A DNA stretch of 64,000 nucleotides from Asaia bogorensis (GTDB lineage: Bacteria; Pseudomonadota; Alphaproteobacteria; Reyranellales; Reyranellaceae): the NCBI GenBank assembly GCA_945889625.1, contig CAMDCE010000009.1:50506-114505 (forward strand), in the 5' to 3' direction. The translations under genes were made by a program, and so were the position numbers. Positions within the stretch are counted from its first letter, which is position 1. Every line of letters starts with the position of its first letter. This document shows positions 1 through 64,000 of this stretch, one piece after another. The notes beneath the pieces were generated by a model, which had not been told where the DNA came from, did no database searches, and was given only the letters and a program-made list of their open reading frames with translations.

Positions 1-281
1 ATGGCGGCCAGCGCCGACAGCGGCACCAGCACGACCAGGCCGGCCATGACCCAGCCCGGCACGTTGCCCCGGGACCGCGCGATCAGCAGCAGAACGACCA
101 CGGCAATCCACAGCGCGATTGTGAAGATCATGGCGAAAGCCACCGACATGCCGTTGCCGGCAAGATCGCTGCTGCGCGAATAAACCACGTTTATCGAGGC
201 CGCTGCGTAGAGAAACGCGGCGAGCACGAGGACGATGACGAAGCCGTAGGGAAATCTGCGGGAGGGAGCCGCCGCCGGCAT
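1..281 (-). CDS. Hypothetical multi-TM membrane protein, N-terminal part only (runs off the left edge)
   Basis: Reverse-strand reading from ATG at 281: MPAAAPSRRFPYGFVIVLVLAAFLYAAASINVVYSRSSDLAGNG...; hydrophobic segments; no stop before the window edge. Confidence 0.6.
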   Translation of the reverse strand, partial: MPAAAPSRRFPYGFVIVLVLAAFLYAAASINVVYSRSSDLAGNGMSVAFAMIFTIALWIAVVVLLLIARSRGNVPGWVMAGLVVLVPLSALAA

Positions 282-285
282 TCGT

Positions 286-1032
286 CTACTCCGCCGCCTC
301 CTCGTGCATGACGTTGTCGGCGCGCGTCGGGTAGATGATACGCTCGGCGAAGCGGTACATCTCCTCGATCTCCTGTTGCGAGCGGTAGGCGGGCTTCGTG
401 CCCCTGAGCGCCGCGTGCTGTTCGGCGACTATGCAGCGGCGGATCTCCGCCGTCATGGTGTTCAGACGGTGATAGGCCTCCGAGACATTGCGGCCGAAGG
501 TCGTGAGGCCGTGGCCGACCAGCACGATGGAATTGGTGTTTTGAACGAACGAAGCGACCGAGCTGACATCGGCCTCGACGTCGACGTGGGCGGGCACGAA
601 ATGCACCGGCTTGCCCAACACGAAGGGCGGGTCGAGCGACAGCACCTTGAACTCCAGAGGCGCACCGGAGCTGTAGAGCGACAGAACAGCATCGTCGTGG
701 ACATGGATGGTGGCGCCGAGGTCGGGGCGAAGCCGCAAAATCTCGCGGCTGAGATTGTGGCCGACCGAGGTCATGCGCTCGCCCCATACGATCCTGGTCG
801 TGGGCACGTCGGTGATGACGATGTTCTCTACCTCCATCTCCTCGAGCGAGATTTCGGCATGCTTGGTGTAGGCAAGGCCATGCGGGAAGTCGGGATGGGG
901 CACACGCATCACGATGTTGCCCAGCGTGTTGTGGACATAGCCGCGGCCGGCGACCAGGCGAGCGTACTTGACGAACTGGCGGCCGATGGCGGGATCGAAG
1001 ACGACTGGTGTCGGCATGGCTGTTTCCTCCAA
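286..1032 (-). CDS. Class II aldolase/adducin family protein
   Basis: 248-aa ORF with NTLGNIVMRV and HVHDDAVL motifs typical of class II aldolase/adducin proteins. Confidence 0.85.
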   Translation of the reverse strand: MEETAMPTPVVFDPAIGRQFVKYARLVAGRGYVHNTLGNIVMRVPHPDFPHGLAYTKHAEISLEEMEVENIVITDVPTTRIVWGERMTSVGHNLSREILRLRPDLGATIHVHDDAVLSLYSSGAPLEFKVLSLDPPFVLGKPVHFVPAHVDVEADVSSVASFVQNTNSIVLVGHGLTTFGRNVSEAYHRLNTMTAEIRRCIVAEQHAALRGTKPAYRSQQEIEEMYRFAERIIYPTRADNVMHEEAAE

Positions 1033-1043
1033 GGCTGAACCTA

Positions 1044-1505
1044 TCAGGCGAGCGGCAGCGCCGTCCCCTGCTTCACCGGCCTGAGCGCAAATGAACTCCT
1101 GATCTGGGCGATGCCTGCGATCTTGGTGAAGTCCATGACGAAACGCTCGTAGGCCTCGAGGTCGGGCACCACGACGCGCAGCAGGTAGTCGCTATCGCCG
1201 GTCATCAGGTAGCACTCCATGACCTCGGGCCGCAGGGCGGCGGCGCGCTCGAAGTCCTTCAGCGACTTTTCGTTCTGGGTGGAAAGCGACACGCTCATGA
1301 AGACGTTGACCGACAGACCCACCGACTTGGCATCGAGCAAGGCTGCATAGCCCTTGATGACCCCCGCCTCCTCCAGCGCCTTCACGCGCCGCCAGCAGGG
1401 CGACGACGACAGTCCGACCTTTTCGGCCAGGTCGGTGTTGGAAAGACGGCCGTCATGCTGGAGACGCTCTAGGATGCGGCGGTCGATGGCATCTAGGGTG
1501 ATCAT
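1044..1505 (-). CDS. Lrp/AsnC family transcriptional regulator
   Basis: 153 aa; LDAIDRRILERLQHDGRLSNTDLAEKVGLSSSPCWRRVKALEEAGVIKGY is a canonical Lrp HTH. Confidence 0.95.
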   Translation of the reverse strand: MITLDAIDRRILERLQHDGRLSNTDLAEKVGLSSSPCWRRVKALEEAGVIKGYAALLDAKSVGLSVNVFMSVSLSTQNEKSLKDFERAAALRPEVMECYLMTGDSDYLLRVVVPDLEAYERFVMDFTKIAGIAQIRSSFALRPVKQGTALPLA

Positions 1506-1598
1506 TGCTCTAACTTCGAGATTCTAGCATAATTCTACCCTATACAGAGCTTTTTTCGATCTAAACGCAAGGATTTTCCCCGTCCGGAGGCGTATCCC

Positions 1599-3974
1599 GT
1601 GACCATGACCACGCTCGCTCCCGTTCAGGAACTGAGAGGGCAACGCCTGCGCCTGCTCCGCGAGTTGGAGCGCAAGGTCCTGTGGCTGAGCGCCTGGACC
1701 ATCCATCACGCCAATCATCTCAGACCCAACCACGACGGGCTGAAGGTCGGTGGGCATCAGGCCTCCTGCGCCTCGCTCGCCACGGTGATGACCGCGCTCT
1801 ATTTTTCGGTGCTCCGCCCGGAAGACAGGGTGGCGGTGAAGCCGCACGCCTCGCCGGTGTTCCACGCCATCCAGTACCTGTTCGGCCACCAGACGCAGCA
1901 CAAGCTCGAGAGCTTCCGCGCGCTGGGCGGGGCACAGTCCTATCCGTCACGCACCAAGGATGTCGACGACGTCGATTTCTCGACCGGCTCGGTGGGACTC
2001 GGCGTCGCCATGACGCTGTTCGCCTCGATCGTGCAGGACTATGTGCGGCTGAAGGGGCTGGCGCCTGCGGATCGCCAAGGTAACGAGCAGAGGGCGGGAC
2101 GCATGGTGGCGCTGGTCGGCGACGCCGAGCTCGACGAGGGCAACATCTTCGAAGCCCTGCTCGAAGGCTGGAAGCACGACGTCAGGAATCTCTGGTGGGT
2201 GATCGACTACAACCGCCAGAGCCTCGACGGCGTGGTCAACGACCGGCTGTTCGGCCGGATCGGCGAGATGTTCGAGCTGGTCGGCTGGCGCGTCGTCACC
2301 CTGAAGTACGGCAAGCTCCTGGAGGCAGCCTTCGCCCAGCCCGACGGCGGCCATCTGCGCGACTGGATCGACGCCTGCCCCAACTCGCTCTATTCGGCGC
2401 TGGTCTACATGGGAGGGCCGGGCTGGCGCGAGGCGCTGAACCGCGACCTCAACCAGTATCCCGGTGTGAGGCGCATCCTTGAGCAGCACGACGATGCCAC
2501 CCTGCACCGGCTCATGACCAATCTCGCCGGCAACGACATGCAGGCAGTCCTCGACGCCTTCGAGGGCATCGACGACGACAAGCCGACCTGCTTCATCGCC
2601 TACACCATCAAGGGCCAGGGCCTGCCCTTCGCCGGCCACAAGGACAACCACTCCGGCCTGATGACGCTCGACCAGATGGCGGGCTTCAAGAAGGGCATGG
2701 GCATCGAAGACGGCCGCGAATGGGAAAGGTTCGCGGGCCTCACCGCCCCTCCCGCCGAGTTGCAGGCCTTCCTCGAACAAGCGCCGTTCAACGTCGAAGG
2801 CCGCCGCCGGACCGAGGCGCCTGCCGTCGCCATTCCGGCTGCGCTGCCCAAGCCCGCGGACAAGAAGTCCAGTACCCAGGAAGGCTTCGGCAAGATCCTG
2901 AACGCCATCGCCGCCGAGGATGGCGAGCTGTCGCAGCGCATCGTCACGACCTCGCCCGACGTCTCGGTCTCGACCAATTTGGGCGCGTGGATCAACCGGC
3001 GCGGCCTGTTCGGCCATTCCGAGGCCGAGGATGTGTTCCGCGAGCTCAAGGTCGTGTCGGCCCAACTGTGGCGCAAGACGCCGCGCGGCCAGCATATCGA
3101 GCTCGGCATCGCCGAGAACAACCTGTTCATCGAGCTTGCCGCCCTGGGCCTCAGCCACGAGCTGTTCGGCACGCGCCTGCTGCCGATCGGCACTCTCTAC
3201 GACCCCTTCATTGCCCGCGGCCTCGATGCGCTGAACTACGCTTGCTACCAGGACGCGCGATTCATGATCGTGGCCACACCGTCGGGCGTGACCCTGGCGC
3301 CTGAAGGCGGGGCGCATCAGAGCATCCACACGCCTCTGATCGGCATCGGCCAGCCCGGGTTGTTGAGCTACGAGCCCGCCTATGTCGACGAGCTGGTCAC
3401 CCTCATGCGCTTCGGCCTCGATCATATGCAGCAGCCCGACGGCTGCTCGATCTATCTCCGGCTCTCGACCCGCAGCCTGGCACAGCCCGAACGGACGCTC
3501 TCCGACGCCCAGCAGGCCGACGTCATCGCCGGCGGCTACTGGTACGCACCGCCCGAGGCCGACGCCGACGTGGCTATCGTGGCCATGGGCGCCGTCACAC
3601 CCGAGGCGATCGCGGCCCATCGAAGCATCCTGCGCGACTTCGCGGGCGCCGGGCTCCTGGTGCTGACCTCGCCCGACCGCCTGCATGCCGACTGGCTTAC
3701 AGCCCAGCGCAACCGCGGCCGCACCGCGGGTGTGGTCGATCGGTCGCCCAGCCCCATCGAGCGCCTGCTGGCGCCCTTGTCGCGCGATGCCTGCATCATC
3801 ACCGTGATGGACGGCCATCCGCTGGCGCTCTCCTGGCTTGGATCCGTGCGCGGCCAGAGGGTCGTGCCGCTCGGCGTCGAGACTTTCGGCCAATCGGGTG
3901 ACATCGCCGACCTCTACCGGACCTACAGGCTCGACGCCGCGGCCATAATCGACGCGGTGGCGCGCGCCGTCTAA
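1599..3974 (+). CDS. Transketolase / homodimeric pyruvate dehydrogenase E1 (AceE)-like protein
   Basis: 791 aa; GDAELDEGNIFEALLEGWKHDVRNLWWVIDYNRQSLDGVV is an AceE-like ThDP-binding signature; divergent from an Lrp gene. Confidence 0.85.
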   Translation: MTMTTLAPVQELRGQRLRLLRELERKVLWLSAWTIHHANHLRPNHDGLKVGGHQASCASLATVMTALYFSVLRPEDRVAVKPHASPVFHAIQYLFGHQTQHKLESFRALGGAQSYPSRTKDVDDVDFSTGSVGLGVAMTLFASIVQDYVRLKGLAPADRQGNEQRAGRMVALVGDAELDEGNIFEALLEGWKHDVRNLWWVIDYNRQSLDGVVNDRLFGRIGEMFELVGWRVVTLKYGKLLEAAFAQPDGGHLRDWIDACPNSLYSALVYMGGPGWREALNRDLNQYPGVRRILEQHDDATLHRLMTNLAGNDMQAVLDAFEGIDDDKPTCFIAYTIKGQGLPFAGHKDNHSGLMTLDQMAGFKKGMGIEDGREWERFAGLTAPPAELQAFLEQAPFNVEGRRRTEAPAVAIPAALPKPADKKSSTQEGFGKILNAIAAEDGELSQRIVTTSPDVSVSTNLGAWINRRGLFGHSEAEDVFRELKVVSAQLWRKTPRGQHIELGIAENNLFIELAALGLSHELFGTRLLPIGTLYDPFIARGLDALNYACYQDARFMIVATPSGVTLAPEGGAHQSIHTPLIGIGQPGLLSYEPAYVDELVTLMRFGLDHMQQPDGCSIYLRLSTRSLAQPERTLSDAQQADVIAGGYWYAPPEADADVAIVAMGAVTPEAIAAHRSILRDFAGAGLLVLTSPDRLHADWLTAQRNRGRTAGVVDRSPSPIERLLAPLSRDACIITVMDGHPLALSWLGSVRGQRVVPLGVETFGQSGDIADLYRTYRLDAAAIIDAVARAV

Positions 3975-3983
3975 ACTCGCGGC

Positions 3984-5078
<1,095 letters not shown>

Positions 5079-5079
5079 G

Positions 5080-6480
5080 CTACTTCGCGACGTAGGGGCT
5101 CACCATTTTCTTCGGGTCGACGACCCGGTCGAACTCGGCTTCGCTCACGAAGCCCAGTTGCAACGCCGCCGCCTTCAGGGTGAGGTCGTGGTCCATGGCG
5201 TGGTGGGCGATCTGCGAGGCCTTGTCATAGCCGATGACAGGCGCCAGCGCCGTCACCAGCATCAGCGAGCGCTCGACATACTCGGTGATCTTCTTGAGGT
5301 TGGGCTTGGCGCCTTCGACCAGGAACTTGCGGAAATTGGTGCAGCCGTCGGTCATCAGGGTGATCGAATTGGTGATATTGAAGATGATCAGCGGCTTGTA
5401 GACGTTCATTTCGAGATAGCCGCCGGCGCCGCCGAATCCCACCGCGACGTCGTTGGCCATGACCTGCACCGAGAGCATGGTCAGCGCCTCGGCCTGGGTC
5501 GGATTGACCTTGCCCGGCATGATCGAGGAGCCGGGCTCGTTCTCGGGAATGATCAGCTCGGCGAACCCGGCGCGCGGCCCGCACGACATCAGTCGGATGT
5601 CGTTGGCGATCTTGTAGAGCGAGGCGGCAAGGGTGCGGAAGGTGCCGGAGAGCTGCACCAGCGCATCGTGCGATCCCTGCACGGTGAACTTGTTGGGTGC
5701 CGACACGAACGGCAGGCCGGTCAGCCTGGCGATCTCGGCCGCGCCCGCTTCGGCAAAGCCAGGTGCTGCATTGATGCCGGTGCCGACCGCCGTGCCGCCC
5801 AGCGCCAGGCGGTAGACGCTTTTCAGGGCATCGTCGATGCGCTCGAGGTTGTCGGCCAGCATGCCGGCATAGCCCGACCACTCCTGACCGAGCGTGATCG
5901 GCGTGGCATCCTGCATGTGGGTGCGGCCGATCTTGACGATATCGGCCCACGCCTTGGCCTTGGCGTCGATGGCGTCGTGCAGCGCCTTGACGGCCGGGAT
6001 CAGCCGTTTGGTCGTCTCGACCGCCGCCGCGACGTACATCGCCGACGGGAAGGTGTCGTTGGACGACTGGGACATGTTGACGTGGTCGTTGGGATGGACC
6101 GGCTTCTTGCTGCCGAGCGGCGTGCCTGCGATCTGGCAGCAACGGTTGGACATCACCTCGTTCACGTTCATGTTGAACTGGGTGCCGCTGCCGGTCATCC
6201 AGACGTGAAGCGGGAACATGTCGTGATGCTGGCCGGCGAGGATCTCGTCGCAGACAGCGAGAATCAATTTATGGGTCTGGTCGTCAAGCCGCTTGCCGGC
6301 ATGGTTGGCGTTGGCCGCCGCCTTCTTCAGTACGGCATAAGAGGTGATCATCTCGCGCGGGATCAGGTCCTTGCCGATGCTGAAATGCTCCAGCGAGCGC
6401 TGGGTCTGCGCGCCCCACAGCTTGTCGGCCGGGACGTTCACCTCACCGAGGCTGTCGAATTCCTTGCGAACGTCCGCCAT
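5080..6480 (-). CDS. fumC: Class II fumarate hydratase
   Basis: 466 aa; [13 protein letters not shown] signature and [15 protein letters not shown]-terminus. Confidence 0.96.
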
Positions 6481-6563
6481 GTTGTTTTCCTTGATTGCGA
6501 ATTCCGAACGTCGCCGACGCTAACAAACGCGACGCCGCGGCGAAAGGGCGGTACGATGGCGTC

Positions 6564-6959
6564 ATGACCAGATGCGTTCGGCTGTGGACCGGAGACGATG
6601 GGGAATCCCATTTCGAAGAGGGGCAGATCGCCCTCGAGTCCGGCGTCCACGGCGATCTCTTGAGCGAAAAGATGCCCGTGACGACCATGTCGTTCCAGGA
6701 GACGGCATCCGGCGGAACCCTCGACTGGCACACCGCCCCGGTCCGCCAGCTTGTCATCACCTTGAGCGGAACCTTGGACTTCCAGACGCGCGCCAATCAG
6801 CATTTCATCCTGAAGCCCGGCGATATCCTGTTGGCCGAAGACACGGTCGGTGGTGGTCATTCTTGGCGGCTGATCGACAACCTTCCGTGGCGGCGCATCT
6901 ATGTCGTGTTGGCCCACGGCGCAGACGTTCCCTTCAAGGCGGCAAAGGCAAATCCATGA
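6564..6959 (+). CDS. Cupin-domain protein
   Basis: MTRCVRLWTGDDGESHFEEG...LDWHTAPVRQLVITLSGTLDFQT...LKPGDILLAEDT, cupin-like; ATGA overlap with mqo; start chosen inside ORF 6495..6959. Confidence 0.7.
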   Translation: MTRCVRLWTGDDGESHFEEGQIALESGVHGDLLSEKMPVTTMSFQETASGGTLDWHTAPVRQLVITLSGTLDFQTRANQHFILKPGDILLAEDTVGGGHSWRLIDNLPWRRIYVVLAHGADVPFKAAKANP

Positions 6960-8440
6960 GCAACGAAAAGGTCGATGTGGTGCTGGTCGGCGCCGGCATC
7001 ATGAGCACCACGCTCGGTGTGTTCCTCAAGGAGCTGCAGCCCCACCTCAGGCTCGAGATGATCGAGAGGATGCCGGGCGAGGCGCAGGAAAGCTCGGGCG
7101 CCTGGAACAACGCCGGTACCGGCCACGCCGCCAACTGCGAGCTCAATTACACGCCGATGAAGGCCGACGGCAGCGTCGACATCGCCAAGGCGCTCGAGGT
7201 CAATGTCGAGTTCGACATGTCGCGCCAGTTCTGGTCGTACCTCATCCGCAAGGGCGCCATCGCCACGCCCGACAGCTTCATCCATCCCGTGCCACATATG
7301 AGCTTCGTGATCGGCACTGACCGCCAGGCCTTCCTCAAGAAGCGTCACGCCGCGATGAGCGGCCATCACTGCTACCACGGCATGGAGTACACCGAGGACC
7401 ACGCCAGGATCGCCGAATGGGCGCCGCTGATCATGGAAGGGCGCGATCCCAAACAGCCGGTCGCCGCCACCCGCATCGTCAACGGCGCCGACGTGAACTA
7501 CGGCGCGCTGACCAAGAACCTGCTCGATTATCTGCGCAAGCAGGATGGCGTCGCCGTGCATTTCTCCGAGATGGTGACCGGCCTCAAGCGCCTGCCGGGC
7601 GGCGGCTGGCGGATCGAGGTCAAGAACGAGCTCAACGGCCAGAAGCGCACCATCGACACCCACTATGTTTTCCTGGGCGCCGGAGGTGCGGCTCTGCAGC
7701 TGCTGCAGAAGTCCGGCATCCCCGAGGGCAATGGCTTCGCGGGCTTCCCGGTAAGCGGCATCTGGCTGCGCTGCGGCAAGCCCGAGGTCGCCCAGCGCCA
7801 CACCGCCAAGGTCTACGGCATGGCCGCCAGCGGCTCGCCGCCGATGTCGGTGCCCCATCTCGACACGCGCATCATCGACGGCAAGCGCTGGCTGCTGTTC
7901 GGTCCCTATGCCGGCTTCTCGACCAAGTTCCTCAAGCACGGCTCGTTCTTCGACCTGCCCTTCTCGGTCCGGCCGGGCAACATCCTGCCGCTGCTCGCCG
8001 TGGCGCGGGACAACTTCCCACTCGAGGAATATCTGCTCGGCCAGGTCTTCCAGAGCTCGGGGCACCGCTTCAGGGCGCTGCGCGAGTTCTATCCGGCGAT
8101 GAAGGAGTCCGACTGGGAGCTCGATGTCGCGGGCCAGCGCGTGCAGATCATCAAGAAGGACCGGCTGCACACCGGCACTCTGAACTTCGGCACCGAGATC
8201 GTTCATTCGGCCGATTCTTCGGTGGTGGCGCTCCTCGGCGCCTCGCCCGGCGCCTCGACCGCGGTGTGGATCATGGTCCACATGCTGGAGAACTGCTTCC
8301 ACCAGCAGCTCGTCGGCCACTGGGTGCCCAAGCTCAAGGAGATGATCCCCTCCTACGGCCAGGACCTGAAGACCGACGCGGCCCTGCTGCGGCGGGTCCG
8401 CACCGCAACGGCGGAAGTCCTGGGCCTGCACGACATTTGA
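6956..8440 (+). CDS. mqo: Malate:quinone oxidoreductase
   Basis: 494 aa from ATG 6956: VDVVLVGAGIMSTTLGVFLKELQP...ESSGAWNNAGTGHAANCELNYTP. Confidence 0.95.
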   Translation: MSNEKVDVVLVGAGIMSTTLGVFLKELQPHLRLEMIERMPGEAQESSGAWNNAGTGHAANCELNYTPMKADGSVDIAKALEVNVEFDMSRQFWSYLIRKGAIATPDSFIHPVPHMSFVIGTDRQAFLKKRHAAMSGHHCYHGMEYTEDHARIAEWAPLIMEGRDPKQPVAATRIVNGADVNYGALTKNLLDYLRKQDGVAVHFSEMVTGLKRLPGGGWRIEVKNELNGQKRTIDTHYVFLGAGGAALQLLQKSGIPEGNGFAGFPVSGIWLRCGKPEVAQRHTAKVYGMAASGSPPMSVPHLDTRIIDGKRWLLFGPYAGFSTKFLKHGSFFDLPFSVRPGNILPLLAVARDNFPLEEYLLGQVFQSSGHRFRALREFYPAMKESDWELDVAGQRVQIIKKDRLHTGTLNFGTEIVHSADSSVVALLGASPGASTAVWIMVHMLENCFHQQLVGHWVPKLKEMIPSYGQDLKTDAALLRRVRTATAEVLGLHDI

Positions 8441-9681
8441 CCGGCGCTGCTCCCCTCACCGAAGCCGTCGAAGGCCTGCTGCGTTTTGGCGCCCTTATGC
8501 TGCGCGCCGGCGACGCGGCGTTCCGCGTACGCGAAGCGATGGGCTTGATCGCCGTAAGCCTGGGCATCGAGCGCCTGTCGCTGCACATCACGGTCCGCGG
8601 CATGACCGCCACCGTCTGGCGCGACGGCGAGCACGTGACGCTGGCGAGCGAGGTAGGATCGCTGGGCATCGACGCCTGGCGGCTGAGCGCACTGGAGCGG
8701 CTGGCCCGTGAGAGTAAGCCGGGCCTGACGCCGGCCTCGCTCGCGGCTCAGCTCGACACCATCGAGGCCAGCGGCGGATTGCGTTCGGTGCTGGTCGTGG
8801 CGATCGCGGTCGGCTTCGCCTCCGGCGCCTTCGGCTACCTGAACGGCGGCGGCCAGGTCGCGATGCTCGCGGCCTTCGTTGCGGGCGGCTTCGGCCAGGC
8901 GCTACGCATGCTGCTGTTTCGCCAGCGCCTGAACCAGTACGCCGTCACCGCAGTTTGCGGCTTCGTCGCCGCCGGCCTTTACTATCTTGTCGCCCGTCTT
9001 CTGGTTCAGGCCGGCCTGCCTTCGGACCATGGCGTGGGGATCGTGGCCGCCGTCCTGTTCCTTATCCCGGGTTTCCCTCTGGTCGCGGCCCTGCTCGACC
9101 TGCTGCAGCACCAGACCATCGCCGGCATCGTGCGGCTGGTCTATGGCATGGTCCTGCTGTTGGCCGCCGCCTTCGGCCTCGGCATCGTGGCCGCCCTCGC
9201 CGGCTTCACGGCCGCTGCCCCGCCGCCGGCGCCGCCCGACAGTCTTGCGGCAACACTGCTGTGGCGCGCGATCGCCAGCATGCTGGGCGGCTGCGGCTTT
9301 GCCATTCTCTACAACAGCTCGTTGCGCACGGTGCTGGCGGTCGGCGGACTCGCCCTGGTGGGCAACGAGCTGCGGCTGGCGCTGCATGACCACGGCTTGG
9401 CGCTTGCCTCGGCGACCTTCGTTGGCGCCTTGGCGGTCGGCCTGATGGCCTCGTTCACCCAGTCGCGCCTGCATGAGCCGCGTATCGCGCTCACCGTGCC
9501 CGGCATCATCATCATGGTGCCCGGCGCCTATGCCTTCCAGGCGGTCGTGTTGTTCAGCCAGGGCAACGTTCTGGCCGGGCTGCAGGCCGCCGTTCTGGCG
9601 GGCTTCGTGGTCGGCGCGATGGCGCTCGGCCTCGCCACGGCGCGCTTCGTGAGCGAGCGGAAGTGGCTTCTCGAATCTTGA
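8437..9681 (+). CDS. Threonine/serine exporter family (ThrE-like) membrane protein
   Basis: C-terminal part of ORF 7417..9681; RFGALMLRAGDAAFRVREAM...LIPGFPLVAALLDLL...IPGIIIMVPGAYAFQA; probable TTG start overlapping the mqo stop. Confidence 0.82.
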   Translation: MTGAAPLTEAVEGLLRFGALMLRAGDAAFRVREAMGLIAVSLGIERLSLHITVRGMTATVWRDGEHVTLASEVGSLGIDAWRLSALERLARESKPGLTPASLAAQLDTIEASGGLRSVLVVAIAVGFASGAFGYLNGGGQVAMLAAFVAGGFGQALRMLLFRQRLNQYAVTAVCGFVAAGLYYLVARLLVQAGLPSDHGVGIVAAVLFLIPGFPLVAALLDLLQHQTIAGIVRLVYGMVLLLAAAFGLGIVAALAGFTAAAPPPAPPDSLAATLLWRAIASMLGGCGFAILYNSSLRTVLAVGGLALVGNELRLALHDHGLALASATFVGALAVGLMASFTQSRLHEPRIALTVPGIIIMVPGAYAFQAVVLFSQGNVLAGLQAAVLAGFVVGAMALGLATARFVSERKWLLES

Positions 9682-10382
9682 GCGTGCGCTCTCTCGTCCT
9701 CCTGCCCGGTTTCATGTGCGACGCCGACCTGTGGTCCGATATGGCGCCCGATCTCGCCCGGCTGGGAACGGCGCAGTACGGCAACGTCTACGAGAATGAC
9801 ACGTTGGAACGCATGGCGCGCCGCGTGCTGCGCGAAGCGCCCCAACGGTTTGTGCTGATCGGCTTCTCCATGGGAGGCTTCGTGGCCCGTGTCCTCGCCC
9901 TGATGGCGCCCGAGCGCATCACCGGCGTCGCCTTCATCGCTTCCTCGGCGCGCGGCTACAGCGACGAGGAGACCGCGCGCCGCAAGGCAGGTTGGCAGCC
10001 CGGCAACCGGCCGCCGCGCGCCAACGGCGTCGCCGCAGGCCTGCATCCCGATCGCGAGCGCGATCCCGCGCTGCTTGCGCGGCTGCGCAGCATGCAACGG
10101 CGGCTGGGTCCCGAGGTGCGAGCCAAGCAGGCAGCCCTGGTGCGCCGCGACGGCTACGCTGATCTCGAACGCATCGCCTGCCCGTCGCTGGTCGTGGCCT
10201 GCCGCCAGGACCGGCTGCGCAGCTTCGCCGAAACCGAGCGCATGGCGCAGCATCTGCCGCACGCCCGCTTCGAGGTGATCGAGGATTGCGGCCACATGGC
10301 ACCGCTCGAGCGACCGCATGAGCTCGCGACGCTACTAGCCAACTGGATCGCGCACGACCTAGAGCATGTTCCGTCCGGCTGA
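9663..10382 (+). CDS. Alpha/beta hydrolase
   Basis: 239 aa; FVLIGFSMGGFVARVLA nucleophile elbow and late ...EDCGHMAPLERP histidine; GTG start. Confidence 0.85.
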   Translation: MASRILSVRSLVLLPGFMCDADLWSDMAPDLARLGTAQYGNVYENDTLERMARRVLREAPQRFVLIGFSMGGFVARVLALMAPERITGVAFIASSARGYSDEETARRKAGWQPGNRPPRANGVAAGLHPDRERDPALLARLRSMQRRLGPEVRAKQAALVRRDGYADLERIACPSLVVACRQDRLRSFAETERMAQHLPHARFEVIEDCGHMAPLERPHELATLLANWIAHDLEHVPSG

Positions 10383-10503
10383 GGCGCGTAAACGCGCCGC
10401 AATCAGCCGGACGGAGCATGCCATTGAAGGAAACGCTTCGTACAACGCGTTTCCGGTCGACTGGAACCACTCCGCGGTTCCAGTCGACCGGAAGCCGCTC
10501 TAG
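10359..10503. repeat. Composite palindromic element: three successive hairpins inside CTAGAGC/GCTCTAG terminal inverted repeats
   Basis: Hairpin 1 10364-10382/10403-10421 (18/19) with inner GGCGCG-TAAA-CGCGCC; hairpin 2 GGAAACGC/GCGTTTCC (10429-10436/10447-10454); hairpin 3 TTCCGGTCGACTGGAACC/GGTTCCAGTCGACCGGAA (10451-10468/10475-10492, perfect 18 bp). Confidence 0.8.
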
Positions 10504-10514
10504 CATAGCGCCGC

Positions 10515-11765
10515 ATGTTCACCCTCGATCCCACCGTCCTGGGCTTCGCCGTCGCCTTGGGAGTCGGGCTGCTGATCGGCATCGACCGCGAGCGGACCAA
10601 GGGCGATGGACCGACGCGCGGTGCCGCCGGCATCCGGACCTTCGCCATCGCCGCGCTGGCGGGCGCCGTGGCGCTCGAGCTGGGCGGCGAGACGCTGCTG
10701 GCGGTGGCGGCGGGCGGGGTTATCGTTCTGTCGGCGATCTCCTATTGGCGGGCGGCGGCCGGCGATCCGGGCCTCACTACCGAAGTGGCATTGATCGTGA
10801 CGACACTGCTCGGCGGGCTGGCGATTCGCCAGCCGGCGCTGGCGGCAGGCGCCGGCGTGGTGGTGGCGGTGCTGCTGCACGCCCGTCCGATCCTGCATCG
10901 CTTCGCGCGTTCCGTGCTGACAGCGGTGGAACTGCGCGACGCCCTGATCTTCGCTGGCGCCACGCTGGTGGTGTTTCCGCTGCTGCCCGAAGACCCGCTC
11001 GATCCCTTCGGCGCGCTCAACCTCCGTATGATCTGGACAGTCGTCATCCTGGTCATGGCGGTGGGCGGTGCGGGCTATGTCGCGACGCGCCTGCTGGGCG
11101 TGCGATTCGGCCTGCCGCTGTCGGGCCTCGCCTCGGGTTTCGTGTCGAGCGCGGCCACCATCGCGGCGATGGCGGGGCGCGCTAAGGAGACACCTGCCCT
11201 GCTGCGGCCAGCAGCGGCCGCGGCGATCCTGTCGACTGTCGCCACGGTCGTGCAGTTGGCGATCCTGCTCGCCGCCACCAGCCTGCCGACGCTCAGGGCA
11301 ATGGCCTTGCCGCTCGCCGCCGCCGGCGTGGCGGCAGTGCTCTATGGCGGCGGCTTCACCCTGTGGGCGCTGCGCCAGAAGGCCGATGCCGGCAGCGAGA
11401 AGCCAGGCCGCGCCTTCAGCTTCACGACGGCGCTGATCCTGGCCGTGACGCTGGCCGTCGTCCTGGTCGCCTCGGCTGCGCTGCAGGCCTGGCTGGGCGA
11501 CACCGGCATCGTACTGGCAGCCGGCGCGGCGGGCTTCGCCGACGCCCATTCCGCCGCAGTCTCGGTCGCCTCACTGGTCAACACCAACAGACTCGAGGCC
11601 GATCACCAGGCGGTCGTGCCCATCCTGGCGGCGCTCACGACCAACACCGCCACCAAGATCGTCCTCGCCTTCGCCGGCGGCAGCCGCGCCTTTGCCTTCT
11701 CTGTGGTGCCCGGTCTCCTCCTGGTGGCAGGCGCCGCCTGGGCCGGCGCTGCCGTCTGGAGCTAG
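10515..11765 (+). CDS. MgtC/SapB family protein with C-terminal DUF4010-like region
   Basis: 416 aa; ALGVGLLIGIDRERTKGDGPTRGAAGIRTFAIAALAGAVA is the MgtC/SapB N-terminus; many TM segments. Confidence 0.88.
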   Translation: MFTLDPTVLGFAVALGVGLLIGIDRERTKGDGPTRGAAGIRTFAIAALAGAVALELGGETLLAVAAGGVIVLSAISYWRAAAGDPGLTTEVALIVTTLLGGLAIRQPALAAGAGVVVAVLLHARPILHRFARSVLTAVELRDALIFAGATLVVFPLLPEDPLDPFGALNLRMIWTVVILVMAVGGAGYVATRLLGVRFGLPLSGLASGFVSSAATIAAMAGRAKETPALLRPAAAAAILSTVATVVQLAILLAATSLPTLRAMALPLAAAGVAAVLYGGGFTLWALRQKADAGSEKPGRAFSFTTALILAVTLAVVLVASAALQAWLGDTGIVLAAGAAGFADAHSAAVSVASLVNTNRLEADHQAVVPILAALTTNTATKIVLAFAGGSRAFAFSVVPGLLLVAGAAWAGAAVWS

Positions 11766-12529
11766 GACCGGCCGCCGTCGACGGTGAAGTTCTGCGCCGT
11801 CACCAGGCGGCTGTCGTCAGCGGCGAGCCACAGTACCATGCGGGCAATGTCGGGCGGATAAAGCTTCTCCTTGAGGCATTGCGCTGCCATCTGCGCGGCC
11901 TCGGCCTCCGGCGTCAGCCAGAGATCGATCTGGCGCTGGGTCATGATCCAGCCCGGCGTGACGGCGTTGAGGCGGATCCTGTCGCCACCGAGGTCGCGGG
12001 CGAGGCCGCGCGTCATGCCGACCACCGCGGCCTTGGCCGCCTGGTAGACCGACAGGTTGGGTGTCATGACGTGGTAGCTCACGGAGCTGAAATTGACGAT
12101 CGAGCCGCCGCCCGCCGCCTTCATGCCCGGCACCACCGACTGGATGGCAAAATACTGGTGGCGCAAATTGACCGCCATGCGCTCGTCCCAAAACTCCTGC
12201 GTCACCTCGCCGAGCTTGTGGCGATCGTCGCGCGCGGCGCTGTTTACCAGCACTGTAATGGCGCCGAGCCGCGCGGCGGTCTCGGTGAGCACCGCCTGAT
12301 AGGCCTTGATGTCACGCACGTCGCATTTTCGGTAGAGCGGCGCGGGATGGCCCGAGGCGGCGATCTTTTTCACCAGCGCCGTGGAAGCTGCATCGTCAAT
12401 GTCGACGAATCCGACTTTCGAACCTTGTTCGGCAAAATGCTCGACGATCGAAGCGCCGATGCCGGAGCCGCCGCCGGAGACGAAGACGGTGCGGTCGCGC
12501 AGGCTGGGATAGGAGGCGAAGGGCGGCAT
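11762..12529 (-). CDS. SDR family oxidoreductase
   Basis: 255 aa; VFVSGGGSGIGASIVEHFAEQG, LVNSAARDD, YQAAKAAVVGMTRGLARDLG. Confidence 0.93.
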   Translation of the reverse strand: MPPFASYPSLRDRTVFVSGGGSGIGASIVEHFAEQGSKVGFVDIDDAASTALVKKIAASGHPAPLYRKCDVRDIKAYQAVLTETAARLGAITVLVNSAARDDRHKLGEVTQEFWDERMAVNLRHQYFAIQSVVPGMKAAGGGSIVNFSSVSYHVMTPNLSVYQAAKAAVVGMTRGLARDLGGDRIRLNAVTPGWIMTQRQIDLWLTPEAEAAQMAAQCLKEKLYPPDIARMVLWLAADDSRLVTAQNFTVDGGRS

Positions 12530-12535
12530 GGATCC

Positions 12536-13394
12536 TCACAGGTCTGAGAGTCGAAAGGCGATCTCGCCGGCCAGGGTGGCGCCGGCGGCGAGACGGGTGG
12601 CGGCGATGCCGCCGTTGGCATGACTCACCGGCTCGACACAGAAGATTAGGACGGTCCGGTGGAATAAAGACGACAAGATGGCGAAACGCTTCGCTCGCCT
12701 CGAGGTCGAGACGCAGCTTCCGGCGCGGCCAGACGATCGTGGCGCGACCGTCCCAGCCGTCGAAACAATTGTCGAGAGCGACGTCGGCAACGGGGCGTGA
12801 CGCGGCGAAATCCCATTTTCGCGGCACGGCGATGCGCTCGGTCGGCAGGACTTCGGCATCGGCCAGCCAGACCTGCCGGGTGCGGCAGGCGAGTTCGGTG
12901 TCGGGCTCGCGTACGAAAAACGGGTGCAGCCCGAGACCGGCGGGGACGGCCCGCTGCTCCAGATTCTCGATGCCCATGCCGACACCGAGCGCGTCGCCGT
13001 CGAGGCGGTACGATTGGCGGGCGCGATAGCGGAACGGCCAGCCCTTCCGCCCGTCGTGCTCATAAACCAGTTCGGCCGATCGCGCGTCGCGGCGCACGAC
13101 ACGCCACGAACGCGACCAGCCATCGCCATGCATGGGATGGCGCTGCCCCGGCCAGTTGGGCTCAAGCAAGATCTGCTGGCCCTCGAAGACCAGGCGGCCG
13201 TTGGCGATCCGGTTGGAGAAAGGCACCAAAGGATAACAGGCCGTATCGTTGCCCCGACCGGTGGCCAGCGCCTCGCCAGAGGCCGGGCGCAGCACGTCGA
13301 GTGAATTGTCGACGTTGAAGCGCGCGATCGATCCACCGGCCTGCGGGGCGAGATCGACGGCGAGCCGACCGGCGCGCAACGATAGGAGCGTCAT
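12536..13394 (-). pseudogene. Aldose 1-epimerase family protein, disrupted by a single frameshift
   Basis: N-terminal frame MTLLSLRAGRLAVDLAPQAGGSIARF...GLHPFFV...HLVVFIPPDRPN; the conserved C-terminus FCVEPVSHANGGIAATRLAAGATLAGEIAFRLSDL* lies in a different frame; shift at about 12640-12665. Confidence 0.75.
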
Positions 13395-13520
13395 GGGCTC
13401 GCCTCTACCCGCATCCGGACGCCTAATCCACCATGGCCTGCTTTTTGCTGGGTCGCGCTTACATCCGACGATGTTGTGGTGATAGGTTTGGTCATTCACT
13501 TGGGCAAAGGGGGCCATGAC

Positions 13521-14879
13521 ATGAGTGACGACCTCATCGGCAAATGGGAATTGAGCAGGCGCCGTGTTCTTGCAGCCGCTGGCGGGCTGGGCCTGGCGGG
13601 ACTGTCGGGCGCGGCCTTCGGGCAATCGAGCGGGCCGTGGAGCGTGGCACCCAAGAGCAAGGTCGACCGCCTCAATTTCGTGGTCTGGACCTACGGCGAC
13701 ATCTACACGAAAATCTCAAAGCAGTTCGAGGCCGACTGGGGCATCAAGGTCGACGGGACGATCTCCGCCTTCAACGACCATCCGACCAAGCTCGCGACCA
13801 TGTTCGCCGCCGGCGAGAAGATCGACGTGTCGCAATCCTCGCCGTTCTCGTTCCCCAATTTCGTCAACCAGGGCCTGGCCGAACCGATCGACGACCTGCC
13901 GGGTGCCGCCGACTACATCAAGGATTTCACGCCCTTCACCAAGCAGGTCGCCACGATCAAGGGCAAGACCTGGGGCCTGCCCTACTTCTCGACGGTGTGG
14001 GTGTGGAACTACTACTCCGACATGATGGAGAAGCTGAAGATCGACAAGCCGTTCGCCACCTACGAGGAATTCATCGAGCACTGCCTCAAGGCAAAGAAGG
14101 ACGGCGTGTCGCGCTATCCCGTCCTGTGGGTCGCCGGCGTCGGCCTCGAGCAGTTGCCGGGCACCTGGTACCAGATGACCTGGAACCGAGGCGGCATGTT
14201 CTTCGACAAGCAGGGCAACCACATGCTGGGCGCCGGCTCGGTCGCGCGCGAGACACTGAAATTCTGGGCCAACACCTTCGAGAAGGGCCTCGACATCGCC
14301 GATCCTGAATCGCTGAAGGTGCAGTTCACCGGATCGGCCAAGGCGTTCGGGGCAGGCAAGAATCTCTACCGCGGTCCCAACCATCACTACGGCCTCAACG
14401 TCGCCAACGACCCAGCGCAGTCGCCGATGGCCGGCAAGATCAAGGTCCATGGCTCGCCGGGCGACGGCAAGACGATGGGCGTCACCCATGTCTACTTCCT
14501 GTCGTCGGCCAACCGCGACAAGGAATGGGCGTGGAAACTGCTGCAGTATCTCGGCGGCAAGACCAAGGACGGAAACTACACGCAGGCCATTGGCCTGGCC
14601 AAGGATGCCATGCTGGGCTCCGGCTACACCTCGGTGATGAACAGCGATGCGGTGAAGCTGGGTTGGGCGCCGTGGGGCGACGTCCCCGCCATTCTCAAGA
14701 TCTGGGACAAGGCGGCCTATATCGGCGAGGTCTGCTCGTCGGTCTATCAACCCTGGCATTTCCCGTGGACCGACCAGCTCAACATCGAGGTCCAGAAGTG
14801 CCTGACCGGCCAGATCACGGCCGACCAGTGCTGCGACAACCTGATCAAGGGCATCGCCGACGCCAAGCGCAAGGTCTGA
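13521..14879 (+). CDS. ABC transporter substrate-binding protein (family 1-like, Tat-type signal)
   Basis: 452 aa; SRRRVLAAAGGLGLAGLSGAAFG Tat-like leader; ends just before two MalF/MalG-type permeases. Confidence 0.85.
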   Translation: MSDDLIGKWELSRRRVLAAAGGLGLAGLSGAAFGQSSGPWSVAPKSKVDRLNFVVWTYGDIYTKISKQFEADWGIKVDGTISAFNDHPTKLATMFAAGEKIDVSQSSPFSFPNFVNQGLAEPIDDLPGAADYIKDFTPFTKQVATIKGKTWGLPYFSTVWVWNYYSDMMEKLKIDKPFATYEEFIEHCLKAKKDGVSRYPVLWVAGVGLEQLPGTWYQMTWNRGGMFFDKQGNHMLGAGSVARETLKFWANTFEKGLDIADPESLKVQFTGSAKAFGAGKNLYRGPNHHYGLNVANDPAQSPMAGKIKVHGSPGDGKTMGVTHVYFLSSANRDKEWAWKLLQYLGGKTKDGNYTQAIGLAKDAMLGSGYTSVMNSDAVKLGWAPWGDVPAILKIWDKAAYIGEVCSSVYQPWHFPWTDQLNIEVQKCLTGQITADQCCDNLIKGIADAKRKV

Positions 14880-14889
14880 CGCTCGCGCG

Positions 14890-15834
14890 ATGAGTGCTAC
14901 GCCGGCTACGCTCGAGGGGGTGCCTCGCCGCCCCTGGTACCGGCGCGAAATGTCGGCCGGCAGCTTCGCGTTCTTCATGAACGTGCCGACGCTGCTGTGC
15001 CTTAGCCTGGTGCTGGCCTATCCGATCGCCTACGCCGCCTACCTGTCGGTGCATAAGGTCGGCCTGGCCCAGCTCCGCCGCGGCGAGTTTCCATTCAACG
15101 GCTGGGAGAACTACGAGCGCGTGCTCGAGGATCCGCTGTTCTGGGTCGCGCTGAAGAACACGCTGATCTTCACCGCCGTTACGGTGAGCAGCGAAATCAT
15201 CCTGGCCGTGCTGATCGCGCTCCTGATCAACCAGTCCGGCATCTGGACATCGAAGATCACCCGCTTCCTGATCCTGCTGCCCTATGCCATTCCGCCGATC
15301 TGCAACGGCCTGATCTGGTCGTTCCTCTACAGCTTCCAGTTCGGCTTCCTGAACAGGATCCTGTTCACCGCCGGCCTGATCGACGATCCGATCAATTGGG
15401 CGGGCAATCCCAACACCGCCCTCTATGCCGTCACCGTGCCCTATATCTGGCGCACCCTGCCTTTTGCCATCATCCTGGTGCACGCGGCTCTCCAGGGCAT
15501 CCCGCGCGAACTCTACGAGCAGGCCGCCATCGACGGCGCCAACGCCTGGCAGCGCTTCCGGCGGATCACCCTGCCGATGCTCCAGCAGATCATCGCGATC
15601 ATCCTGATCCTGCGCACCGCCTTCGCCTTTGCCGTGTTCGAGGAGATCCTGGCGATCACCCAGGGCGGGCCGGGCGACGCCACCTGGGTGGCCGCCTGGT
15701 ACAGCTACAAGATCACCTTCTCGCCGCCCAACAACTTCGGCATGGGCTCGGCCTCGGCCTATATCCTGGCCCTGATGATCGGCGCCATAGCGCTGGTCTA
15801 CATGCGCTTCGTCTATCGCCGCGTGACGCTCTGA
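14890..15834 (+). CDS. Sugar-type ABC transporter permease (MalF/UgpA-like)
   Basis: 314 aa; ELYEQAAIDGANAWQRFRRITLPML EAA motif. Confidence 0.9.
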   Translation: MSATPATLEGVPRRPWYRREMSAGSFAFFMNVPTLLCLSLVLAYPIAYAAYLSVHKVGLAQLRRGEFPFNGWENYERVLEDPLFWVALKNTLIFTAVTVSSEIILAVLIALLINQSGIWTSKITRFLILLPYAIPPICNGLIWSFLYSFQFGFLNRILFTAGLIDDPINWAGNPNTALYAVTVPYIWRTLPFAIILVHAALQGIPRELYEQAAIDGANAWQRFRRITLPMLQQIIAIILILRTAFAFAVFEEILAITQGGPGDATWVAAWYSYKITFSPPNNFGMGSASAYILALMIGAIALVYMRFVYRRVTL

Positions 15835-16721
15835 TGTTCAAGACCACGCCCACGATCAAGCTCATGCTGCACGTCGCCAACCTGATGGTGATCGTCTTCA
15901 TCCTGCTGCCGCTCGCGGCGGTGTTCATCGGCAGCATCCAGTCGGAGAAGGCCCTGCAGGCCGACACCCGCCGCCTGTTGCCGCTCGAGTTCACATTGGA
16001 CAATTTCACCATCATTCTCAGCAAGGGCCAGCAGAGGGGCCGGATTTTCGAGCAGGCCACCTATCTGCCCGACAACATCAAGAGTTTCTATGCCGCCTTC
16101 GTGAATTCGGCGGTGGTGGCGAGTTCGGTCACGTTCCTGACGCTGCTGTTCGGCTCGCTGTCGGCCTACACCATTGCCCGCCAGCGCTTCCGCTGGACGC
16201 TGTTCCTGCTGCAGGCCAACATCGTCGCCCGCTTCGTGCCGGTGATCGTGCTGATGATCCCGCTCTACGTGGTCATGCGCTCGTTCGGCCAGCTCAACTC
16301 GCTGAGCGGCGTCATCATCGCGGAGACGGGCTTCCTGCTGCCCTACGCGATCCTGATCCTAGCGCCCTATTTCGACACCATCCCAGCCGAGCTCGAGGAG
16401 GCCGCACGCATCGACGGCTGCACGCGGTTCGGCGCCTTCGTGCATATCGTCCTGCCGCTGGCCACGCCGGCGCTGGCGGCGTGCGGCGTCATCATGTTCA
16501 TTATCTCCTGGCATGAACTGCTGATCCCGCTGATCCTGAACGCGCGGCCCGACTTCATGACCCTGCCCGTGGTGATCGCCAGCCTGGTCGGCGATGTCTT
16601 CGTGTTCTTCAACCTGATGATGGCGATCTGCCTGCTGGCGCTGGCACCCACCGTGGTCCTTGTAGCGCTCCTGCAGAAGTACATCGTCGAGGGCCTGTCG
16701 GCCGGGGCCGTCAAGGGCTGA
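15834..16721 (+). CDS. Sugar-type ABC transporter permease (MalG/UgpE-like)
   Basis: 295 aa from ATG 15834 overlapping the previous stop; ELEEAARIDGCTRFGAFVHIVLPLATPAL EAA motif. Confidence 0.9.
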   Translation: MFKTTPTIKLMLHVANLMVIVFILLPLAAVFIGSIQSEKALQADTRRLLPLEFTLDNFTIILSKGQQRGRIFEQATYLPDNIKSFYAAFVNSAVVASSVTFLTLLFGSLSAYTIARQRFRWTLFLLQANIVARFVPVIVLMIPLYVVMRSFGQLNSLSGVIIAETGFLLPYAILILAPYFDTIPAELEEAARIDGCTRFGAFVHIVLPLATPALAACGVIMFIISWHELLIPLILNARPDFMTLPVVIASLVGDVFVFFNLMMAICLLALAPTVVLVALLQKYIVEGLSAGAVKG

Positions 16722-16820
16722 GGCTGTCCGCACAGCGGCAAAGCCCAATGGCCTCCCGGGAGCCGGACCGCCTATGATCCGGGCCGTCTTCAATCCAGGC
16801 AAACGAGGGGGAAGCGCGAG

Positions 16821-17603
16821 ATGGTCAATATGCTGAAGCGGCGCCTGCAGGCGGGCAAAGCCTGCGTCAATGCCTGGCTCGCCATCCCCAGTGGCTTCTC
16901 CGCCGAGGTCATGGCGCAGTGCGGCTGGGACAGCGTCACCGTCGACATGCAGCACGGCGTGCAGGACTATCACTCGATGGTCGCCTGCTTCCAGGCGATG
17001 GACAAGCATCCGATCACGCCGCTGGTGCGCGTGCCATGGAACGAGCCCGGCATCGTCGGCAAGGTCCTCGATGGCGGCGCGTGGGGCGTGATCTGCCCGA
17101 TGGTCAACAACGCCGCCGAGGCCAAGGCCCTGGTCTCCTATTCGCTCTATCCGCCCAAGGGCAAGCGCTCCAACGGCCCGATCCGCGCCGGCGCCTACGG
17201 CGACGCGACACCCTACCAGGCGACGGCCAACGACGAAGTGCTGATCATCCCGATGATCGAGACCCAGGAAGCGATCGACAATATCGACGCCATCCTCGAC
17301 GTACCCGGCATCAGCGGCATTTATGTCGGTCCATCCGACCTCGGCCTGTCGCTCGGCCTGGTGCCCAAGCTCGACCGCGACGAGCCGCAAGTGCTCAAGA
17401 TCTATGACAAGCTGGTGACCGCCTGCAAGAAGCGTAACCAGTTCGCCGGCATCCACAACGGCACGCCGAGCTACGCCGCGAAGGCGTTCGCGATGGGTTT
17501 TCAGCTCTGCACCATCGCCAACGACTCCGGCCTGATGGCGATGGCCGCCAGGGGCGCCGTCAACACCTTCCGCAAGGAAGCCGGCGCCCTCGCCGACAAA
17601 TAA
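16821..17603 (+). CDS. HpcH/HpaI aldolase/citrate lyase family protein
   Basis: 260 aa; CGWDSVTVDMQHGVQDY, PMIETQEAIDNIDAILDVPGISGIYVGPSDL. Confidence 0.92.
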   Translation: MVNMLKRRLQAGKACVNAWLAIPSGFSAEVMAQCGWDSVTVDMQHGVQDYHSMVACFQAMDKHPITPLVRVPWNEPGIVGKVLDGGAWGVICPMVNNAAEAKALVSYSLYPPKGKRSNGPIRAGAYGDATPYQATANDEVLIIPMIETQEAIDNIDAILDVPGISGIYVGPSDLGLSLGLVPKLDRDEPQVLKIYDKLVTACKKRNQFAGIHNGTPSYAAKAFAMGFQLCTIANDSGLMAMAARGAVNTFRKEAGALADK

Positions 17604-17656
17604 ACGCTGGCACGCGCTTTGCTCTTCCGCCGGCAACATAGCAGGGGGAGGAAGCC

Positions 17657-18688
17657 ATGAGCGGTCTAGGCGGTCTCAACAAGACGCCCGATGGCGTGGT
17701 CATCGGGCTGGTGCAGATTCAAAATCCCGTCGTCGTCACGCCCGAGGATCTGGCGTGGCAGACCGAGCGGATCTGCGCCCTGGTCGGCAAGGCGCGGCGC
17801 AACCTCGCGACCATGGATCTGGTGGTCTTCCCGGAATATGCCCTGCATGGCCTGTCCATGGACACCAATCCGGCGATCATGTGCCGGCTCGACGGACCCG
17901 AGGTCGAGAAGTTCCGCAGCGCCTGTATCGCCAACGACATCTGGGGCTGCTTTTCCATCATGGAATTCAACCCCCACGGCAACCCGTTCAACAGCGGACT
18001 GATCATCGACAACAAGGGCTCAATCAAGCTCTACTATCGCAAGATGCATCCCTGGGTGCCGGTCGAGCCGTGGGAACCGGGTGATCTCGGCATCCCGGTG
18101 TGCGACGGGCCGAACGGATCGAAGATCGCGCTGATCATCTGCCACGACGGCATGTTCCCCGAGATGGCGCGCGAGTCGGCCTACAAGGGCGCTAACATCA
18201 TGCTGCGCACGGCGGGCTACACCGCGCCGATCCGCCAGAGCTGGCACTTCACCAACCAGTCCAACGCCTTCTGCAACCTGATGTACACGGCAAGCGTTTG
18301 CCTGGCCGGCTCCGACGGCTCGTTCAATTCGATGGGCGAAGGCATGATCGTGAATTACGACGGCACGCCGCTCAGCACCGGTAACGGCGTTCCCGACGAG
18401 ATCATCACCGGCGAGGTGCGGCCGCGCCAATGCGATGAAGCGCGCGTGCACTGGGGCGTCGAGAACAATATCTACCAGTTCGGCCATCGCGGCTATGTCG
18501 CGGTGAAAGGCGGCGCGCGCGACTGCCCCTACAGCTACATGCACGATCTCGCGGCCGGCAAATACGCCCTGCCGTGGGAGAAGGACGTCAAGGTGACCGA
18601 CGGCACGAGTTGCGGTTTCGCAGCTCCGACGCGGACCTTCAAGCCCGTGCCAACGACGCTGCCGGCCGCTAAGCTGGCGGCGGAGTGA
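17657..18688 (+). CDS. amiF: Formamidase (nitrilase superfamily)
   Basis: 343 aa; FPEYALHGL, KLYYRKMHPWVPVEPWEPGDLGIPVCDGPNGSKIALIICHDGMFPEMARESAYKGANI; closely resembles AmiF/FmdA-type formamidases. Confidence 0.85.
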   Translation: MSGLGGLNKTPDGVVIGLVQIQNPVVVTPEDLAWQTERICALVGKARRNLATMDLVVFPEYALHGLSMDTNPAIMCRLDGPEVEKFRSACIANDIWGCFSIMEFNPHGNPFNSGLIIDNKGSIKLYYRKMHPWVPVEPWEPGDLGIPVCDGPNGSKIALIICHDGMFPEMARESAYKGANIMLRTAGYTAPIRQSWHFTNQSNAFCNLMYTASVCLAGSDGSFNSMGEGMIVNYDGTPLSTGNGVPDEIITGEVRPRQCDEARVHWGVENNIYQFGHRGYVAVKGGARDCPYSYMHDLAAGKYALPWEKDVKVTDGTSCGFAAPTRTFKPVPTTLPAAKLAAE

Positions 18689-19842
18689 TCCTACGCAACG
18701 CAACCCTTCCTGACGGCGCCCGGCACGACATCGAGCTGAAGGACGGCCGCATTGCGGCTTTCCTGCCACCGACCGCCGCAGAGCCGCGCGTCCTGGTGTT
18801 GCCGCCGCTGGTCGACGGCCACATCCATCTCGACAAGACGCTCCTGGGGCTGCCGTGGGTGCCGAACCGGTCGGCGGGCAACGCGGTTTCCGACCGCATC
18901 GAGGCCGAACGCAAGGTACGCGCCGCGCGCACGGTGTCGGAGAAGGAAACCGGCGCCAACCTCGTGAAACAGGTCGCCGCGAGCGGGACCTTGCACATGC
19001 GCAGCCATGTCGACATCGATAGCCAGCTCGGCCTCAGGTGCCTGCACGCCGTCCTCGAAGTCCGCGAGCGCTTCAAGGATCTCGTGACCATCCAGATCGT
19101 GGCCTTCCCGCAAAGCGGCATTCTGCGCTCTCCCGGCACGGCGGCACTGCTCGATGCGGCGATCGCCGAGGGCGCCGATCTTCTGGGCGGCCTCGATCCC
19201 GTGGGCATCGACGGCGACCTTGACGGCCATCTCGACGCGATTTTCGGCATCGCCGAGCGGCGCGGCGTCGGCATCGACATCCACCTGCACGACGGCGGCG
19301 AGAGCGGCCTCGCCCAACAGCTTGCCATCGCCCGGCGCACGAAAGCCGCCGGCCTCGGCGGCAAGGTCGCCATCAGCCATGCGTTTGCCCTGGGCTCCGT
19401 CCCTCTCGACACCGCCGCGCGTGCCGCCGACACCTTGGCAGCGGCCGGCGTCGCCATCATGAGTCACGGCCCCGGAGGCACCGCCGCCATGCCGCCGCTC
19501 AAGCTGCTACGCCAGCATGGTGTCGAAGTGTTCGGCGGATCCGACAACATCCGCGATGCCTGGTCGCCGTTCGGCAACGGCGACATGCTGGACCGCGCCA
19601 TGATGATCGCCTACCGCGCGGGCTTCCGGCGCGACGAGGAGCTGGCGCTCGCCTTCGACATGGTGACCGGCGCCGCCGCGCGCGTTTTGGGCATCGCGCC
19701 CTACGGGATCACCGTCGGCGGCACGGCAGATCTGGTGGTCGTGGAAGCCGGCTCGGTCGCCGAAGCCGTCGCCACCCGGCCGCGCCGCAAACTGGTGATC
19801 AAAGCGGGCAAGGTCGTCGCCCGGGACGGCGCCTTGGTCTAG
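18685..19842 (+). CDS. Amidohydrolase family protein, cytosine-deaminase-like
   Basis: 385 aa; PPLVDGHIHLDKTLLGLPWVPN, HVDIDSQLGLRCLHAVLEVRERF, GGSDNIRDAWSPFGNGDML; GTG start overlapping the formamidase stop. Confidence 0.85.
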   Translation: MILRNATLPDGARHDIELKDGRIAAFLPPTAAEPRVLVLPPLVDGHIHLDKTLLGLPWVPNRSAGNAVSDRIEAERKVRAARTVSEKETGANLVKQVAASGTLHMRSHVDIDSQLGLRCLHAVLEVRERFKDLVTIQIVAFPQSGILRSPGTAALLDAAIAEGADLLGGLDPVGIDGDLDGHLDAIFGIAERRGVGIDIHLHDGGESGLAQQLAIARRTKAAGLGGKVAISHAFALGSVPLDTAARAADTLAAAGVAIMSHGPGGTAAMPPLKLLRQHGVEVFGGSDNIRDAWSPFGNGDMLDRAMMIAYRAGFRRDEELALAFDMVTGAAARVLGIAPYGITVGGTADLVVVEAGSVAEAVATRPRRKLVIKAGKVVARDGALV

Positions 19843-20618
19843 CCCACGATCTCGCCGCGGAACGCCCAGCGGGTCATGCGCTTTTCGACCGTGGCGCAGA
19901 CGGCGTACATCGCCACGCCCATGATGGCGATGGCGAACAGGCCGGCGAAGGTCGTCGGTGCGTCGTTGCGCGCGCTGGCCGACAACATGAGGAAGCCGAT
20001 GCCGTTGTTGCCGCCCACCGTCTCGGAGATCACCGAGCCGATGAAGGCGAGCGTGATCGCGACTTTCAGACTGGCAAAGAGGTAGGGCATGGCGCGCGGT
20101 ATGCCGACCTTGGTCAGGATCTCCAGGCGCGTGGCGCCGAGGCTACGCAGCACGTCGCGCATCTCCGGCTCGATGGTGGCAAGACCAGTCGCCACGTTGA
20201 CCACGATGGGGAAGAAACTGATGACGAAGGCGGTGATGACGGCCGGCAGCGAACCGACGCCCACCCAGATCATCAGGATCGGCACGATCGCCACCTTGGG
20301 AATGGCGTTGAAGGCGATCAGGAGCGGATAGAGGCCGGAGTAGACGAACGGCGAGGCACCGATCGCCAGCCCGAGCAGCAGGCCACCGGCAATCGCCAGC
20401 AGGAAGCCGATCGTGGTCGTCCACAACGTGTCCCAGCAGTAAGCCATCAACACGTCGAAGCGTTGAACGAAGACAGTGAAGATCTTGGTCGGCTTCGGCA
20501 GGATGATTTCCGGCACATCGAAGACAATGCAGCAGATCTCCCACACGACAAGCAGCGCCGCCATGACCAGCCACGGCATGGCCAACCGCAGCGCCTCGCG
20601 TCGCATGGCGGTGTCCAT
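19839..20618 (-). CDS. ABC transporter permease (SsuC/ThiX-like)
   Basis: 259 aa from ATG 20618; EPEMRDVLRSLGATRLEILTKVGIPRAMPYLFASLKVA. Confidence 0.9.
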   Translation of the reverse strand: MDTAMRREALRLAMPWLVMAALLVVWEICCIVFDVPEIILPKPTKIFTVFVQRFDVLMAYCWDTLWTTTIGFLLAIAGGLLLGLAIGASPFVYSGLYPLLIAFNAIPKVAIVPILMIWVGVGSLPAVITAFVISFFPIVVNVATGLATIEPEMRDVLRSLGATRLEILTKVGIPRAMPYLFASLKVAITLAFIGSVISETVGGNNGIGFLMLSASARNDAPTTFAGLFAIAIMGVAMYAVCATVEKRMTRWAFRGEIVG

Positions 20619-20737
20619 TACCTGAAGAACCGCGCGATGAGACGCTTCAGCATGATGGCGATAAAGACGATCGCCGCCAGGCCGGCGGCCAGCACCGGCC
20701 AATCGAGCACCATGACCGCATCGAAAAAGGCGCTCAT
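20618..20737 (-). CDS. 39-aa hydrophobic small ORF (candidate microprotein) between ABC ATPase and permease
   Basis: MSAFFDAVMVLDWPVLAAGLAAIVFIAIMLKRLIARFFR*; ATGA overlap with ATPase stop (20734-20737) and TAATG overlap with permease start (20618); not in the supplied track as its own ORF. Confidence 0.6.
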   Translation of the reverse strand: MSAFFDAVMVLDWPVLAAGLAAIVFIAIMLKRLIARFFR

Positions 20738-21516
20738 GCGTGCTCCTGGTGGATGCGGTCGCGCAGCTCGTGGACGACCTCGACGAAGTGCGGCTCGAAG
20801 GTGGTGGCCAGCGTCCGCGGCCGGGCAATATCGATCTGCTTGCTCATCACGATGCGGCCGGGCCGCCGGCTCATGACATAGACCCGGTCGGAAAGGTAGA
20901 CCGCCTCGCGCAGATCGTGCGTCACCAGCACGGCGGTGAAGCGCTTTTCCAGCCACAGCGCCTGCATGACGCCCCACAGCTCCTCGCGCGTGAAGGCATC
21001 GAGCGCACCGAACGGCTCATCGAGCATCAGGAGCTCGGGCTCGTGGATCAGCGCGCGGCAGAGATTGGAGCGCTGCTGCATGCCGCCCGAGAGCTGCCAG
21101 GGGAATTTGCGTGCGAAGTCGGCCAAGCCGACCGTACGCAGGAGCGCCATCGCGCGCTCCTCGAACTCCGCGCGGCTGCGGCGGAAGCGGCGCTTGTGAG
21201 GCTCCACCACCTCCATCGGCAGCAGGATATTGTCCATGGTGGTGCGCCACGGCATCAGGGTCGGGTTCTGGAAAGCCATACCGACACCCTTGATTGGACC
21301 CACCACCTTCTGGCCGGCCACCCGGACCTCGCCGCTCGAGGCAGGCAGCAGCCCGGTGACCAGCTTCATGATGGTCGACTTGCCGCAACCCGAAGGGCCG
21401 ACCACGGCGACGAACTCGCCCTTGTCGATGCCGAAGGTGGCATCGGCAAGGGCAAGCGTCTCTTCCTTGCCGAGACGATAGGTGAGACTGACCCCGGCGA
21501 GGTCGACGAAGGCCAC
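20734..21516 (-). CDS. ABC transporter ATP-binding protein (SsuB/ThiZ/TauB-like)
   Basis: 260 aa; VVGPSGCGKSTIM Walker A, LSGGMQQR signature, LLMLDEPFGALD Walker B. Confidence 0.95.
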   Translation of the reverse strand: MAFVDLAGVSLTYRLGKEETLALADATFGIDKGEFVAVVGPSGCGKSTIMKLVTGLLPASSGEVRVAGQKVVGPIKGVGMAFQNPTLMPWRTTMDNILLPMEVVEPHKRRFRRSRAEFEERAMALLRTVGLADFARKFPWQLSGGMQQRSNLCRALIHEPELLMLDEPFGALDAFTREELWGVMQALWLEKRFTAVLVTHDLREAVYLSDRVYVMSRRPGRIVMSKQIDIARPRTLATTFEPHFVEVVHELRDRIHQEHA

Positions 21517-21529
21517 TATTTGGCGACCG

Positions 21530-22543
21530 TCACTTGGCGACCATTCTGTCGGCCTTGGGCGGCAGGAACTTGTTGGTGAAGACCTTGTCAGGGGCAGGCG
21601 CCGCCGGCAGGCCGAAGGCCTCGGAAACCAGCGTGACCGAGCGGGCGAAGCGCGCCGGATCGACGTCGCCCATGCCGTTGGCCTTCACGTAAGGCGTCAG
21701 GATGTTGGTTTGCAGCGAGAGCTGCAGGCGCTCGGTCTCCAGCGCATCGTCGATCAGCGGGTCGCGCTTCTTGGCGGCGGCGATGCCGAGCTTGTTGTCG
21801 GCGATGACATCCTTCCAGCCCTTGAGCGTGGCCGCGATGAAGCCCTTCACCGCCTTCTCGTTCTTGGCCATCTCCGGCGAGATCACGATGCCGTTGCCAT
21901 AGACGTCGAGGCCATAGTCGACGTAGCGCATGGCCACGATGTCGTCGAACTTCACGCCGCGTGCCTTGAGGTCAAGCATCGAGGAGAAATAGTGGCCCGA
22001 GATGAAGTCGACCGTGCCCTGGACCAGGCTCTGCTCACGCAGCTGCGGCGTGAGGTTAACGTGTTCCCACTTGGTGATGCCGTTCTTCTTGGCGAAGGCC
22101 GGGAACAGGCGGAACGAGGCGTCGAACACCGGCGCGCCGAGCTTCTTGCCCTCGAGATCCTTGGGCCCCTTGATGCCGCTCTTCTTCAGGGCATAGACGC
22201 CGAACGGCGCGAAATCGTAGGCCATGAAGACGCAGAGAACTTCCTTGCCCGGGTTCTTGGCGTTGTACTCGATGGTCGAGTTCACGTCGGCGAAGCCGAT
22301 CTGATAGGCGCCAGTGGCAACCCTCTGGACAGCGCCGGCCGAGCCCTGGCCGGGATCCATGGTGACGTCGAGCCCTTCGGCCTTGTAGTAGCCCTTTTCC
22401 AGCGCCACCAGGAACGGCGCGGTCGGACCCTGAAACACCCAGTCGAGGGTGAATTTGATCGGTGTCTGCGCCGCAGCCGGCAAGCCTGCCAGCACGAGCG
22501 CCGCGGCGGCAGCGCCGCCCAGCCATTTGGTGAATTTGGTCAT
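21530..22543 (-). CDS. ABC transporter substrate-binding protein, NMT1/THI5-like
   Basis: 337 aa; signal peptide then PIKFTLDWVFQGPTAPFLVALEKGYYKAEGLDVTMDPGQGSAGAVQRVATGAYQIGFADVN. Confidence 0.92.
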   Translation of the reverse strand: MTKFTKWLGGAAAAALVLAGLPAAAQTPIKFTLDWVFQGPTAPFLVALEKGYYKAEGLDVTMDPGQGSAGAVQRVATGAYQIGFADVNSTIEYNAKNPGKEVLCVFMAYDFAPFGVYALKKSGIKGPKDLEGKKLGAPVFDASFRLFPAFAKKNGITKWEHVNLTPQLREQSLVQGTVDFISGHYFSSMLDLKARGVKFDDIVAMRYVDYGLDVYGNGIVISPEMAKNEKAVKGFIAATLKGWKDVIADNKLGIAAAKKRDPLIDDALETERLQLSLQTNILTPYVKANGMGDVDPARFARSVTLVSEAFGLPAAPAPDKVFTNKFLPPKADRMVAK

Positions 22544-22612
22544 TGTCGTTCCCCTCGTTCGGTTCCCTGTCGGCGACTCTTAGGCGGCCCGCGCGAGCCC
22601 GCCAAGGGGATA

Positions 22613-24373
22613 TCAGGCAGATTCTATGCCAGCCTGCTGCGTGGCGACGAGGCGCGAAAAGGCATCGCCTCGGCCAATCAGCTCACGATAACCGCCCTGC
22701 TCGACGATTCGGCCATGCTCGAACACCACTACCTGGTCGGCGTCCCGGATGGTCGAGAGTCTGTGGGCAATCACGAACGTGGTGCGGCCCTGCATCAGCG
22801 TCTTCAGTGCCTTCTGGATACGTGCTTCGGTGACGGAATCGAGGGCGCTGGTCGCCTCGTCGAGAATCAGGATCGGCGGGTCCTTGAGCAGCGCACGGGC
22901 GATGGCGAGCCGCTGCCGCTCGCCGCCCGACAGCGTGGTGCCGCGTTCACCGACCAGTGTTTCGTAGCCATGCGGCTGGCGCAGGATGAAATCGTGTGCC
23001 TCGGCGAGCCGCGCCGCGTCCTCGAGCTCGGCCTGGGTGGCGTCGGGCTTGCCGATGCGCAGATTGTCGGCGATCGAGCGGTAGAACATCGTCGAGTCCT
23101 GGAATACCACGCCGATATTGCGGCGGAGCGATGCCAGCTTGATGTCGCGGTGATCGACGCCGTCTATGCGGATGGCGCCCGATTGCGCGTCCCACATGCG
23201 GTGAAGCAGCGACAGCGCCGTACTCTTGCCGGCCCCGGTCGGCCCGACCAGCGCCACCGTCGTGCCGACCGGAACCTTCATCGAGAAATGAACCAGCGCC
23301 GGCCGCTTGCCGTCGTAGGAAAAGTTGATGTCGTCGAACTCGACCTCGCCTCGTGCACGACCGATATCGATGCCGTTCGGCTTGTCCGGCACGGAGGATT
23401 GCGCGTCGAGCACGCGAAAGAAATCGGCAAGCGACGGCATCTGGAAGAAGATGCGGCTGACGAACCCCGACGCCTGGTCCATGCGGCTGATCAGCATGGT
23501 GGCAAAACCCATGAAGCTCACGATCTCGCCCACGGTCGCCATGTCCCTGGTGTAGAGCCAGGTGCCGACTACGAAGATCAGGATCACCGTGACGGTCGAG
23601 GCGGCGCGGGTCATGACCGAGAGCAGCGCCCACCAGTTCAGGACGGGAAACTGCGCCTGCAGCGTCTGTCCGATGATGCGGTGCATCTCGCCGGTTTCGG
23701 CGGCGAGCCGCACGAAGCTCTGGATCAGACTGATGTTGCCCAGCGCATCGCCGGCACGGCTGGCGAGTTCGCTGTGCAGATCCTCGACCTCCTTCTGGAG
23801 CCGATCGGTACGGCTCACTACCCAGACGTTGGCCACCGCGAAAAACAGGATCAGGACGAGCAGCAGAAGGCCAAGCCGCCAGTTCATGAACAGGCTGAGC
23901 GGCAGCATGACGAACAGCGCCACGAAGGTGGCGAGGTTCTCGCGAAAGAACGACAGCCAGATGCCGAACAGATTGTCGACGCCGGTCAACATGACCTTGA
24001 TGAGCCGGCCGGAATGCTGGGTGTTGTGGAAGGAGAACGGCAGCAGCAGCACGTGCTCGAAATAGCCCGCCATCGCTCCGAGGCGCCGGCGATGGGCCAT
24101 GCGGTCGGCCTGCAGCGAGACCACCATGTTGGCGAAGATGCCGCCCAGCCCGATCACCGCCCACAGGCCGAGAATCCCGCGGGCCTCGCTCCACAGAACC
24201 TCGGTCGACTTGTTCTTGGCCGAGGCCAGCAGATCGACGACCTGGCCGAACAGCACAGGCTCGTAGAACTGCAGGCCGGCCACGGCGATGTTGGCCAGTG
24301 CCAGAACGATCGCGAGCCCCTTCTCGGCCCGCAGCAGCCCGATCACCCGACCGTAGACGCGAAAGAACTCCAT
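22613..24373 (-). CDS. ndvA: ABC exporter, NdvA/ChvA-type (cyclic beta-1,2-glucan export ATPase/permease)
   Basis: 586 aa; single polypeptide with TM domain plus NBD (GPTGAGKSTALSLLHRMWD, LSGGERQRLAIARALLKDPPILILDEATSALD); resembles NdvA. Confidence 0.8.
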   Translation of the reverse strand: MEFFRVYGRVIGLLRAEKGLAIVLALANIAVAGLQFYEPVLFGQVVDLLASAKNKSTEVLWSEARGILGLWAVIGLGGIFANMVVSLQADRMAHRRRLGAMAGYFEHVLLLPFSFHNTQHSGRLIKVMLTGVDNLFGIWLSFFRENLATFVALFVMLPLSLFMNWRLGLLLLVLILFFAVANVWVVSRTDRLQKEVEDLHSELASRAGDALGNISLIQSFVRLAAETGEMHRIIGQTLQAQFPVLNWWALLSVMTRAASTVTVILIFVVGTWLYTRDMATVGEIVSFMGFATMLISRMDQASGFVSRIFFQMPSLADFFRVLDAQSSVPDKPNGIDIGRARGEVEFDDINFSYDGKRPALVHFSMKVPVGTTVALVGPTGAGKSTALSLLHRMWDAQSGAIRIDGVDHRDIKLASLRRNIGVVFQDSTMFYRSIADNLRIGKPDATQAELEDAARLAEAHDFILRQPHGYETLVGERGTTLSGGERQRLAIARALLKDPPILILDEATSALDSVTEARIQKALKTLMQGRTTFVIAHRLSTIRDADQVVVFEHGRIVEQGGYRELIGRGDAFSRLVATQQAGIESA

Positions 24374-24398
24374 CTGCAGTCGGTCAGCCTCGCTGTGC

Positions 24399-25574
24399 TC
24401 AGGCTTGCTGTTCGCCGAGAAAACGCTCGACGGTACGCACGAAGAAGCTGACGCCGAACGGGATCGCCATGTCGTTGAAGTCGTAGCGCGGTTTGTGCAG
24501 GCTCACGGCGTCGCTGCCGCCGCCGTTGCCCAGCAGCACCATGGCGCCCGGCTCCTTCTCAAGCATGTAGGAAAAATCCTCCGCACCCATGCTGGGGCGG
24601 ACATTGTCCCGCACATTGTGCTCGCCGCATACGCCCGCCGCAACCTCCAGCGCAAAGCGCGTGCGCTCGGGATTGTTAACGGTCGGCGGATAGTCAGGCC
24701 GGTGCACGACGGCGATCTTCACGCCGTGCATTTGGGCGGCACCATCGCAAATCTCGCGGATGCGGCCCTGCACCATCGCGCGGTTCTCCGGCGAGGTGGT
24801 GCGGGTCGTGCCGCCGATATGGACGTCGGTCGGAATGACGTTGTAGGCCGAGCCCGCCTTGAAGAAGCCCACCGTCACGACCGCGGCGTCGTGCGGATCG
24901 ACGTTGCGACTGACGATGGTCTGCAGCGCCATCACGATGTTGGCGCCGACCACCATGGGATCGAGGGTGAGATGCGGATGGGCGGCGTGGCCGCCCTTGC
25001 CGGCGATGCGGATGTCCCAGCGGTCGGCGGCGGCCAGCAACGGCCCCGGCTTGGAGACGATATGGCCGAGCGGCACGCCCGGCTTGTTGTGGATGGCAAA
25101 CACCGCGTCGCAGGGAAACTTGTCGAACAGGCCGTCCTCGATCATCGCCTTGCCGCCGCCGCCGCCCTCCTCGGCCGGCTGGAAGATGAAGTGGACGGCA
25201 CCTTCGAAGTCGCGCTTTTCGCTCAAGACCTTGGCCGCGCCCAACAGCATGGCGGTATGGCCATCATGGCCGCAGGCATGCATGCGGCCGGGATTTGGCG
25301 AGCGGTGCTCGAAATCGTTGGTCTCGTCCATCGGCAGGCAGTCCATGTCGGCGCGCAGGCCGATGGCCTTCACCGAATTGCCCTTGCGCAGGGTTCCCAC
25401 CAGGCCGGTCCTGCCCGGGCCGCGCGTCACTTCGAGGCCCCATCCGGAGAGCTTGGCGGCCACGATGTTGGACGTCCGGCTCTCCTCGTACGCGAGCTCA
25501 GGATGGGCATGGATGTCGCGGCAGATGGCGGAAATCTCGCCCTGGATCTCCGGGGCACGCGGCAGAACAGGCAT
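24399..25574 (-). CDS. M20 family amidohydrolase (hippurate hydrolase-like)
   Basis: 391 aa; IHAHPELAYEE, GLRADMDCLPMDE, MHACGHDGHTAMLLGAAKVL, SMGAEDFSYML. Confidence 0.93.
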   Translation of the reverse strand: MPVLPRAPEIQGEISAICRDIHAHPELAYEESRTSNIVAAKLSGWGLEVTRGPGRTGLVGTLRKGNSVKAIGLRADMDCLPMDETNDFEHRSPNPGRMHACGHDGHTAMLLGAAKVLSEKRDFEGAVHFIFQPAEEGGGGGKAMIEDGLFDKFPCDAVFAIHNKPGVPLGHIVSKPGPLLAAADRWDIRIAGKGGHAAHPHLTLDPMVVGANIVMALQTIVSRNVDPHDAAVVTVGFFKAGSAYNVIPTDVHIGGTTRTTSPENRAMVQGRIREICDGAAQMHGVKIAVVHRPDYPPTVNNPERTRFALEVAAGVCGEHNVRDNVRPSMGAEDFSYMLEKEPGAMVLLGNGGGSDAVSLHKPRYDFNDMAIPFGVSFFVRTVERFLGEQQA

Positions 25575-25621
25575 CGGGTACTCCGGTTGGAATGGCGTGC
25601 ATCTTAGCCCACAGTGCCGCC

Positions 25622-26578
25622 ATGTTGTCGCTGACTGAAATCGAACAGGCTGCCACCATTGTCTACGGCGCCATGCCGCCCACGCCGCAGTATGCTTGGC
25701 CGCTGCTCGCCAAACGCACGGCCTGCGAGGTCTGGGTCAAGCACGAGAACCACACGCCGATCGGCGCCTTCAAGGTGCGCGGCGGGTTGGTCTATATGGA
25801 CCGGCTAAGGAAGGGGCACACCCGTGTGAAGGGTGTGATCAGTGCCACCCGCGGCAACCACGGCCAGAGCATCGCACTCGCCGCCGCCCGGGCCGGCATC
25901 GCCGCCACCATCGTGGTGCCCCAGGGCAATTCGGTGGAAAAGAACGCCGCCATTCGGGCGTTTGGCGCCGAGCTGATCGAAGCCGGCCACGACTTCGACG
26001 CAGCGCGCGAGGCGGCGCTCCGTTTCGCCGAAGAGCGCGGCCTCAGCATGGTGTCGTCGTTCCATCGCGACCTGGTGTGCGGCGTGGCGAGCTATGCGCT
26101 GGAATTGTTCCGCGGCAGCCCGCCGCTCGACACGGTCTATGTGCCGATCGGGCTCGGCTCGGGCATCTGCGGCGTGATCGCGGTGCGCGACGCCTTGGGA
26201 CTTTCGACCAAGGTGGTGGGCGTGGTGTCGACCGAAGCACCTGCCTACGCGCTTTCCTTTTCGGCCGGCAAGGTCGTGGCGACCAACAGCGCCAACACGA
26301 TGGCCGACGGCATGGCCGTGCGCGGCCCCGATCCGCAGGCACTGGAGATCATCCTGAAGGGCGCCGACCGCATCGTTCAGGTCAGTGACGACGAAATCGC
26401 TGGTGCGATGCGCGCCTATTACGAAGATGCGCATCAACTCACGGAAGGCGCAGGAGCCGGCGCCCTTGCCGCGCTGCTGCAGGAACGCGAACGCATGAAG
26501 GGCAAACGCGTCGGCCTGATCCTGAGCGGCGGCAACATCGACCGCGCGCTCTACTTGCGCGCTTTGGCGGGCGGCTGA
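25622..26578 (+). CDS. Threonine dehydratase-like PLP enzyme (fold type II)
   Basis: 318 aa from ATG 25622; KHENHTPIGAFKVRGG, SATRGNHGQSIALAA, LILSGGNID. Confidence 0.9.
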   Translation: MLSLTEIEQAATIVYGAMPPTPQYAWPLLAKRTACEVWVKHENHTPIGAFKVRGGLVYMDRLRKGHTRVKGVISATRGNHGQSIALAAARAGIAATIVVPQGNSVEKNAAIRAFGAELIEAGHDFDAAREAALRFAEERGLSMVSSFHRDLVCGVASYALELFRGSPPLDTVYVPIGLGSGICGVIAVRDALGLSTKVVGVVSTEAPAYALSFSAGKVVATNSANTMADGMAVRGPDPQALEIILKGADRIVQVSDDEIAGAMRAYYEDAHQLTEGAGAGALAALLQERERMKGKRVGLILSGGNIDRALYLRALAGG

Positions 26579-27060
26579 GGATCCGGCGCCCAGGCGAGAT
26601 CGCTCTTCACCGCCTGCATGATGAAGGATGAGCGTGTGCCACGGACACCTGGCATGCGCAGCAGCGCCTTCATGGCAAAGTCGCTGAACTGCGCCAGGTC
26701 AGGCGCCAGCACATGGAGCAGAAAATCCATGTCGCCGGTCATGGCATAGCAGGCCACGACCTCCGGTCGCGCCCGGATTGCGGCTTCGAAGGCCTCGACG
26801 GTCTTTTCCGAATGATCGTCGAGCGTGACCTGCACCATCGCCTGCAGGCTGAGGCCGACGGCCGCCGGCGGCACCAGGGCTGCGTAACGGGCGATGACAC
26901 CCTCGTCCTCCAATCGCTTGACCCGCCGCTGGCAGGGCGTGGCCGACAGGCCGACCTTGTCGGCAAGATCGACCATCGCCAGACGGCCGTCGGCCTGCAG
27001 GGCAGCGACGATGCGCTTGTCGATGCTATCGAGCTCGATCATGGGCATTTTCCCTAACAA
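26551..27060 (-). CDS. Lrp/AsnC family transcriptional regulator
   Basis: Up to 169 aa; IELDSIDKRIVAALQADGRLAMVDLADKVGLSATPCQRRVKRLEDEGVIARY; true start probably 27045 or 27042. Confidence 0.95.
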   Translation of the reverse strand: MLGKMPMIELDSIDKRIVAALQADGRLAMVDLADKVGLSATPCQRRVKRLEDEGVIARYAALVPPAAVGLSLQAMVQVTLDDHSEKTVEAFEAAIRARPEVVACYAMTGDMDFLLHVLAPDLAQFSDFAMKALLRMPGVRGTRSSFIMQAVKSDLAWAPDPQPPAKARK

Positions 27061-27153
27061 ATATCAATTTTGTAGACATTATCTCCAAAACGACCCTTCC
27101 GACAGGCCACCTTTGCCTGGATTCACTACGCTCCTCCTCCCCATATTCAGGGC

Positions 27154-27903
27154 ATGAAAACCGCCCCTCTTGCCAACCTGCGCGGCGACTACGCCGGCAT
27201 GGCGCCCGACTGGACCGTGCCTCAGCACGCCGATCTCTATTCGGACGAAGACCAGGCGGTGTGGCGCCTGCTGCTCGAGCGCCAGACCGCGCTGGCCGAG
27301 CGCTACGCCTGCGACGAATTCCGGCAGGGCCTGCGGACGCTCGGCGTCGGCCAGAGCATTCCCGACTTCGAGGCCGTCAACGCGCGCCTGGCGCCGCTCA
27401 CCGGCTGGCGCATCGTCGGCGTGCCGGGCCTGATCCCCGACGCGGTGTTCTACGACCATCTCGCGCACCGCCGCTTTCCGGTGACGGTGTGGATCCGCAA
27501 GCGCAGCGAACTCGACTATCTGGTCGAGCCCGACCTGTTCCACGATTTCTTTGGCCACGTGCCGCTGCTCTCCAATCCGGCGTTCGCCGACTATATGCAG
27601 GCCTATGGCCGACGCGGCGTCGAGGCCGGTCCCAACCTCGACCTGCTGGCGCGCCTCTACTGGTACACTGTCGAGTTCGGCCTGATCCGCACGCCCCACG
27701 GTCTCAAGGCCTACGGCGCCGGCATCCTCTCCTCGGCCGCCGAAGTGAGACACGCGATCGAGAACGACGGCGTCGAGCGTCTGCCCTTCGAGCCGATACA
27801 GGTCATGCGCCGGCCCTACGAGATCGACAGGCTGCAGAACACCTATTTCGTGCTCGACGATTTCCGCCAGCTCTTCGAGGCCGCTCAGATCCGCGTGGCC
27901 TGA
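27154..27903 (+). CDS. phhA: Phenylalanine 4-monooxygenase
   Basis: 249 aa; DYLVEPDLFHDFFGHVPLLSNPAFADYMQAYG iron-binding motif; RLYWYTVEFGLIRT. Confidence 0.96.
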   Translation: MKTAPLANLRGDYAGMAPDWTVPQHADLYSDEDQAVWRLLLERQTALAERYACDEFRQGLRTLGVGQSIPDFEAVNARLAPLTGWRIVGVPGLIPDAVFYDHLAHRRFPVTVWIRKRSELDYLVEPDLFHDFFGHVPLLSNPAFADYMQAYGRRGVEAGPNLDLLARLYWYTVEFGLIRTPHGLKAYGAGILSSAAEVRHAIENDGVERLPFEPIQVMRRPYEIDRLQNTYFVLDDFRQLFEAAQIRVA

Positions 27904-29987
27904 GCGCCCAGCACGACCAGCCCGTCGACGGCCACCACTCCCTCGCCGTCGCACTTTACCAGCAGCGGATTGATCTCGGCTTCGGACACGTCGGCAAAAG
28001 CCGAATGGGCGAGGGCTGAGAAAGCCGCAATTATGCGTGCCAGTGCGGCCACGTCACCCAGCGGCAGGTTGCGATAGCCGCCGATAGTGGCGAGGCCCTT
28101 GACCTCGCCGATCATCTGGCGGGCTTCCGCCTCGTCGACCGGGGCCAATCGCGTCGACGCGTCCTTGTAGATCTCGGCCAGCACGCCGCCGAGGCCCACG
28201 GTGACGGTAGGCCCGACCAGCGGATCGCGCCGGAAGCCCAGGATCACTTCGGCAAGGCCGCGCTCCATCTTCTGCACCAGGAACCCCTCGAGCCTGGCGA
28301 GCGGCGCATGCGCCTTGACGCGCCTTTCGATCTCGCGCGCGGCGACGGCCGCCGTCTGGCCATCCGTCAGGCCGAGCGCCACGCCGCCGGCCTCGGTCTT
28401 GTGCGCGATGTCGGCCGACAGGATCTTCAGCACCACCGGCGCGCCGATCTCGGCCACCGCGGCCGCGATGCGTTTGGCGTCGGGGATGGCCATCGCCTTG
28501 GCAATCGGCACGTCCAAGGTGGCGAAGAAGTCGGCGGCGCGGCGCTCGTCGAAGCCCGAGACGCGGCCGGCCTCCAGTGCGTCCAGCGCGGCGCGCGAGG
28601 GTTCGCCCAGCACCGGCACGGGCTGGGGCGATGGCCGCAGCAAACACGCCGCCATCGCCTCGGCGCAGGACTCGGGATGACGGAAGGCCGGCACGCCGGC
28701 CGCCGTCAGCAAGGCCAGTGACTTCTCGGCGCTCGGTGTCAGCGCCACGGCGAAGGGCTTCTTCGAGCCGGCAAAGCGCAGCAGAGGCTCGACCGCCAAT
28801 TCGGGGTTGAACTGGGCCGACGAACCCACGACGAAGATCGCCGCGTCGTTTGCCTCGTCGGCCAGCAGACGCTCGATGGTGCCGGCCACGATCTCGGGTT
28901 TGGCGCCGGCCATGGTGAGATCGACCAGTCGGCCCTCGCCCGCCGCGATGCCGAGCGTGCGCAGCCAATCGACCAGGACCTGCGGCGGGCCCACGATCTC
29001 GAGGCCCGCCATCGCCATATTGTCGACCACCATGGCCGCCCCGCCGCCGGTCGTGGTGGCGACGGCTACTCTCCGCCCGCGCGCCGGCGGGCGATCGACC
29101 AGCAGCGCCGGAACATCGACCAGCGATTCGAACATCGACACGCGCACGATACCGTGACGGAGGCAGAAGGCGTCGAAGGTGGCATCGGAACCGGCGATGG
29201 CGCCGGTGTGGGATTTCGCCAGCTCCCGGCCGATCTCCGACCGACCGAGCTTGTAGGCAATCACCGGCTTGCCTGCTGCATGGGCCCGGCGCGCCGCACG
29301 GGCCAGACGCTCGCCGTCGCGCAGGGTTTCCATGAACAGCAGAATGGCGCTGGTCTTGGGATCGTCGACCAGCAGGTCGGCGATTTCGCCCACCGCCAGA
29401 TCGACCTCGTTGCCGACCGAGATCAGCCGCGAAAAGCCGATGCCACGCGCGTCGGCACGCGACAGCAGCGCGCCGATCAGGCTGCCGCTCTGGCTCACCA
29501 GTGCCCAGCCGCCGGAGCGCAATTTGTCGACCGCGAAGGCGGCATTGGCGGTGAGCGCGACCGGAGGATCGGTGCTCACCGTGCCGATGCTGTTGGGTCC
29601 GACCAAGCGGATGCCGGTGTCGCGCACGATGCGCGTCAGCTCGTCCTGCAGCGTGGCGCCGGCGGCACCCGCATCGGCGAAGCCACCGGCCAGGATCGAC
29701 GCCACCTTCACGCCGCGCTTGCCACAGGCGGCCAGCGCCGCCACGGCATCTGGTCCGTTCAGCAGGATATAGGCGTGATCGATCTCGCCCGCGATGGCGG
29801 CCAGATCCTTGTAGGCCTTCACACCCAGGATCTCGCTGCGCCCGGGATTGACCGGCAGGATCTCGCCGGCAAAGCCGTGCTTGCTCAAGAACCGCTGCGG
29901 CCGCGACGTGGTCTTCTTCTCGTCGGCCGAGGCGCCGATCAGCGCGATGCGCCGGGGTTCGAAAAGGGCGTGAAAAAGATCGCTCAT
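27885..29987 (-). CDS. Acetate--CoA ligase (ADP-forming)-type / acyl-CoA synthetase family protein
   Basis: 700 aa from ATG 29987; LFEPRRIALIGASADEKKTTSRPQ CoA-binding N-terminus plus ATP-grasp C-terminal half (GAPVVLKILSADIAHKTEAGGVALGL). Confidence 0.9.
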   Translation of the reverse strand: MSDLFHALFEPRRIALIGASADEKKTTSRPQRFLSKHGFAGEILPVNPGRSEILGVKAYKDLAAIAGEIDHAYILLNGPDAVAALAACGKRGVKVASILAGGFADAGAAGATLQDELTRIVRDTGIRLVGPNSIGTVSTDPPVALTANAAFAVDKLRSGGWALVSQSGSLIGALLSRADARGIGFSRLISVGNEVDLAVGEIADLLVDDPKTSAILLFMETLRDGERLARAARRAHAAGKPVIAYKLGRSEIGRELAKSHTGAIAGSDATFDAFCLRHGIVRVSMFESLVDVPALLVDRPPARGRRVAVATTTGGGAAMVVDNMAMAGLEIVGPPQVLVDWLRTLGIAAGEGRLVDLTMAGAKPEIVAGTIERLLADEANDAAIFVVGSSAQFNPELAVEPLLRFAGSKKPFAVALTPSAEKSLALLTAAGVPAFRHPESCAEAMAACLLRPSPQPVPVLGEPSRAALDALEAGRVSGFDERRAADFFATLDVPIAKAMAIPDAKRIAAAVAEIGAPVVLKILSADIAHKTEAGGVALGLTDGQTAAVAAREIERRVKAHAPLARLEGFLVQKMERGLAEVILGFRRDPLVGPTVTVGLGGVLAEIYKDASTRLAPVDEAEARQMIGEVKGLATIGGYRNLPLGDVAALARIIAAFSALAHSAFADVSEAEINPLLVKCDGEGVVAVDGLVVLGAQATRI

Positions 29988-30028
29988 GGGCCGAGTATAG
30001 CTGCCGTTAGCCCCAGGAGGAGACACTG

Positions 30029-30430
30029 ATGACCATCCGCCGCGTGACATCGCCTGCCGTGCCCGAGCCGCCGCCCGAGCGCTGGTCCAACTGCCTCGTC
30101 TCGGATGGCATCGCCTACGTGTCCGGCATGACCGCACGCGGCACCGAGCCGAAGGAACTGGCGGCGATGGACGAATACGCCCAGGCCAAGCAGATCTTCG
30201 GCAAGATCAAGGGAATGGTCGAAGCAGCCGGCGGCGCCATGGCCGACGTGGTCAAGGTCACGATCTACGTGACCAACATCAAGAACAACACCAAGGTCTG
30301 GCAGGCCCGGCGCGAGTTCTTCACCGGCGACTTCCCGGCCTCGACGCTGGTCGAGGTGAGGGCCCTCGCCGCGCCCGAAATCCTGGTCGAGATCGAGGCG
30401 ATCGCCCATATCGGCAAAGGAAAGCGCTAA
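30029..30430 (+). CDS. RidA/YjgF family protein
   Basis: 133 aa; SDGIAYVSGMTARG, VVKVTIYVTNIKN, PASTLVEVRALAAPEILVEIEAIA. Confidence 0.93.
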   Translation: MTIRRVTSPAVPEPPPERWSNCLVSDGIAYVSGMTARGTEPKELAAMDEYAQAKQIFGKIKGMVEAAGGAMADVVKVTIYVTNIKNNTKVWQARREFFTGDFPASTLVEVRALAAPEILVEIEAIAHIGKGKR

Positions 30431-30431
30431 G

Positions 30432-31391
30432 CTATTCGAGCTTCACGCCGACGCGCTTGATGAGGGCCTGCCATTTGGCCGCCTCGCTCTGCAGCAGGAT
30501 GGCGAACTCGGCCGGGCTGTTGAACACGACCTCCGAGCCGTCGCCGTCCAGCGCGCTGCGAAACGCCGGATCCTTCAAGCCGTCGATCAGGACGGTGTAG
30601 AGGCGCGTCACGATCTCGGGCGGCGTGCCGGCCGGCGCCGCCAGGGCCAGCCAGGCGTCGAGATCGAAGCCGTTGGGCATCGCCTCGAGCAGGGTCGGCA
30701 CGTCGGGCATCGCCTTGGTGCGTTTGGCACTGGTCACTGCCAGCGCCCGCAAGGTGCCCTGTTGGGCCGGCCTGTAGGCCGTCGGCATGGTGGGGAAGCC
30801 GACCTGGATCTGGTTGCCGAGCAGCCCCAGAATGATGTCCGGCGCACCCTTGTAGGGCACGTGTACGTAATCGACGGCGGCAGCCAACCGGAAGGCCTCG
30901 GCCGACAGATGCGCAAGACTGCCCACTCCGCCCGAGCCGTAGTTCAGCTTGCCGGGCATCGACTTGGCCAGCGCGATGAACTCGACAACGGTCTTGGCCG
31001 GCGATGAAGGCGGCACGACCATCAGCGAGGGAATGCGGGTGATCATGGTCACCGGCACGAAATCCTTGACTGCATCGTAGTTCAGCCGGGCATAGAGGAA
31101 TGGACTGAGAACGTGGCTGCTGGTCATCAGCATCAGGCTGTAGCCGTCGGGCGTGGCTCGTGCAGCGACCTCGGCGCCGATGTTGCCGGCGGCTCCCGGC
31201 TTGTTCTCGACCACGAACTGCTGGCCAAGTCCCGTCGTCAGGCGTTGCGCCACCTGTCGCGCCGCCACGTCGGGCGCGCTGCCAGCGATGAACGGCACGA
31301 TGATGCGCACCGGTCTGTCGGGATATTGCGCTTGTGCAGCGCCCGCCATCAGGAGGGACGCTGCCGCTGCGAGAAAGGCCAAGTATTTCAT
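30432..31391 (-). CDS. Tripartite tricarboxylate transporter substrate-binding (Bug family) protein
   Basis: 319 aa; YPDRPVRIIVPFIAGSAPDVAARQVAQRLTTGLGQQFVVENKPGAAGNIGAEVAA. Confidence 0.95.
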   Translation of the reverse strand: MKYLAFLAAAASLLMAGAAQAQYPDRPVRIIVPFIAGSAPDVAARQVAQRLTTGLGQQFVVENKPGAAGNIGAEVAARATPDGYSLMLMTSSHVLSPFLYARLNYDAVKDFVPVTMITRIPSLMVVPPSSPAKTVVEFIALAKSMPGKLNYGSGGVGSLAHLSAEAFRLAAAVDYVHVPYKGAPDIILGLLGNQIQVGFPTMPTAYRPAQQGTLRALAVTSAKRTKAMPDVPTLLEAMPNGFDLDAWLALAAPAGTPPEIVTRLYTVLIDGLKDPAFRSALDGDGSEVVFNSPAEFAILLQSEAAKWQALIKRVGVKLE

Positions 31392-31397
31392 GTCCGT

Positions 31398-32318
31398 TCA
31401 GGCGTGTGAATACATCGGCTTGCCGCCGACCGGCATCGTCGCACGCAGAATGACGCCACTCTTCACTTTCGAACTTGGACGCGACACCACAAGATAGAGG
31501 TCGTTTCCGGAAAAGGCGATGTTGGTGCAGAAAATATCGTCGCCGGCGTCGACATGATGCGTCGGCCGGCCAAGCGCATCGAAGCGCCAGGCCGTGGTGC
31601 TGGGATGCGCCACCACCAACCCGCCCTCTGAATCGAGCGCCATGCCGTCAGGACCGGCATGGCCGCCGGTCATCTGGATGAAGAGGCCGACCTTGCTCGC
31701 CATGCCGTCGGTCAGCAGCGGCAGGCGCCACACCGCGTTGCCACGCGTCACACCGACATAGAGCACGTTCTCCGACCTGTTCATTACCAGGCCATTGGGG
31801 CTCGGCACGGTGTCTACCAGCGTGGTGAGCTTGCCCTCCGTGTCGTAGCGATAGACCCGGCCGGTTGGGTCGTGCAGGCCGGTCTGACCCTGGTCGGTGA
31901 AGTAAAGATCGCCGCTGCCAGCAAAGAAAAGATCATTGACGCCCTTGAAGCTCTCCGAGCCGCGCGTCTCGATCAGCGATGTCACCTTGCCGGTCGCAGG
32001 ATCGAGCAGGACGATGCCGCGCTTGTAGTCGGTGATGAAGATGCGGCCGTCCTTGTGGATCTTCAGCCCGTTCGGCCAGCCGTCATATTCGGTGACCAAG
32101 GTCCACTCGCCCGCCGGACTGATGCGAAATATCCGGCCGAACGGAATATCGGTGACATAGAGATTGCCGGCGCGATCGAAGCTAGGCCCTTCGAGGAAAC
32201 AGTCGAGCTCCATGCCGGCGGCATTGGCGTCGGCCCAGGCCGTACGCCGCGGCTTGCGGTACTTGTCGGGCACGTGCGTGAACTCGACCGCCGCAACGGG
32301 CTTGGTCAGTCCGTACAT
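31398..32318 (-). CDS. SMP-30/gluconolactonase/LRE family protein
   Basis: 306 aa; EGPSFDRAGNLYVTDIPFGRIFRISPAGEWTLVTEYDGWPNGLKIHKDGRIFITDY. Confidence 0.92.
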   Translation of the reverse strand: MYGLTKPVAAVEFTHVPDKYRKPRRTAWADANAAGMELDCFLEGPSFDRAGNLYVTDIPFGRIFRISPAGEWTLVTEYDGWPNGLKIHKDGRIFITDYKRGIVLLDPATGKVTSLIETRGSESFKGVNDLFFAGSGDLYFTDQGQTGLHDPTGRVYRYDTEGKLTTLVDTVPSPNGLVMNRSENVLYVGVTRGNAVWRLPLLTDGMASKVGLFIQMTGGHAGPDGMALDSEGGLVVAHPSTTAWRFDALGRPTHHVDAGDDIFCTNIAFSGNDLYLVVSRPSSKVKSGVILRATMPVGGKPMYSHA

Positions 32319-32336
32319 TTCATCTCCTTTCCTCCG

Positions 32337-32435
32337 CAGTCATCTGGGGAGGTGGCGCGCAACGCCGGAGGGGTCATAAACGGCCGCGATGACTCCTCCA
32401 TCGCCGTAAGACGTCGACACCTCCCCAGATGACTG
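32337..32435. repeat. Intergenic inverted repeat (18-bp perfect arms)
   Basis: CAGTCATCTGGGGAGGTG at 32337-32354 and its exact reverse complement CACCTCCCCAGATGACTG at 32418-32435; right arm region also self-pairs as CCTCCCCAG-ATGA-CTGGGGAGG. Confidence 0.85.
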
Positions 32436-32445
32436 GGGAGGAGAG

Positions 32446-33846
32446 CTAGGCAGCCTTCACTTCTCTTTCAGCCTTGAGCGCCCGCACGGTCATGCGCAGT
32501 GCATGGACAGTCTTCTCGATCTCCGCGCCGCCGTGCGTCGCCGACACGAAGCCGCCGGGGGCGCCCATGATGTCGACGCCGTGGGTCATCAGGCCCATAC
32601 GGATCTTGCCGCTGAGACCGCCCGAGCGGGCCCCCTTGAGCTTGGCAAAGCCATACTTCAGCGGATCGAAGGTCGCCGGATCGACTTTCTCGCCGGTCGG
32701 GTTGGGATAGATCAGGAAGGTCGAGGACTGGCCGTAGATGCCCCACGGCACGCTCTCCTCGACCAGCACCTGGCGCAGTGCCGCGCGCAGCTCGGCTGCC
32801 GTCTTGTTGGCCTTCTCCGCGAGATCCTCGTCGCGCAGCAGAGTGAGCGCGGTAACCGCCGCGGCGGCCGACAGCGGGTTGGCGTTGTAGGTCCCGGGAT
32901 GGGCGATCTTGTCCCGCTTCTTGGCCGCCGAGGCGGCATGGTCGATCTGGTCGAGGATCTCACGCTTGCCCGCGACAGCGCCGCCCGGCAGGCCGCCGGC
33001 CACGATCTTGGCCAGGATGCAGAGATCGGGCGTGACACCCAGCGCCTTCTGCGCGCCGCCCATCGACCAGCGGAAGCCGGTGATGACCTCGTCCATCAGC
33101 ATCACGATGTCGCGCCGGGCCGTGACCTCGCGGATCGCCTGAACGAAGCCCGGCGGCAACGGCACCTGGCCCCACGACGCACCGGAGGGTTCGAACATGA
33201 CGGCGGCGATATCGTCGCGGCTTTCCAGCAGCTTCACCACCACGCCGACATCGTCGGCCGGCATCAGGATCGTGAGGTCGGTGACGCTCTGCACCACGCC
33301 CGGCACCGACGAGCCGTCATAGTTCGACGTGGCGCCGGCCGCGACATTGTCGTGCCAGCCATGGAAGTGGCCGATGAAGCGCACGATCTTGTCCTTGCCG
33401 GTGTGGGCGCGCGCCAGACGAATCGCCATGTGCGAAGCCTCGGTGCCCGACGCGGTGAAGCGCACCTTCTCGGCTGACGGGATCAGTTCGCACACCAGCT
33501 CGGCCCAACGCACTTCAAGTTCGTGGCTCGAGCCGTAATGCGTGCCGAGATCCATCTGACGCTTCACCGCCTCGATGATGGCGGGATGGGAGTGGCCCAG
33601 CAGCATGGCGCCGTGGCCGCCGAAATAATCCACATACTCGTTGCCATCGACGTCCCACTTGCGCGGCCCCTTAGCCTTGGCGACGTGGATGGAATAGGGA
33701 TCGAGATAGCGGGCGTCGTGGGTGATGCCGCTCGGCAGTACCTTGCGGGCGCGCTCAAACAGCGCACCCGAGCCGCCGGTGCGAGCGCGGTAGTCGGCCA
33801 CAATCGCTGAATTGGTGGCCGTCGGATCGATTTTCTGCGCGGTCAT
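32446..33846 (-). CDS. Class III aminotransferase (glutamate-1-semialdehyde 2,1-aminomutase-like)
   Basis: 466 aa; VDYFGGHGAMLLGHSHPAI, MLMDEVITGFR, ILAKIVAGGLPGGAVAGKREI. Confidence 0.93.
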   Translation of the reverse strand: MTAQKIDPTATNSAIVADYRARTGGSGALFERARKVLPSGITHDARYLDPYSIHVAKAKGPRKWDVDGNEYVDYFGGHGAMLLGHSHPAIIEAVKRQMDLGTHYGSSHELEVRWAELVCELIPSAEKVRFTASGTEASHMAIRLARAHTGKDKIVRFIGHFHGWHDNVAAGATSNYDGSSVPGVVQSVTDLTILMPADDVGVVVKLLESRDDIAAVMFEPSGASWGQVPLPPGFVQAIREVTARRDIVMLMDEVITGFRWSMGGAQKALGVTPDLCILAKIVAGGLPGGAVAGKREILDQIDHAASAAKKRDKIAHPGTYNANPLSAAAAVTALTLLRDEDLAEKANKTAAELRAALRQVLVEESVPWGIYGQSSTFLIYPNPTGEKVDPATFDPLKYGFAKLKGARSGGLSGKIRMGLMTHGVDIMGAPGGFVSATHGGAEIEKTVHALRMTVRALKAEREVKAA

Positions 33847-33947
33847 GAGCCCTCACCCAACTAATGCGAGAGCATCGCAAGCCTCGCTTGCTTCGCCAAG
33901 GGCCACGGTCTAATCCCTGCCCCACTTTCGCAGACCGGAGGATCGTT

Positions 33948-35138
33948 TTGAACGCCCCAGTGAATGCCAAGCCCCGTGGACGCCAATTCTTCAATAATCC
34001 CGGTCCGACCAATATCCCGGACCGCGTTTTGCGCGCCATGGACCGGCCGGTCATGGACTTCATGTCGGACGAATTCCTGACCATCCATCACGCCTGCCAT
34101 GCCGGCGTGAAGCGGGTTCTGAAGACCGACCAGACGCTCTATATGTACAACGCCAGCGGCCACGGCGCCTGGGAGGCGGCCCTCGCCAACCTGTTCTCGG
34201 CCGGCGACACCGTTCTGATCGTCGAAACCGGCTATTTCTCGCAGAGCTGGGCGGCCATGGCGACCGATCTCGGCATCAAGGTCGAGACCTTCGCCGCCGA
34301 CTGGCGCAAGGGCGCCGACGTTTCCAAGCTCGCCGAGCGTCTGGCCAAGGACAAGGCGCACGCGATCAAGGCGGTGCTGACCGTCCATAACGAGACCGCG
34401 ACCGGCATGGTTCTGCCGGTGGCCGATATCCGCCGCGCCATGGACGAGACCAAGCACCCCGCCCTGCTTCTGTCAGACACGATCTCCTCGCTCGCCTCCA
34501 TCGACTACAAGATGGACGCCTGGGGCGTCGACGTGACCGTGGGCGGCAGCCAGAAGGGCCTGATGCTGCCGACCGGCATGTCGCTGACCGGCGTCAGCAG
34601 CAAGGCGGTCGACGCCTCGCGCAAGAACAAGGCGCCGCGTCACTACTGGAATTGGGAGATGATGAACGGCCGCGCGCCGCAGAAATTCATCGGCACCGCA
34701 CCGGTCCACATGTTCTTCGGCCTGCAGGAATCGCTCAAGATGCTCGAGGAGGAAGGCCTCGACGCGGTGTTTCAGCGTCACGCGCGGCTCGGCGAAGCCA
34801 CGCGCGCCGCCGTGCGTGCCTGGGGAGCCGCCGGCAGGGGGCCGCAGCTCTACTGCCAGTCGGAGGACCGGCTCTCCAATTCGGTGACGACGGTGATCAT
34901 GCCCGAGGGCGTCAGCTCCGACGGAATGCGCAAGGCCGCCCTCGACCGCTTCAACCTGTCGCTGGGCGGCGGCCTGGGGCCGCTGATGGGCAAGGTGTTC
35001 CGCATCGGCCATCTCGGCGACCTCAACGAGCCAATGTTGCTGGGCTGCCTGGCCACAACCGAACTGGCGATGAAGACCGCCGGCGTGCCGTTCGCGCCGG
35101 GCGGCGTCGATGCCGCCATCGAGTCGCTGTCTAGCTAG
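33948..35138 (+). CDS. Alanine/serine--glyoxylate aminotransferase family protein
   Basis: 396 aa from TTG 33948; RQFFNNPGPTNIPDRVLRAMDRPVMDF, VGGSQKGLMLPTGMSLTG; SgaA-like. Confidence 0.9.
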   Translation: MNAPVNAKPRGRQFFNNPGPTNIPDRVLRAMDRPVMDFMSDEFLTIHHACHAGVKRVLKTDQTLYMYNASGHGAWEAALANLFSAGDTVLIVETGYFSQSWAAMATDLGIKVETFAADWRKGADVSKLAERLAKDKAHAIKAVLTVHNETATGMVLPVADIRRAMDETKHPALLLSDTISSLASIDYKMDAWGVDVTVGGSQKGLMLPTGMSLTGVSSKAVDASRKNKAPRHYWNWEMMNGRAPQKFIGTAPVHMFFGLQESLKMLEEEGLDAVFQRHARLGEATRAAVRAWGAAGRGPQLYCQSEDRLSNSVTTVIMPEGVSSDGMRKAALDRFNLSLGGGLGPLMGKVFRIGHLGDLNEPMLLGCLATTELAMKTAGVPFAPGGVDAAIESLSS

Positions 35139-35890
35139 AACGCCGGCTTCTTGCCGGCGACGGCGGCGACAAAGCGCTCCGGCTTGATCGCCGACAGAGC
35201 GGTGGCCTTGTCGACCGCGGCGGCGAGTTGTACGCCTCGCACCGGCTCGAACGTCGCCGTTGCGGCGTTAAACGCATAGAGCTGACCCTGCGTCAGATTG
35301 AACCACCATGCGTGCAGCACCAGCTTGCCGGCCTTCACCCTTTTGGCGATCCACGGAAAAGTCATCAGATTTCTGACGCTGTTGACCACGGCCGCCTGCT
35401 CGACGGCGCGCACGATTTCCTCGCGCGGTCGGCCCTGCAGTTCGCGCATCACGTCGTCGCGCACGTCCTGGGCAATGCTGGTCCAGGTCGAGAGATAGTC
35501 GAAGCCGGCAAAGGCACCGCTCTTGCCGTCGACCAGCGCAGCGATGCCGCCGCACAAAGCGTGACCCAGGATCACCACATGCTCGACGCCAAGGCCGCGC
35601 ACAGCATATTCGATGGCCGCCGAGGTGCCGTGATGGCGCGCGTCAGGCGGACGCTGGGCCGGCGGCACCATGGCGCCGACATTGCGCACCGTGAAGATGT
35701 CGCCCGGCTGGGTTTGCGTCAGGATGCCGGGATCGACACGGGCATCGGCGCAGGCGACGATCAGGATCCTGGGCGATTGGCCTTCCGTTGCCAGTCGCTC
35801 GAACAGGTCGAGATGCTCGCGGTAATAACCCAGGCGGAAGTCCGCGAAACCCTTGAGGAGCCGTTCCAATGCCATGCTGGTGTCTGACAT
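35135..35890 (-). CDS. Beta-class carbonic anhydrase
   Basis: 251 aa; ILIVACADARVDP and HVVILGHALCGGI zinc-ligand motifs; true start may be Met at 35875. Confidence 0.92.
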   Translation of the reverse strand: MSDTSMALERLLKGFADFRLGYYREHLDLFERLATEGQSPRILIVACADARVDPGILTQTQPGDIFTVRNVGAMVPPAQRPPDARHHGTSAAIEYAVRGLGVEHVVILGHALCGGIAALVDGKSGAFAGFDYLSTWTSIAQDVRDDVMRELQGRPREEIVRAVEQAAVVNSVRNLMTFPWIAKRVKAGKLVLHAWWFNLTQGQLYAFNAATATFEPVRGVQLAAAVDKATALSAIKPERFVAAVAGKKPAF

Positions 35891-36668
35891 GACCCAAGAA
35901 CTGCTCTACGACAAGCGCGGCGACATCGGCTGGATCACTTTCAACCGGCCGCAGGCGCGCAATGCGCTGACCTTCGCCATGTATGAAGGCTTGGCCGAGA
36001 TTTGTGGCCGTGTCGGCACGACGCATGAGGCCAAGGCCCTGGTCATCACCGGAGCGGGCGAAAAAGCCTTCGCCGCCGGCACCGATATCGCCCAATTCAG
36101 GGACTTCAAGGGTGGCGAGGACGGCATCGCCTACGAGCGCAAGATCGACCGCATCCTCGACGCCATCGAACGGTGCCCGGTGCCCACGGTCGCCGCCGTC
36201 TCGGGCTTCTGCACCGGCGGCGGGGCGGCGATCGCCGCCGTCTGCGACTTCCGCATCGCGGCGGCCAACGCCCAGTTCGGCTTCCCCATCGCGCGCACGC
36301 TGGGCAACTGCCTGTCGATCGCCAACTATGCCCGGCTGGCAGTGCTGATCGGCCCGCAACGGGTCAAGGAGATGCTCCTCCTCGCCAAGCTGATCGACGC
36401 GGCTCAGGCATTGTCGGTCGGACTGGTGAGCGAGCTCCTGGCGGATACGGCGGCGCTCCACGCGCGGGCGGCGGAGCTGGCCAAAACGCTGGCCGGCCAC
36501 GCCCCGATCACCCTGCAGGTCACCAAGGAGGCGTTGCGCCGCTTGCAGGCCAAGCTCGGCGAGGAGAATATCGACGATCTCATCCGGCTGGCCTATGGCA
36601 GCGCCGATTTCCGCGAGGGCATGGATGCCTTTCTCGAAAAGCGCGCGCCGAAGTGGACCGGAGCCTGA
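35889..36668 (+). CDS. Enoyl-CoA hydratase/isomerase family protein
   Basis: 259 aa from ATG 35889; GDIGWITFNRPQARNALTFAMYEGL, AFAAGTDIAQF, GGGAAIAAVCDFRIAAANAQFGFPIAR. Confidence 0.93.
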   Translation: MTQELLYDKRGDIGWITFNRPQARNALTFAMYEGLAEICGRVGTTHEAKALVITGAGEKAFAAGTDIAQFRDFKGGEDGIAYERKIDRILDAIERCPVPTVAAVSGFCTGGGAAIAAVCDFRIAAANAQFGFPIARTLGNCLSIANYARLAVLIGPQRVKEMLLLAKLIDAAQALSVGLVSELLADTAALHARAAELAKTLAGHAPITLQVTKEALRRLQAKLGEENIDDLIRLAYGSADFREGMDAFLEKRAPKWTGA

Positions 36669-36699
36669 TACAGTGAAGATCGACCTAAGGGGGTAAACG

Positions 36700-37119
36700 A
36701 TGAATCGATTTGGATCGACTCTGGCCGTTCTCGCGATGTGCGCCGCCGTGACCGGTTGCGTGACCACCACGTCTCAGTCGACCGTCGCCAACAAAGAAGA
36801 CATGATGATCGCGTCCGGCTTCAAGTTCGTGCCCGCCAACACGCCGCAGCGCCAGGCCGCCTTCGCCCAGCTGCCGCCGCACAAGTTCACGCGCCAGTAT
36901 CGCGGCAACAAGATGGTCTACGTCTACGCCGATCCGACGATCTGCGTTTGCCTCTACGTCGGCAACCCGGCCAACTATGCCGCCTATCGTGCCCGCGTGT
37001 TCGACACCAAACTTGCCAACGAACAGGTCGCAGTCGCCGAAGACTACTACTACTCGCCGAGCTGGGACTGGAGCATGTGGGGCGACGGCTACCCGTTTGG
37101 CTGGCCGTACGACTACTAG
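36700..37119 (+). CDS. Hypothetical lipoprotein
   Basis: 139 aa; MNRFGSTLAVLAMCAAVTGC lipobox; aromatic-rich tail DYYYSPSWDWSMWGDGYPFGWPYDY. Confidence 0.75.
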   Translation: MNRFGSTLAVLAMCAAVTGCVTTTSQSTVANKEDMMIASGFKFVPANTPQRQAAFAQLPPHKFTRQYRGNKMVYVYADPTICVCLYVGNPANYAAYRARVFDTKLANEQVAVAEDYYYSPSWDWSMWGDGYPFGWPYDY

Positions 37120-37310
37120 GCTTCCCAGAATCGCTTGGCGCATTCCCGCGCCTGATCGGCGCGGCCGAGGCCGACGTCGGCCAGTTCGCGCACCCCCAGA
37201 GCTGCGAGCTGGCGGCGCGTGCGGAAGCGGGCCCGCCACCGCCTGAGAATGGCGACAAGATTCGGCCGCTCGGGAAGAGCAACGAGGTAGAGGCGAAGGG
37301 TGTTTTGCAT
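37116..37310 (-). CDS. DUF1127 (YjiS-like) small protein
   Basis: 64 aa; WRARFRTRRQLAALGVRELADVGLGRADQARECAKRFWEA. Confidence 0.85.
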   Translation of the reverse strand: MQNTLRLYLVALPERPNLVAILRRWRARFRTRRQLAALGVRELADVGLGRADQARECAKRFWEA

Positions 37311-37363
37311 GGGCGGAATATGCCGCCCCTGTGTCGTACGTTGTTACGGTCTCAACCGAAGCG

Positions 37364-38107
37364 TCAGAAACTCGCCTCGACGGATCCGAGCCCTGCGAAC
37401 TCGCCGCGCGCTCTGGTGCCCGGCGGAAAGTAGAGCAGGCCGGTCCACGAACCGGTGGTGATCGCCTGGCCCTTTCGGATGCCGCCGCGCTCGCGCACCG
37501 CATGGTCGATCATCCAGGCGAGCGGCCGCACCGGGTCGACAGCGCCCAGCCCGCCCTTCTGATCGACGACCGTCTTGTCATCGATGACGAGCTTCACCTG
37601 CAAGTTGGCCCAGTCGAGGCTCTTCCAGTTCTTCACACTGTCGCCCACCACCAACGCGTGGTTCATCTGGTTGTCGGCCAGCAGCCATTCGGGATCGGCC
37701 TGCTTGAAGTCGGCCAGCCGCGTGTCAACGATTTCCATGCCGACGAAGGCATCGCCCACCGAGGCCAGCGCCTCGTCCCTGCCGACCGGCTGCTGACGCG
37801 CCGGAATATCGCGCACGATGTGGAAGGAGACCTCGATCTCCACACCGATCATGTGCATCGTCTTGCCGTCGAATTTGGCGGGAGAGTTGACCAGCGCGCC
37901 GGCCAGCAGCGGCGCGGGGTTGGGCTCGGCGGTCGGCGTGCGGGCGCCGACCTTCCAGCCGGCGACCGGGCCGGTCGCCTTGGCGACGCCGTCCTGGATG
38001 GCATAGACCGCAGCGCGATCCGGCAGGGCGAAGGGTGGCGCCACCTGGATGCCGGATTTCCGGGCCTCGACGAGGCTTTGCACCGCCTTCGAAATGTCCG
38101 GGGTCAT
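37364..38107 (-). CDS. 2-keto-4-pentenoate hydratase/fumarylacetoacetase-fold protein
   Basis: MTPDISKAVQSLVEARKSG...VAGWKVGARTP...GVEIEVSFHIVRDIPAR...GSWTGLLYFPPG; start chosen inside ORF 37364..38122. Confidence 0.85.
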   Translation of the reverse strand: MTPDISKAVQSLVEARKSGIQVAPPFALPDRAAVYAIQDGVAKATGPVAGWKVGARTPTAEPNPAPLLAGALVNSPAKFDGKTMHMIGVEIEVSFHIVRDIPARQQPVGRDEALASVGDAFVGMEIVDTRLADFKQADPEWLLADNQMNHALVVGDSVKNWKSLDWANLQVKLVIDDKTVVDQKGGLGAVDPVRPLAWMIDHAVRERGGIRKGQAITTGSWTGLLYFPPGTRARGEFAGLGSVEASF

Positions 38108-38145
38108 GCTAAGCTCCCGCAAACGACAGAAGAACCGGAGGGAAC

Positions 38146-39306
38146 ATGCCCTACGCCACGGGCCGCGTCATTCACGACGCCGACGCCCACGTCATGGAAG
38201 TGCCGGGGTTTCTTAGCCGCCATCTCGAGGCGAAGTATCGCCCGGTCGTCACCGACTCCGTTCTGTTCCCCGAGGACCGTGGCCGCGGCCTGCACAAATT
38301 GTGGAAAGTCGGCACCGACGACGTAGCCGAGATCGACGAGTCGCAGATCATGCTGCGAAAGAACTGGGACGCTCTGGGCTCCTACCGCAGAGAGGACCGC
38401 TCACGCTCGATCGACCTGCTGGGTTTTGCCAGCCAGCTCATGTTCACCACGCAGCTATTGAACTTCTCCGCGCTGCTCGAGGGGCGGGGCGACGTCGACG
38501 TGATCTATGCCGTGGCGCGCGCCCACACCCGCCACATGGTGGAGTTCTGCTCGGTCGACAGGCGCCTGCTGGCGACGGGATATGTGCCGCTGGCCGACTT
38601 CGAGCTCACGAAGAAAGCGGCGCGCGAGGCCATCGAGCTGGGGGCCAAGGGGCTGATGATCCCGTCACGCTGCCCCGACGGGCATTCGCCCAGCCATATC
38701 GGCCTCGACCCCTTGTGGGCGATGGCGGAGGAAGCCGGCATCCCGATCCTGTTCCATGTCGGCGGCGGCGGCGTGCTGCTGGAGAAGGCCTATTTCAACA
38801 ACGGCGGTCCGCCGGTGCCGGACTTCCATGGCGGCGACGACAATTTCAAGTCGATCGACTACATGGCGATCGCCTATCCGCCGATGAAGGCGCTGACCGC
38901 GCTGATCGTCGACCGCGTGCTCGACCGCTTTCCGCGGCTGAAGTTCGGCGTCATCGAGCAGGGCGCCTCGTGGCTGCCGGGCTGGATGCGCAACATGGAT
39001 TCCGCGCACAACGCCTTCTACAAGAACGAGGAGCGGCTGCAGAAGATGTCGCTCAAGCCCAGCGAGTTCGTGGCCCGCCAGGTCCGCGTCACGCCCTACC
39101 CGCACGAGGACGTGGGCTGGATCATCGCCAACTCGGGCGACGACGTGTGCCTGTTCTCGTCGGACTACCCGCATGTCGAGGGCGGGCGCAATCCCATCAA
39201 GCGCTTCGAGGCCTCGATGGCGGCGGCCGGCACGACGGAAGCGCAGAAGCAGAGCTTCTATTGCGATAACTTCGTCGACCTCATGGGTAAGGGCCTGCCG
39301 ATATGA
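38146..39306 (+). CDS. Amidohydrolase family protein (amidohydrolase 2 / ACMSD-like)
   Basis: 386 aa; RVIHDADAHVMEVPGF, PILFHVGGGG, FSSDYPHVEGGRNPIKRF. Confidence 0.9.
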   Translation: MPYATGRVIHDADAHVMEVPGFLSRHLEAKYRPVVTDSVLFPEDRGRGLHKLWKVGTDDVAEIDESQIMLRKNWDALGSYRREDRSRSIDLLGFASQLMFTTQLLNFSALLEGRGDVDVIYAVARAHTRHMVEFCSVDRRLLATGYVPLADFELTKKAAREAIELGAKGLMIPSRCPDGHSPSHIGLDPLWAMAEEAGIPILFHVGGGGVLLEKAYFNNGGPPVPDFHGGDDNFKSIDYMAIAYPPMKALTALIVDRVLDRFPRLKFGVIEQGASWLPGWMRNMDSAHNAFYKNEERLQKMSLKPSEFVARQVRVTPYPHEDVGWIIANSGDDVCLFSSDYPHVEGGRNPIKRFEASMAAAGTTEAQKQSFYCDNFVDLMGKGLPI

Positions 39307-40133
39307 GCTACTCCACCCTCCTCACCGAACGGACCGGCGCGGTGCTGAAGATCACCACCAACCGGCCCGAGGTCCTGAACGCGCAAAGCCGCATCCTGCT
39401 CGAGGAGCTCGACGACGCCTTCGCAGCGGCCGTCGACGACGAGAAGGTACGGGTCATCATCCTGGCCGGGGCCGGCAAGCATTTCTCTGCCGGCCACGAT
39501 CTCGGCAGCTCGCAGGAGATGGCCGACCAGAAGAAGACGCCCCTCGAACCGGGCTTCAAGGGCGAGTACCGGCGGATCTGGGAGCGCTTCTTCGAGAACA
39601 CCATGCGCTGGCGCGACCTGCCCAAACCCACGATCGCCCAGGTCCAGGGTTACTGCATCATGGGCGGCATGATGATCGCCTCGGCCTGCGACATCATCGT
39701 GGCAAGCGACGACGCCCAGTTCGCCGATAGAGCCGTGAAGTGGGGCGGAGCCCACGTGCAGTATTTTTCGATGCCGTGGGACCTCGGGCCGCGCAAGGCC
39801 AAGGAATATCTCTTCACCGGAGATTTCATGTCGGCCGCCGAGGCCGAGAAGGCAGGCCTGGTGAACCGCGTGGTGCCGCGGGCGAAACTGGAGGCCGAGA
39901 CCATGGCACTGGCGCAAAAGATCGCCGAGCGCGATCCGTTTGCTCTGAAATTCGCCAAGGCATCGGTGAACGAGACCCAGGACGCGCAGGGCTTTCGTCA
40001 AGCGATGGAAGGCGCCTTCAAGAACTACATGATGACCATCCCGCACAGGATCGAGATGGGCACCTACGGGCCCAAGGCCCGCGAACGGGCCCCGAAGGAC
40101 CGGTTCGCGGTCTTGAACAAGAAAGCGACCTGA
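39303..40133 (+). CDS. Enoyl-CoA hydratase/isomerase family protein
   Basis: 276 aa; AVLKITTNRPEVLNAQS, AGAGKHFSAGHDLGS; ATGA overlap with the upstream gene. Confidence 0.93.
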   Translation: MSYSTLLTERTGAVLKITTNRPEVLNAQSRILLEELDDAFAAAVDDEKVRVIILAGAGKHFSAGHDLGSSQEMADQKKTPLEPGFKGEYRRIWERFFENTMRWRDLPKPTIAQVQGYCIMGGMMIASACDIIVASDDAQFADRAVKWGGAHVQYFSMPWDLGPRKAKEYLFTGDFMSAAEAEKAGLVNRVVPRAKLEAETMALAQKIAERDPFALKFAKASVNETQDAQGFRQAMEGAFKNYMMTIPHRIEMGTYGPKARERAPKDRFAVLNKKAT

Positions 40134-40754
40134 TCAGGCCGCGTGGCGCTTGCGCTCGGCCATCTCGATGCCCATCGCCTTCGCCACCGCCGGACGGGCG
40201 AGATGGCGCTGGTGATAGGCCTGGATGGTCGGCCACTTCTTGAGGTCGCTGCCGACGAAGGCGAACCAGTTGAGCAGGGTCACCAAGTAGGCGTCGGCGA
40301 CCGTGAAGCTGGTGCCGACCAGGGTCTCGCGGTCGCCCAGGCGCTGGGCGAGATAGTCGAGCGTCGGCGCCAGCAGCGCCTTGGCGGCCGTCTTGGACGC
40401 TTCGGGCGAGGCCGGGTTGAAGATGCTGGCGAAGACGCGCTTGTGCACCTCGGTCGAGAGATAGTTCAGCATGTCGATCAGCTGATAGCGCTCGACGCTG
40501 CCCCAGGCCGGCGCCAGCCCCGCTTCGGGCTTGCGGTCGGCAAGATACTGCAGCACCGAGGGGCCCTCGTTCAGGATCAGGCCGTCGTCCAGGCGCAGCG
40601 CCGGCACGTAGCCCTTGGCCGAGATCTGGTAGTAGTCGCCACCGTCGTCGGTTTTCTTGTTTTCCACGAAGCGGACCTTGACCGGCAGACCCGCCTCCAG
40701 CGCCGTGATATGCGACGCCAGCGAGCAGGCCATTGGTGAGGCGAACAGTTCCAT
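40134..40754 (-). CDS. Glutathione S-transferase family protein
   Basis: 206 aa from ATG 40754; MELFASPMACSLASHITALEAGLPV, LRLDDGLILNEGPSVLQYLAD. Confidence 0.93.
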   Translation of the reverse strand: MELFASPMACSLASHITALEAGLPVKVRFVENKKTDDGGDYYQISAKGYVPALRLDDGLILNEGPSVLQYLADRKPEAGLAPAWGSVERYQLIDMLNYLSTEVHKRVFASIFNPASPEASKTAAKALLAPTLDYLAQRLGDRETLVGTSFTVADAYLVTLLNWFAFVGSDLKKWPTIQAYHQRHLARPAVAKAMGIEMAERKRHAA

Positions 40755-40821
40755 CGCGTCCTCCTGATTTTTGTGCGATACGGTACAGAAATACAGATGG
40801 CGGCGCCGGTCAAGGATAATT

Positions 40822-41442
40822 ATGCGAACCAGTACAGAAATAACGAAACGGTCACGCGGCCGTCCCCGTGCCTTCATTACCGCCGAGGTACTTGACCGTG
40901 TCCGCACGGTGTTCATGGCTAAGGGCTTTGCCGGCGCATCGCTGGATGAGCTAGCGGCGGCGGCCGGCCTCAACCGCCCCAGCCTCTACGCCGCCTTCGG
41001 CGACAAGGAGCAGCTCTATATTCACACCCTGCGCGTCTACGGCGCCAAGGCCGTCGAAGGCCTCGACGCGATCCTCGGCGGCAAGGGCCCGATCGACGCG
41101 CGGCTGGCCAAGGTCTTCCGCGCCGCGATCGAGCTCTACACCGCGCCGCCGCGGCTGGGCTGCATGATCGTCGGCACGGCGGCCGTCGAGGCGCCGACGC
41201 ACCCCAAGATCGCCGCCGCGGCGGCCGACCTGCTCGCGGCCATCGAAAAGAGCTTCGAACGCGCCTTTGCCGCGGGCGAGCTGAGAAGCGGCCCCTCGCC
41301 CGCCGCCCGCGCGCGCATGGCGGGCGCCATTCTCGACACGCTGGCCATCCGCGCCCGCATCGGCGCCAAGCCGGCCGAACTTCGGGCCTTTGCCGCCTCG
41401 ATGGTTCCCACAATTTGCCACCAGCCAATTTCGGCAAGATGA
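40822..41442 (+). CDS. TetR/AcrR family transcriptional regulator
   Basis: 206 aa from ATG 40822; RGRPRAFITAEVLDRVRTVFMAKGFAGASLDELAAAAGLNRPSLYAAFGDKEQLY. Confidence 0.95.
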   Translation: MRTSTEITKRSRGRPRAFITAEVLDRVRTVFMAKGFAGASLDELAAAAGLNRPSLYAAFGDKEQLYIHTLRVYGAKAVEGLDAILGGKGPIDARLAKVFRAAIELYTAPPRLGCMIVGTAAVEAPTHPKIAAAAADLLAAIEKSFERAFAAGELRSGPSPAARARMAGAILDTLAIRARIGAKPAELRAFAASMVPTICHQPISAR

Positions 41443-41473
41443 CGCCGCCCGACTTACCTGCTCGCATCAATCG

Positions 41474-42367
41474 ATGTGGATATTTCGATGGATCGGCCTT
41501 GCCTCGGTTGTCGGCCCGACACTTGCGGCAGGCTCAGCGCGCGCGGCCGACCTCGATGCGAGCCTGAAGATGGCGATTCCGGTGCAGGCCGCGATGACCG
41601 AAGCAATCGCCGATCTCGGCAACACCAAACTCTGGTATTGGGACACCGGCGGGCCGGGCGAAGCTGTCGTCTTCCTGCATCCCGGGTCGGGCAGCGCGGA
41701 ATTCTATCCCTACCAGCAGCCGTTCTTCGCCGCAGCAGGCTACCGCACGATCTCCTATTCGCGGCGCGGCCAGTTCAAATCGGAGATGGGCAGCGACGTC
41801 GACACTTTCTTCGCGGTCGACGACCTGCTGGCGCTCCTGAAGTTTCTCAACGTCGACAGGTTCCACGCCGTCGGCAACGCGCTGGGCGGCTACCTCGGCC
41901 TCGACGTCGCCTTGTCGGAGCCGCAGCGCGTGCAAAGTCTCGTGCTCGCCGGCAGCATGATGGGCATATCCGAGCCCGACTATGTCCAGGCACTGCAGTC
42001 ACTCAGACCCAGGGAATTCGGCGCGCTGCCGCACACGCTCAAGGAACTCGGTCCGTCCTACCGCGCCGCCAACCCGCAGGGCGTCGCCGAATGGGACGCC
42101 CGCCAGCAGCAGTCGGGCAAGCAAGGTCCGTTCCGGCTCAAGAACAAGTTCACCTGGGCAACTGTCGCCGAGCTCAAGGCGCCCACCCTGCTGATGACAG
42201 GCGACGCCGACTTGTGGATACCGCCCTCCCTGCTGCGTCAGGTCGCCGGGAAGTTTCCCAACAGCAAGGTCGCGATCGTGCCCGACGCCGGACACAGCCT
42301 GCAATGGGAGCAGCCGGCACTCTTCAACGAGCTGGTACTCGACTTCATCCGGAGAACGCGTCCATGA
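41474..42367 (+). CDS. Alpha/beta hydrolase with signal peptide
   Basis: 297 aa from ATG 41474; VVFLHPGSGSAEFY, FHAVGNALGGYLGLDVAL (nucleophile position occupied by N), DAGHSLQWEQP. Confidence 0.85.
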   Translation: MWIFRWIGLASVVGPTLAAGSARAADLDASLKMAIPVQAAMTEAIADLGNTKLWYWDTGGPGEAVVFLHPGSGSAEFYPYQQPFFAAAGYRTISYSRRGQFKSEMGSDVDTFFAVDDLLALLKFLNVDRFHAVGNALGGYLGLDVALSEPQRVQSLVLAGSMMGISEPDYVQALQSLRPREFGALPHTLKELGPSYRAANPQGVAEWDARQQQSGKQGPFRLKNKFTWATVAELKAPTLLMTGDADLWIPPSLLRQVAGKFPNSKVAIVPDAGHSLQWEQPALFNELVLDFIRRTRP

Positions 42368-42377
42368 TCGCCGGCGA

Positions 42378-43286
42378 TCACCGCGTCCTGAGCTTGGGAT
42401 CGATGGCGTCGCGCAGGGCGTCGCCGAACAGGCTGATGCCGAGCACCGCCAGCACGATGGCCAGACCGGGGAAGATGGCGATCCACGGCGCCGTGGTGGC
42501 GTATTCCTCGGCGCCGCCCTGCAGCATCAGCCCCCAGGCCGGCACCGGCTCCTGCACGCCGAGGCCGAGATAAGACAGCGACGCCTCGGCCAGGATCGCC
42601 TGGCCGACGAAAGCCGAGAGCAGGATCAGGAACGGCCCCACCACGTTCGGCACCATGTGGCGCAACACAATGCGGCCATGGCCGAATCCGAGAGCACGCG
42701 CGGCGTCGACATAGGGAATCTCGCGAACTGCCAGGGCGCTTGCCCTCACCACGCGCCCGCAGCGCGGGATGAGGGGAATGGTGATGGCGAGGATGACGTT
42801 GAACACCCCGGTGCCGAACACCGAGACCACCGCCAGGGCCAGGATGATCAACGGAAAAGCCATCAACACGTCGAGAATGCGCTGAAAGACCAGGTCGAAC
42901 CAGCCGCCGAAATAGGCGCTGGCCACGCCCAGCACCAGGCCGATGACGCCACCCACGATGGCAGCGGTGAACCCGACGAACAGCGCCGTGCGCGCGCCGT
43001 AGATCAGGCGCGAGAGGACATCCCGGCCGAACTGGTCGGTGCCCAGCAGATGGACCCAGCTGGGCGCCTGCATCATGGCCTGGAAGTCGTTCTCCTCGGG
43101 ATCGAAGGGAGCCAGCACGTTGGCAAAGGCTGCGGCGGCGAACATTACGACCATGATGACAAGGCCCGCCGTGCCGAGGGGCTGGCGGCGAAAGAACTCC
43201 AGCACCGCGTCAAGCGCCGTTTTCTTGCTCGGCAGCGCGTCGTCGGTGGGAACGCCAGTGGGCCCGTTACGCGTGATGACGCTCAT
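42378..43286 (-). CDS. Dipeptide/oligopeptide ABC transporter permease (DppC/OppC-like)
   Basis: 302 aa from ATG 43286; LLGTDQFGRDVLSRLIYGARTALFVG; REIPYVDAARALGFGHGRIVLRHMVPN. Confidence 0.95.
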   Translation of the reverse strand: MSVITRNGPTGVPTDDALPSKKTALDAVLEFFRRQPLGTAGLVIMVVMFAAAAFANVLAPFDPEENDFQAMMQAPSWVHLLGTDQFGRDVLSRLIYGARTALFVGFTAAIVGGVIGLVLGVASAYFGGWFDLVFQRILDVLMAFPLIILALAVVSVFGTGVFNVILAITIPLIPRCGRVVRASALAVREIPYVDAARALGFGHGRIVLRHMVPNVVGPFLILLSAFVGQAILAEASLSYLGLGVQEPVPAWGLMLQGGAEEYATTAPWIAIFPGLAIVLAVLGISLFGDALRDAIDPKLRTR

Positions 43287-44257
43287 CAGGAGTACCTTAT
43301 GCGGGGATCGAGCCAGGCGTAGAGGACGTCGACCACCAGATTGGTGACGACGAAGATGAGGACCACCAGCATGGTCAGTGCCTGCGTCAGCACGTTGTCC
43401 TGGTTCTGCACCGCCTGGACGAACAGCCGTCCGATGCCATTCAGGTTGAACACCTGCTCGGTGACGACCAGCCCGCCGATCAGGAAGGCGAACTCGATGC
43501 CGATCAGGGTCACCACCGGCAGCAGCGCGTTCTTCAAGGCATGCCGGTTGATGATGATGTTCTCCAGCAGTCCCTTGGAACGGGCAGTGCGGATGTAGTC
43601 CTCGCGCATCACCTCGAGCATGGCCGAACGGGTCATGCGCATGGTCACGGCGGAGTATCGGTAGCCCACCGTCAGTGCCGGCAACGCCACGATCGAGAGG
43701 TTGCGGATCGGATCCTGCCAGAACGACACGTAGTCGATCGGGGGCATCCACGCCTTGCCGGTCGCCAGATAGGTTATGTCTAGCACCAGCACGATCGACA
43801 TGATGCCGAGCCAGAACGATGGCGTGGCGATGCCGGCGACGGCCACCACGCGCACGGTATGGTCGAGCCAGGTATTTTCCTTGAGGGCCGAGATGGTGCC
43901 GAGCGGAATGGCGATCATGACGGCGATCAATGTCGCCATCACCGCGATCTGCAGCGACACCGGCAGGCGGGTCGCGATCTCTTGGATCACCGGACGTCCC
44001 GACCACATCGAAATGCCGAAATCGAAGGTGAAGTAGTTTCCAAGGAAACTCAGGAACTGCACGAAGATGTGGTCATTGAGCCCGAGCTGCTGGCGACAGG
44101 CGTCGACGGCAGCCTGGCTCACGTGCGATCCGCCCGATCCCATGCGGATGACGCAAACGTCACCCGGGATCAGGCGCATCAGCACGAAAACCAGCGCCGC
44201 GGCTCCGACCAGCGTAGGCACCGCCAGCAAGAGCCGCGTCACGATATAGCGATACAT
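43286..44257 (-). CDS. Dipeptide/oligopeptide ABC transporter permease (DppB/OppB-like)
   Basis: 323 aa; MYRYIVTRLLLAVPTLVGAAALVFVLMRLIPGD; EDYIRTARSKGLLENIIINRHALKNALLPVVT. Confidence 0.96.
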   Translation of the reverse strand: MYRYIVTRLLLAVPTLVGAAALVFVLMRLIPGDVCVIRMGSGGSHVSQAAVDACRQQLGLNDHIFVQFLSFLGNYFTFDFGISMWSGRPVIQEIATRLPVSLQIAVMATLIAVMIAIPLGTISALKENTWLDHTVRVVAVAGIATPSFWLGIMSIVLVLDITYLATGKAWMPPIDYVSFWQDPIRNLSIVALPALTVGYRYSAVTMRMTRSAMLEVMREDYIRTARSKGLLENIIINRHALKNALLPVVTLIGIEFAFLIGGLVVTEQVFNLNGIGRLFVQAVQNQDNVLTQALTMLVVLIFVVTNLVVDVLYAWLDPRIRYS

Positions 44258-44290
44258 CGGGTCAGTTCCCCGTCCCGCGTTACGGGTCCA

Positions 44291-45895
44291 CTACTTGTCC
44301 AACCAGACGTTGGCGAGGTCCTGGTTGAGGTAGTGACTCGGGCTGATCTTCCAGCCCTTGACGTACGAACGGATCACGAGGATGCGATACCAGTAGGGCG
44401 TGACGATGCTGTGCGCCTCAGTGTCGAGCGTGTGCTTCTCGTACGCCCGCATGGCGGCGCGCTGCTTCGCCGGATCGGTCTCCTGGGTCATCGTGTTGTA
44501 GAGCTCGATCGACTTCGGATCGTCGTAGTCGCCATAGCTCTCCGGATAGACCTTCTTCGGCAGGTACTTCGCGGTGTCGAGCACCGGGTTGACCACGCTC
44601 TGGCAGTTGGCGTCGACCACGACGTCGAACGTGCCGCCGCGCATGGCGGCGAACCACGGGCCGGTCGGCACGACCTTCTGCTCCACGTTGACGCCGATCT
44701 TCTTCCACTCGCCGATCAGCCAGGTGCCAACGAACTTGTAGGGCTGGTCGACGTTGCGGTTGGTCAGCTCGAACTTGAGGTTCTCGTGTCCGGCCTCCTT
44801 GAGAAGCCGCTTGGCCTCGGCGCGCGACTTCTCGATGTCGGGCCAGAAGCCGGCGATCTGTTGCAGCTCTGCCTTGGTCGCGGCGAGCGGCGAGCCGGGG
44901 AAGACGATCCCGCCCGGCGTGCGCACGATGGCGATCTTGCTGAGCGCCGGAGCGCCGCCCCAGTGGTCGACCGCGAGCGACAGCGCGCGGCGCACCCGCA
45001 CGTCGTCGAACGGCTTTTTCTTGTGGTTGTAGGTGACGATGTTGCCGCAGTTCCAGTCGCTGTCCTGGACCACGACCTCCTTGCCGGCCTCCTTGACGAG
45101 CTGATCGCGGGCCGACGGCGGCATGCCGCGGAACTCCATGGCCGCGCGATCGCCGCGGATCGCCTCGACGCGGACCGACTGCTTGTCGGCGAAGATACCT
45201 TCGATGGCGTCGAGATAGGGCTGACCCTTGTGATAGTAGTCCGGGTTGCGCACGCCCTTGATCGACTGGCCGATCTCGTACGATGCGAACTTGAACGGGC
45301 CGGAGCCCATGATGTTCTTCTCGTACCACTTCTGATCCTTGTCGAGGACCTCCTTCTTGTAGATGTAGGTGAAGGGATCGGCGAGCGCGGGCATGAACGC
45401 CGTGGTCGCGCGCTTGAGGCGGAACACGACCGTGTTGTCGTCGGGCGCCTCGATCTTGTCGACCATGGCGTAGTAGGTGACGCGGGCGCTGGTCACGCCC
45501 GGCGGCGGGAAGACGATGCGGTTCCAGCTCGCCGCCACGTCCTTGGCCGTGAGCTTGCTGCCGTCGTGCCACTTCACGTCCTGGCGGATCTTGAAGGTGT
45601 AGGTCTTGCCGTCGTCGGTCGGCTTCGGCATCTCGGTGCAGAGGTCGCAGACGAACTCCGTGGTCGAGGCCGGGTTGTCGGGCGGGACACGGATCAGCAC
45701 GCTGTAGAACGGCGCCGTCGCGTGGACCGTGGCGAACGTGGTCTCGCGGTGGCCGTCGAAGCTCGGCGGGGCATCCGCCGGGATCATGAAGGTGAGAGTG
45801 CCACCCTTTTTCGGTGTTTGCGCGTTGGCAGGAAATGCGGCGACGGCGGCCGCGAGGCCGAGGCCTGCCGCCCATAGTCCCAATCTAACAGCCAT
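44291..45895 (-). CDS. ABC transporter substrate-binding protein, family 5
   Basis: 534 aa; signal peptide, KGGTLTFMIPADAPPSFDGHRET, YTFKIRQDVKWHDGSKLTAKDV. Confidence 0.95.
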   Translation of the reverse strand: MAVRLGLWAAGLGLAAAVAAFPANAQTPKKGGTLTFMIPADAPPSFDGHRETTFATVHATAPFYSVLIRVPPDNPASTTEFVCDLCTEMPKPTDDGKTYTFKIRQDVKWHDGSKLTAKDVAASWNRIVFPPPGVTSARVTYYAMVDKIEAPDDNTVVFRLKRATTAFMPALADPFTYIYKKEVLDKDQKWYEKNIMGSGPFKFASYEIGQSIKGVRNPDYYHKGQPYLDAIEGIFADKQSVRVEAIRGDRAAMEFRGMPPSARDQLVKEAGKEVVVQDSDWNCGNIVTYNHKKKPFDDVRVRRALSLAVDHWGGAPALSKIAIVRTPGGIVFPGSPLAATKAELQQIAGFWPDIEKSRAEAKRLLKEAGHENLKFELTNRNVDQPYKFVGTWLIGEWKKIGVNVEQKVVPTGPWFAAMRGGTFDVVVDANCQSVVNPVLDTAKYLPKKVYPESYGDYDDPKSIELYNTMTQETDPAKQRAAMRAYEKHTLDTEAHSIVTPYWYRILVIRSYVKGWKISPSHYLNQDLANVWLDK

Positions 45896-45949
45896 GAGTT
45901 CCTCCTGTTCAGTTCGTTTCTTGCAGTTCCCCGGTCTCTTCCCCGTTTC

Positions 45950-46942
45950 TCAGTTTACTTCGCTGCAGGCAACCCAGTGGCGGGGCCGCAACTCTCTCAA
46001 TTCAGGTCGCGTGCGCTGGCAGGATTCGACCGCCATCGGACAGCGCGGATGGAAGACGCAGCCCGACGGCGGGTTTATCGGACTGGGCACCTCGCCTGGG
46101 GCCGGGCGGAAGTCGCGCGTCGCCTCGACGCGGGGATCCGGGATCGGCACCGCGGCGAGCAAAGCCTGGGTGTAGGGATGCAGCGGATTGTCGAACAGCT
46201 CGTCGCAGTCGGCCATCTCGACGATGCGGCCGAGATACATCACCGCGACCCGCTGGCAGAGATGGCGCACCACCGACAGGTCGTGGGCGATGAAGAGGTA
46301 GGTGAGATTGAAGCGCTCGCGCAGATCCTCGAGCAGGTTGACGATCTGCGCCTGGATCGAGACATCGAGCGCCGAAACCGCCTCGTCGCAGACGATGAAC
46401 TCCGGATCGAGGGCGAGCGCGCGGGCGATGCCGACCCGCTGGCGCTGACCGCCCGACATCTCGTGCGGATAGCGGTCGGCGAACTTGGCGTCCAGCCCGC
46501 ACACCGACAGCAGCTCGCGCACGCGCGCGTCGCGCTTGCGGGCATCCGGCTCGACGCCGTGCACCTTGATCGGCTCGCCGACGATGTCGCCCACCTTCAT
46601 GCGCGGATTGAGCGAGCTGTAGGGGTCCTGGAAGATCACCTGCATGCGCCGGCGCATGGCGACCATGTCCTTGCGACCCATGCGGCTGATGTCCTGGCCG
46701 TCGAACAGGATCTGGCCGGCGGTCGGCTTCTCGAGCCGCAGGATGCAGCGGCCGGTTGTTGTCTTGCCGCAGCCGCTCTCGCCCACCAGGCCAAGTGTTT
46801 CGCCGCGGCCGATCGCGAAGTCGACACCATCGACTGCCTTCACGTCGCCGATCTTGCGCGACAGCACGATGCCTTCCGTCACCGGAAAGTGCATGGCGAG
46901 GTTCTTCACCTCGAGCAGCGGAGAGGCGGCGCCGGCGTTCAT
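45950..46942 (-). CDS. Oligopeptide ABC transporter ATP-binding protein (OppF/DppF-like)
   Basis: 330 aa; [52 protein letters not shown]. Confidence 0.95.
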
Positions 46943-47940
46943 TCGGCGGCCTTCGCGGCGACACCGAGCTCGGCGCTGAGGAAGCAGGCCGCGAGATGGC
47001 CCGCTTCACCCGACGCGGCGAGCGGCGGAATCGATTGGGCGCATTGCTCGACGGCGAAGCGGCAGCGCGGACGGAAGGAGCAGCCGCCATCGAGCCGCGT
47101 AAGGTCCGGTGGCTGGCCCTCCACCGGGTCGAGGCGCGCACGGCGCGGCTGGTCGAGGCGCGGCACCGATTTCAGGAGCGCGATCGTGTAGGGGTGGCGC
47201 GGATCGTGATAGATCGCATCGGCCGGGCCCGATTCGACGATGCGGCCGGCATACATCACGTTCACGCGGTGGGCGTAGCGCGCCACCACGCCGAGATTGT
47301 GGGTGATGACGATCAGCGCGACGTTGAGCTTCAGCGTCAGCGACTTCATGAGCTCCAGGATCTGCGCCTGGATCGTGACGTCGAGCGCCGTCGTCGGCTC
47401 GTCGGCGATGATCAGCTTGGGACTGCAGGCAAGCGCCACCGCGATCATGACGCGCTGGCGCATGCCACCCGAGAGCTGATGCGGATATTGCCGCAGCCGC
47501 CGCGGCGCGTCGGCGATGCCAACCAGATCGAGCAGCTCGAGCGCGCGCTTCTCGGCTGTGGCGCGGTTGGCGCCATGGTGCGTTTCCAGCACCTCGGTGA
47601 TCTGGCGGCCGATGGTCAGCACGGGATTGAGCGAGGTCATCGGCTCCTGGAACACCATGCCGATGTCGCGGCCGCGGATCTCGCGCATCTCGGCTTCCGA
47701 CAGCGCGCGCAGATCGCGGCCGTCGAACAGGATCTCGCCGGCGGTGATCCGGCCCGGCGGATCGGGAATAAGGCGCATGATCGACAGCGCGCCGACCGAC
47801 TTGCCCGAGCCGCTCTCGCCCACCACGGCCACCGTCTCGCCATGCTCGACGGTGTAGGAAATGCCGTCGACCGCACGCACCAGCCCTGCACCGGTGCGAA
47901 ACTCGGTATGGAGTCCTTTAACCTCCAGCAAGGGCGGCAT
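46939..47940 (-). CDS. Oligopeptide ABC transporter ATP-binding protein (OppD/DppD-like)
   Basis: 333 aa; [54 protein letters not shown]; 4-nt overlap with the OppF-like gene. Confidence 0.95.
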
Positions 47941-48169
47941 GCGGTCCTTCCGTTACACACAGGCGCGGCTGCTCGCGGGCCGTCTGGACCCTACGAGATA
48001 CTGCACCCGGCGGCATATGTCTCTTCTGTGAAGCCTGTTTCCTCAGAGCTACCGGAGTGACGGCGCAGCCTCTTGCGGGCCAAGGTGAAGCCTACGGGCA
48101 TGACACTCGGTGTGCAAGCCGAAGCGGCCGGCGATCTGTCGCAATCCACAGTCGACCAAAGTCGGTAGG

Positions 48170-49420
48170 CTAATTCGGAACATGAGGTCGCTGTGCAGCA
48201 AGGACCGCCACCGCCGCCAGGCTCGCCAGAACGCCGAACACCAGTAGCGACCAGGTGTAGTTTCCCGTCCAGTCGCGCAGTACGCCCGACAGCAGCGGAC
48301 CTGCCGCCTGCGCCAGCACCTGCGCCGACAGCGCCACGCCGCGGATCGCGCCGTAGCTTTGCCGGCCGAAGTAGTCCGCCCAGGCCATGGGCAGCAGGGT
48401 CATCACGCCGCCGATGCCAAGACCGAACACGCCGGCAGCCAGATAGGCAATCTCGGCGGAGCCGACCTCGATCAGGCCCAAGGTGCCGATGCCCAGCAGC
48501 GCACCCGATAGCGACAGGGCAAAGCGCACCGGCCAGCGCCGCGGCAGGAAGCCGATGCCGAAGCTTGCGACGGCCGACATCCCGGAGAAGAAGCTGATAA
48601 CGGTCGCGGCGACCAGCGGCGAGATCCCGCGCTCGATGAGATGCGAGGCCTGATGCAGGCTGACGCCGGCCTGCACCGGGAAGACCAGGACGGTGTAGAG
48701 CGAGAGCAGCCAGAAAGCCCAGGTGCGCATCGCCTCGGCGCGGCTGAAGCGCGGTTCCGGCGGCGCCGGCCCGGCGCTCGCCGCCGCATGGTCCGGCGCC
48801 AGCCCGGCATCCTCCGGACGGCGGACCAGCAGCAGCCAGACCGGCAGGAAGCCGACGCCCAGAACCACCATGCCGATCGCCAGCCAGCCGTCCCGCCAAC
48901 CACCGTCGTCCATGGCGAGTTGGGCGATCAGCGGCAGGCCCACGAGGCCCAGCATTTGCGCCAGGGTGGCGATCGAGTTGGCGCGGGCGCGGCGCGCCAC
49001 GAACCAGTTGTTCAGCGCGCCATAGAGGCCGAGATCGTACGGCCCCGCCCAGGTCATGCGGGCAAAGCAGAACAGCAGGTAGAACATCAGCAGCGATTGC
49101 GTGAGCGACAGCGCCATGGTGGCAAGCCCGGTGCCGAGCACGGCCAGGCACAGGATGAGGCCCGCGCCGCGGCGATCGAGCACCGGCCCGATCGCCGGCG
49201 AGATCACCGCCGCCAGCACGCCCCCCAGCGATACCGCGCCCGAGATCTCGGTGAACGACCAGCCGAACTCGCCGGTCATCGGCGCCACGAAGATCGACAG
49301 CACCGCCACCGCAGGACCTTGCCGCGCGAAGCCGGCCAGGCAGACGCAGCCCAGCACGACCCAGCCGTAATAGAACGGCAGGCGGGGAATGAGCAGACGT
49401 GGCAGGAAGGGGAGCTTCAT
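48170..49420 (-). CDS. MFS transporter
   Basis: 416 aa; 12-TM-like pattern; FYYGWVVLGCVCLAGFARQGPAVAVLSIFVAPMTGEFGWSFTEISGAVSLGG. Confidence 0.9.
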   Translation of the reverse strand: MKLPFLPRLLIPRLPFYYGWVVLGCVCLAGFARQGPAVAVLSIFVAPMTGEFGWSFTEISGAVSLGGVLAAVISPAIGPVLDRRGAGLILCLAVLGTGLATMALSLTQSLLMFYLLFCFARMTWAGPYDLGLYGALNNWFVARRARANSIATLAQMLGLVGLPLIAQLAMDDGGWRDGWLAIGMVVLGVGFLPVWLLLVRRPEDAGLAPDHAAASAGPAPPEPRFSRAEAMRTWAFWLLSLYTVLVFPVQAGVSLHQASHLIERGISPLVAATVISFFSGMSAVASFGIGFLPRRWPVRFALSLSGALLGIGTLGLIEVGSAEIAYLAAGVFGLGIGGVMTLLPMAWADYFGRQSYGAIRGVALSAQVLAQAAGPLLSGVLRDWTGNYTWSLLVFGVLASLAAVAVLAAQRPHVPN

Positions 49421-49464
49421 TGGAACTTACTATGGGGGACCTTCGCATTTGACGCGACCTCCCT

Positions 49465-49515
49465 CCCCTCTCACCTAACCTCTCCCCCGCGAGGAAGAGA
49501 GGTTGGGTGAGGGGG
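49465..49515. repeat. Intergenic inverted repeat
   Basis: CCCTCTCACCTAACCTCTC / GAGAGGTTGGGTGAGGGGG, 17/19 with the two mismatches allowing G-T pairing. Confidence 0.75.
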
Positions 49516-49785
49516 TTACGAGTCGTCCTCCAACGCATCATACTCAGTGACGCACATCGCCGGACGCCGTCGGCGCTGCATGATGGCGTAGTCCTGCATC
49601 GTGCGATCTGCATAGACCGGCCAGTCAGCCACCGGCTAGGCGAAGGTGTAGCGCCCGCCGGGACGCGCTCGACCGGAAAGATTTTTGCCCGAGGCCAGCC
49701 CGTCGTACGGCCTGCCGCGGATCAGACGATCCAGTGGCGGCCCCTTGCCGATTGCAGGCTGCCCTCCGTCGGCTTCGGCTAACGC

Positions 49786-49837
49786 CCGGTCAAACTGAAC
49801 CGCGGGAGCGGTTCAATTTGACCGGAAGCGGCACTAG
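49786..49837. repeat. Palindromic element, diverged half-copy of the 10359-10503 family
   Basis: Hairpin CCGGTCAAACTGAACCGC/GCGGTTCAATTTGACCGG; right arm plus tail GCGGTTCAATTTGACCGGAAGCGGCACTAG matches GCGGTTCCAGTCGACCGGAAGCCGCTCTAG (10474-10503) at 25/30. Confidence 0.7.
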
Positions 49838-50463
49838 ACCCCACGATAGGGCTCGCCCCAGCGATCCTGGTAGACTATCTCGCTGAGCGGGCCGCGGCCG
49901 ATCGGCCCGAACTTGCCCATCGGGTAGCCGATCGGGAGGATCGCATAGGAATGCACGCCGGCGGGCAGGCCAAGGGCTGCGTCGGCTTCCTTCTCGTAGA
50001 GCATGTGTCGCGTGGTGAGCGTGGTGCCGAGCCCCAGCGCCCGGGCAGCCAGCACCATGTTCTGGACCGCCGGATAGATCGAGGAGCCGGCCATCCGGTT
50101 GGGCGTGGGGCCGTCCTCCAGGCAGGCGACGATCCAGACCGGCGCCTCGTGGAAGTGCTCCGTCAGATATTCGACGGCAGCATGCTGGCGCAGATAGCGC
50201 TCCTTGGTGACGCCGGGCGGCGGCTGGCTGGTGCGGTAGCGCGGGCCGATCACCTCGTCGAAGGCGCGCTTGTAAAAGACCTGCACCGCCTGCTTGATCT
50301 TCTTGTCCTTGATCACCAGGAAGCGCCATTTCTGGGTATTGCCGCCGTTCGGCGCGCAGACGCCGGCGTGCAGGATCTTGGCGACCAGGTCATCGGGCAC
50401 CGGGTCCGGCTTGAGACGCCGCATGGCACGACAGGACTCGATGATCTCGAACAGATCGGGCAT
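49834..50463 (-). CDS. Nitroreductase family protein
   Basis: 209 aa from ATG 50463; DLFEIIESCRAMRRLKPDPVPDDLVAKILHAGVCAPNGGNTQKWRFLVI. Confidence 0.93.
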   Translation of the reverse strand: MPDLFEIIESCRAMRRLKPDPVPDDLVAKILHAGVCAPNGGNTQKWRFLVIKDKKIKQAVQVFYKRAFDEVIGPRYRTSQPPPGVTKERYLRQHAAVEYLTEHFHEAPVWIVACLEDGPTPNRMAGSSIYPAVQNMVLAARALGLGTTLTTRHMLYEKEADAALGLPAGVHSYAILPIGYPMGKFGPIGRGPLSEIVYQDRWGEPYRGV

Positions 50464-50474
50464 TGCATCCTCCC

Positions 50475-51476
50475 CTACTTCAGTTTCTCCACGACGCGGC
50501 CCAGCCGCTCGAGCGTGCGCAGCACTGTTTTTTGCTCCAGCCCCGGCCATTGCACGCGGAGCAGAATATGGTCGGTGGCGGTGCGTTCGCCATAGCGGGC
50601 GATCTGGTCGGCCACCTGGCTCTCCGAGCCGATGATGAAGCGGCTGGCGGCAAACTTGTCGAAGTCGGCGCGGATGCCGTCGGCCGGGATGAAGCCCGAG
50701 TCGCCGCCCCAGCTCGCATAGGCCTCGTACTTGAAGCTGAGCGGCTCGCGCACCTCGTCGAGCGCATTGCCCGCGCCACTGCCGACGTGACACTCGCGGA
50801 TGATCGGAAACTCGGCAGCCGGCGGCAGGCCCGCCGCGGCGCGGGTCTCGGCGAACAGCGCGCCGAGGCGCCCGACCGCGTTCTCGGTCACCATCGGCGA
50901 GGGCATCCAGGCGTCGGCCAGCCTGGCGGCGCGCTTGACCGCGACCTCGACGTCGCCCGCCATCCAGATCGGCGGACCGCCCGGTCGCTGGGGTTTGATG
51001 CTGGACTGCACGCCGCTCAGCGTGTGGAAGCGGCCGCGATGCTCGACCGTGTCGTGGCGCCACAGCTTGCGGATCACCTCGACGGCCTCGACGAAGCGCG
51101 GCACGCGCTCCTTGAAGGGGATACCGATGGAGTAAAACTCTTCCTTTCGATAGCCGAGCCCCAGGCCGATGATGGCGTTGCCGCCGCAGAGCCAGTCGAG
51201 CGTTGCCGTCTCCTCCGCCACGACGACCGGATTGAGCAGCGGCAGGAGCAGCAGCCCCGGCCCCAGCCGCATGCCCTGGGCTTCGGCGGCGAGCCGCGCC
51301 AGCAACGGCATGGCCTGGAACATCTGCAGGGGGCTCGAGACGAAGTGCTGGCCGACCATCAGCGAGGCAAGCCCGCTCGCCCTGGCCGCACGCACCTGCT
51401 CGATCAGGTTGGCGAGTTCCGGCCCGAGGTCCGCGCCCCGGCGCCACTGCGTGGCCATGTAGAGACCGAGCTTCAT
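50475..51476 (-). CDS. LLM class flavin-dependent oxidoreductase
   Basis: 333 aa; GLASLMVGQHFVSSPLQMFQAMPLLARLAAEAQGMRLGPGLLLLPLLNPVVVAEETATLDWL. Confidence 0.93.
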   Translation of the reverse strand: MKLGLYMATQWRRGADLGPELANLIEQVRAARASGLASLMVGQHFVSSPLQMFQAMPLLARLAAEAQGMRLGPGLLLLPLLNPVVVAEETATLDWLCGGNAIIGLGLGYRKEEFYSIGIPFKERVPRFVEAVEVIRKLWRHDTVEHRGRFHTLSGVQSSIKPQRPGGPPIWMAGDVEVAVKRAARLADAWMPSPMVTENAVGRLGALFAETRAAAGLPPAAEFPIIRECHVGSGAGNALDEVREPLSFKYEAYASWGGDSGFIPADGIRADFDKFAASRFIIGSESQVADQIARYGERTATDHILLRVQWPGLEQKTVLRTLERLGRVVEKLK

Positions 51477-51566
51477 TGCCTGTCCTCCCCCGTCGCCGGA
51501 TTATCGGGCAGCAGCGTGCACGGCGCATCCCCTACCTGTCGGGAGGATTTGGCGTAGACTGGAGCG

Positions 51567-52559
51567 ATGGCCAAGCTCACGCTCTCCGTTGCGGTCGGCG
51601 ATTACGACCGGACCCGGCCACTGATCGACGGCACGGTCGCGATCGACGGCGTGGAGCCGGTGATCATGACGCTCACGCCTGAGGAGATCTTCTTTCGCGC
51701 CTTTCGCGATGCGGCCTTCGACATCTGCGAGCTCTCGCTGTCGAGCTTCACTGTCAAGACCGCGGCGGGCGGCGGCGCCTACGTCGGCGTCCCGGCGTTC
51801 CTGTCGCGCGCCTTCCGTCATACCTCGATCTATGTCGCCAGGGACCGCATCAAGCGGCCGCACGACCTCAAAGGGAAGCGCATCGGCGTCGCCGAGTACC
51901 AGCTCACTGCCAATGTGTGGGCCCGTGCGATCCTCGCCGACCATGGCGTGGCGCCGTCCGACGTCGTATGGGTGCGCGGCGGGCTGGAGGAGCCCGGACG
52001 GCTGGAGAAGGTCGCCGTAGCGCTGCCGCCCTCGATCCGGCTCAAGGCGGCGCCCGAGGGCGCTACGCTCTCAGCCCTGCTCGCCGCGGGTGCGATCGAC
52101 GGCGTGATCTCGCCGCGCGCGCCGTCGGTCCACAACAATAGCCACGACAACGGCTCGGTTGGCTGGCTGTTCGACGACCCGACGGCGGCGGCCAAGGATT
52201 ATTACCGGCGCACCGCCATCTTCCCGATCATGCATCTGGTGGGCGTCCGCCGCGAATTGGCTGAGCGCCATCCCTGGCTGCCGGCGGCCGTGCTGAAAGC
52301 CTTCACCGCGGCCAAGACCGCGGCACTCAGCCATCTTGGCGACACGGCGGCAACCAAGGTGACGCTGCCCTTCGTCGAGGAGCAGCTCGACGATGCGCGG
52401 GCGCTGATGGGCCCGGACTTCTGGTCCTATGGCCTGGCGCCCAACCGGCATGTGCTCGACGCCTTCCTCGGCCACCACCACGACCAGGGTCTGTCGCCGC
52501 GCCTGGTCGGCGCCGACGAACTGTTCCATCCCTCGACGCACGAGACCGTCAAGGTCTGA
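51567..52559 (+). CDS. 4,5-dihydroxyphthalate decarboxylase-like / periplasmic-binding-fold protein
   Basis: 330 aa; LTLSVAVGDYDRTRPLIDGTVAIDGVEPVIMTLTPEEIFFRAFRDAAFDICELSLSSF. Confidence 0.82.
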   Translation: MAKLTLSVAVGDYDRTRPLIDGTVAIDGVEPVIMTLTPEEIFFRAFRDAAFDICELSLSSFTVKTAAGGGAYVGVPAFLSRAFRHTSIYVARDRIKRPHDLKGKRIGVAEYQLTANVWARAILADHGVAPSDVVWVRGGLEEPGRLEKVAVALPPSIRLKAAPEGATLSALLAAGAIDGVISPRAPSVHNNSHDNGSVGWLFDDPTAAAKDYYRRTAIFPIMHLVGVRRELAERHPWLPAAVLKAFTAAKTAALSHLGDTAATKVTLPFVEEQLDDARALMGPDFWSYGLAPNRHVLDAFLGHHHDQGLSPRLVGADELFHPSTHETVKV

Positions 52560-52569
52560 ACCCGCAAGC

Positions 52570-53607
52570 TCAGTCGTAGTGGAAGTCGTAGCGACGCAGG
52601 ATGTGCTTGCCCGACAATATATCGCGCATGCTGACCGTCGGAGCGCCGACCAGCAGCTCGCCGCTCATTTTCCAGGCGTCGATCACCATGTCGCGCACCG
52701 CCGCCGCCCCCACGGCGAGCTGAGCGGTGACCAGCGCGACCGCCTCGGGGCTGGCCGACTCGAAGGCGCCCTTCTTGTCGAGTTCGTACATCGGCACGAC
52801 TAGCTTGTTGCTGTCGAGGATCAGCTTGCTGGCGCGCTCCCAGATCGTGCAGATGCAGGGGTCGTAGGGGCGGACGGCGGCCTTCACGGCGTCGCGCTTG
52901 ATGTTGCGGGCGACGAACGTGCCCTTGACGAACAGCTCCATGGCATCGCCTTGGGCATAGCCCTGCGGGTTGGGATAGGGGCCCCAGCCGTAGAAGTGCA
53001 CGGAGGTATGGAGCGGCATGCTGGCATCGCCGGGAAAGTGGCTCCAGTAGGCAAGATCGCGTAGCAGCAGCAGCTCGCGGCGCTTGCGGTCCTCGTCGAA
53101 CCAGACGCGATCGGCCGGGTCGAGCGCGGTGCGGGCGCCGATTGATGCCGCGCGCCAGTAGGCGAAGTCCTTGGCCAGGCGATACCAGCCGATGACGATG
53201 GCGTAAGGCAGATAGCCCGCCTTGTACTGGCTGCTGCCGCCGGCACGTAGCAGCGTGTCGTAGTCCTCGCGCGTGGCCGGCAGCCGGTCGAGCGGCAGGA
53301 TGCCGGCCACCGACTTGTTGTCGGCCAGCAGGACGTAGTGGGCCGGGCCAAGATCGCTGTCGATCGTCACAGTGGTGTTCTTGATGCGGTCGGGCTCGCG
53401 GCCGATCGGGGGCATGGTCTGCACCGACTGCGGCGTGCGCAGGAAGGCGGGGATTTCCTCGGGGAACAATTCAGCGGCGATGCCGGTGATGAATTCATGC
53501 CCGGTCGCACCCCACGCAAGGGCCGCGCTGGACGGCGGCAGGGCGCCGCTCACCGCCAGCAGAAGCAGGACGGCGATACGCTGGGCCGTCGTATTGATCC
53601 TTTTCAA
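52570..53607 (-). CDS. S1/P1 nuclease / zinc-dependent phospholipase C fold secreted protein
   Basis: 345 aa from TTG 53607; signal peptide then AWGATGHEFITGIAAELF (mature N-terminal Trp) and SHFPGDASMPLHTSVHFYGW (HxxxDxxxPLHxxxH). Confidence 0.7.
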   Translation of the reverse strand: MKRINTTAQRIAVLLLLAVSGALPPSSAALAWGATGHEFITGIAAELFPEEIPAFLRTPQSVQTMPPIGREPDRIKNTTVTIDSDLGPAHYVLLADNKSVAGILPLDRLPATREDYDTLLRAGGSSQYKAGYLPYAIVIGWYRLAKDFAYWRAASIGARTALDPADRVWFDEDRKRRELLLLRDLAYWSHFPGDASMPLHTSVHFYGWGPYPNPQGYAQGDAMELFVKGTFVARNIKRDAVKAAVRPYDPCICTIWERASKLILDSNKLVVPMYELDKKGAFESASPEAVALVTAQLAVGAAAVRDMVIDAWKMSGELLVGAPTVSMRDILSGKHILRRYDFHYD

Positions 53608-54488
53608 CCCGCCACCACCGGCTCGGCTCCCACGATGGTCGTGCGATGCATCACACGGCGCTCGCCGGGATCGTGCGGCGTGACGGCGTGGACGGTGCAG
53701 CGGTTGTCCCACATCAGGACGTCGTGCGGCTCCCAGGCGTGCCGGTACATGTATTTCGGCTGGGCCGCGAACTCCGACAGCTCATCGATCAGGCGTGACG
53801 CGGCTTTGTCGTCGAGGCCTTCGATCGCGTCGTTATAGATCGAGCTGATATAGAGTGACTTGCGGCCGCTCACCGGATGGCGGCGCACTAACGGGTGCCA
53901 GGCCGGCGGCATCGCGGCCTGCTCGGCGGCGGTCGGCGGCGGCGAGCCGACCAGGCGCGACAGCATGCCGAAATCGTGCCGCGCCCTGCGGCCCTCGACC
54001 TGGCGGCGCAGGGCGTCCGGCAGGTCGTCGTAGACCATGTACATGTTGATGAACTGCGTCAGGCCTCCCGTCCGGCTGATCTCGATGCCGTGCAGCAGCG
54101 AGCCGACGCTGGGCATCGGCCGATAGCTCGAATCGGTGTGCCACATGCGGGCCGAGGAGAGCTGCTTCTGCGACGGCTCGGAGGGCTTCATCAGGCGGTC
54201 GTCCTCGTCGACGTTGGAGACCAGGAAGATCTCCTTCACCCGGTCGGAGCGCAGGTTGAGCGACGTCTGGTGGAAGATCTCCGGGTCGCCGAAATGGCGG
54301 GTGAACGCCACGTGCTCGGCGTCGGTGATGCGCTGGTCGGGGAACACCAGGACGAGATGCTTGGTCCAGGCATCGACGACGGCCTGCACCATCGGGCCGT
54401 CCAGCGGCCGGCGCAGGTCGATCCCGCCGATTTCCGCGCCGAGCGCGGGATGTCGTGACGTGACGGTGATGGCTGAGGCTGTGGTCAT
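53604..54488 (-). CDS. TauD/TfdA family Fe(II)/2-oxoglutarate-dependent dioxygenase
   Basis: ORF up to 54509; ALGAEIGGIDLRRPLD, WHTDSSYRPMPS (HxD), DVLMWDNRCTVHAVTPHDPGERRVMHRTTI. Confidence 0.95.
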   Translation of the reverse strand: MTTASAITVTSRHPALGAEIGGIDLRRPLDGPMVQAVVDAWTKHLVLVFPDQRITDAEHVAFTRHFGDPEIFHQTSLNLRSDRVKEIFLVSNVDEDDRLMKPSEPSQKQLSSARMWHTDSSYRPMPSVGSLLHGIEISRTGGLTQFINMYMVYDDLPDALRRQVEGRRARHDFGMLSRLVGSPPPTAAEQAAMPPAWHPLVRRHPVSGRKSLYISSIYNDAIEGLDDKAASRLIDELSEFAAQPKYMYRHAWEPHDVLMWDNRCTVHAVTPHDPGERRVMHRTTIVGAEPVVAG

Positions 54489-54572
54489 GCGGAAGGATAG
54501 GCCCGACAATTGGCATGGCGCAATATCAGGACGCGGGCGCTCCTCAGGACGAGGTCGGTGCGGTTCAAGCGA

Positions 54573-55496
54573 TCACTGCTGACGCTGTACCGAGACCAAC
54601 GGCAGGGTGAAGGTGGCGCTGGCGCCCCTGATGTCGGGAGGCAACGGGGCGTAGGGCGAGCCGGCCCGAACGCCGGCGAGGACGCCGGCATCGATCGCCG
54701 GGAAGCCGCTCGATTGCGCGATGTCGATGGCGAGCAGCCGGCCGTCGCGCGCGATCGTGATCCGCACCACGGTGAGGATCTGTCCGCCGGGCGCGGTCGC
54801 ATGGTAGCGGTATCCCGCAAGCTTGCGGGCGACTTGCCAGAGGTAATTGTCGGACACCAGGGCACGGTTGCGGACATCCGCGGGGTTCACGAAGGGCGAC
54901 GGCGACGGCTCTTCGGCGTTCGGCATGGCGCGCGGCAGCCGCTGCGGTGCCGCGGCCAGCGGCGACCGTGGCGGTGTGGTTGCCGGCGGTGTCGGCAGCG
55001 GCGGATGAAGCTGGGGCCGTGGTGGCGGCGGCGGCAACGTAGGCATTGGCGGCAGCGCGGGCTTGGGAAATTCCAATGCCGTCGCCGGCGGCGGAGGCTG
55101 CTGCTCCTGTTGCGGTGGTTGCGGTTGCGGCGGAGGCACGGTCTGCTCGGGCAGCGAACGCGGGGCAAAAGCCTGCCGCGCCTGCTCCTGCGTCATTTGC
55201 GGCGACCTGGGCGGCACCTGGCTGCGCCTCTCTGCCGTCAGCGGCGCGGGCGGAGGCAGGCCCTGCATGATCGGCGGCGCCGGTTGCGTCGGCTGCTTGG
55301 TTGGATCCGGCGGCGGCGGTGGCGGCCGCTCGACGGTGACCTCGATGGCATCCTCGGTGTGCGGCAATTGCGGCGGGTCGAGCGACATCCACCACAGCGC
55401 CAGCGCCGCCAGGACATGCAGCAGGACAGCCAGCGCCAGCGCCGGAGGCGACATGTGGTCGGAGCGGAAATATGAGGCGCTGACGGCGTGGGCCAC
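54573..55496 (-). CDS. TonB family protein (proline-rich energy transducer)
   Basis: 307 aa; N-terminal TM, long PPPPP/PQP-rich linker, C-terminal ...LTVVRITIARDGRLLAIDIAQSSGFPAIDAGVLAGVRAGSPYAPLPPDI. Confidence 0.88.
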   Translation of the reverse strand: MAHAVSASYFRSDHMSPPALALAVLLHVLAALALWWMSLDPPQLPHTEDAIEVTVERPPPPPPDPTKQPTQPAPPIMQGLPPPAPLTAERRSQVPPRSPQMTQEQARQAFAPRSLPEQTVPPPQPQPPQQEQQPPPPATALEFPKPALPPMPTLPPPPPRPQLHPPLPTPPATTPPRSPLAAAPQRLPRAMPNAEEPSPSPFVNPADVRNRALVSDNYLWQVARKLAGYRYHATAPGGQILTVVRITIARDGRLLAIDIAQSSGFPAIDAGVLAGVRAGSPYAPLPPDIRGASATFTLPLVSVQRQQ

Positions 55497-55524
55497 GAAA
55501 CTATCGCTTATGAGGGCAGCGAGC

Positions 55525-55968
55525 CTAGCCGCCGGCCGGACCGGTTGCTACCGCATGCTCCTGGTATTGCGGTAGGTCGTCGGTGATGGTGAACCACGCA
55601 GCCTTGGAACCGACAAAGATGTGCCGGGTCGGCCGGATGGCCGGGTCGTCCAATAGCGTTCCCATGGCGACGTGGACGAACTTGCCGTCGCGGACGACCG
55701 AATAGAGCAGCGAGCCGCAGACCTTGCAGTGCGCGTCGTGGCCCTCGTCCTCGCCAAAGACCAGGAGCTTGTCCTGGCCGCTGATGACGGAGAGCTTGGC
55801 GCGCTCGATGCCGGCGAGGGGCTTGAAGGCCGCACCGGTTGTCCGCCGGCAGTTCGAGCAGTGGCAGTTCAAGGCGTAGAGGAATTCGTCCGGCACCGCA
55901 TAGCGGACGGCGCCGCAGAAGCAATTTCCTGCCAGCGTGCGGGAGCTGGCCTTGCCGGGGTCTGTCAC
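55525..55968 (-). CDS. GFA family (glutathione-dependent formaldehyde-activating/CENP-V) protein
   Basis: 147 aa; GNCFCGAVRYAV, LNCHCSNCRRTTGAAF, CKVCGSLLYS. Confidence 0.95.
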   Translation of the reverse strand: MTDPGKASSRTLAGNCFCGAVRYAVPDEFLYALNCHCSNCRRTTGAAFKPLAGIERAKLSVISGQDKLLVFGEDEGHDAHCKVCGSLLYSVVRDGKFVHVAMGTLLDDPAIRPTRHIFVGSKAAWFTITDDLPQYQEHAVATGPAGG

Positions 55969-56006
55969 GGGCTCCTCCTGTGGGCTACGCTCTTCGAAGG
56001 AGAGGA

Positions 56007-56816
56007 ATGACCCAGATGGATTTCACCGGCAAGGTTGCGCTGATCACCGGCGGCGGCAACGGCATCGGCCGCGCCGCCGCCGTGGCTTTCGCCCGGCATG
56101 GCGCCAAGGTGGTGGCGGTCGACCGCGACGGTGCGGCAGCCGAAGCGACGGCAGGCATCGTGCGCCAGAACGGCGGCGAGGCGATCGCCGTCACGGCCGA
56201 CGTCACCAAGTCCGAGGAGGTGAAGGCCTATGTGAAGGCCGCCATCGGGAAATACGGGCGGATCGACTGCTTCTTCAACAACGCCGGCATCGAAGGCAAG
56301 CTCTGCCCGACCGCGGAGTACGACGAAGCGACCTTCGATGCGGTGATCGGCGTCAACCTGAAGGGCGTGTTTCTGGGGTTGCGCCACGTGCTGCCAGAAA
56401 TGATCCGCCAGAAGAGCGGCGCGGTCGTCAACACCGCCTCGGTCGCGGGCCTCGTGGCGTCGCCCGGGATGCCGGCCTACGTGGCGTCCAAGCACGGGGT
56501 GATCGGGCTCACCAAGGCGGCGGCGGGCGAAGTGGCGCGCCAGGGCATCAGGGTGAACGCGGTGTGCCCCGGGCCGGTCGACACGCGCATGATCCATGCG
56601 CTCGAGGAACAGATCTCGCCCGGCAACCCCGCTTCGGTCGGCGAGCGCTACCAGGCCGCACTTCCGACCGGGCGCTACACGACGCCCGAGGAGATCGCCA
56701 ACATGGTGCTGTTCCTCTGCTCGGACCTCGCCGCCAACACGACCGGCGGACAATTCGTCGTCGACGGCGGACGGACGGCGACCGGCGGCGCGGTGACCAA
56801 CCCGACGACACGCTGA
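56007..56816 (+). CDS. SDR family oxidoreductase
   Basis: 269 aa from ATG 56007; ALITGGGNGIGRAAAVAFARHGAKVV, NNAGIEG, YVASKHGVIGLTKAAAGE, DGGRTA. Confidence 0.95.
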   Translation: MTQMDFTGKVALITGGGNGIGRAAAVAFARHGAKVVAVDRDGAAAEATAGIVRQNGGEAIAVTADVTKSEEVKAYVKAAIGKYGRIDCFFNNAGIEGKLCPTAEYDEATFDAVIGVNLKGVFLGLRHVLPEMIRQKSGAVVNTASVAGLVASPGMPAYVASKHGVIGLTKAAAGEVARQGIRVNAVCPGPVDTRMIHALEEQISPGNPASVGERYQAALPTGRYTTPEEIANMVLFLCSDLAANTTGGQFVVDGGRTATGGAVTNPTTR

Positions 56817-56919
56817 GCTTGGGCCCCGACAGAAAGCCCGGTGGGCAAGCGTACTGGCCTTATCTGGTTGCCGATGTCATCGCAGCAAGCGCCGCGGACC
56901 TGCCGCAGCCCATCGGAGT

Positions 56920-58443
56920 TCAGGCCTTGGAGGCGCGGCGCGGCAGAATCCAGAAACACGCAGCGGCCATCAGCGCGATCAGCGCGGCCATGATCAGCAT
57001 CGTGACACGGTAGCTGCTAAGGTAGGCCGAGGTGCCGCTGGCAATTACCTCGTGCACGAGCTGGGCGTTGAACTTGTCGGTATCTCCGGTTTGCACGTAG
57101 CTCTGGAGAATGCCGATGGCCTGGGCCTGCTCGGCGGGCGTCGATCCGGCCTCCTCAAGGCGCTGCCGCAGCAGTGGATTGAAATTTCCGTAGATGAGAG
57201 ACGTGCTCAACGCCAATCCGAAGGCGAAGCCGAACTGGCCGAACGCCGTGCGCGACGAGCCGACGGCGCCGACCAACGCCGGCGGCGGCTTGGCGACGAA
57301 GACGTTGGCGGTCGGCGCCTGGGTCAGCATCAGGCCGGCCCCGGCTGCAAGCAACGGAAGCACGAAGAACAGGTAGGGTGTCGATTCGCCGGCAAAGGCC
57401 ATCGCCGCCACGGCGCCCGCCATGGCGAGCAGCCCCACGGGAACCAGCAGGCGCATGGAGACGCCGCGTGCCACCAGGGTGCCGGCCCAGGCCGCTGCCG
57501 CGATGCAGGCGATGATGAAAGGCAGTTGGCCCAGGCTCACTTCGATGGGCTTGTAGCGATAGACGTATTGCCATAGCAGCGAGAGCTGAATGGCCACGAC
57601 CGCGTTGCCCATATTGAAGCCGATGCCGGACACCGCGCCGACCATCAGCTCCGGATCGGCAAAGGAGCGGATCGGAAAGGCCGGAGTGGCAGAGCGCCAT
57701 TCCCAGATGCCGAACGTGACCAACAGGACCAGACCTGCGCCCAAGGGAACCAGCACCTTCACGCTGAGCCAACCGGCCGAAGCGGCGCTACTGACGGCGT
57801 AGAGCACGCTGACCAGCCCGATCGCCACCAGGACCAGGCCCACGGCGTCGAAGCGGCCGGCCGCGGGATCCTTGGCCTCGGGCACGGACTTCATGCACCA
57901 GAACAGTGCGCCCAGGCCGACCAGCGGGCCCACCAAATAGGCCGCCCGCCAACTCACGCCGGCCAGGTAGCCGCCCGCCACGCACAGGATCACGATGGCG
58001 AAGGTCTGGAGCGCAAGCCATTTCGCGACGATGCGCGCCAGCTCCTCCGGGCTTGTCGCGATCGTCCGCAGCAGCGCAAAGGAAAGCCCGAACGAGGCGG
58101 CAAAACCCACGCCCGACAGGGCACGTCCCAGCGCGAATACCGTCGAGTTCGGCGCCATCGCCGTGACCGCCCCGCCGGCCAGCGTCACGAGCAGCCCCGC
58201 CAGCATCACCCTTCTGCGGCCCAGCCGGTCGCCAAGACTGCCAGTCGCCAGGATAGCGGCGGCAATGCAGAGCGTGCCAATGCTCGCGGCAAGCGAGCGC
58301 TCGGTACCGGTCATGTGCAGCGCATTGCCCGCCGCGACGACCGCGATGTTGTGGATCGCAGGATCGAGGTTCATGGGCAGCGACGCACCGACCAGCGCCA
58401 GCAGAGCCGATCCGCTCCCCGGTGCCCGTGCCATCTCGCTCAT
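56920..58443 (-). CDS. MFS transporter (DHA2/EmrB-like, 14-TM)
   Basis: 507 aa; GSLGDRLGRRRVMLAGLLVTLAGGAVTAMAPNSTVFALGRALSGVGFAASFG. Confidence 0.92.
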   Translation of the reverse strand: MSEMARAPGSGSALLALVGASLPMNLDPAIHNIAVVAAGNALHMTGTERSLAASIGTLCIAAAILATGSLGDRLGRRRVMLAGLLVTLAGGAVTAMAPNSTVFALGRALSGVGFAASFGLSFALLRTIATSPEELARIVAKWLALQTFAIVILCVAGGYLAGVSWRAAYLVGPLVGLGALFWCMKSVPEAKDPAAGRFDAVGLVLVAIGLVSVLYAVSSAASAGWLSVKVLVPLGAGLVLLVTFGIWEWRSATPAFPIRSFADPELMVGAVSGIGFNMGNAVVAIQLSLLWQYVYRYKPIEVSLGQLPFIIACIAAAAWAGTLVARGVSMRLLVPVGLLAMAGAVAAMAFAGESTPYLFFVLPLLAAGAGLMLTQAPTANVFVAKPPPALVGAVGSSRTAFGQFGFAFGLALSTSLIYGNFNPLLRQRLEEAGSTPAEQAQAIGILQSYVQTGDTDKFNAQLVHEVIASGTSAYLSSYRVTMLIMAALIALMAAACFWILPRRASKA

Positions 58444-59519
58444 CGCCTGTTCTCCCCTTGCAGCAAGCCCCGTATGGCCGGCGCGACGACGGCGGGTGCC
58501 ACGTCGGCAAAAAGCACCTCAAGAGATGCTGGATCCAGCTGGTCGGCCGGACCGATGCAAACGATCTCGCTGCGATCCGACAGCGTGCGCGGCCCCGGTA
58601 TGCCTTCCAGAGACCAGCGACGGCCGACAAGCTGCAGTACGAAGCGGCGGTCAGGCGCCTCGCTCAGCCGCACAATGCCCTTGGCACGAACCACAGCAGG
58701 CGGGAGCGCCGCGACCGCCGCGCGCAGCGCGGCGCCTTCCAGCGGGCATCCCCTGACGAAGGTCCACGTCGTGAACATCCGCCCATGGTCGCCATCGGAT
58801 GCCGGAAAAGGCGGGCGGCGCTCGGCCCTGTCCAATAAAGCGCGATGACTTTCCCTCGAATCGCGCCGTCGGCCCGGCTCGTGGACCGCTTCGCTGCGGG
58901 AGCCGGGCCGACGGCCGAAGCAAAAGTCATCGTGCTGTAGAAGCAAATCCGCGAACGAACCCGCGTCCGGACCCGCCAAGATACGTGCCTGCGGCAGCTC
59001 GGCTTCGATCCATCGCCGGACGCGCCGGCAGGCGTCGGCATCGACGAGGTCGGTCTTGCTCAACACGATCATGTCAGCGGCGGCGAGCTGCAGCCGCACG
59101 AGATCGCCGACATACTTGTCGTGGCTCCGCTCCTGTATCGTCTCGGCGTCTGCGATGACGACGATGCTGTCGAGCGCCAGCCGCGGATGGCTCGCCGCGT
59201 AGTGCGCGATGTTGGCGGGATCGGCGACGCCGCTTGCCTCGATCACGATGCGCTCGGGGCCGTCGGGACGCTCGGCGAGATCGTACAAGGCGAGGCCGAG
59301 ATTGTCGCCGATCGTGCAGCAGACGCAGCCGTTGGTGAGGCTGATGGTCTCGCCGTCACGACGCGCGACCAGCGCGGCATCGATGTTCACGCTGCCGAAG
59401 TCGTTCACCAGAACGGCAAGCTTGATGCCATGCGCCTGCGCGAGCAGGCGGTTGAGCACCGTCGTCTTGCCAGCGCCCAAGTAGCCGCCTATCACGACAA
59501 CGGGAATCTGGCCCGCCAT
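58440..59519 (-). CDS. COG0523 / CobW-like GTP-binding metallochaperone-family protein
   Basis: 359 aa; GGYLGAGKTTVLNRLLA Walker A, TNGCVCCTIGDNL (CxCC), LSKTDLVD; contains an internal palindrome. Confidence 0.9.
   Translation of the reverse strand: MAGQIPVVVIGGYLGAGKTTVLNRLLAQAHGIKLAVLVNDFGSVNIDAALVARRDGETISLTNGCVCCTIGDNLGLALYDLAERPDGPERIVIEASGVADPANIAHYAASHPRLALDSIVVIADAETIQERSHDKYVGDLVRLQLAAADMIVLSKTDLVDADACRRVRRWIEAELPQARILAGPDAGSFADLLLQHDDFCFGRRPGSRSEAVHEPGRRRDSRESHRALLDRAERRPPFPASDGDHGRMFTTWTFVRGCPLEGAALRAAVAALPPAVVRAKGIVRLSEAPDRRFVLQLVGRRWSLEGIPGPRTLSDRSEIVCIGPADQLDPASLEVLFADVAPAVVAPAIRGLLQGENRR
58843..58932. repeat. Palindromic element inside the COG0523 GTPase ORF
   Basis: Outer arms CGATGACTTT (58843-58852)/AAAGTCATCG (58923-58932), perfect 10 bp; inner arms CCGTCGGCCCGGCTC (58866-58880)/GAGCCGGGCCGACGG (58900-58914), perfect 15 bp. 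Confidence 0.85.
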
Positions 59520-59525
59520 GTCCCG

Positions 59526-61181
59526 TCAGCCGGCGGAGAACACGCGCCCGCCCAGGATCGTTGCCTGGACTGCGATGTCCTTGATGGTCATAGGATCGAC
59601 GGCGAGCGGGTCGTGCGCGAGGACCGCGAAGTCGGCTCGCTTGCCGACGCGGATACTGCCGATCTCGTGATCGCGGTGCAGCAGATAGGCGGCATTGAAC
59701 GTCATCATCTTGAGCGCGTCGTAGGCACTCACCCGCTCGCCGGGGCCGAGCACACGCCCCGCGCCCGTCACCCGATTGACGGCGCACCATAGCGTGAGCA
59801 GCGGATCGACCGGCGACACCGGCGTGTCGCTGTGGGCGGCGATGACGACCCCGAGGCGCAGCGCCGTCGCGGCAGGATTCATCGCGGCGGCCCGGAAGGC
59901 GCCGAAGGTGTGGGCGCGATGGAACTCGCCCCAGTAGTAGAGGTGGTTGGAGAACAGCGTCGCATGGATGCCGAGCGACACCATGCGGCGCAGCAGGGAC
60001 TCGTCGAGCAACTGGCCGTGGACGATGAAATGGCGATGGTCGAAGCGTGGCGTGCGCGCCTGCGCCAGGCCGACCGCCTCGATGAACATCTCGGCCGCCT
60101 GGTCGGCATTGCAATGGGCGATGATCTGCAGGCCGGCGTCATGCAACGCCGGCACGAGCTCCCGGAGCTCATCGGGCGCGCGGTTCCACAGACCGTTCGC
60201 ACCGCTGCCGAGATATCCCGGTGGCCGCAATCTTCCGGTGAAGCCCTGGTTCGAGCCGTCGAGGAGGATCTTGATGCCCTGGAAGACAAGCTTGTCGTTG
60301 CCCTTGCCTTTCAGCATCGCCGCGAACTTGATCATGTCCTGAGAGGACGGAACTGTGATTCCGTTGTGGTGCGCGACGATGCGGGCGGGGAAGTCCGCCG
60401 CTGCCGTGGCGTCGAGTGCCGCAGCGAGAAAAGCCGGCTCGAAGTACGTGCTGCCGCCGCCATCGACGATGGTCGTGGTGCCGCGCGCCTGGGCGACCCT
60501 GGCGAAATTGTAGAACTGCTCGGCATCGGTCGAGCCGCCCACCAGATCGGAGGCCACCGCCTTGATGGCCGCCATCATCGACGCCATCTCCTGCAGCTCG
60601 CCGGTCGGCACGCCAGCGGCATCGCGCAGGACACCGGGCGCCTTTATGCCGGCGTAGTTCGCAAGCTCCAGCGTCGCGGAATTGACATAGGCTATGTGGC
60701 AGCTCGCATGGAGGAGGAAGATCGGGCGAGTCTTCGAAATCTGGTCGAGATCGTGGCGCGTGATCGGCGTTATCGGATCGTTGAGAGACGGGTCCACGCC
60801 CCAGCCGATGAGCGGCTTGGCGGAATCCGACATCGCCGCCTCGATCTTCTTCAGTCGACTCACCAAGGCGGCAACGTTGCTCAGGCCCTTGCGCACCTTG
60901 CCCGACGGGTCGTGCCGGTCGACGGGGCCGACATAGTCGGATTTGGCCCACAGCAGCCCATCCAGGAGATGGGCGTGGCTTTCGATCAGCCCGGGAATGA
61001 GGATGCTGTCGCCAAAGCGATCATCCAGCGTGTAAGGACCCCAAGCCGAGCAGTCGTCGAGATCGCCGACCTCGATGATGAGGCCATCGCGCACGGCGAC
61101 GTGCGTAGCCTCGCCGACCGCCGCATCCATGGTGATGATCTTCTTGGCGCTGAAGACAGTGATTGACCCGGGCATGCTCAT
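59526..61181 (-). CDS. YtcJ-like metal-dependent amidohydrolase
   Basis: 551 aa; ILIPGLIESHAHLLDGLLW, LQIIAHCNADQAAEMFIEAV, IAAHSDTPVSPVDPLLTLWCAVNR. Confidence 0.93.
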   Translation of the reverse strand: MSMPGSITVFSAKKIITMDAAVGEATHVAVRDGLIIEVGDLDDCSAWGPYTLDDRFGDSILIPGLIESHAHLLDGLLWAKSDYVGPVDRHDPSGKVRKGLSNVAALVSRLKKIEAAMSDSAKPLIGWGVDPSLNDPITPITRHDLDQISKTRPIFLLHASCHIAYVNSATLELANYAGIKAPGVLRDAAGVPTGELQEMASMMAAIKAVASDLVGGSTDAEQFYNFARVAQARGTTTIVDGGGSTYFEPAFLAAALDATAAADFPARIVAHHNGITVPSSQDMIKFAAMLKGKGNDKLVFQGIKILLDGSNQGFTGRLRPPGYLGSGANGLWNRAPDELRELVPALHDAGLQIIAHCNADQAAEMFIEAVGLAQARTPRFDHRHFIVHGQLLDESLLRRMVSLGIHATLFSNHLYYWGEFHRAHTFGAFRAAAMNPAATALRLGVVIAAHSDTPVSPVDPLLTLWCAVNRVTGAGRVLGPGERVSAYDALKMMTFNAAYLLHRDHEIGSIRVGKRADFAVLAHDPLAVDPMTIKDIAVQATILGGRVFSAG

Positions 61182-61274
61182 CTCTCCTCAAGCCGATATC
61201 GCCACGGGCCGCCACCTGCTCGCTAGCCGCTTTGCGCAAGAGTGAGCCGGCTCGATCGTGGGCCGGGCACGCCC

Positions 61275-61955
61275 CTAGAGGTGCAGGATCTGCCTGGCAT
61301 TGCCGTGGCAGACCTTGGCGCGGATGGCGTCGCTGAGCGGCGCACCATCGATGAAATCGCCGGCGACCTTCGAGCTCTGGTAGGGATAGTCGACAGAAAA
61401 CATCACGTTGTCCTCGCCGAGCGCCCCGATGACTTCGGTGAGCGGACCCGCGTCACAAACGCCCGACGTGGTGATCGCGAAATTGCGGCGGAAAAAGAAG
61501 GACGGCCGCGCATCCGGCGCGAGCGGCTTGCCGACCTGAAGTTCGTAGCGACTATCAATTCGCCACAGCAGAAATGGCAGGGTCTCACCCATGTGGCCGA
61601 GGATGACCTTGAGCCGTGGGAAGCGCCTGAAAATTCCGGCGAAGATGAGCCGAAGCGCATGCCCGCCGGTATCGGCCGTCCAGGCCCAGACGGGGCCCTC
61701 CAGTTCTGGCCGGCCGGCAAGCATGGCGGGCAGATCGGATAGTTCCCCAGGATGCAGGTAGACCGGTACATCCAGCTCCTGCACCCTTTCCCAAAAGGGC
61801 AAGAATCGTTCGTCGTCGAGATAGTGGCCGTTGGACTGGCCGTTTATTAGGGCGCCCTTGAAGCCGAGATCCTTGATGGCCCGTTGCAGCTCGTTCGCGG
61901 CGGCGGCAGGATCCTGCAACGGCACGGCGGCAAAGCCCGCGTAGCGCTGCGGCCT
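61275..61955 (-). pseudogene. 5'-truncated amidohydrolase (gamma-resorcylate decarboxylase-like)
   Basis: PQRYAGFAAVPLQDPAAAANELQRAIKDLGFKGALINGQSNGHYLDDERFLPFWERVQELDVPVYLHP...FSVDYPYQSSKVA; in-frame similarity begins only at about PQRYAGF and the N-terminal metal-binding HxH region is absent, with an in-frame stop at about 62004. Confidence 0.7.
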
Positions 61956-62102
61956 CTGCCGGCAGCGCGGTGCAGACGATGACGACCGCCGACAGCCCGT
62001 TCAACATCCGTCTGCTTGCGAGCGAATAGGCGCTATGGAATGGCGGCACGTCTGGTCCCCAACTTGGACCGGACATCGCTATCGGTAGACGCCGGGTTGC
62101 CG

Positions 62103-63086
62103 CTAGCCGATTTGCGCAGAATCCAGCGCGCCCGCCTGCGGCCTCGATCCCAGAGCCCTGGCAAGGGTGGCGCTGGGTCGTTCGCCGAAGGCCGACGCGT
62201 AGGCTGCAGCGAACCGACTTAGGTGCCAGAAGCCCAGCTTGAAGGCGACGTCGGTCACCGTCGTTTCGCGTGTGGGCTGACGCAGCATCGATCGCGCCCG
62301 CCACAGGCGCCGCCAACGCAAATATTCCCAGGGCGATTTACCGGTCCTGATTTGAACCACCGCCTCGAGCGAGCGCCGCGATGCCCCGCACCGGCGACAG
62401 AGTTCGAGCATGTCGACCGGTTCGTCGCCAGCTTCCTCGATGGCGTCCTCGAAGCGCACCATGATCCTGGTATGGCGGCCGATCGTCGCCCGGTCGGGCC
62501 GAAAGGTGCCCGCTTCGCCGAGTGCCATGATCGCCTGGAGCATGGTGTTGCGCAGCGCCATGCGGATCGCGGGTGCTTCAATGGCTCGGGGTTGGGCGTC
62601 GAGCTGCGCCAGGACCGCCTGGTAGAGCGCCACGAACCGATGCCGCGGCGCCTCGGATGCCACGCGCCAGCGGCCTGCCTGCGGCACAGTCGAGGGCCCA
62701 AACGGCAGCTCGAGTTCCGGCGCCTGGGCAAACAACGAACCTTCCAGGCCGAAGGTCGTGACCTGCGCCTCGCCGGCGCTGCGCATCGTGCCGCCTTCGC
62801 CCGGCCGCACCGAGACGATGTCGGTGCCGCCGACATCATCGCCGTTGGCCGAACAGCGCGCGCTCATGACGTGCCACACGCTGAAATCAGGCACCCTCTC
62901 ATCCGTCGTCACCACGCTTCCCTGATCGACCTCGAGGCGGCTGAGGACGACCCCGTCCACGTGCAGGTGCCAGTACCGTCCGCCGAACGACGGCCCTGAA
63001 TCGGCCACGCAATGGAAATTTGCTCCGGGAATCGCGCGCCCCAGCTCGTCGCCATTGTCGGAAGCGGTTCGACGGTAGATGTGCAT
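62103..63086 (-). CDS. AraC family transcriptional regulator
   Basis: 327 aa from ATG 63086; CRRCGASRRSLEAVVQIRTGKSPWEYLRWRRLWRARSMLRQPTRETTVTDVAFKLGFWHLSRFAAAYASAFGERPSATL. Confidence 0.92.
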   Translation of the reverse strand: MHIYRRTASDNGDELGRAIPGANFHCVADSGPSFGGRYWHLHVDGVVLSRLEVDQGSVVTTDERVPDFSVWHVMSARCSANGDDVGGTDIVSVRPGEGGTMRSAGEAQVTTFGLEGSLFAQAPELELPFGPSTVPQAGRWRVASEAPRHRFVALYQAVLAQLDAQPRAIEAPAIRMALRNTMLQAIMALGEAGTFRPDRATIGRHTRIMVRFEDAIEEAGDEPVDMLELCRRCGASRRSLEAVVQIRTGKSPWEYLRWRRLWRARSMLRQPTRETTVTDVAFKLGFWHLSRFAAAYASAFGERPSATLARALGSRPQAGALDSAQIG

Positions 63087-63355
63087 CGGATCGAAGCAAG
63101 CTTGCCATAATTGCAGCGGACTGCCTCGGAAATTGTTGCGCCGTGATGGCGGCCGCTCTTGCGCAAATCGCGCAGCTCGAAGCGGGCGCTGGCCTGCAGA
63201 TGCCTCTGACTTCGCTGGGGCGCATATCCTGAGTCGACGTCTTTGCCAGCGATGTTTCGGCGCAGTCGGACCATCGCGGTTCGCTGATCCGTCACGTATC
63301 CCGCGGCAAACTCGCCATGACGGTCGACGTCGCCCACCGCAGCACATCAGACAAC

Positions 63356-63386
63356 AAAAAGCCGCCCCGATGAGGGCGGCTTTTTT
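63356..63386. terminator. Rho-independent (bidirectional-looking) terminator
   Basis: AAAAAGCCGCCC-CGATGA-GGGCGGCTTTTTT. Confidence 0.9.
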
Positions 63387-63392
63387 CTGATT

Positions 63393-63469
<77 letters not shown>

Positions 63470-63478
63470 GCAAACATG

Positions 63479-63539
63479 TCCCGAGCCTTGGGCGAGGGAT
63501 CTTTTCGTTCAGCAAGGATCCCTCGCCTACGGCTCGGGA
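63479..63539. repeat. Inverted repeat in the 5S-tRNA(fMet) spacer
   Basis: TCCCGAGCCTTGGGCGAGGGATC (63479-63501) / GATCCCTCGCCTACGGCTCGGGA (63517-63539), 21/23 complementary. Confidence 0.85.
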
Positions 63540-63589
63540 TGACAAGCCTTGAAATCGCTTATCAGAAGAGGTTCTTCGCGCTTGGAAGA

Positions 63590-63706
63590 CTTGGCAGCGA
63601 CCTACTCTCCCGTGCCTTGAGACACAGTACCATCGGCGCTGAGGGTTTTCACGTCCGAGTTCGGAATGGGATCGGGTGTTCACCCCTCGCTACTGCCACC
63701 AAGTCG
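63590..63706 (-). rRNA. 5S rRNA
   Basis: Reverse strand ...GGTGGCAGTAGCGAGGGGTGAACACCCGATCCCATTCCGAACTCGGACGTGAAAACCCTCAGCGCCGATGGTACTGTGTCTCAAGGCACGGGAGAGTAGGTCGCTGCCAAG; ends approximate. Confidence 0.95.
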
Positions 63707-63793
63707 TCGAAGCGCGAAGAGATCTGAAAGTCCGTGCAGGCAAGTCTTACAAAGCCGGCAGCGGATGTCGACCGCTGCACGGAACGAATGAGA

Positions 63794-64000
63794 ATCAAGC
63801 CGATCGAGCTATTAGTACCGCTAAGCTGAATGCATCACTGCACTTGCACACGCGGCCTATCAACGTGGTGGTCTACCACGACTCTCAGCGAGACCTAGTT
63901 TTGAGGCGGGTTTCACGCTTAGATGCTTTCAGCGTTTATCCCTTCACTACATAGCTACCCGGCGCTGCGACTGGCGTCACAACCGGTACACCAGAGGTAA
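63794..64000 (-). rRNA. 23S rRNA, 3' end (runs off the right edge)
   Basis: Reverse strand contains ...AAGGGATAAACGCTGAAAGCATCTAAGCGTGAAACCCGCCTCAAAACTAGG...GGTTGATAGGCCGCGTGTGCAAGTGC...CGGTACTAATAGCTCGATCGGCTTGATT in outline, diagnostic of a 23S 3' end; exact 3' terminus approximate. Confidence 0.93.

Follow-up and report, generated by a model that had tools for sequence, protein, structure and literature searches.

IS630-family elements duplicate a TA dinucleotide on insertion (PMC2170065), and IS630 itself prefers the TA in 5′-CTAG-3′, a preference described by Tenzen and Ohtsubo (1991) in the form in which that work is cited in PMC2170065. A short element ascribed to an IS630 transposase, on the basis of shared ends and TA targets, is the RUP element of Streptococcus pneumoniae, a 107-bp MITE with about 100 copies (PMC2229807). 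ERIC/RU-1 and the Correia element (107 bp) are TA-ended hairpin MITEs as well, and both occasionally form in-frame fusions with genes, some of them at the C-terminus with loss of the stop codon (PMC2229807, PMC2759123). The Rickettsia palindromic elements (RPEs), palindromes of 105–146 bp, are found in frame within unrelated proteins (PMC10969869, PMC2229807). Nearly half of the RPEs lie in genes (PMC10969869), and the RPE sequence given in the founding paper carries no terminal TA (PMC2229807).

Here we analyze a palindromic element located within a COG0523/CobW-like GTPase gene of an alphaproteobacterial genome. The gene lies in a stretch of 64 kb that was analyzed as a whole and is referred to as the window. 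A sequence-only reading of this DNA had suggested a gene-invading palindrome analogous to the RPEs. In our analysis, the element most probably belongs to a non-autonomous MITE family mobilized by an IS630/Tc1-mariner-type transposase, to which we assign a probability of about 0.86.

The element in the cobW gene

The features of the locus are as follows:

58440..59519, minus strand: host gene, a COG0523/CobW-like GTPase of 359 aa, with the reading frame open through the element
58836..58939, minus strand: palindromic mobile element classed as an IS630-type MITE, with about 87 related copies, a TA duplication deduced for other copies from their CTAG empty sites, and no counterpart in homologues
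58836..58852, plus strand: terminal inverted repeat, end A, TAAAGCGCGATGACTTT, which supplies a new TAA stop at C-TAG sites
58923..58939, plus strand: terminal inverted repeat, end B, AAAGTCATCGTGCTGTA, complement TACAGCACGATGACTTT
58865..58880, plus strand: inner palindrome arm, 16 bp, perfect
58900..58915, plus strand: inner palindrome arm, 16 bp, perfect
58836..58837, no strand: putative TA target duplication, copy 1, assigned by analogy with other copies, whose empty sites are seen in G069
58938..58939, no strand: putative TA target duplication, copy 2, assigned in the same way; the next base, 58940, is G

Measured from terminal TA to terminal TA the element comprises 104 bp, or 106 bp if one flanking base is included on each side, and in the direction of the gene it reads TACAGCACGATGACTTTTGC...GGAAAGTCATCGCGCTTTA. 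Both arm pairs of the palindrome that had been noticed inside the CobW-like gene are present. The inner pair is perfect as claimed, extending over 16 instead of 15 bp, and the outer pair (58836–58852 and 58923–58939) is longer than the 10 bp initially assigned to it, being complementary at 15 of 17 positions. Folded as RNA of the gene strand, the element reaches −71.6 kcal/mol (z = −8.1), a stability attained by none of 200 shuffled sequences. The element had further been described as a 90-nt span that keeps the reading frame, of which the second part holds true and the size does not: the 104-bp copy results in a net insertion of 102 bp, i.e. 34 codons, and hence the cobW reading frame is preserved. 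Since cobW was not found in G069, the TA duplication at this gene is assigned from other copies. The base outside the first TA, 58835, is now an A, whereas a C would be expected from CTAG.

In the host protein, the CobW GTPase domain (PF02492, residues 6–179, E 6e-46) precedes and the CobW_C domain (PF07683, residues 249–339) follows the inserted peptide, which agrees with the position proposed for it between the GTPase domain and the C-terminal region. The insertion amounts to 34 residues, QHDDFCFGRRPGSRSEAVHEPGRRRDSRESHRAL, at approximately residues 195–228, and falls in a variable linker of the CobW protein. The alignment of homologues that had been recommended for the then roughly 30-aa segment revealed that the 34 residues are absent from all 22 aligned proteins, none of which shares the peptide; the G009 homologue, for example, reads FAQLLL-VGSAP where this genome encodes FADLLL-(34 residues)-LDRAE. 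An AlphaFold2 model places residues 202–219 at a pLDDT below 50, while the flanking domains are well predicted. A tolerated linker insertion would be the simplest reading of the cobW copy, and the insertion is probably a passenger with little or no function.

Copy number, target site and spread

When the whole genome (5.2 Mb, 132 contigs) was searched at DNA level, about 30 further places emerged at 72–97% identity, mostly 86–97%, plus weaker ones; a covariance model based on 25 copies located about 87 places. The dispersed copies that the sequence-only reading had proposed to look for are hence plentiful. The main size classes span 104–137 bp, with 39 copies in the class of 105–106 bp, 27 copies of approximately 132 bp that contain an extra nested hairpin, a further class of 136 bp, and rarer short or composite forms. 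A multiple of three base pairs is added by 48 of 85 copies; copies of the 105- and 132-bp subfamilies would not maintain a reading frame. As fragments of a longer divergent subfamily account for two of the 87 places and for at least two more, the number of copies is approximate and likely to be a lower limit. This longer subfamily (L165, L166, L251, L252) has ends like CTAGAGCGTGATGACTTTC and carries two nested hairpins, GGCGCGATGG..CCATCGCGCC and GCGCAATGGCTCGAAGAGCCATTGCGC. The 27-bp hairpin of the long subfamily was also considered as a stand-alone mini-element, which was rejected because the flanks show that it is nested in a larger divergent subfamily. Single-ended hits, sought as possible flanks of a full IS, proved to be truncated copies only.

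Across the genus, any match to the element was detected in 10 of 61 genomes, with many matches in few of them: G069 and G011 contain many, G049 and G070 several. A plasmid collection gave no match to the element.

The DNA of G069 is about 90% identical to this genome where loci align, and a query made of the joined flanks placed the sites of more than 12 copies in G069. In most of the alignable pairs, an empty site with the sequence CTAG, or a one-base variant of it, is opposed to a filled site of the form C-TA-(element)-TA-G, as exemplified by the empty site ATCTGC-TA-GACGCGG and its filled counterpart ATCTGC-TA-AAGCGCG...GCTG-TA-GACGCGG. The empty site is likewise CTAG at L082, L094, L098, L100, L102, L105 and L108, and TTAG at L084 and L109. 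L080, L081, L096 and L116 are compatible with a CTAG target, their 4-bp context being less clear partly because of drift in G069. These comparisons show that the target of the element is the TA of CTAG and that this TA is duplicated on insertion. A TA duplication inside CTAG in turn points to transposition of the IS630 type.

Position of the copies relative to genes

Gene contexts were derived from a home-made periodic Markov coding model trained on this DNA and not from annotation; in this model the element was set neutral and its stop codons were honored. For 48 of the 87 copies, the stop codon of the adjacent gene is located at element positions 2–4, eight more copies overlap a stop codon otherwise, and about 28 are intergenic. 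The Markov model labeled only the cobW copy as genic, and a separate frame check added two more, so that reading frames harbor 3 of 87 copies compared to 27% of CTAG sites that lie inside genes (p = 1.2e-8).

CTAG, a rare sequence in this GC-rich genome, often forms a TAG stop codon. It occurs 25 times in the 64-kb window, where 86 occurrences would be expected from a Markov estimate, and in 486 kb of flanks plus the window it is found 57 times on stop codons, 87 times between genes and 52 times inside genes. As the target is rare and often a TAG stop, the copies are concentrated on stop codons; the preference for stop codons thus largely follows from the target. The orientation at these sites is one-sided: all 27 informative genes enter the element from the stop-restoring end and none from the other (p = 1.5e-8), informative elements (L080–L166) being those with one end that reads TAA, TAG or TGA and one that reads TAC. 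Since CTAG is self-complementary, its four bases cannot set the orientation. The 27:0 bias indicates that C-terminal extension is selected against, and both this bias and the depletion within genes point to selection.

Besides the cobW copy, the copies found in reading frames are:

L096 2501-2606, minus strand: copy in an isochorismatase-type gene (PF00857), in frame near the gene start
L085 2501-2606, minus strand: copy at the C-terminus of an HpaR-type MarR regulator (TIGR02337, above the curated cutoff)

All three genic copies share one orientation and are read in one frame, CTA(or TTA)-CAG-CGC-GAT..., which is the only one of the six frames of the consensus without a stop codon. The cobW and hpaR copies are open. 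In the isochorismatase copy the loop contains a TAG, as a result of which the gene is probably broken; in G069 the isochorismatase homologue is uninterrupted, with its two halves continuous. In hpaR the element begins a few residues past the end of the TIGR02337 match, and the fusion adds the element peptide and about 14 further residues. The genic copies hence give the impression of rare survivors that occupy the single harmless frame.

Mobilization, alternative explanations and known systems

The element lacks a transposase gene, is short and possesses 17-bp terminal inverted repeats. We compared it with four IS630 copies of the genus, three from this genome and one from G011, all of which reside in a C..TA/TA..G context and begin TAGAGC; most of them carry GAATC at positions 22–26, or adjoining these, at one end. 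The element end TAAAGCGCGATGACTTTCACTCGAATCG shares with them the TAnAGC start and the position of GAATC. In mean similarity to the IS630 ends it falls within the top 0.2% of 13,099 TA-starting 30-mers, which were mostly taken from this genome's own flanks, while the similarity as such is modest, with 17 of 28 positions at best. An IS630 with identical terminal repeats was looked for in G000, G069 and G011 and not found, so that the partner transposase is one that we infer. The longest open frames of the IS630 copies at L230, L233, L236 and L239 comprise only 206–242 aa, and these copies may therefore be frameshift-split or degraded.

We propose that an IS630/Tc1-mariner-type transposase mobilizes the element, or did so recently. 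Insertion takes place at the TA of CTAG with duplication of the TA, a full 104-bp copy adding 102 bp (34 codons). At C-TAG stops, the end reading TAA immediately stands in for the TAG that was lost, and no informative copy at a stop codon is oriented so as to append 34 residues. Insertions within genes would mostly be removed by selection, and the genic copies that persist would use the sole stop-free frame, in which the leucine codon CTA is read as CTA-CAG-CGC...; in cobW, this frame yields the 34-residue linker between the GTPase and CobW_C domains. Whether the element has itself been shaped to survive in genes, by means of its stop-restoring end, its one stop-free frame and a multiple-of-three length, is a further question, and we regard such a design as unlikely. 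The 105- and 132-bp subfamilies, which add non-multiples of three, weaken the case for an adaptation of length and frame to genes. If the design were real, many CTAG insertions would be harmless, and a MITE that lands on stop codons could continually supply in-frame linkers and C-terminal extensions.

The nearest alternative is an analogue of the RPEs, i.e. a palindrome adapted to invade genes in frame and to persist in proteins. It would account for the in-frame cobW copy, for the single open frame that is used by all three genic copies and for the 102 bp added by a full copy of the 106-bp class, a multiple of three. However, reading frames hold only the three copies mentioned, one of them with a stop, the 105- and 132-bp subfamilies do not fit a frame, and the read-through orientation is absent at stop codons, which renders this explanation very unlikely. 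The element is indeed dispersed, mobile, in frame and alphaproteobacterial, as the sequence-only reading had proposed; what does not hold is its gene-invading character, given that most copies are intergenic or located on stop codons. An in-frame insertion resembling an RPE can thus come about as a rare survival, with no special capacity for invading genes.

Strong, GC-rich hairpins in high copy number at the 3′ ends of genes would also be expected of a REP/BIME-type repeat that is spread by a RAYT (Y1 transposase) and serves as a terminator or mRNA stabilizer. We consider this highly improbable, as the only Y1_Tnp in G000 is not close to any element and no Y1_Tnp was detected in the element-rich G069, RAYTs are not characterized by a TA duplication in CTAG, and the consensus lacks the T-run ends of a terminator. 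The strong fold and the nested hairpin modules of the long subfamilies could likewise suit a regulatory RNA or attenuator kept by selection at gene ends, but no Rfam match came near the gathering score, the presence in the genus is patchy and many sites are empty in the closest relative, making this reading extremely unlikely. Finally, an open frame in a naturally variable linker is what ordinary CobW-subfamily protein sequence, palindromic by chance, would show; this reading is refuted by the dispersed related copies, which lie mostly outside genes, and by the lack of the segment in the 22 homologues.

The IS630-type MITE family offers a clear and testable case of how a rare, stop-associated target such as CTAG, together with selection, shapes the sites at which a mini-transposon survives. 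It also serves as a warning that some extra protein segments in this genus are translated transposon DNA.

When compared to IS630 of Shigella sonnei and its family, the element agrees in the TA duplication and the CTAG target, and the IS630 copies of the genus share its TAnAGC ends; it differs in being only about 0.1 kb long, almost fully palindromic and devoid of a transposase gene, and its exact ends were found on none of the IS630 copies examined here. RUP is similar in size, copy number and attribution to IS630, but all six frames of RUP contain stops, whereas the present element has one open frame, targets CTAG and concentrates on stop codons. ERIC/RU-1 and Correia, compared by description and residing in different hosts, resemble it as TA-ended hairpins, whereas read-through of a stop codon into the element occurs in 0 of 27 informative cases here. 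With the RPEs, again compared by description, it shares the in-frame genic insertion through one open frame, as seen in cobW, but nearly half of the RPEs are genic as opposed to 3 of 87 copies in our case. Taken together, the element most probably represents a new family within a known kind, the IS630-type MITEs, and not an RPE.
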